Shown piece by piece: positions 1 through 33,655 of a stretch of DNA of 33,655 bases. The notes beneath the pieces are model-generated. The model saw nothing but the letters and a program-made list of their open reading frames with translations. It was not told the DNA's origin and did not search any database. The stretch's first letter is position 1; each line of letters opens with the position of its first letter. The stretch spans positions 1-33,655 of the forward strand of contig JAIRNY010000015.1 in the NCBI GenBank assembly GCA_031257835.1, in the 5' to 3' direction. The position numbers and the translations under genes are program-made. The stretch comes from Candidatus Endomicrobiellum cryptotermitis. Lineage in GTDB: Bacteria > Elusimicrobiota > Endomicrobiia > Endomicrobiales > Endomicrobiaceae.

Positions 1-390
1 GTAGGTAATCCAAAATGGTTTGCAGAGAAGATAGAGATAAAGAAGGGGAGTACGGTAGTAGTGTTAGATGATGACATAGTGGTACATGAGATGTGGAACG
101 ATAAATTTAAGGGATATGAAGAAGAGCTAGCACTTAAGAGCTTTACGCAAGGGATAGAAGCGATGACGTATATAAACTCAGTGCAAGATAAGAGCAGGGT
201 ATTTTTGATTACAGATTATAAGTTTAAAGAGCAAAGAATAAATGGGATAGAAGTGATAGAAAAGACAAACATGTATGGTAGACATGTACTAGTAACAAGT
301 CAACACTTATCAGATATGAAAAACTTTAATGAGAAAACAAGAACAGTAGGGAAAATGCATATAAACGATGTTCCGTTGATATTGATATAG
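1..390 (+). CDS. C-terminal end of a sensor histidine kinase with receiver-like domain (partial)
   Basis: The frame is open from base 1, so the 5' part lies outside the window; the GTG at 61 is internal, not a start. The visible part begins GNPKWFAEKIEIKKGS and runs into VVVLDDD. This resembles the junction between an ATPase domain and a C-terminal receiver-like domain in a group of bacterial sensor kinases with the pattern 'PxWF...GSTVVVLDDD..IHxxW'. The acidic triplet and a candidate phospho-acceptor Asp (LITDYKF) are kept. Near the C-terminus, where relatives have a Pro-Lys before the last strand, this protein reads HIND, so the conserved Lys seems lost. It probably served signalling at the membrane or in the cytosol; the sensor and kinase parts cannot be seen. 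Whether the complete gene is intact is unknown. Family assignment is from memory of the motif pattern. Confidence 0.6.
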   Translation, partial: VGNPKWFAEKIEIKKGSTVVVLDDDIVVHEMWNDKFKGYEEELALKSFTQGIEAMTYINSVQDKSRVFLITDYKFKEQRINGIEVIEKTNMYGRHVLVTSQHLSDMKNFNEKTRTVGKMHINDVPLILI

Positions 391-457
391 ATGAAGTTTA
401 CAAGATTTAAGAGCAGTAAATTTAAAGCCGTCCTTGAGTGAGTTTAAAACAAAAAAG

Positions 458-489
458 CCGGTATATATTATATTTAAAATATATACCGG
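458..489. terminator. A/T-rich hairpin, probable intrinsic terminator
   Basis: A 12-bp perfect stem (458-469 with 478-489, starting CCGGTATATAT) encloses an 8-base loop. It is preceded by a run of A and followed by the T-rich TTTATAGTTTG, so it could terminate transcription from either side. It lies 67 bases after the stop of the kinase fragment. The rest of 391-617 shows no gene; TATAAT at 572-577 might be a -10 box for the following pseudogene, but no matching -35 box is visible. Confidence 0.6.
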
Positions 490-617
490 TTTATAGTTTG
501 TAATTTTAGCAAATAATTATATTTGTACAACAGCTGTTTATAGAAAAAGTTAAAAGGTAATAAAGATTTACTATAATGAGATAAAAAGATAAGGATATGG
601 GTGAAAGGGAAGAAGAA

Positions 618-1536
618 ATGAAGAAATTACCAATAGGGACAGGGACATTTGAGAAACTAAGAAACGACAATTCTATATATTGTAGACAAGACAGAGCAAA
701 TATATAATTTGATAAGTAATGGAAGTGTATACTTTTTGTCGCGACCAAGAAGATTTGGAAAATCGTTATTGATAAGTACGTTAAAGAACTTATTTGAAGG
801 GCTCTACATATATGGACAAATGGGACTGGACAAAGAAAAATCCAGTGATACATTTAGACTTATCAAAGATTCAATATGCAGCAGTTGAACAGTTAGAAGC
901 TTCGCTTGATAGATTTCAGGTTACTTAGAGGGGCAGATGATAGCAATGTAAGCATGATATCGTTATTATTTCAGACAGGGTATTTAACGATAAAGAAAAA
1001 AGAGATAGTAGAAGACGAGGTAGAATATAAAGTAGATTTTCCCAATAATGAAGTAAGGAAAGCCTTTTTAGAAGCTTTGTTGGTAGTATATGGTAATAGA
1101 GATTTAGGTGTGGTGCACGAGATAAATCAAAGGATATTGAGGTCGTTAAGAGACAAAGTACGCTAATGGTTTAAGTAGTAGTTTGACAGAATATTTCGCG
1201 CATATACTTACTAACTTACATACGAAGAGGGAGTCATATTATCATTATTCGTTAATATTAGTGTTAATGAAAGCAGTAGGATATGAAGTAGAAGGAGCGG
1301 TACATACGGATAAAGGAAGGATAGGCGTAGTGTTGAAGAAAGAGAAGTGATAGTAGTAGATCAAGTATGGTGAAAATAAACAAACAAAGAAGATGTTGCA
1401 GGAAGGGATGAAGCAGATAAGAGATAAAAAATATTATGAGAAGTATATGGGAAAAGAAGTAAGCTTGTTGGCAGTGGCGTTTGGTAAGGATAAGGAAATA
1501 GCTTGTAAGTTTGAAAGTGTAAACGAATACTTATGA
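618..1536 (+). pseudogene. Decayed AAA-ATPase-like / PD-(D/E)XK nuclease family protein
   Basis: The N-terminus MKKLPIGTGTFEKL, the '[11 protein letters not shown]' segment and the degenerate P-loop [11 protein letters not shown] are typical of the AAA-ATPase-like family (PF09820) joined to a C-terminal PD-(D/E)XK nuclease domain (PF08011/DUF1703). Pieces lie in different frames. An extra T near 690 breaks 'SIY-VDKT', and an extra base near 813 precedes the [11 protein letters not shown] segment. The centre is missing: the text jumps at about 905 to LLFQTGYLTI, which normally lies far downstream. The nuclease part reads HTDKGRIGVVLKK, with Gly where the catalytic Asp of 'RIDVVL' is expected, then a stop and shift before IKYGENKQTKKM. 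The last frame ends at 1536. At about 306 codon equivalents it is far shorter than intact relatives. A second copy begins at 33544. It is surely non-functional as a whole; the original role of this family is not settled. Confidence 0.85.
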
Positions 1537-1546
1537 ACAACGTATT

Positions 1547-4195
1547 TTAAATATCACCATTATAAGCTTTTATCAAAATATTTTTTAAGTCTTCCATCAA
1601 AGGATACACAGGATTTGCGCCTGTACATTGATCATCAAAAGCTTGATCCACCAAATTGTCCAAACTATTATAAAAGGACTTTTCTTCAATGCCATACTCT
1701 TTTATAGACAGGGGTAAGCCAATATCTTCCTTTAATTTAGTTATAGCCTTTATTAACAATTCAACTTTATCGTCATCATTTTCCCCGCCAAGACCTAACT
1801 CATCAGCAATTTGTCCATATTTTGCTTTTGCGTTTGGAAATTTATACTGAGAAAAAATTGCTTGCTTTTTTGGACGGTCAGTAGCATTATATCTTATTAC
1901 TTGATTTATAACTAAAGCATTAGAAACGCCATGAGGAATATTAAATGCTGCACCTAACTTGTGCGCTATTGAGTGAGAAACTCCTAAAAAAGCGTTTGCA
2001 AAAGCCATGCCGGCAAGCGTTGAAGCATAGTGCATTTTTTCTCTTGCAATTGGGTCATTTATGCCATACTCATAGGAGCGTGGAAGATACCTAAATATCA
2101 ATTTTACAGCTTCCAAAGCAGGTGAGTTTGTAAAGTTTGTTGCAAGAACAGAAACATATGACTCAATAGCATGAGTTAAAGCATCTATTCCCGAAGCAGC
2201 ACATAAACTTTTAGGCATAGAATCAACAAAGTTTGGGTCTATTATTGCCATGTTTGGTGTTAACGCATAATCTGCTATTGGATATTTTATGTGAGTTGAA
2301 TCTTCACTAATAACAGCAAAAGGTGTAACTTCAGATCCTGTGCCAGAAGTTGTTGGAATTGCAACCATTTGCGCTTTTTCCCCTAATTCAGAAATATTGC
2401 AAATTCTTTTTCTAATATCCATAAACCTCATTGCAATATCTTGGAAGTCAGTATATGGATTTTCGTACATTAACCACATGATTTTTGCAGCATCTATTGG
2501 AGAACCTCCTCCAAATGCAATAATAACATCAGGCTGATACACTTTAATCATTACTAAGGCTTCATTTATAGTACTAAGAGTAGGGTCTGGTTTAACATCA
2601 AAAAAGATTTGATAGTCAACATTTGTCTCTTCTAAAACTTTTGTAATATTATAAACTGCTCCTGAATCAAACAGGAACCTGTCAGTGACTATAAATGCAC
2701 GTTTCTTCCCACTAAGTTCACGCAGGGCTAACTCTGTGGCACCTCTTTTAAAATAGATCTTTGGAGGCACTCTAAACCACAACATGTTTTCGCGTCTTTG
2801 AGCAACAGTTTTATAATTTAATAAATGTCTTACTCCAACATTTTCACTCACAGCATTACCTCCCCAAGAACCGCAACCAAGAGTAAGAGACGGCTCTAGT
2901 TTAAAGTTATATAAGTCACCTATTGCACCTTGAGATGAAGGAGTATTTATTAACACACGCCCTGTATGCAATTTTTTTGCAAAAATATCAATTCTATTTT
3001 GTTTTCTTTCATCAGTATATAAAACAGACGTGTGGCCCGCTCCACCTAGTTCTACAAGTTTATAAGCTTTTTCTATTGCATTCTCAAAATTTTCAGCTTT
3101 ATAAATGGCAATAACTGGAGATAACTTTTCGTAGGCAAAAGCTTCATTTAAACTTATTTCTGAAACTTCCCCTGCAAGAACTTTTACATCTTTAGGCACT
3201 TTTATACCTGACAACTGAGCAATTTTATATGCAGATTGACCAACTATTTGAGAATTCAATTTACCATTAACAATCATAGTTTGTGCAACTTTAGTTTTTT
3301 CGTTCTTATTTAAAATATATGCGCCTCTAACAACCAACTCGTCAATAACTTTTTTATAAACATCCTTTACAATTATTATTGATTGCTCTGAAGCACAAAT
3401 CATGCCATTATCAAAAGTTTTAGACATTAAAATAGAAGAAACTGCAATTTGTATATCTGCTGTTTCGTCAATAATTGTAGGAGTATTTCCTGGACCTACA
3501 CCTAAAGCTGGCTTACCTGAAGAATATGCAGCTCTTACCATTGTAGGGCCGCCTGTTGCAAGCACTGTAGCAACATTCTGGTCTGTAATAAGCAAATTTG
3601 TAAGTTCTAAAGAAGGTACTTCTATCCACCCTATAATATCCTCTGGAGCTCCAGCTTTAATAGCAGCATTTAAAACAATTTTTGCAGCTTCTATGGTAGA
3701 TTTTTTAGCTCTAGGATGAGGAGAGAATATAATACCATTTCTTGTTTTTAATATTATAAGAGATTTAAAAATTGCAGTTGAAGTTGGGTTCGTTGTTGGA
3801 ATAATACCTGCTATGACACCTACAGGGTCTGCTAGTATTTTAATACCATTTGGTTCATCTTCCATTATTATGCCACAAGTTAAAGCATCTTTATGTTTAT
3901 TATAAATATATTCGCTAGCAAAATGATTTTTTATAACTTTATCTTCAACAATGCCCATACCTGTTTCTTCTACAGCCATTTTAGCAAGATAAATTCTTGC
4001 TTTATTTGCAGCAATTGCTGCGGCTTTAAAAATAGAGTCAACACGATCTTGAGTAAACGTAGCATAAGTTTCTTGTGCTTTCTTTACACGAGAAATAAGT
4101 TCTTTTAAAGATTTAGGATTGTCTATAATAAAATTTTTCACATCTCGATTAGGGTTTACACTTTTAGCAATTTTTTTCACCTTTGGTTTAGCCAT
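1547..4195 (-). CDS. adhE: Bifunctional acetaldehyde-CoA / alcohol dehydrogenase AdhE
   Basis: Reduces acetyl-CoA through acetaldehyde to ethanol with two NADH, the main route for disposing of electrons as ethanol in many fermenters. The 882-residue length is normal. The N-terminal aldehyde dehydrogenase half (about 1-450) carries the catalytic Cys267 in FDNGMICASEQ. The C-terminal iron-dependent alcohol dehydrogenase half has the nucleotide-binding GGGSPIDAAK at 562-571. Its metal ligands are Asp671, His675, His741 and His755, spaced exactly as in the E. coli enzyme. No residue known to be essential is missing. The start is fixed by AGGAG eight bases upstream of the ATG. The gene stands alone, flanked by a pseudogene and IS remnants, with its own promoter and a putative Rex operator. 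Such enzymes usually form spirosome filaments; that is family knowledge. Confidence 0.98.
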   Translation of the reverse strand: MAKPKVKKIAKSVNPNRDVKNFIIDNPKSLKELISRVKKAQETYATFTQDRVDSIFKAAAIAANKARIYLAKMAVEETGMGIVEDKVIKNHFASEYIYNKHKDALTCGIIMEDEPNGIKILADPVGVIAGIIPTTNPTSTAIFKSLIILKTRNGIIFSPHPRAKKSTIEAAKIVLNAAIKAGAPEDIIGWIEVPSLELTNLLITDQNVATVLATGGPTMVRAAYSSGKPALGVGPGNTPTIIDETADIQIAVSSILMSKTFDNGMICASEQSIIIVKDVYKKVIDELVVRGAYILNKNEKTKVAQTMIVNGKLNSQIVGQSAYKIAQLSGIKVPKDVKVLAGEVSEISLNEAFAYEKLSPVIAIYKAENFENAIEKAYKLVELGGAGHTSVLYTDERKQNRIDIFAKKLHTGRVLINTPSSQGAIGDLYNFKLEPSLTLGCGSWGGNAVSENVGVRHLLNYKTVAQRRENMLWFRVPPKIYFKRGATELALRELSGKKRAFIVTDRFLFDSGAVYNITKVLEETNVDYQIFFDVKPDPTLSTINEALVMIKVYQPDVIIAFGGGSPIDAAKIMWLMYENPYTDFQDIAMRFMDIRKRICNISELGEKAQMVAIPTTSGTGSEVTPFAVISEDSTHIKYPIADYALTPNMAIIDPNFVDSMPKSLCAASGIDALTHAIESYVSVLATNFTNSPALEAVKLIFRYLPRSYEYGINDPIAREKMHYASTLAGMAFANAFLGVSHSIAHKLGAAFNIPHGVSNALVINQVIRYNATDRPKKQAIFSQYKFPNAKAKYGQIADELGLGGENDDDKVELLIKAITKLKEDIGLPLSIKEYGIEEKSFYNSLDNLVDQAFDDQCTGANPVYPLMEDLKNILIKAYNGDI

Positions 4196-4264
4196 TTTAA
4201 CTCCTATCTGATATTAATATAAAAGTTTCTTTAAACTCTCTAATATTAAATTAAAATACAATTA

Positions 4265-4294
4265 ATTATATATTTTTTGTTTTAAAAATGTAAT
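4265..4294 (-). promoter_or_regulatory. Putative sigma-70 promoter of adhE
   Basis: Read on the minus strand, ATTACA (4289-4294) and TATAAT (4265-4270) are separated by 18 bases. The -10 box is perfect and the -35 box matches 4 of 6. Transcription would start about 60 bases before the adhE ATG. The surrounding DNA is very A/T-rich, so chance matches are possible; the position beside the palindrome at 4298-4315 supports it. Confidence 0.5.
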
Positions 4295-4297
4295 ACA

Positions 4298-4315
4298 TTG
4301 TGGAATATTTTACAA
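4298..4315. promoter_or_regulatory. Putative Rex (NADH/NAD+ sensor) operator upstream of adhE
   Basis: TTGTGGAATATTTTACAA is an imperfect palindrome differing at two positions from the Bacillus-type Rex operator TTGTGAAATATTTCACAA. It lies directly upstream of the proposed -35 box. Family knowledge: Rex represses adhE-type genes in several Firmicutes and releases DNA when NADH is high, which fits an ethanol-forming enzyme. No rex gene is in the window, so the regulator is inferred. Confidence 0.5.
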
Positions 4316-4838
4316 GGTGACTACTTTAAGCCTTGAATATTTCTTTACCTGCAAATTCTATGACGGCTGTTCGTAATACATCTAAATTCTCAACAAATCG
4401 TTTAATGCTTTTCTTAATTCCATCTGTGTAAATCTACAATTCACAATTCCTGGGATAATTTAATTTTACAAATAAACTTAAAATTGTTCCTCTATACTCA
4501 ATCCTTTTATTTCAGGTTCGACAAGTCTGGCTCTTTTCCGTATAATTGTTTGTACTTTTTTTTAAAAGAATTCTACTCCCGCATTGGCTTTACCCAATTG
4601 CCTATGCAACTCCTCTATTTGCTCTTCCTTTTCTGCTACTTCTTTGTCTTTCTTGTTTTTCCTACTAAACAAACTTCCCGCAATTTCCTCTATTGTCTTT
4701 TTCCATATCCCTATCGTCTTTGGATGTACTTCATACTGTTTTGCTATTTCGTTTATTGTTTTGTCTCCCTTCAACGCCTATACTGCCACCTTTGCCTTAA
4801 ATCCCTCTTCATACACTTTTTTCATAAGTAGTCACCTT
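4314..4838 (-). mobile_element. IS3-type insertion sequence remnant A, internally deleted
   Basis: Perfect 13-bp inverted repeats, AAGGTGACTACTT at 4314-4326 and AAGTAGTCACCTT at 4826-4838, bound a 525-bp piece. It contains an orfA-type transposase gene just inside the right repeat and the first codons of an orfB (RARLVEPEIKGLSIEEQF, about 4488-4540). Intact IS3 elements are usually 1.2-1.5 kb, so most of orfB is lost. The stretch 4330-4430 encodes a short minus-strand text (IKRFVENLDVLRTAVIEFAG) that I do not recognise. The left repeat overlaps the last two bases of the proposed Rex operator. No clear target duplication is visible. Confidence 0.6.
4562..4825 (-). pseudogene. IS3-family transposase OrfA with in-frame stop
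   Basis: From the ATG at 4825 the text reads MKKVYEEGFKAKVAV, then TAG at 4780-4778, then continues in the same frame as ALKGDKTINEIAKQYEVHPK through a Lys/Glu-rich coiled coil to a TAA at 4562. The helix-turn-helix (NEIAKQYEVHPKTIGIWKK) and the leucine-zipper-like tail are typical of IS3 OrfA DNA-binding subunits. After the stop, KKKYKQLYGKEP, the usual OrfA end, continues in another frame. The stop codon and shift make it inactive unless read through. Confidence 0.75.
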
Positions 4839-4916
4839 TGACCTTTTTTATTCAAATTTTATTCAAAGTCTTCCACTTAATTATATACTTTTTTGTCTTA
4901 TTTTTTGGGCTCATTA

Positions 4917-5456
4917 TACAGGATACATAATTTATTACGACGTGAAGGGCATAAATAAACCACAAAAAGACAGAACGGATATACAAAAAAGAAGGGTTGT
5001 CATTGAGGTCAAAGAAACGTAAAAAGATGGTATCAAGGACAAGAAGAGCCTTAATACAAGCAACGCGCCCAAATGAAATATGGGCCAATGTTCTTGAGCG
5101 ACTAAAAGATTATGACCAACTACCCAAATTGATAATTGTTGATAACGGGCCTGAGTTTTCGGGGAAAGTTCTTGCCCAGTGGGGATTTAGCAATAATGTG
5201 GGGTTACATTTTATAGAATACGGCAAGCCAACACAAAATGCGTACATACGAAAGCTTTAATGGTAAGTTCCGTGATGAGTGCTTAAACGAGCACAGATTT
5301 TAGAATTTGCAGGAAGCGAGAGCAATCATAGAACAAAGGCGAGTTGATTACAATCAAGAAAGACCGCACAGGTCATTGAACGGATTAACGCCTAATGAGT
5401 TCATAAAACAGCTGCCGTTTTTAACGGCAAATAAACACGGTTTTACTAACTTATGA
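4917..5456 (+). pseudogene. IS3-family transposase OrfB remnant (DDE integrase), broken
   Basis: Pieces of the catalytic OrfB subunit follow in order: RIHNLLRREGHK, then (after a lost A near 4952) INHKKTERIYKKEG, LRSKKRKKMVSRTRRA, RPNEIWA, ERLKDYDQLPKLIIVDNGPE, and GLHFIEYGKPTQNAYI. An inserted C near 5251 shifts the frame; ESFNGKFRDECLNEHRF follows, then an in-frame TAG, then YNQERPHRSLNGLTPNEF to the TGA at 5454-5456. The second catalytic Asp (VDNGPEF) and the Glu (ESFNG) survive. The segment from EIWA to VLERLKD, which should hold the first catalytic Asp, is deleted. TGACCTTT at 4839-4846 and AAAGGTCA at 5475-5482 may be its inverted ends, the left one directly abutting element A. Non-functional. 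Confidence 0.85.
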
Positions 5457-5481
5457 TTGGCACATATTTTGGGGAAAGGTC

Positions 5482-5667
5482 ACTTCCACTGCTTTCATCT
5501 TCCTTAACTCTCTAGCTCACATCCCTGCGTACTTTTTCCTCCATATATAAAATGCCGTCTCTGACACTCACATTTTTCGGCATATTTCTGCTACTGCAAC
5601 TCCATTTTCCTGCTGTTTCAGTGCCTATGCCTATCTGCTCTTCCCTAAACCTCTTTTTGGAGGCCTT
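5482..5667 (-). pseudogene. IS3-type OrfA fragment, frameshifted
   Basis: The minus strand encodes KKRFREEQIG, then in a second frame LKQQENGVAVAEICRKM, a TGA, VSETAFYIWRKKYAGM, another TGA, and a short LRKMK tail. This is the helix-turn-helix portion of an OrfA different from the one at 4562, closer to the 'KQQEAGVAVAEICREYGVSEATFYKW' type. At least one frameshift and two stops are present and no OrfB follows. It ends inside the possible right end of the preceding element, suggesting nested insertions. Confidence 0.7.
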
Positions 5668-5722
5668 TATTCTATCACTTTTTCCTAAACTTCATTTTCT
5701 TCCAGTTTTTTGGGCTCAGGTC

Positions 5723-5986
5723 AGGAGGCAAGAACTTGAAGCGTTTATCCAAAAATGAGATAATAAATACAATTATTATATAAGGGCCAGTTGGAAGTAT
5801 AATTGGCAGGAACTTTCAACATTTTGGCGCTACCCATATGAGATGCGGCGCTTGATATATACGACGAATCCTATAGAATCGTTTAATTTCTTTATGCGCA
5901 AAATTACCAAAAACAAAGGTACATTTTCAACAACTGATGCCTTATTAAAAATGATGTTTTTAGGAATTAAGCGCCTTGAAAAATAG
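5723..5986 (+). pseudogene. IS256-family (mutator-type) transposase, C-terminal remnant
   Basis: The text QELEAFIQK, then an in-frame TGA at 5756, then DNKYNYYIRASWKYNWQELS, TFWRYPYEMRRLIYTTNPIE and SFNFFMRKITKNKGTFSTTD matches the C-terminal end of IS256 transposases (compare 'YTTNPIESFN..LRKVTKNRG'). The frame ends at TAG 5984-5986. The N-terminal two-thirds with the catalytic residues is absent. The sequence at about 6050-6074 (AACAAAATTTTTTACAGGCT) resembles an IS256 terminal repeat, so the right end of the element is probably preserved just beyond the etfA stop. Inactive fragment. Confidence 0.85.
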
Positions 5987-6082
5987 CGTTTAATTTACAA
6001 TCAATTCAAATACTTTGGAATAGAAATTCATAAAAATAATTTTGAACTTTAAACAAAATTTTTTACAGGCTCTCAGTTCTTC

Positions 6083-7309
6083 TTAATTACATTTGCAAGA
6101 TTTTATTTCTCTTATTATGTTTGGAACTATTTCGTATATATCACCTTCTAGTGCATAAGTAGCTATCTGCATCATATGGCAAGAAAAATCTTTATTTATT
6201 GCAACAATAATATCTGCATTTACACCAACAATATGCTGTATCTGACCAGATATTCCACAAGCTATATAAACTTTAGGAGAAACTGTCTTACCTGTCTGTC
6301 CTATTTGGTGAGAATAAGGTATCCATCCACTATCAACAGCAGCCCTAGATGCCCCTAAGGCCCCACCTAAGAGATCTGCAAGTTCTTTTAAAAGTTTAAA
6401 ACCTTCAACACTACCAACACCTCTTCCACCTGCTACTACAATATCTGCATCAGAAATATCTATAGAACTACTTTCATCTTTTACAAACTCTAAAAATTTT
6501 GTTCTATTTATTATTGTTTTGATGTCTAATTTAAAATCAACGATTTCACCTGTTACTCCCTCTTGCACTTTGGCTTCTTTAAAAACTCTATGCCGGACTG
6601 TAGACATTTGAGGACGATGTTCTGGAGTTACAATAGTGGCCATAATATTGCCACCAAAAGCAGGTCTAGTTTGTTTTAAATTTCTTGTATTATGGTCTAT
6701 TTCTAGAGAAATACAATCTGCAGTAAGACCAGTTTTAACTTTTGCTGCAACTCTTGGAGCAAAAGAACGCCCTATATCTGTGGCACCTATTAAAATAATT
6801 TCAGGTTTTTCTTGTTCTATCAATTGGAAAAAAATAGTCGAATAAGATTCCTCTTGAAACTCAAGAAAAAGAGGATCATCACAAACATAAACTTTATCAG
6901 CACCTCTATTAATGAGTCCTTGAGCTTTTGCTTTTATGTTATCACCTATCAAAATAGCGCTAAGAGTTGTTCCTAATTCTTTTGCAAGATGTTTCCCTTT
7001 ATTTAATAGTTCATACGAGACTCTATGAATAACTCCATGCCTTTGCTCTGCATATACCCAAACACCTCTGTAAAGGTTTTTGTCGACACTTGTTACTGGC
7101 GCATCTTTTGTTAACTCTATTGCATTAAATTTGCAAACTTGATTACAAGCCCCACAGTAAGTACATTTATTTAAGTCTATGTCAGCAAGCATAAGTTCTT
7201 TAGGGTGATCAGGCCTTTCAATCATACAAATTGCACCAAAAGGACAAGCTTTAGCACACATTTGGCAACCTACACATTTTTCGCTTATAATCTTAATACT
7301 ATGTGCCAT
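6083..7309 (-). CDS. etfA: Electron transfer flavoprotein alpha subunit with N-terminal two-cluster ferredoxin domain
   Basis: Flavoprotein subunit passing electrons between the acyl-CoA dehydrogenase, NADH and ferredoxin. Residues 1-70 form a ferredoxin domain with two complete Cys sets (C12, C15, C18, C22 and C49, C52, C55, C59). The middle is the ETF alpha nucleotide domain. The C-terminal FAD domain shows GRGVGSVEGFKLLKEL, GASRAAVDSGW, QIGQTGKTVSPKVYIACGIS and HIVGVNADIIVAIN. The ferredoxin fusion is known from bifurcating ETFs such as CarE and LctC. I choose the ATG at 7309 (408 residues) because GGAG lies nine bases ahead; the upstream in-frame TTG at 7324 overlaps that site. It follows etfB by 65 bases and is the last gene of the ackA operon. 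IS debris begins right after the stop, and I see no terminator. Confidence 0.95.
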   Translation of the reverse strand: MAHSIKIISEKCVGCQMCAKACPFGAICMIERPDHPKELMLADIDLNKCTYCGACNQVCKFNAIELTKDAPVTSVDKNLYRGVWVYAEQRHGVIHRVSYELLNKGKHLAKELGTTLSAILIGDNIKAKAQGLINRGADKVYVCDDPLFLEFQEESYSTIFFQLIEQEKPEIILIGATDIGRSFAPRVAAKVKTGLTADCISLEIDHNTRNLKQTRPAFGGNIMATIVTPEHRPQMSTVRHRVFKEAKVQEGVTGEIVDFKLDIKTIINRTKFLEFVKDESSSIDISDADIVVAGGRGVGSVEGFKLLKELADLLGGALGASRAAVDSGWIPYSHQIGQTGKTVSPKVYIACGISGQIQHIVGVNADIIVAINKDFSCHMMQIATYALEGDIYEIVPNIIREIKSCKCN

Positions 7310-7374
7310 TTTAAAAAGCTCCAATTTTTACAAACTGAAAGGTTAGTTCATATTTCACTTTTTATCATTGTCCT

Positions 7375-8160
7375 TTATATAATTCCAAGATCAGACAATC
7401 TTTTAACCAAATTAGCAGCAACATCTTTTGCTTCACCTACAAACTTTTCTCCACCTGTTCTTTGTGGAGGGTTAAATATTTTCACAACTTGGGTAGGAGA
7501 TCCGCTTAAACCTATTCTTTTTGTATCAACTCCAATAGAATCCACATTAAAAGTTTTAATAACAGCTTTTTTTGCAGCCATTTTACCTTTAAGAGAGGGG
7601 ACTCTTGGAATATTGATCTCTTTTACAACAGTAAACAAAACAGGAAAAGAGCTTTCTATCAAATCGTAACCATCTTCCATCATTCTTTGTACTTTAATTG
7701 AATGATCATCCACAACCTCAATCTTTTTAACACAAGAAATATGCGGTATGCCAAGCATTTCTGCTGTAGAAGGCCCAATTTGAGCAGTATCACCATCTGA
7801 GGCTTGTTTACCACAAATTATAATATCGTACTCCCCTATTGTCTTTATAGCGCTGGATAAAGTGTAAGAAGTTGCCAAAGTATCTGAACCGCCAAAAGCT
7901 TTATCACTTACTAAAACAGCTTCATCTGCACCCCTAGCAATAGCTTCTCTTAATGAAAATTCTGCTTGTTGGGGGCCCATAGTTATAACGGTTACTTTGC
8001 CACCAAATTTCTCTTTAAGTCTTACTCCTTCTTCTATAGCATACTCATCATAGGGATTTATTATAGATTCTACACCTTCTCGTTTAAGTCTAGCTGTATT
8101 GGCATCAATTTGTACATGTGTTGTGTTAGGTACCTGCTTAATACAGACAATTATTTTCAT
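7375..8160 (-). CDS. etfB: Electron transfer flavoprotein beta subunit
   Basis: Partner of the alpha subunit in the ETF heterodimer; in bifurcating complexes it holds the second flavin. The 261 residues match the family. Visible landmarks are MKIIVCIKQVPNT at the start, NPYDEYAIEEGVRLKEK, VITMGPQQAEFSLREA, the nucleotide-contact segment VSDKAFGGSDTLATSYTL, CGKQASDGDTAQIGP, and SLKGKMAAKKA. The FGGSDTLATS and QASDGDTAQ segments resemble those of Clostridium/Megasphaera-type ETF beta. GGAGA precedes the ATG. The gene lies between the acyl-CoA dehydrogenase gene (41-base gap) and etfA, the usual order for such complexes. Confidence 0.97.
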   Translation of the reverse strand: MKIIVCIKQVPNTTHVQIDANTARLKREGVESIINPYDEYAIEEGVRLKEKFGGKVTVITMGPQQAEFSLREAIARGADEAVLVSDKAFGGSDTLATSYTLSSAIKTIGEYDIIICGKQASDGDTAQIGPSTAEMLGIPHISCVKKIEVVDDHSIKVQRMMEDGYDLIESSFPVLFTVVKEINIPRVPSLKGKMAAKKAVIKTFNVDSIGVDTKRIGLSGSPTQVVKIFNPPQRTGGEKFVGEAKDVAANLVKRLSDLGII

Positions 8161-8201
8161 TTTTTCTCCACATCTATCAATATAAAAAATATCAAAAAAA
8201 T

Positions 8202-9371
8202 TTATTTAGCTTTTGATGCAGATTCTTTTATAAGATTAAGAGCAATTTCATTTTTTTGAATCTGGCTTGTTCCTTCATAAAGAGTTGTTATTTTTGCGTC
8301 TCTCATCATTTTTTCTACATGATACTCTCTAGAGTATCCATATCCGCCAAGAACTTGAACTGCATTTGTTGTTACTTTCATAGCGACTTCTGAACAAAAA
8401 AGTTTAGCCATCGCCGATTCTTTACTAGTACGTTTTGAAGTGCCCGAATCTATCATCCTTGCAGAAGCATAAAGCAATGCTCTTGCAGCTTCAACTTCCG
8501 TGGCCATATCTGCAAGCATATGTTGTATACCCTGAAAAGAAGCTATAGGTTGTCCAAACTGCACTCTCTTTCTTGCATAATCTACAGCCTCGTCTAATGC
8601 ACCTGTTGCTATACCAAGAGCTTGAGCTGCTACTCCTGGACGAGAGTTATCTAATGTAGCTTGAGCTATCATTAAACCATGCCCTTCTTTTCCTAAAAGA
8701 TTATCTTTATGTACCTTACAATTTTTAAATATAAGTTCTCTTGTAGAAGAAGCTCTTATACCCATCTTTTTTTCTTTCTTACCAAATTCAAAACCAGGAG
8801 TTCCTTTTTCTACTATAAAACAAGAAATTCCCCTTGCACCTTTTGAAGGGTTAGTTTTTGCAAAAATAGTATAAGTTTCTGCATCGCCACCATTAGTTAT
8901 GAAACATTTTGTACCGTTTAAAATATAATAATCCCCGTCTTTAACTGCAGTGGTAATCATGCCAGTAGCATCAGAACCTGCAGAGGCTTCAGTTAAACCA
9001 AAAGCAGCAAGTTTTTTGCCAGAAGCAATGTCTGGCAAATATTTTTTCTTTTGTTCTTCATTTCCCTCTAGAAGAATTGGAAGAGTTCCAAGCGCTGTAG
9101 CAGCAAGCGAAAGTGCAATTGCGCCATCAATTTTACAAAGTTCTTCAACAACAAGCACAAGACCCATGATGCCTTTACCAAAACCACCATATTCTTCAGG
9201 TATATAAACGCCACACAAATCAGCTTGTGCAAACTCCTTTACAATTTCCCATGGAAATTCTTCTTTTTCATCATAATGTTCTCTAACAGGTCTTATTTTT
9301 TCCACTGCTATATTTCTAGCAGTTTCAACCATCATCTGCTCTTCTTCAGATAACATATAGTTCATCACCAT
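8202..9371 (-). CDS. Acyl-CoA dehydrogenase (short-chain/butyryl-CoA type), ETF-linked
   Basis: FAD enzyme interconverting an acyl-CoA and its 2-enoyl-CoA, exchanging electrons with the adjacent ETF. The 389 residues carry the family signatures FGLTEASAGSDATG (about 125-138) and QVLGGYGYSREYHVEKMMRD (339-358). The catalytic base is Glu366 in TLYEGTSQIQ, the position used by short-chain and butyryl-CoA dehydrogenases. The start has AGAGGT a few bases upstream of the ATG at 9371. Gene order with etfB-etfA matches Bcd-EtfBA and caffeyl-CoA reductase sets, so it may work in the reductive direction. No thiolase, hydroxyacyl-CoA dehydrogenase, crotonase or CoA-transferase gene lies in the window, so the substrate is unknown. 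Its place behind fatty-acid genes could also hint at acyl-chain supply. Confidence 0.93.
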   Translation of the reverse strand: MVMNYMLSEEEQMMVETARNIAVEKIRPVREHYDEKEEFPWEIVKEFAQADLCGVYIPEEYGGFGKGIMGLVLVVEELCKIDGAIALSLAATALGTLPILLEGNEEQKKKYLPDIASGKKLAAFGLTEASAGSDATGMITTAVKDGDYYILNGTKCFITNGGDAETYTIFAKTNPSKGARGISCFIVEKGTPGFEFGKKEKKMGIRASSTRELIFKNCKVHKDNLLGKEGHGLMIAQATLDNSRPGVAAQALGIATGALDEAVDYARKRVQFGQPIASFQGIQHMLADMATEVEAARALLYASARMIDSGTSKRTSKESAMAKLFCSEVAMKVTTNAVQVLGGYGYSREYHVEKMMRDAKITTLYEGTSQIQKNEIALNLIKESASKAK

Positions 9372-9417
9372 AATTTTGACCTCTTTTAATAAAATCTACC
9401 GACGTAAATACTGCTTG

Positions 9418-10113
9418 TTAAACATTATGTACGTCGAGAGACTCTTTTACGTTTTTTAAAGCTTTTTGAGCTGCAGCTTGATGCGCTTCTTTTTTAGAGT
9501 TCCCCACTCCATTGCCTGAAAGCTCACTATTTACAAATACTGCTGCTTCAAACTTTTTATTATGGTCAGGACCAAATTCTTTTATTATTCTATAATCTGG
9601 AATTTTTTTGTACAACCGTTGAGCAATTTCTTGAAGTTTACTTTTATAATCTGTTATTACTATTTCTTGCTTAAAATCCAAAAATTTTAGAACAAAATTT
9701 CTCGCATTTTCAAAACCTCCATCTAGATATACAGCACCTACAACCGCCTCAAAAACATCACAAAGCAAACTCTCTCGTTCTCTGGACTTTCTTGTATCAT
9801 CGCTTTTACCTAAAAAAATATAATCACCCAAATTTATTTTTTGTGCCCAAACACTTAAATTAGGCGCAGAAATAATTTGAGCTTTTAATTGAGACAACTT
9901 GCCTTCAGTGTCTCTAGGATAGCGTAAATATAAAGTCTCTGTAACGATAGCCGACAAAACACTATCACCTAAAAATTCCATACGCTCATTGCAACTCTTT
10001 TGACCTATTTGAGATGCATAAGACTTATGAGTTAAAGCTGTTAATAAAACTTCAAGGTTATTGAATGAATATTTAATAATTTTTTGAAGTTTTATTATTT
10101 TTTTACTTAACAT
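9418..10113 (-). CDS. rnc: Ribonuclease III
   Basis: Cleaves double-stranded RNA in rRNA maturation and mRNA turnover. Residues 1-150 form the nuclease domain with the signature NERMEFLGDSVL: Glu43, Glu46 and Asp50, with later acidic residues Asp119 and Glu122 in DVFEAVVGAVYLDGG. Residues about 157-225 form the double-stranded-RNA-binding domain ending in KKEAHQAAAQKAL. The 231-residue length is standard. The ATG lies inside the last codons of fabF (11-base overlap) with no strong ribosome site, implying translational coupling. A fabF/acpP-rnc neighbourhood is common in bacteria. Confidence 0.97.
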   Translation of the reverse strand: MLSKKIIKLQKIIKYSFNNLEVLLTALTHKSYASQIGQKSCNERMEFLGDSVLSAIVTETLYLRYPRDTEGKLSQLKAQIISAPNLSVWAQKINLGDYIFLGKSDDTRKSRERESLLCDVFEAVVGAVYLDGGFENARNFVLKFLDFKQEIVITDYKSKLQEIAQRLYKKIPDYRIIKEFGPDHNKKFEAAVFVNSELSGNGVGNSKKEAHQAAAQKALKNVKESLDVHNV

Positions 10114-11344
10114 ATTTCTTTATTACTATTGCAGCATTATGACCACCAAACCCTAAAGAATTTGAAATTGCGCAAGTTATATCCTGCTTTCTTGCTATAT
10201 TCGGCACATAATCCAAATCACAATCAGGATCAGAAGTTTGGTAGTTGATAGTTGGAGGTATAAAACCTTCTTGCATACCTAAAACAGTAGCAACAAGCTC
10301 AACTCCAGCTGCACCTCCTAAAAGGTGCCCTAACATAGATTTTGTAGAAGAAACAGGTATTCTATAAGATCTATCTCCAAAAACTTTCTTTATTGCAAAA
10401 GTTTCAATTCTATCGTTCATAGCTGTAGATGTGCCATGCGCATTTATGTAGTCAACATCTTCTTTAGAAATGCCTGCATCACAAATAGCTTTTTCTATAG
10501 CCATAATAGCACCTTTACCTTCAGGTTCTGGAGCTGTTATATGATAAGCATCATCAGACGCACCATAACCTGAAAGTTCAGCGTATATTTTTGCTCCCCT
10601 ACTTAATGCGTGTTCTAAAGTTTCAAGAACAACAATACCAGCACCTTCTCCCATAACAAAACCATCTCTATCTTTATCAAAAGGTCTAGATGCTTTAAGT
10701 GGGTCATCATTTCTTTGAGAAAGAGCTTTCATAGAACAAAAGCCTGCAACACCTAATGGAGTAATAGCAGATTCGGAACCACCTGCAATTATTACATCCG
10801 CACCTGAATTTCTCATCAACATTAGCGCATCACCTAAAGCGTGGTTAGATGAAGCACAAGCACTTGTAACTGTATAGTTTGGCCCAGTAAGGCCATATTT
10901 AATAGCTATTTCTCCAGGCAACATGTTCGTAATTATCATGGGGATCAGAAAAGGGCTTACTCGTCTAGGTCCCTTTGCAAGTAAAGTCTGCTCCTCTTCT
11001 TCAATTACATCCAAACCACCTATACCAGTCCCTGTTATAACACCAATTCTTGACAAATCTTCTGTAGATAAATCTAAGCCAGAATCTTCTATAGCCATTT
11101 TTGCAGCTGCAAAGCCAAATTGTGTAAACTTTGCCATTTTCTTTATATTTTTTTTGTCTATAAATTGTTCTGGATTAAAGTTTTTAACAGTTGCAGCAAA
11201 CTTTGTAGTATAGGGACTTGTGTCAAAGAAATCTATTAGACTAGCACCAGATTTTCCTTCTTTTAAAGCTTTAGTAAACTCAAGCATACCTATGCCTATA
11301 GGTGTAACAACTCCTATGCCTGTTATAACTATTCTTTTATTCAT
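10103..11344 (-). CDS. fabF: Beta-ketoacyl-ACP synthase II
   Basis: Elongating condensing enzyme of type II fatty-acid synthesis, joining malonyl-ACP to a growing acyl-ACP. The Cys-His-His triad is present: Cys163 in VTSACASSNHALG, His303 in NAHGTSTAMND and His340 in STKSMLGHLLGGAAG, with Lys335 nearby. The 413-residue length is typical. It follows acpP with a 10-base gap and overlaps rnc, in the usual acpP-fabF pairing. Confidence 0.98.
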   Translation of the reverse strand: MNKRIVITGIGVVTPIGIGMLEFTKALKEGKSGASLIDFFDTSPYTTKFAATVKNFNPEQFIDKKNIKKMAKFTQFGFAAAKMAIEDSGLDLSTEDLSRIGVITGTGIGGLDVIEEEEQTLLAKGPRRVSPFLIPMIITNMLPGEIAIKYGLTGPNYTVTSACASSNHALGDALMLMRNSGADVIIAGGSESAITPLGVAGFCSMKALSQRNDDPLKASRPFDKDRDGFVMGEGAGIVVLETLEHALSRGAKIYAELSGYGASDDAYHITAPEPEGKGAIMAIEKAICDAGISKEDVDYINAHGTSTAMNDRIETFAIKKVFGDRSYRIPVSSTKSMLGHLLGGAAGVELVATVLGMQEGFIPPTINYQTSDPDCDLDYVPNIARKQDITCAISNSLGFGGHNAAIVIKKYVK

Positions 11345-11354
11345 TATTTATGCC

Positions 11355-11594
11355 TTATTTTTTAACATGTGCCTTAATATAATCTATAGCATTTCCTACA
11401 GTCTGTATTCTTTCTGCTTCTTCATCTGGGATTTCAAGACCAAATTCTTCTTCAAAAGCCATAACAAGCTCTACGGTATCTAAAGAATCTGCTCCTAAAT
11501 CATTTACAAACGATGCGCCTGCTATAACTTCAGCAGGATCTACGCCCAATTGTTCAACAATAATCTCTTTTACTCTATCCTCAAAACCTGCCAT
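11355..11594 (-). CDS. acpP: Acyl carrier protein
   Basis: Small acidic carrier of acyl intermediates. Ser37 in [12 protein letters not shown] receives the phosphopantetheine arm. I choose the ATG at 11594 (79 residues) because the strong AAGGAGG site lies nine bases upstream; the GTG at 11600 would leave only two or three bases of spacing. The 85-base gap behind fabG is the largest in this part of the operon and could hold a weak internal promoter, which would suit a very abundant protein, but I see no convincing -35/-10 pair. Confidence 0.97.
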
Positions 11595-11679
11595 TTTCAC
11601 ATTCCTCCTTTATTTTCTTGTATTTTTATTTTACACATATTGACACTTTATTTATATTACATCTACCGTAATAATTATT

Positions 11680-12423
11680 CTACATATACATTCCACCATT
11701 TACCGCTAAAACATGCCCTGTTATATAAGACGAATCGTCACTTGCAAAAAATAAGGCTGCTTTTGCTATATCAGAAGCTTCTCCAAGTCTTGCTAAAGGT
11801 ATAGTGCTAGAAATAGCCTTTTTCTGCTCTTGTGTAAGTTTATCTGTCATAGCTGTACGTATAAATCCTGGAGCAATAGCGTTTACCAAAACATTTCTTG
11901 AGGCGAACTCTCTTGCGCACGTCTTTGTCATAGCAATAACGCCACCTTTAGTTGCAGAATAATTTATCTGTCCAGCATTTCCCATCTGTCCAGCTACAGA
12001 AGCTATATTTATTATTCTGCCATGTCTTGCTTTAAGCATAGATTTACTTACAGTTTTTATGCAATTAAATACACCTTTTAAATTAACAGCAATAACAGCA
12101 TCCCATTGCGCTTCTGTCATTCTCAAAACAAGATTATCCTTTGTTATTCCTGCATTGTTGGTTAGTATATCTATTTTGTAGAATTTGTCAAGAGTAGCTT
12201 TTATTAAAGTTTCGCATTCTTCTAACTTTGCAACATTACATACAGCAGACATAGTTTTAACATTATATTTTGTTTCTATTTCTTCTGCTGTTTTTAAAGC
12301 AGACTCTGCATTAATATCTGATATTACAATATTAGCACCTTCTGATGCAAAAGTTTCAGCTATTGACTTACCTATACCTTGAGAAGAGCCTGTAATAACA
12401 GCTACTTTCCCTTGAAGTTTCAT
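11680..12423 (-). CDS. fabG: 3-oxoacyl-ACP reductase
   Basis: NADPH-dependent short-chain dehydrogenase performing the first reduction of the fatty-acid cycle. It shows the nucleotide motif TGSSQGIG (11-18), NNAG, and the catalytic Ser142, Tyr155 and Lys159 (YSATKGG). The 247 residues end in the family-typical GHVLAVNGGMYM. The ATG overlaps the fabD stop as ATGA, indicating coupled translation, and GGAGG lies a few bases upstream inside fabD. Confidence 0.97.
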   Translation of the reverse strand: MKLQGKVAVITGSSQGIGKSIAETFASEGANIVISDINAESALKTAEEIETKYNVKTMSAVCNVAKLEECETLIKATLDKFYKIDILTNNAGITKDNLVLRMTEAQWDAVIAVNLKGVFNCIKTVSKSMLKARHGRIINIASVAGQMGNAGQINYSATKGGVIAMTKTCAREFASRNVLVNAIAPGFIRTAMTDKLTQEQKKAISSTIPLARLGEASDIAKAALFFASDDSSYITGHVLAVNGGMYM

Positions 12424-13349
12424 TTACTTAATTCCTCCAATGTTTTTTGCAAACTTATACTGTCTTCAATATTTAAAGTTTTTTTTGTTTTATCAATCCT
12501 TCTTAACAGCCCAGACAAAACTTTTCCAGGGCCAATTTCTATAAACTTTTCATAATCTAACAAAATCATATTTTGCATACTTTCATCCCACTTTACCGAA
12601 TTTTTTATTTGAGCAACAAGCTTCTCTTTTATTTGAGACACATCTTTAGTAAGCTGTGCGTCACAATTTGTATACACTCCAAAAAAAGGATTATTAAAAT
12701 TATATTTTTCTAATTCCCTTGACATTGCATCTGAAGCAGAGTTCATAAGAGAAGAATGAAAAGGGCCAGAAACATTTAATATAACAGTCTTTGCACCAGC
12801 CTCATTTGCAATCTCCATAGCCTTATTTACCGCAGCAGAAACACCTGCTATAACTATCTGTCCTGGAGAATTAAAATTAACAGCTTCACAAGTACCATAA
12901 GAAGAAGCTTTGATGCAAATATCTAAAACTTGTTCTTTTTGCATCCCTAAAATTGCAGCCATTGTTCCAGGATTTTTGCAAGAAGCTTCTTGAATAAACT
13001 TGCCTCTAGCTTTTACCATTTCCAGACCATCTTTAAAACTAAAAAAACCTGCTGCGCATAATGCACAATATTCACCAAGTGAATGCCCTGCTGCAACAAA
13101 TTCAGAATTTACAAAATTATAGTTAGCTTTAAAAACTTCAAAAATAGCCATAGAAACAGTAAATATTGCAGGTTGAGCATATTGAGTAAGTTTTAGCGTA
13201 CTTTCAGGACCATTAAAAATAACATCTTTTATGTCATTACCTGCCAAATCTATAATTTCTTTTGCTTTAGAATATTTCTCATAAAGATCTTTACCCATAC
13301 CAACTGTTTGCGAGCCCTGTCCTGGAAACATCAACGCTATTTTTGACAT
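12420..13349 (-). CDS. fabD: Malonyl-CoA:ACP transacylase
   Basis: Loads malonyl groups from CoA onto acyl carrier protein. The start at 13349 gives MSKIALMFPGQGSQTVGMG, the canonical N-terminus, with AAGGGT just upstream; the longer frame from 13394 would overlap fabH and adds a non-family tail. Ser90 lies in AAGHSLGEYCAL and His198 in VSGPFHSS. The 309 residues are normal for the family. Confidence 0.97.
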   Translation of the reverse strand: MSKIALMFPGQGSQTVGMGKDLYEKYSKAKEIIDLAGNDIKDVIFNGPESTLKLTQYAQPAIFTVSMAIFEVFKANYNFVNSEFVAAGHSLGEYCALCAAGFFSFKDGLEMVKARGKFIQEASCKNPGTMAAILGMQKEQVLDICIKASSYGTCEAVNFNSPGQIVIAGVSAAVNKAMEIANEAGAKTVILNVSGPFHSSLMNSASDAMSRELEKYNFNNPFFGVYTNCDAQLTKDVSQIKEKLVAQIKNSVKWDESMQNMILLDYEKFIEIGPGKVLSGLLRRIDKTKKTLNIEDSISLQKTLEELSK

Positions 13350-13366
13350 TCTACCCTTTACTATAT

Positions 13367-14356
13367 TTAAACTTTTAATACTATAGCACCCCACGTAAAC
13401 CCACCACCAAAAGCAACAAGTTCAACTAAGTCTCCTTTATTTAGCTTTCCTGTTTTTATAGCTTCATCTAGTGCTGTAATTGTAGTTGCAGATGAAATAT
13501 TTCCAGTTTTATGTATGTTAACAAAAACCCTCTCCATAGGAATATCCATTTTTTTTGCAACAGCTTCAATTATTCTCATATTTGCTTGATGAGGAATAAA
13601 AAGTTTTATATCTTCTAATTTTTCCCCTGAAAGTTCTAAAGCTTTTTGAGCTGCAAACACCATTTTAGGTATGGCTGCCTTAAAAACTTCTTTCCCTTGC
13701 ATTTTTATTGAGTGTAACTTTCCATCTACAGTTTTAGCAGTAGCTGGATTGATGCTTCCGCCACCAGGAATTAAAAGTAGTTGGGCATACGACCCATCTG
13801 AACCTAAAAATGTAGATAAAATATCGCTATTTCCTTGTGAAACTGACAAAACCATAGCTCCTGCACCATCACCAAAGAGAACACAAGTATTTCTATCTGT
13901 CCAATCTGTAATTTTAGAAAGCTCTTCTGCACCAACTAATAAAACATTCTTATAAAGTCCAGACTCTATAAACGCTCTTGCAGTAGCAACACCATAAACA
14001 AACCCACTACAAGCTGCAGACAAATCAAAAGCTGGAATTGAAATTAACCCTAATTTTTTTTGTAGGAAACAGGCTGTAGAAGGGAAAAACATATCTGGTG
14101 TAATTGTAGCTACTAAAATTAAATCTATTTCTTCAAGTTTGATATTTGCAGCTTTAATAGCTTCTAAAGAAGCTTTATATGCAAGATCTGAAGTGTACTC
14201 ACCTTTAGCAGCTATTCTTCTTTCTTTTATTCCAGTCCTTGTGCTTATCCACTCGTCAGAAGTTTCAACAATTTTTTCTAGATCAGCATTAGTAAGAACT
14301 TTATTTGGGAAATATGAACCTGTACCTAAAATTTTGACACCAATTTTTTTATTCAT
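13367..14356 (-). CDS. fabH: Beta-ketoacyl-ACP synthase III
   Basis: Initiates fatty-acid synthesis by condensing an acyl-CoA primer, usually acetyl-CoA, with malonyl-ACP. The Cys-His-Asn triad is present: Cys116 in LSAACSGFVYG, His256 in IPHQANMRI and Asn286 in HKTGNISSATT, with the family's 30-residue His-Asn spacing. The 329 residues are full length. It overlaps the end of plsX by 8 bases. Confidence 0.97.
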   Translation of the reverse strand: MNKKIGVKILGTGSYFPNKVLTNADLEKIVETSDEWISTRTGIKERRIAAKGEYTSDLAYKASLEAIKAANIKLEEIDLILVATITPDMFFPSTACFLQKKLGLISIPAFDLSAACSGFVYGVATARAFIESGLYKNVLLVGAEELSKITDWTDRNTCVLFGDGAGAMVLSVSQGNSDILSTFLGSDGSYAQLLLIPGGGSINPATAKTVDGKLHSIKMQGKEVFKAAIPKMVFAAQKALELSGEKLEDIKLFIPHQANMRIIEAVAKKMDIPMERVFVNIHKTGNISSATTITALDEAIKTGKLNKGDLVELVAFGGGFTWGAIVLKV

Positions 14357-15371
14357 TATTTATAACCTTATTGTATTTTGCTATAGCTTGTTTTATTTCA
14401 TAAACAAGATTATGCTCTGCAGCTCTTACACCTGCAAAAATTGCATTTTTTACAGCTTTAGCATTAGAACTACCATGCCCCACTATGCTAATCCCATTTA
14501 CACCTAAAAGTGGAGCCCCGCCAACTTCAGTATAATCAACATTTTTTCTTAAATCTTTTATAGCAAGCAACAAAAATGGTAAAGATGCCCACGCAAAAGG
14601 ATGCTTTTTAAAAGCTTTTTTGACTAGCTTTAAAATCATTTCAGAAAGCCCTTCACCAAATTTTAAAATAACGTTTCCGACAAAACCATCACATATAACC
14701 ACATCTGCTTTAGACTTTGGAATATCTCTACCTTCTACATTGCCTATAAAATTTAGATCAGCTTTTTTTAAAAGCTCAAAAGCAGACAAAGAAAGAGCAT
14801 TACCTTTTGCAGGTTCTTCACCAACCGAAAGTAACCCTACTCTTGGTCTTTTTACTCCACCAACTTTCTCACAAAGCAAGCTAGCCATTATTGCAAACTG
14901 TAGTAAATGTTCTGGCTTAGAATCCACATTAGCTCCAATATCAGCAACTATACAACTCCCCTTTATAGTAGGGAAAAATGTAGATATAGCAGGTCTTAAA
15001 ACACCTTCTATTCTTTTTAAATAAAAAAAAGCTGCTGCCATAACTGCTCCAGAATTACCCATAGAGACAAATGCATCTGCTTTACCATCTGCAACAAGAC
15101 TTGCACAAATAGATAAAGACGAATTTCGTTTCTGACGAATAGCCTTTACAGGATGTTCGTCCATAGCGATAACTTCATCAGCATTAACTATTTCAATATT
15201 AAGAGATTTTAAATTATATTTTTTACTATACTTAGACATCTCATCAAGAATAGATTTTTCTTTACCTACAAGCAAAATTTTATGATTGGACTGTTTTGCT
15301 GCTAAAATTGCGCCTTCAATAGTCGATACCGGTGCAAAATCTCCACCCATTGCATCCAGTGCAATTATCAT
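14349..15371 (-). CDS. plsX: Phosphate acyltransferase PlsX
   Basis: Makes acyl-phosphate from acyl-ACP, the donor for the first acylation of glycerol-3-phosphate. The N-terminus IIALDAMGGDFAP, the EVIAMDEHPVKAIRQKRNSS segment, the FVSMGNSGAVMAAA segment, CDGFVGNVILK and EVGGAPLLGVNG are all family landmarks. At 340 residues it is complete. The ATG overlaps the rpmF stop as ATGA. The rpmF-plsX-fabH-fabD-fabG order is widespread. Confidence 0.97.
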   Translation of the reverse strand: MIIALDAMGGDFAPVSTIEGAILAAKQSNHKILLVGKEKSILDEMSKYSKKYNLKSLNIEIVNADEVIAMDEHPVKAIRQKRNSSLSICASLVADGKADAFVSMGNSGAVMAAAFFYLKRIEGVLRPAISTFFPTIKGSCIVADIGANVDSKPEHLLQFAIMASLLCEKVGGVKRPRVGLLSVGEEPAKGNALSLSAFELLKKADLNFIGNVEGRDIPKSKADVVICDGFVGNVILKFGEGLSEMILKLVKKAFKKHPFAWASLPFLLLAIKDLRKNVDYTEVGGAPLLGVNGISIVGHGSSNAKAVKNAIFAGVRAAEHNLVYEIKQAIAKYNKVINNE

Positions 15372-15589
15372 TCTGCTTGAACCTCTTTTTGAGTATTTTC
15401 AGTCTTTTTAACTTTTTTAGTCACAATTAAAACTCCATTATAAAAACCACATTCAGGGCACACTTTATGAGGCATTTTTGATGCACCACACTTTGAACAT
15501 TTACTAGCATTTGGAGCATCTAGTTTTGAATTTGCTGACCTTCTACAATCCCTACGATGTGGGGTATGTTTCCTTTTTGGATTTGGCAT
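15368..15589 (-). CDS. rpmF: 50S ribosomal protein L32
   Basis: Small ribosomal protein of the large subunit. It begins MPNPKRKHTPHRRDCRRSAN and contains a zinc-ribbon with two CxxC pairs (CSKCGASKMPHKVCPECG), so it is the zinc-binding form. The 73 residues include a Lys/Glu-rich C-terminal tail. It begins 2 bases after the YceD-family gene. Confidence 0.96.
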   Translation of the reverse strand: MPNPKRKHTPHRRDCRRSANSKLDAPNASKCSKCGASKMPHKVCPECGFYNGVLIVTKKVKKTENTQKEVQAE

Positions 15590-15591
15590 CT

Positions 15592-16053
15592 TTACGTCCT
15601 CCGATATTTATTGAACAATTCTTTCCATTTTTCTTTAATACAGTTATCATAGTGATCAACACAAGAACAAGAATCGTCTTTTTTATTACGTCTTCCACAA
15701 ATTTTACATATACCTAAACAATCACTACTACAGACAGGTTTTGATGGCATTTCAAGAAGTATTAACTGTCTAACTTCTTCATTAACATCAACACAACCTT
15801 CTTTAACATCCATATCTACATTAATAGGAATTTCCACAGGATGGGAGTAGAGTTCAAGACAAAGAGAACATTGTTGTTCAATAAAACCTACTAGTTTGCC
15901 TTTTACATGTATTTTAATGTCAGAAACTTTAACAGCTACAAAAGATACATATATATTTGTTTGACAACCAATATCATTTGTATACTTATATTCATTTATT
16001 TCTATTGTGTCTCTTTTTAAAAAGTCAGACAAATGTATAATCAATTCTTTCAT
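15592..16053 (-). CDS. YceD/DUF177 family protein
   Basis: Member of the YceD (DUF177) family, found beside rpmF in most bacteria. In some lineages the family has been linked to rRNA accumulation. The 153 residues include QQCSLCLELYSHPVEIPI, the typical Cys pair followed by a beta-rich stretch, and a C-terminal CSSDCLGICKICGRRNKKD with further Cys residues that may bind metal. The identification rests on these motifs and on the invariant position before rpmF. Biochemical role not established. Confidence 0.88.
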   Translation of the reverse strand: MKELIIHLSDFLKRDTIEINEYKYTNDIGCQTNIYVSFVAVKVSDIKIHVKGKLVGFIEQQCSLCLELYSHPVEIPINVDMDVKEGCVDVNEEVRQLILLEMPSKPVCSSDCLGICKICGRRNKKDDSCSCVDHYDNCIKEKWKELFNKYRRT

Positions 16054-16080
16054 ACCAATTTTTAGATTATAAGATGTTAA

Positions 16081-17289
16081 TTATATATTTGTCAACACCG
16101 CTTTAGACTCTTTAGCAATCATCAACTCTTCATTAGTAGGTATAACCATAATCTTAACTTTTGAAGATTTTGTAGAAATAACTCTTTCTTTATCAGAAGA
16201 TTTAGCGTTTTCTTCTAAATCTATTTCCATACCTAACGCACTTAAATTTTTACAAACATTCTCTCTTACGGGAGAAGAATGTTCCCCAATACCTGCAGTA
16301 AAAACTAGAGCATCTAGACCATTTAAAATCCCAAAATAAGCACATATATATTTTTTTACACTATAACAAAGCATTTCAAAAGCTAAAGAAGCTCTTTTAT
16401 TGCCATTTGCCTTTGCTATCAAAATATCTCTCATATCGGCAGAGACACCAGAAATTCCAATCAACCCGCTCTTTTTATTCATCAACTTATTTAGAGCATT
16501 CCCTTGTTTATATTGTGGATACTTATCTAGAATATAAGGGACTATCGCAGGGTCAATGTTTCCGCACCTAGTTCCCATCATAACACCTTCTAAAGGGGTA
16601 AATCCCATAGAAGTATCAACAACTTTACCGTTCTCAATAGCTGTAATACTACTACCATTTCCCAAATGAGCTGTTATCAACTTAATTTTACTTAACGGCC
16701 TGCCCAACATTCCTGCAGCTCTTTGAGAAACGTAATCATGAGAAGTGCCATGAAAACCGTATCTTCTTATATGGTCCTTTTCAAAAAATTCATAAGGTAA
16801 TGCGTACATGTAAACATAATTGTGTATAGTTTGGTGAAAAGCTGTATCAAAAACTAAAACTGAAGGAACTCCTGGAAGCATTTTTTCAACAGCTTCTATA
16901 CCAGCATAATGAGCAGGCATATGAAGTGGCGCTAACAAAAAACAATCTTTTAAATCTTTCTTTACTTCTTCTGTAACCAAAACTGACTTATGAAATTTAT
17001 CTCCACCATGAACTATTCTATGTCCAACAACAGCAATTTCATTAATATCTGAAATCATACCACTATTTTTATTTAAAAGTTCGTTTATTATAAGGTCTAC
17101 AGCTTCAGCGTGATTTAAAACTTTTACAACTTCTTTTTGTTTTTTTACTTTCTCTGACTGCTTTGTATAAAAAGCTTTAGTAGAACCTATGCATTCAACA
17201 ATACCACAAGCAAGCTTTTTTTCATTGTGTATTTCAAACAGGGTATACTTAACAGAAGACGAGCCACAATTAACTACTAATATTTTCAT
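16081..17289 (-). CDS. ackA: Acetate kinase
   Basis: Converts acetyl phosphate and ADP to acetate and ATP, the substrate-level phosphorylation step of acetate fermentation. The 402 residues show the ASKHA-fold motifs [13 protein letters not shown] (5-17), [17 protein letters not shown] with the catalytic Asp, [28 protein letters not shown] and [15 protein letters not shown] lies ten bases ahead of the ATG. It is the first gene after a strong promoter and heads the operon toward the lipid genes. Phosphotransacetylase, its usual partner, is not in the window. Confidence 0.98.
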
Positions 17290-17357
17290 ATTTATTAAAC
17301 TCCCTGTTTGTTTAAATTACAAATAAAAAAACAACCTACGTTTGCGTTTTGATACTA

Positions 17358-17386
17358 ATTTTATAGTATTTTAGACATCTTGTCAA
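17358..17386 (-). promoter_or_regulatory. Sigma-70-type promoter of the ackA-to-etfA operon
   Basis: On the minus strand a perfect -35 box TTGACA (17381-17386) is followed after exactly 17 bases by TAAAAT (17358-17363). The transcript would begin about 60 bases before the ackA ATG. It is the best promoter in the window. The remainder of 17290-17503 shows no gene and no clear clpB terminator. Confidence 0.75.
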
Positions 17387-17503
17387 ATTATACCGTCTAG
17401 AAAATTGCGTACTTAGTCAACATTATATTAATATCAAACAAAATGCAGCAGATATAAGATTCTAAAACTAGACCAAACTAACTGTTTAAATAAAATTTTT
17501 TAA

Positions 17504-20113
17504 CTAATTTACACAGTTTTTCTTAAATTCTAAAGTTTCATTATCTCTTTTTGACACATCCACTGTTAGAGTGTCACCTTCCTTAAAATCGCCCGAAATA
17601 ATTTTTGAAGAAAGAGGGTTTAATAAATAATTTTGTATTGCTCTTTTTAAAGGTCTTGCCCCAAAAACAGGGTCATAACCTTTTAAAGACAAAAAGTCTT
17701 TTGCTTTGTCTGACAATCTTACATTTATTTTTCTTAACAAAAGACGGTCTTGTAATATTTTAATTTGAATATCTACAATTTTATTTAGTTCATTAGAGTT
17801 TAAGTTTTTAAATATTATTATTTCATCAATCCTATTTAAAAATTCTGGTCTAAAAAAAGTACGCAATTGTTGATTTATATTAATTTTAATCTCTTCATCA
17901 TCTTTCCCAGACTGAATATATTGTGAGCCTATATTTGAAGTCATAATTACAACAGTATTTTTAAAATCAACTGTTGTACCTTGCCCATCTGTAAGCCTGC
18001 CATCGTCAAACAGTTGAAGCATAATATTAAAAACTTCTGTGTTTGCTTTCTCAATTTCATCAAACAAGACAACACAATAAGGTCTCCTTCTTACAGCTTC
18101 TGTAAGTTGTCCACCTTCTTCAAAACCAACATATCCCGGAGGCGCACCTATGAGCCGCGAAACGCTATGTTTTTCCATGTACTCTGACATATCAATTCTT
18201 ACTATATTTTTTTCATCATCAAACAAAAGTTCCGCTAGAGCTTTTGCAAGTTCTGTTTTACCAACTCCAGTGGGACCCAAAAACAAAAATGAGCCTATAG
18301 GTTTATTTGGATCAGAAATACCAGAACGTGACCGTCTTAGAGCATTTGATATAGCAACTATTGCTTCATCCTGCCCTATAACTCTATTATGAAGACTAGT
18401 TTCCATTTTAAGAAGCTTTTGAATTTCGCTTTGCATCATACGGCTAACAGGTACACCTGTCCACTTGCTTACAACTTGGGCAATATCATCTTCATCAACT
18501 TCTTCCTTTAACATCTTTTTTTCTTTTTGAAGTTCAAGAAGTTTCTTGTTTTCTTCTTCAAGTTGTTTTTGCATATTTGGAATTTTTCCATAACGAATCT
18601 GTGCAACTAAATTTAAATCACCGTTTCTTTCAGCTTTTTGTTCTTCAATTTTTGTATTTTCTATCTTTTCTTTAAACTCTCTTATTTTGGAAATAGAGTC
18701 CTTCTCTTTTTCCCAATGGACTTTCATGTCACTAGATTCGTGCCTCAGCTTGTCTATCTCTTTTTCAATATTTAAAAAACGTTCTTTAGACGCAGAATCT
18801 GTTTCTTTTTTTACAGCTTGCTTTTCTATCTCCAGTTGCCTTATTTTACGTTCAACGCAGTCAAGTTCTGTAGGCATAGAGTCTATTTCTATTCTAAGCC
18901 GACTAGCAGCCTCATCAATTAAATCTATGGCTTTATCTGGCAAGTGTCTGTCTGTTATATATCGTGCACTTAAAGTTGCAGCTGACACCAACGCAGAATC
19001 CTTTATTTTTACACCATGGTGCACCTCATACTTTTCTTTTATTCCTCTTAAAATCGCTATTGTATCATCGATAGACGGCTCTCCTACAAAAACAGGTTGA
19101 AAACGTCTTTCTAAAGCAGCATCCTTTTCAACATATTTTCTATACTCATCTAAAGTCGTAGCTCCAACAAGACGAAGTTCTCCTCTAGCAAGCATTGGTT
19201 TTAACATATTAGCTGCATCAACTGCACCTTCAGAAGCACCTGCACCCACTATTGTATGCAGTTCATCTATAAACAAAATTACAGCTCCGTTTGCACTCTG
19301 AATTTCCTTTAAAACTGCTTTAAGCCTATCTTCAAACTCCCCTCTATATTTGGCTCCTGCTATTAACGAACCTAAATCTAAGGCAATAATTTTTTTATTT
19401 TTTAAACTTTCTGGAACATCACCTGAAACTATTCTTTGAGCAAGACCTTCAACTATCGCAGTTTTTCCTACTCCCGGATCCCCAATTATAACAGGGTTAT
19501 TTTTTGTCCTTCTTGACAAAACTTGTACACATCTACGTATTTCTTCATCTCTACCTATAACCGGATCTAACTTTCCTTTTTTGGCTAAGTCAGTTAAATC
19601 CTTTCCATACTTTTCTAATGCTTGATACTTGTCTTCAGGATTTTGGTCTGTAACACGCTGATCACCTCTAATACTTACAAGAGCTTTCAAAATAGAGTCT
19701 TTTGAAAGGCCGTACTTTTTTAATATTTTAGAAGACTTTTCTTGAGTCTCTTCAGCAATTGAAATTAATATGTGCTCTGTAGAAACAAACTCGTCTTTCA
19801 AATCTTTAGCAATCTTTTCTGAATTGTTTAAAATTTTATTTAAAACTGAAGACAAAAAAAGATTACCACCTGAAACTTTAGGTTTTTTTTCAACTTCAGA
19901 AATTAATTCATTAGAAATGCTTGTTAATAACATCGTCTCTTGACCAGTAGCGGCAATTTTTTTAATTATCGCTCCAACTGTACCATCTTTTTGTTTAACT
20001 AGTGCGTATAATAAATGTTCTGAAGTTATCTCTTGATTTCCATAATCTAAAGCTATATTTTGAGCGTCTGCTAAAGCTTCTTGAGACTTAACAGTAAACT
20101 TAGAAATATTCAT
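17504..20113 (-). CDS. clpB: ATP-dependent disaggregase ClpB
   Basis: Hexameric AAA+ chaperone that pulls polypeptides out of aggregates together with DnaK. Order of domains: N-terminal Clp repeat (1-145), first AAA+ module with GDPGVGKT (211-218) and [12 protein letters not shown], a long coiled middle domain (about 410-535) rich in Lys/Glu that separates ClpB from ClpA/ClpC, and a second module with GPTGVGKT (613-620) and [10 protein letters not shown]. At 869 residues it is full length. GAGGAGG precedes the ATG. It starts 29 bases after mfd, so it appears co-transcribed. No CIRCE element is seen upstream. Confidence 0.98.
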
Positions 20114-20142
20114 TTCTCCTCCTCTTACAAGACTAATAAGAA

Positions 20143-23100
20143 CTATTTTTTTGCACTAAATATATTAGACTCTAAGTCTACTAAAAAGTCTTTTATATAT
20201 TCAACTATATTTACGTCATGTATATCTTTTATTAATTTAAACGCATAATGTTTACCAGAAACAAACTTTATCTTATTTGAATAATTATTTATTAACCTTG
20301 CAATATCTAAATTAGAAAAATCTAAAGTTTTAAAAAAGTATATATATAAATACTTAATATCTTCAGAAATTCTTTCTATCCCTATTTTTTGAGCTAAAAG
20401 TCTTAAATTGGTTATATTTAATAACATTTGTGTTTCTTGTGGGATCTTTCCGAAACGATCTAAAAGTTCTAATTTTATACCATCTATTGCTTCTTGACTA
20501 TTTGCATCAGAAAGTTTTCTATAAAATAAAATTCTTATATCCTCTTGAGCAATATAATCTTGAGGGATCAACGCATTAATCTGTAAATCTATAACTGTAT
20601 TTTCTTGTGTTTCTGTTTTTGCTATGTCCACATTCCCTTTAAGTTTACTACCTTCTTCTTTTAAAAGCTTAGAAAACATATCATAACCTATATCTCTTAC
20701 AAAACCGTGCTGACTTTTAGACAAAATAGCACCAGCGCCTCTGATTTCTAAATCCTTTAATGCAAGCCTAAACCCAGAACCTAACTCGCTAAAATCTTTC
20801 ATAGCATGAAGCCTTTTAATCGATTCATCACTTAAATTTTTATTTTTATACAACAAATAACAATAAGCTTTTTGACTGTTTCTGCCAATTCTTCCCCTCA
20901 ACTGATAAAGTTGTGAAAGACCAAAACTTTCTGCTTCTTCTATTATCATAGTGTTAACTGAAGGGATATCAAGTCCAGACTCTATTATAGTAGTGGCAAT
21001 CAAACCATCTAATTTAAAATTTATAAATTCCCACATTACATTCTCTATGTCTTTAGTTCTCATCTGACCGTGAATAACGCCAAGTTTTAATCCGGAAATA
21101 AGTTTTTCAATATTATGCGCTTTTGTCAAAATTGTTTCAACTTTATTATAAACATAAAAAAACTGTCCACTTCTTGACAACTCAGCTTCGATAATGTTTT
21201 TTACTAAATTGTCATCATATAATGCAAGGTTTGTCTCTATAGGTAACCGTCCATAAGGAGGTGTCTCTATTAAAGATAAATCCCTAAACCCAGACAATGC
21301 ACAAGACAAAGTTCGCGGAATTGGAGTTGCTGAAAGTAACAAAATATCTATATGTTTTTTTAAAGATTTAATTTTTTCTTTTTGTTTTACACCAAACTTA
21401 TGCTCTTCATCTATTATTAAAAGCCCTAAATTTTTAAACTCTACATCTTTTTGCAATAATCTATGAGTACCAACAACTATATCTATTGCACCTTTTTTTA
21501 GGTCTTCTACTGTTTTTTTCTGCGCATACTTAGACTGAAACTTACTTAAAACAGCAACACTCGTTGGGAAAAGAGACAACCTATCAGAAAAAGTATTGTA
21601 ATGTTGTTGTGCTAAAACTGTTGTAGGCACAAGCACAGCAACTTGTCTACCATACGTTACCACCTTAAAAGCCGCGCGGAGCGCAATTTCAGTTTTCCCG
21701 TACCCAATATCACCACAAATTAACCTTTCCATGGGATAACTTTTAGAAAAGTCATTCTTTATATCTTCTATAGCTTTTAATTGATCTTGAGTTGCCTCAT
21801 ATGGAAAAGAGTCTTCCAGTTCTTTTTCCCAAGTTGTTTGCTTTTCTAAAGGTAACCTTTTAACTAAACTTCTCTGTGCGTAAAGCAGTAAAAGTTCTTT
21901 AGCAAATTTTGCAGCAGCTTCACGTATTCTAAATTTTACTCTTTCCCAAGAAAGAGTATCCATAGAGTACAATTTAGGTTTAAATCCTTCAATGCCAATA
22001 TACTTTTTTACTGTCTTTATCTCTTCAGGTGGCACATAAAGTTTGTCTGAATTTTTATATTCTATACACAAATACTCACTAACGCTATTTTGTCTTGAAA
22101 TTGTTTTTAGTCCAACGTATCGACCTATTCCGTATTTTTCGTGTACAACATAATCCCCTTGCGATATTTCCCAAATCCCTTCTAAACGTCTACCTTCTTT
22201 AACTTTGGGAAAATTTACAGGCCTTTTTTTATAAAGCATTTGCCTACTAGAAACAAATACCGTTTTCAAACTATCTAAATAAAACCCTTCAGACAAATTA
22301 CCGTACAAAAATTCAATATTTTTACAATTTAACTCACTATCATATAAAATATGTACAATACGCTCTCTTTCGCCTTCGTTGGCACAATAAATTTTAATCT
22401 TAACATTTTGACTTAAGAAATCCTTTAGCGATTTCACAAAAAAGATTGTATCGCCTTGAAAGCCCGTAAAACTTTTATATCCCATATATTTTGATTTCAC
22501 ATTTAGCGGGTCATTAATAAGAAGATCACATTTGTTAAGTTTTTTTTCTTCTTGTTTATCAATTGAATAGTCAAAATATATTATCGTTTCATTTTCTTTA
22601 TTATTGTAAAAGAAATAATCTTTAATAGTAAAGCTGGAATCAGAAATATTTACAGAAAATATCCAAGCATCTTTTAACGTAACATTTGAAAGTTGGCTAG
22701 CTAAATCAAAACATCTTAAAGTTTCAATATTATCGTACTCAAAAACAATTCTCACTGGCATGTCCAAAGATAATGGCCATACATCTACAATTTCGCCTCT
22801 AACTGCAAACTGCAGTTTTTCTTCTACATAATTTGTTCTTGTATATCCAAAAGAAGATAAAGATAATACAAGTTTGTTTAAACTATATGATTTTCCTGCA
22901 GTGATTTTAATGCCTAAATTGTCCTTCGGATTAGAAATTTTTATATTTATTGAATTGTCAGTTGCACAAACTATAAAATTATTTAACATTTTTATTTTTT
23001 CTGTAGTGACAATTCTTGTTTGCATATCGTCATACGGAAATAAAAAAATGTCGATACTATCTTTAAAAAAACACTTTAAATCATCATAAAAAGAATTTAG

Positions 23101-23226
23101 TTCTTCAGGTTTAACAAAAGTAAAAATACGAAGTGCACAATTTTTTAGATTTTTTATTTGATTAATATACCTAAACAAAAAATGTGCTTTTGCAGACGCA
23201 TTAATGCCTGACAAATAAGTTATCAT
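20143..23226 (-). CDS. mfd: Transcription-repair coupling factor Mfd
   Basis: Removes RNA polymerase stalled at DNA lesions and recruits UvrA. The UvrB-like N-terminal part (1-180) ends in [13 protein letters not shown]. The polymerase-interaction domain (about 355-420) begins [17 protein letters not shown]. The superfamily 2 helicase core has GDIGYGKT (505-512), DEEH (606-609), [12 protein letters not shown] and QLRGRIGRN. The C-terminal domain contains [10 protein letters not shown]. At 1027 residues it is about 120 shorter than the E. coli protein, with the loss mostly in the N-terminal and linker regions; all catalytic motifs are kept. No strong ribosome site is evident. The 174-bp inverted-repeat element lies just upstream. 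Confidence 0.97.
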
Positions 23227-23234
23227 AGCTTATA

Positions 23235-23408
23235 ACCTGAGTTTGTACTTTTTAGTTATACAGATTATCAAACCAGTAAAATTAATCTAGTGCAGTATCA
23301 TATCTACGTTACTAGAGTAATTTAACTACCTGGCTTGATCGTTTAATACCCATAATTGATACTTTTATAAGTGAATCATTCAACTTTTTAAAAAGTACAA
23401 ACTCAGGT
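23235..23408. repeat. 174-bp non-coding element bounded by perfect 20-bp inverted repeats
   Basis: ACCTGAGTTTGTACTTTTTA at 23235-23254 is the exact reverse complement of 23389-23408. Inside are nested complementary arms: ATCAAACCAG (23267-23276) with CTGGCTTGAT (23330-23339), where the one mismatch is a G-U wobble if the minus strand is transcribed, and AAATTAATCTAGT (23279-23291) with ACTAGAGTAATTT (23311-23323), one mismatch. The element fills the lipA-mfd gap, beginning 8 bases past the lipA stop and ending 8 bases before the mfd start. It may be a MITE-like transposable element or a structured RNA within the transcript. I see no second copy here and no clear target duplication. Confidence 0.75.
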
Positions 23409-23415
23409 ATTGACA

Positions 23416-24267
23416 TTAATCAAATTTTTTAAAATATTTTTCAGACAAATAAGAACTCCGTATATATCTACCAACTATTACTTGTTTTATACCTATAGAA
23501 GCAGCAAAATCTTCTATACGTTTAAACTCTTCATCAGTGTATTCTTTTATTATAGGATAATGGTCTTTTGTTGGCGAAAGATATTGCCCTATTGTTAATA
23601 TATCTATATTTGCACTTTTTATGTCTTTAATAGTTTTAAAAAGTTGTTCTTGAGTTTCGCCTAAACCAACCATAATGCCTGTTTTAACTTGAAAAGAAAA
23701 AGATTTAGCACGCTTTAAAATATTTAAAGAACGCATATAGTCTGCGCCTATACGAACTTTATCGTATAAACCAGAAACTGTTTCTAAATTATGAGCAAAA
23801 ACATCTGGTTTTGCGTTCAATATCATATCTACAGAACTAATATTACCTAAAAAATCTGGTACTAGCACTTCAACTTTTGTTTGTGGAACTATTTTTTTTA
23901 TTTTAAAAATAGTTTTTACAAAATGAGACGCTCCTCCGTCACGTAAGTCATCCCTAGTTACAGATGTTATAACACTATAGGAAATACCTATTTTTTTAAT
24001 TAATTTTGCTATTTCTATAGGTTCTTTTTCATTTAAATGTTCTGGTTTATGTTTTTGGACTGAACAAAAACTACACTTTCTAGTACAGTTTTTACCAAGT
24101 ATTAAAAATGTTGCTGTTTTATTTTTAAAACATTCACCTATATTTGGACATTTAGCACTTTGACAAACAGTATTAAGGCCACGCGACTTAATTTCTTTTT
24201 TTAAAGATATAACATCGGCAACAGATATTCTTTTTTTTGCTAATTTTGCTAAATTTAAACTTTGCAA
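23416..24267 (-). CDS. lipA: Lipoyl synthase
   Basis: Radical-SAM enzyme inserting two sulfurs into octanoyl chains on carrier proteins to make lipoyl groups. The auxiliary cluster Cys (C35, C40, C46 in CQSAKCPNIGEC) and the radical-SAM CxxxCxxC (C61, C65, C68 in CTRKCSFC) are all present, as is the C-terminal RSSY segment. At 283 residues it is near normal. The start is a TTG at 24267 with AAGGGA eight bases upstream; no nearer ATG would keep the N-terminus. No lipB, gcvH or 2-oxoacid dehydrogenase gene is in the window, so its client is unseen. Confidence 0.96.
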   Translation of the reverse strand: MQSLNLAKLAKKRISVADVISLKKEIKSRGLNTVCQSAKCPNIGECFKNKTATFLILGKNCTRKCSFCSVQKHKPEHLNEKEPIEIAKLIKKIGISYSVITSVTRDDLRDGGASHFVKTIFKIKKIVPQTKVEVLVPDFLGNISSVDMILNAKPDVFAHNLETVSGLYDKVRIGADYMRSLNILKRAKSFSFQVKTGIMVGLGETQEQLFKTIKDIKSANIDILTIGQYLSPTKDHYPIIKEYTDEEFKRIEDFAASIGIKQVIVGRYIRSSYLSEKYFKKFD

Positions 24268-24355
24268 ATCTTTTTCCCTTTTGTTAAAAATTTATATAAC
24301 TATTTTTTTAATATATGTACCTTTTTTCAACTTTTGTAATTTCTATTTATCTTCT

Positions 24356-25042
24356 TTAGAAAACTTCAGATACTAAAACTTTTCCTTCACTTGTTTCTAT
24401 ACCTACAATATCAACCTCAAACTTTGTTAAGTCTGGAACCTTAACTTTTGACCACTGACCAAACCTATTTAAATCAATCTCATAAGTTTCTTTAGCCCCA
24501 ACAGAAAGTTCTTTTGGAATATCGTATTTAAAAGTACCGTCAAATAGCACATTACTCGTTTTATAAGCAACAAGTCTACCTCTACAAAAAACAGTTATTA
24601 TAGGTGTCTGGGAATTATTCTCTATAGTGATTTCTGCTATAGAAATAGGGAACGTGTCTGGAGTGTAGTGTTTATAAAATTTTGCTTGTAAAACTTTTAC
24701 TCTTGAAATTTCTTTTTGAACAAGTTTAAATTGAGTTTTTTTTTGTCCTAACAACACCATCTTATTTAATTGCCCATAAGACCTTTTTCTTCTATCTTCA
24801 GAACCATAAAAACGGTCATAAGTGTAGTAAGTCCCACCATGTCCCTTTGCATCTTGTTCGTATAGAGGGCCATATGGAAAATCCCAATAATAATCTAAAG
24901 CATAAGGTCGGCCTGTACCTTCATATGTTTCTGAAACATTTGAAAAAACATCAGCTTGTTCTTTCTTATTAGGTTTTGTGTCTGCAAAAGAAACAACTAC
25001 AAGTAAAATAAGAAAAGTAAAAACAAGTAAAGTCTTTTTCAT
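24356..25042 (-). CDS. Secreted protein of unknown function, aromatic-rich N-terminal region
   Basis: I do not recognise the family. The ATG at 25042 with AAGGA seven bases upstream is preferred over the TTG at 25048. A clear signal peptide, MKKTLLVFTFLILLVVVSFA, probably ends before DTKPNKK, so the mature protein leaves the cytoplasm. Residues about 40-85 are rich in Tyr, Gly and Asp (TGRPYALDYYWDFPYGPLYE). A Lys/Gln-rich helix-like stretch follows, then from about 125 alternating hydrophobic strands (ISIAEITIENNSQ, ITVFCRGRLVAYK) suggest a beta-sandwich domain. It sits between purH and lipA with gaps of 30 and 88 bases. Periplasmic or envelope role is inference only. Confidence 0.75.
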   Translation of the reverse strand: MKKTLLVFTFLILLVVVSFADTKPNKKEQADVFSNVSETYEGTGRPYALDYYWDFPYGPLYEQDAKGHGGTYYTYDRFYGSEDRRKRSYGQLNKMVLLGQKKTQFKLVQKEISRVKVLQAKFYKHYTPDTFPISIAEITIENNSQTPIITVFCRGRLVAYKTSNVLFDGTFKYDIPKELSVGAKETYEIDLNRFGQWSKVKVPDLTKFEVDIVGIETSEGKVLVSEVF

Positions 25043-25072
25043 AAACAATCCTTACTTATTTAAATTTATAAA

Positions 25073-26629
25073 TCAATGTTTAAAATGACGCATTCCTGTT
25101 TGTATCATTGCCATATTTGTGTCGTCTGCAGCTTTTGTTGCATCATTATCCTTTATAGAGCCTCCTGGCTGAACTATTGCAGTAACTCTAGCTTTAAAAG
25201 ACTCTTCAACCACATCTGGAAACGGGAAAAAAGCGTCCGAAGCAAGCACCAAAGGGTTTCTATTTTCATCTAAACCGTGTTTTACATTTTTCATCTTTTC
25301 AACTGCAATTTTCAAAGAATCTATGCGACTCATTTGCCCTGCACCTATGCCAACAGTTTGCAGACCTCTTACCAAAACAATAGCATTCGATTTCACATGC
25401 TTTGCAACTTTCCATGCAAACTCTAAAGAATTCTTTTCTTCTTTTGTAGGACTTCGTTTTGTCATAACTTTTATTTCAGATACAATACTGCTGTCTTTAT
25501 CCTGTACTAACATTCCGCCAGACATTGTCCTATATTCTACAACATCATCTTCTTTTTTGTAGGGTATATCCTGCTTGAGAAGTCTAATATTTTTTTTCTG
25601 CATTAAAATATCCAAAGCTTCTTTACAATAATCACAAGCAATAACGCACTCAACAAACAGTTTGCTTATTTCTTGTGCAACTTTAGAGTCAACAGGCCTA
25701 TTAAAAGCAATTATGCCACCAAAAGCGCTCAGCGGGTCACAAGACAATGCCTTTAAATAAGATTCCTGCAAATTTTCACTTTCAGCACAACCGCACGGAT
25801 TATTGTGTTTTATAATTGCGCAAGCAGGTTTTTCAAACTCGTGCACTAAAGACCAAGCAGATTCTAAATCTAAGTAGTTATTATAAGACAACTCTTTACC
25901 ATGAAGTTGCTTTGCAGATATTACAACAGATTTGTTTTTTTCGGTTCCATGTGAATATAGTGCTGCACATTGATGAGGATTTTCACCATATCTTAAATTT
26001 GAAAGTTTTCTTAACGGTATGGTAAGCTGATCTGGAAACTTTTCGTATGTTAAATAAGTAGAAATCAGCGAGTCATAATATGCCGTATGCCTAAAAGCTT
26101 TAGCAGCTAAAGTTAACCTTAAGTCATTTAATGGCAAACGGTTTTTTAAACTGTCTAAAACTAAACTATAATCATTTTGGTCACAAACAACTAAAACATC
26201 TTTATAGTTTTTAGCCGCAGCTCTTAAAAGAGCTACGCCACCTATATCTATATTTTCTATAACTTCTTGACTTATATTTTTATCTTGCGGCTTTTCTATT
26301 GTGTTTATTGTAGCCTCAAAAGGGTACAAATTTACCACAACCATATCTATTGTATCTATACCATATTTTCTCAATTGACTTAAATGTTCTCTATTGTTTC
26401 TGATAGCCAAAATACCACCATGAATTTTTGGATTTAAAGTTTTAACTCTACCATCTAAAATTTCAGGGAAGCCCGTAACATCTGATATCTCTTTACATTC
26501 TATAGAATTTTCTTTTAAAGTTTTTGCAGTCCCCCCACTAGAAATAATATCCCAACCAATCTTTTTTAATTCTTTTACAAGTTCCACAACGCCAGTTTTG
26601 CAAGACAGGCTTACTAAAGCTGTTGGCAT
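25073..26629 (-). CDS. purH: Bifunctional AICAR transformylase / IMP cyclohydrolase
   Basis: Catalyses the last two steps of IMP synthesis: formyl transfer to AICAR, then ring closure. The N-terminal cyclohydrolase domain (1-200) begins ALVSLSCKTGVVELVKEL and has SSGGTAKTL, DGRVKTLNPKIHGGILA and GGVALLRAAAKN. The C-terminal transformylase domain carries AIIKHNNPCGCAES, DPLSAFGGIIAFNRPVD and, near the end, VQPGGSIKD. The 518 residues are complete. AAGGAG lies upstream of the ATG. Confidence 0.98.
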   Translation of the reverse strand: MPTALVSLSCKTGVVELVKELKKIGWDIISSGGTAKTLKENSIECKEISDVTGFPEILDGRVKTLNPKIHGGILAIRNNREHLSQLRKYGIDTIDMVVVNLYPFEATINTIEKPQDKNISQEVIENIDIGGVALLRAAAKNYKDVLVVCDQNDYSLVLDSLKNRLPLNDLRLTLAAKAFRHTAYYDSLISTYLTYEKFPDQLTIPLRKLSNLRYGENPHQCAALYSHGTEKNKSVVISAKQLHGKELSYNNYLDLESAWSLVHEFEKPACAIIKHNNPCGCAESENLQESYLKALSCDPLSAFGGIIAFNRPVDSKVAQEISKLFVECVIACDYCKEALDILMQKKNIRLLKQDIPYKKEDDVVEYRTMSGGMLVQDKDSSIVSEIKVMTKRSPTKEEKNSLEFAWKVAKHVKSNAIVLVRGLQTVGIGAGQMSRIDSLKIAVEKMKNVKHGLDENRNPLVLASDAFFPFPDVVEESFKARVTAIVQPGGSIKDNDATKAADDTNMAMIQTGMRHFKH

Positions 26630-26680
26630 AAAAAACTCCTTTTTTTACTTTATAAATTTTTACTTCTTATTAACTTAATC

Positions 26681-27328
26681 TCAAGAATTATCACGATTAA
26701 CTATAATATGAATTGCTTTTGAAATATCTTCAAAAGCAAACCCTTTTCTTGAAAAAAAAGAAATTATTTTCCTTATCTCATTTTTATCTTTACCATCAAA
26801 ATTTTTAAACTTATTGTGAAGTTTAGTTTCTAAAATTTTTAAAATAATTTTAAAAGGTTCACTTTCTTCTTTTATACCTTCTAAAGTTTCTTTAATTAAA
26901 TCTTTATCAAGTCCTTGCCTTGCAAGCTCAGCATTTATTAATGCTGTGCCCTTACCTTTTTTATACAAATACGACGCATAATTTTTAGCATAATTTTTGT
27001 CGTTTATATAGTTCAACTCTTTTAACCTTAAAAGAACTTTGTTAGAAACATCTGTATCATAACCTTTTTGAGCAAGTTTCTCTTTAAAAGATTTTTCACT
27101 ATAAGCCTTTTTTGAAATCAAGTCTAGCCCGTCACGCATAGCTCTATTTGACTTATCGTAAGACACTAACTTATCATAATCACTTTCTGAAACACTAATG
27201 TCAGGCTTTAGATAAAATTTAACTACCGTGTCTGCTAAAATTGTTAAATTGTTACCATTATCAAAATATAACTTAAACATGTTTTTTTTAAATTGGACTT
27301 TTTCTACTTTTTTTATTGTTATACTCAT
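26681..27328 (-). CDS. recX: Regulatory protein RecX
   Basis: Modulator of RecA filaments, built of three-helix repeats. The 215 residues show the typical core: ALDLISKKAYSEKSFKEKL-type text (here DGLDLISKKAYSEKSFKEKL), LKELNYINDKNYAKNYASYL and GTALINAELARQGLDKDLI. The N-terminal 60 residues are a beta-rich extension (FKLYFDNGNNLTIL) also seen in many RecX proteins. The start is 10 bases after the DUF362 gene with a weak ribosome site, suggesting coupling. recA is not in the window. Confidence 0.9.
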   Translation of the reverse strand: MSITIKKVEKVQFKKNMFKLYFDNGNNLTILADTVVKFYLKPDISVSESDYDKLVSYDKSNRAMRDGLDLISKKAYSEKSFKEKLAQKGYDTDVSNKVLLRLKELNYINDKNYAKNYASYLYKKGKGTALINAELARQGLDKDLIKETLEGIKEESEPFKIILKILETKLHNKFKNFDGKDKNEIRKIISFFSRKGFAFEDISKAIHIIVNRDNS

Positions 27329-27338
27329 TTATATACCG

Positions 27339-28385
27339 TCAACAATTTATTAAAGTATACTTCCTAGACCCCAACCCTAAATCTTGAGCATATTGTAATT
27401 GTATAGTAGGATCTAGTTGAGGATAAATCTCTTTAAAAAAGTTTTTACCATAAGCTTCATTTACCAAATCATAACTTGCTTGGTCTACTGCTACTGGGTC
27501 AGATCCTGCTACAATGCCAACATCAGCCATTAACGGATTATTTTTAGGCACAGAAAAACAATCACAATATTTACTTATATGATTTAAAAAGTTTATATGG
27601 GAACCTTCTTTACCTTTTAAAACGCCTGCTGCATACTCAACTATTTTTTCTTGAACTCCTTGAGGCTCTTCATTCCATTTTAACACAAACACTTTAAACG
27701 CACAGTTTACTATACACTGCCCACAACCAGCACACTTTTCTCTCTCCATAACAACTTTTTTGTTTACAAGAGTTAAAGCTTTTTGATAACAATGCTTAAC
27801 ACAGTTTCTGCATCCTATACAATGTTTTTGATTTATTGTAGGTTTTGAAAAATGGTGCATAGCATATTTGCCAGCTTTACTGCCACATCCCATACCTACA
27901 TTTTTTAAAGCTCCGCCAAACCCTGTTATCTCGTGCCCTTTAAAATGGTTCATAAATATAAAACTGTCTGCATTATATATTTCTTGAGCTATTTCAACAG
28001 TTTTAAAATGCTTTAAGTTCACTTTCACTTGCACTTGCGCATTTCCTCTTAAACCGTCTGCAATTATTATTGGACAACCACAAGCCTCAATTGTAAATCC
28101 GTGTTTATTAGCTATAAGATGATGATGGTAGGCGTCAGACCTTTTACCTACATAAATTGTGCTTGCATCTGTTAAAAAAGGATATGCAGTTTTTTCTCTA
28201 ATAATTTTTACAACTGGTAACACGTATTCCGGTTTAATGTGCCCCTCATTATGCTCTTCACCAAAATGTATTTTTATAGCAACAAAGTTTCTTGCTTTTA
28301 CATGACTAAAAATGCTAGCTACTTTTAAAAAGTTGGACAGTTCATGTCGTCTATCCCATGGGAGAAAATAAACTTTACTAGACAT
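27339..28385 (-). CDS. DUF362 family protein with two [4Fe-4S] ferredoxin motifs
   Basis: The N-terminal and C-terminal parts belong to the DUF362 family (IKIHFGEEHNEGHIKPEYV, MNHFKGHEITGFGGALKNVG, and DVGIVAGSDPVAVDQASYDL). An inserted ferredoxin module has C189, C192, C195, C199 and C218, C221, C224, C228, enough for two [4Fe-4S] clusters. It is probably a cytoplasmic redox protein; partner and reaction are not known for the family, although such proteins are often annotated simply as Fe-S binding. The 348 residues are typical. Many His residues (AYHHHLIANKHG) lie near position 85. Confidence 0.85.
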   Translation of the reverse strand: MSSKVYFLPWDRRHELSNFLKVASIFSHVKARNFVAIKIHFGEEHNEGHIKPEYVLPVVKIIREKTAYPFLTDASTIYVGKRSDAYHHHLIANKHGFTIEACGCPIIIADGLRGNAQVQVKVNLKHFKTVEIAQEIYNADSFIFMNHFKGHEITGFGGALKNVGMGCGSKAGKYAMHHFSKPTINQKHCIGCRNCVKHCYQKALTLVNKKVVMEREKCAGCGQCIVNCAFKVFVLKWNEEPQGVQEKIVEYAAGVLKGKEGSHINFLNHISKYCDCFSVPKNNPLMADVGIVAGSDPVAVDQASYDLVNEAYGKNFFKEIYPQLDPTIQLQYAQDLGLGSRKYTLINC

Positions 28386-28410
28386 ATACTAGGCTCCATA
28401 AATTTAAAAA

Positions 28411-29127
28411 TTATCTTCCATATTTTTCTAACTTATTTAAAGTAATTTCAAAATCTTTTGGCAAAGAACTTATAAAAGTTCTTTTTTCGTTTGTATTTGG
28501 AACTTTCAAAGTTAAAGACTCTAAATGTAGCGTTAATCTAGAAATAAGAGGGCGCTCTTGTTGCCCTTTTTTAGATTTATATTTACGTTTAATCGAAGAT
28601 AACAATATAGGTTCGTTAACACCAAACTCAGCGTCTATAGCAATGGGGTTACCAATACTCCAAAAGTGCGCTCTTAGTTGACACCTCATACTTGTAACAG
28701 GAAAAGCTTCAACTAAAGTATAACTTTTAAAACGCTCTAAAACTTTAAATTTTGTAATTGCTTCTTTTCCAGTTACATCTATAGAAACATCACCACTTGA
28801 AATTAATATAGGCATATTAATTTCACCTTCATCCTCTTGAACAAAACCTGACAATAAAGTTATATATTTCCTAACAACTGTTTTATTCTCAAATTGAGAT
28901 CTTATATATTCATAAGCGGTTGCATTCTTTGCAAAAACTAAAACTCCGCTGGCTTCAACATCAAGTATATGTATAGGAATTAACTTTTCCCCAATTTGCT
29001 TGCTTAAAATATGTAAAACTGTTTTTGTTTTATCTTGGCCATCACCTGCAATTGTATATATGCCGGACGCTTTACTTACAGCTATAACATTTTCATCTTC
29101 ATAAATGATTTCTATTTTTTCTTTCAT
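28411..29127 (-). CDS. Atypical RluA-type pseudouridine synthase
   Basis: The fold and motif order match the RluA family: EIIYEDENVIAVSKASGI at the start, then the catalytic segment, VRKYITLLSG, and LRAHFWSIGNPIAIDAEFG. The usual HRLDxxTSG reads HILDVEASG: catalytic Asp56 is kept, but the near-invariant Arg is Ile54 and Thr is Ala. The usual GRTHQLR is SMRCQLR. ATA at codon 54 is one change from an Arg AGA codon. The 238 residues lack an S4 domain. If active it would modify rRNA or tRNA uridines, but substrate and activity are uncertain. It lies between the protease gene and the DUF362 gene with small gaps. Confidence 0.78.
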   Translation of the reverse strand: MKEKIEIIYEDENVIAVSKASGIYTIAGDGQDKTKTVLHILSKQIGEKLIPIHILDVEASGVLVFAKNATAYEYIRSQFENKTVVRKYITLLSGFVQEDEGEINMPILISSGDVSIDVTGKEAITKFKVLERFKSYTLVEAFPVTSMRCQLRAHFWSIGNPIAIDAEFGVNEPILLSSIKRKYKSKKGQQERPLISRLTLHLESLTLKVPNTNEKRTFISSLPKDFEITLNKLEKYGR

Positions 29128-29139
29128 CTAATAACACTT

Positions 29140-29393
29140 TTACTTTTGAACAGCTATTTTTTTAATTTGATCTTTTGTTAAGTTAGTTTTTATGGCTATA
29201 AAATATACTCCAGGTGCTATTTTATCTCCATTTTGGTTTCTTAAGTCCCATTTTAAATATTTTTCGTTTATATCGTCTCTTAATTCTAAAATATTAAAAC
29301 TTTTTACTACTTCGCCTCTTACATTATATATTCTAGCATCTAGTTCAGTTACGCTTAAAAGGATATTTGCTATCCTTAACCCGTTAGAATTAA

Positions 29394-29405
<12 letters not shown>
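29140..29405 (-). pseudogene. Out-of-frame C-terminal FlgD-like/sorting-type domain of the S8 protease
   Basis: Directly after the protease stop, another minus-strand frame reads ANPVSLINSNGLRIAN, then LDARIYNVRGEVVKSF, LKWDLRNQNGDKIAPGVYFI and KKIAVQK, ending at TAA 29142-29140. The pattern 'D.RIYNVRGEVV...L.WD.RN.NGDKIAPGVYF' is that of FlgD-like Ig or C-terminal sorting-type domains of secreted proteins. It has no start of its own. Adding one base in the GGG near 29406 (VLG-ANPVSL) would join it to the protease, so a one-base deletion is the simplest explanation. Confidence 0.8.
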
Positions 29406-33211
<3,806 letters not shown>

Positions 33212-33247
33212 AAAATAGTAACCCTTGCTATATTTTTTATTAAAGAA

Positions 33248-33276
33248 ATTTTATAAAAAATAGAACAGTCATTCAA
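33248..33276 (-). promoter_or_regulatory. Putative sigma-70 promoter of the nusB operon
   Basis: On the minus strand TTGAAT (33271-33276) and TAAAAT (33248-33253) are separated by 17 bases, giving a transcript start about 30 bases ahead of the nusB ATG. The -10 box equals that of the ackA promoter; the -35 box matches 4 of 6. Confidence 0.6.
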
Positions 33277-33449
33277 CACACTCACTCACATATAAATTAA
33301 TTCAGAGCATGTAAAGAATAGGGCTGAATTAGTTATTATCAGTATCTATAAACCTAACTTCGCCATAATTAGCACAGACACTTAGTACTACCGTTGCCTG
33401 CTACCTGCTACACTTAATGCTTGGGATGGCCGTTATATAATAAAGTATC
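33277..33449. other. Intergenic stretch between the nusB promoter and the right-end pseudogene
   Basis: No open reading frame or RNA gene is recognisable. An 8-bp inverted repeat (TAATTCAG at 33298-33305, CTGAATTA at 33324-33331) could form a small stem, and CTGCTAC is repeated in tandem near 33398-33411. A TATAAT at 33436-33441 lacks a convincing -35 partner. Nothing else is supported. Confidence 0.4.
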
Positions 33450-33480
33450 TATATATTATTTTCACCAAAAATAATATATA
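33450..33480. terminator. A/T-only hairpin, possible bidirectional terminator
   Basis: A perfect 13-bp stem (33450-33462 with 33468-33480, TATATATTATTTT and its complement) encloses a 5-base CACCA loop. The stem ends in runs of T and A, so it may act in either direction, but a stem without G/C pairs is weak. It lies about 65 bases ahead of the right-end pseudogene, like the hairpin at 458-489 ahead of the first copy. Confidence 0.4.
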
Positions 33481-33543
33481 CTAAAATACTCATAATCAGT
33501 ATATAATACCCATTGATATATTAAACCACAAGAAACAAACAAT

Positions 33544-33655
33544 GAAAAGATTACCGATAGGGACACAAGCATTGAGAAATTAAGAAGGAATAATGCAGTA
33601 TACGTAGACAAGACAGAACATGTATATAATCTAATAAACAATGGAAGTGTATACT
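33544..33655 (+). pseudogene. Start of a second AAA-ATPase-like / PD-(D/E)XK family copy, frameshifted, cut by the window edge
   Basis: MKRLPIGTQA is followed by a stop at codon 14. Restoring one lost T near 33575 gives EKLRRNNAVYVDKTEHVYNL and INNGSVY to the end of the window. This is the same N-terminus as the pseudogene at 618-1536; the last 16 bases of the window are identical in both copies, while elsewhere they differ at many positions, so they are paralogs rather than a recent duplication. No strong ribosome site precedes the ATG. The downstream part lies outside the window. Confidence 0.8.

Follow-up and report, generated by a model that had tools for sequence, protein, structure and literature searches.

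Bacterial MITEs such as Chunjie, ERIC, and the QMITE2 element of Coxiella are short, AT-rich, non-coding, and intergenic, with inverted terminal repeats and hairpin folds; partial copies are common, and nesting has been reported in the form of BOX/RUP/SPRITE clusters (PMC10969869). In the Cardinium endosymbiont, a MITE burst is confined to one host-restricted symbiont lineage, and an intact parental IS982 element is present (PMC9769881). Quasi-palindrome correction by template switching, through which imperfect arms become identical via shared changes, is likewise documented (PMC8794818, PMC8604942). The locus described here resembles all three systems in these respects. It differs from the bacterial MITEs in that neither a target-site duplication nor a parental IS was identified and in that the copy under study is a scar of composite origin, not an intact MITE, from Cardinium in that a search for three transposase families found no intact member, and from documented quasi-palindrome correction in that the event is inferred from three genomes rather than directly observed. 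We consider it highly probable that small non-coding mobile elements, inserted one into another and since decayed, make up this element and that its arms were perfected by template switching; we do not take it for a conserved regulatory RNA.

The window, by which we mean the whole stretch of DNA analyzed (33,655 nucleotides), spans a single contig from end to end; the draft genome to which it belongs is 1.05 Mb in size and is a Candidatus Endomicrobiellum MAG (Elusimicrobiota). Its Mfd protein shares 93% identity with the Candidatus Endomicrobiellum incisitermitis protein and 81% with the Ca. E. cubanum protein (best segment), values indicating that the source is a termite-gut Elusimicrobiota symbiont. 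The 174-bp element (23235-23408, minus strand), delimited by its arms, is non-coding, AT-rich, and intergenic. It lies between the upstream gene lipA (23416-24267, minus strand), an identity consistent with its radical SAM domain and genus synteny, and the downstream gene mfd (20143-23226, minus strand), likewise consistent with its domain content and genus synteny. The gap between the two genes is 189 bp, so that 8 + 7 = 15 bp remain outside the element. The stem begins 7 nt after the lipA stop codon, and an AGG within its 3' arm is located 9 nt ahead of the mfd ATG. A promoter scan gave one promoter-like match, below the count in shuffled sequences, and a terminator scan gave no terminator-like site. 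In Ca. E. cubanum and in the genome G004 (L057, L203, upstream of mfd), no lipA was detected beside mfd, and many other genus members have the two genes adjacent. Elsewhere in the window, positions 5723-5962 match part of an IS256/Mutator-type transposase (PF00872, E 9.4e-12), and a TGA interrupts the reading frame of this fragment.

Over their full 20 bp, the outer arms (23235-23254 and 23389-23408) pair without a mismatch, each being the reverse complement of the other across a spacing of 134 nt; when arms as much as 500 bp apart are allowed, the window's next-longest perfect inverted repeat is 14 bp. Among 100 windows simulated with a first-order Markov model from the dinucleotide frequencies of the window, the longest perfect inverted repeat with arms within 500 bp averaged 12.8 bp and never exceeded 16. 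The 20-bp inverted repeat is confirmed, at a length well outside what chance produces. Sequence inspection places a nested 10-bp pair at 23267-23276 (ATCAAACCAG) and 23330-23339 (CTGGCTTGAT), with one mismatch that becomes G-U in minus-strand RNA and A-C in the plus strand (halves given on the plus strand). A nested 13-bp pair, also carrying one mismatch, is formed by 23279-23291 (AAATTAATCTAGT) and 23311-23323 (ACTAGAGTAATTT) of the plus strand; its 5' half overlaps the MITE1 remnant described below. On the exact arms and their spacing, both nested pairs, the strand on which the 10-bp mismatch still pairs, and an element that fills nearly all of the lipA-mfd gap (174 of 189 bp), our results agree with the earlier sequence-only reading. 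For 23220-23420, the predicted fold of the minus-strand RNA is −57.1 kcal/mol and that of the plus strand is −50.4 kcal/mol, each with a z of −6.3 relative to shuffles; because z is equal for both strands, pairing strength does not reveal the strand of action. It is barely credible that the structure reflects chance or an assembly artefact. The genome is indeed a draft metagenome assembly, and repeats break contigs nearby in relatives, but the arms stand far above the chance distribution, and two other assemblies independently contain parts of the element at this locus.

Six distant genus members (L172-L174, L176, L177, L183) have a lipA-mfd gap of about 10-50 bp, and a seventh (G012) has a longer one of about 330 bp. 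With the two genes almost end to end in the more distant Endomicrobiellum genomes, the 174-bp element is an insertion into a short ancestral gap. A search by eye for a target-site duplication at the junction found none, and the empty sites offered nothing alignable. Across the window's own genome (G000) and 59 related genomes, the full-length 174-bp unit occurs only as the window's own copy, and nowhere else in its own genome is there a significant match to the 20-bp arm. Read from lipA to mfd, the element consists of an 81-nt copy of a palindromic repeat that we call family 2, a 40-bp piece of the terminal repeat of a second family, MITE1, and then the arm complementary to the first.

The family-2 copy (23328-23408, minus strand) is complete and decayed. 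Read from 23408 to 23328, it aligns end to end with G000:C21:5928-6011, the other full copy in the same genome and at a separate site (score 59, against 33 for the best of 2000 shuffles), and over most of its length with a family-2 copy in G017 (score 64, against a shuffle best of 36). Family 2 is about 85 bp long, has terminal inverted repeats with ACCTAATTTTGTCCTTTT-type ends at both sides, and is also present as full copies at G017:C19, G023:C10, and G031:C17 and as half copies at G000:C2 and G017:C5. Similar flanks suggest that the G000:C21, G017:C19, and G023:C10 copies represent one orthologous site. The family is thus dispersed over unrelated sites, namely, the lipA-mfd junction and one other full site among the four genomes, and because its copy number is low, the argument for its mobility rests mainly on these two. 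No target-site duplication was found for family 2. The lipA-side outer arm (23389-23408, minus strand) is the left end of the repeat: the alignment starts at the terminal ACCT, and the HMM match extends from 23408 to 23363. The mfd-side arm (23235-23254, plus strand), its perfect complement, matches family 2 weakly and best in inverted orientation, to the left end, with 2 of 2000 random sequences scoring equally well. We rejected this arm as a normal second family-2 end in view of the weak match; it may be a copy of the opposite arm or a remnant of a second family-2 end.

The interior of the element belongs to MITE1. A 40-bp remnant of the MITE1 terminal inverted repeat (23282-23321, plus strand) has its best match within its own genome at E 1.1e-6 (91% over 33 bp) and in G017 at E 1.1e-7 (88% over 40 bp), and element positions 48-87 match many dispersed places in these two genomes and in G023 and G031. 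Full MITE1 copies are about 194 bp long, too short for a transposase, and carry opposed ends of the TCTAGTTTAGAATCTTATC / GATAAGATTCTAAACTAGA type (46 copies). Matches number 23 in G000, 20 in G017, 26 in G023, and 44 in G031, with none in the other 38 of the 42 genus genomes, and these counts exceed copy numbers somewhat, as some matches are two pieces of one copy. Inspection of the flanks of 17 and then 46 copies revealed no consistent direct repeat that would mark a target-site duplication. The two ends within one MITE1 copy are identical at 16.5 of 19 positions, compared with 16.0 when partners are shuffled, and 0 of 5000 shuffles reached as high a value. This likeness is a mild parallel to homogenization of the arms at lipA-mfd, and shared subfamily descent could also produce it. 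Unusual variants such as TCTAGAGTAG appear at both ends of one copy (L032).

Several further features of MITE1 were recorded. A short MITE1 end without the rest of the element lies in the window at 17453-17487 (AAACAGTTAGTTTGGTCTAGTTTTAGAATCTTATA, minus strand), just beyond the clpB stop codon. Copies L006, L016, L019, L022, and L029 have yet another palindromic repeat, the third, inserted within them (GGGTCTGTCTAAAAACC ... GGTTTTTTAGACAGACCC, roughly 190 bp), and two contigs of the window's own genome (C12 and C13) terminate at MITE1 copies broken near the same internal position. Close tandem arrays with recurring short spacers occur in G031 and G023 (L230, L235, L239, L246, L248, L250, L251), and similar flanks (GGGACGGTGSTTAATGTC...CTAGTGTCTAAG), possibly repeats of a coding family, surround copies L047, L244, L262, L264, L265, and L199. 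Two candidate assignments were dropped: a profile of extended MITE1 flanks, used to ask whether a longer MITE1 might terminate in the outer arms, reached only 23271, short of the arms, and an integron attC site was discarded by inspection, the repeats having opposed ends and no attC core.

A search of the four MITE1-bearing genomes did not find DDE_Tnp_1, and rve and Transposase_mut are represented there only by fragments with in-frame stops; among these three Pfam families, no parental transposase with MITE1 or family-2 ends was found. Because the first family is absent and the other two persist only as fragments, the elements have probably lost the ability to move unaided. We found no description of either repeat in the literature searched, and a 2024 mBio study of Endomicrobia reports transposons without mentioning MITEs in its main text. 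The two families thus appear to be undescribed, but of a known kind.

These assignments bear on whether the element could be one non-autonomous transposon that moved as a unit, with the 20-bp arms as its terminal inverted repeats. The arms are perfect over 20 bp and resemble family-2 ends, and the sequence between them has the non-coding, AT-rich, intergenic character such an element would have. We nevertheless regard this explanation as very unlikely, given that the 174-bp unit is found here only, that its arm lacks any other significant match in the genome, that a full family-2 copy, ends included, already accounts for half of it, that a MITE1 scar lies inside it, and that no target-site duplication was found. 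The suggestion in the sequence-only reading that the element is MITE-like holds insofar as distant relatives have an empty site, the interior matches MITE1, and half the element matches family 2; what fails is the idea of a single transposon bounded by the arms. The search for copies that it proposed had a similarly divided outcome, with no significant second match to the 20-base arm in its own genome, no further copy of the full 174 bp, and dispersed copies of the parts.

Only three genomes cover the site, those of the window, G017, and G031 (taken to be Ca. E. incisitermitis), and neither relative has lipA and mfd together on a single contig. Downstream of lipA, the G017 contig has a family-2 copy and, immediately after it, a MITE1 copy that continues up to the end of the contig. 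In G031, the two genes are on different contigs with MITE1 pieces beside each: a truncated arm follows lipA, with a full MITE1 some 35 bp further, and upstream of mfd there are MITE1 pieces together with a counterpart of the window's MITE1 remnant and mfd-side arm. Since parts of both insertions are present at the locus in G017 and G031, both appear to be older than the split of these lineages. The fold predicted for the window is preserved in neither relative.

With so few genomes available at this site, the history of the arms rests on few sequences. G017 and G031 both have CCGAGTTTATCC in the lipA-side arm, and the mfd-side arm reads ATGAGTTTGTCC in G031; in the window, CTGAGTTTGTAC and a longer T run are found in both arms. 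Two changes are common to both window arms relative to all available orthologues, and the window's lipA-side arm carries two states that match the mfd-side arm of the relative. The predicted arm duplex is −27.9 kcal/mol in the window versus −14.1 for the relatives' arms. Because the relatives' arms have mismatches and the window's arms share derived changes, the perfect pairing looks recent. G017 and G023 also carry the TAC variant in the left arm of family 2 at a different site, which leaves some doubt about where it arose. Arm-to-arm template switching seems the best account of the perfect arms, since one arm-copying event would cover both substitutions and the length change. Such switching is the usual form of quasi-palindrome correction in replication. 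Template switching that creates, repairs, or perfects hairpins has been documented (PMC8794818, PMC8604942, PMC7202029).

A selected structure in the lipA-mfd mRNA would explain the same pairing differently, as a translation-coupling hairpin in which the stem hides the Shine-Dalgarno-like AGG until the ribosome ending lipA opens it. Consistent with such a role, the fold is strong (z −6.3), the stem is only 7 nt from the lipA stop, both arms share derived changes, and the genes are co-directional with short ancestral gaps. We find this quite improbable, however: G031 has ATT in place of AGG and carries the two genes on separate contigs, the lipA-side arm in G017 is followed by a MITE1 copy that the contig end truncates, the insertion is absent from distant relatives, the two strands fold about equally, and the element has neither an Rfam match up to E = 1 nor a terminator-like site. 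As the fold is not conserved, a conserved regulatory RNA is disfavored. The structured RNA offered in the sequence-only reading fares no better: the two close relatives in which parts of the locus survive both have a disrupted fold, and the arm covariation is explained without selection. Its proposed folding of the minus strand did yield a strong structure (−57.1 kcal/mol, z −6.3), one that the plus strand equals in z, and its covariation check met a fold that is interrupted or split in G017 and G031 and an insertion that is missing in distant relatives. A lineage-specific takeover, in which the inserted repeats now act as a translational-coupling hairpin whose perfect pairing is kept by selection aided by template switching, is in our estimation very improbable; if true, synthesis of the repair factor would depend on lipA translation. 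A selected function of the hairpin is unlikely, and any effect on lipA-mfd expression would be incidental.

Returning to nested decay followed by template switching, which we favor, the events could have proceeded as follows. In a common ancestor of G000, G017, and G031, the ~85-bp family 2 would have entered the then short space between lipA and mfd, and MITE1 (~194 bp) would later have inserted at or beside that copy. In the window's lineage, nearly all of MITE1 would then have been deleted, leaving one 40-bp terminal-repeat scar, and, as a last step, the flanking arms would have been turned into perfect complements through arm-to-arm template switching. The comparisons show directly that the element is inserted, what it is made of, that MITE1 occupies the site in relatives, and that the relatives' arms are mismatched; the sequence of steps, the mechanism behind the perfect arms, and the lack of a selected function are inferred from them. 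The site is mainly one of ordinary nested MITE decay, together with an instructive signal of arm homogenization. For the organism, it points to small elements having multiplied in a burst confined to one lineage, in a symbiont genome that is shrinking and in which the three transposase families tested have no intact member, with repeat copies sitting where the gene order of relatives differs and where assemblies break. It also carries a warning, in that perfect pairing with shared changes in both arms, normally taken as a sign of functional RNA, here has a simpler mutational explanation.
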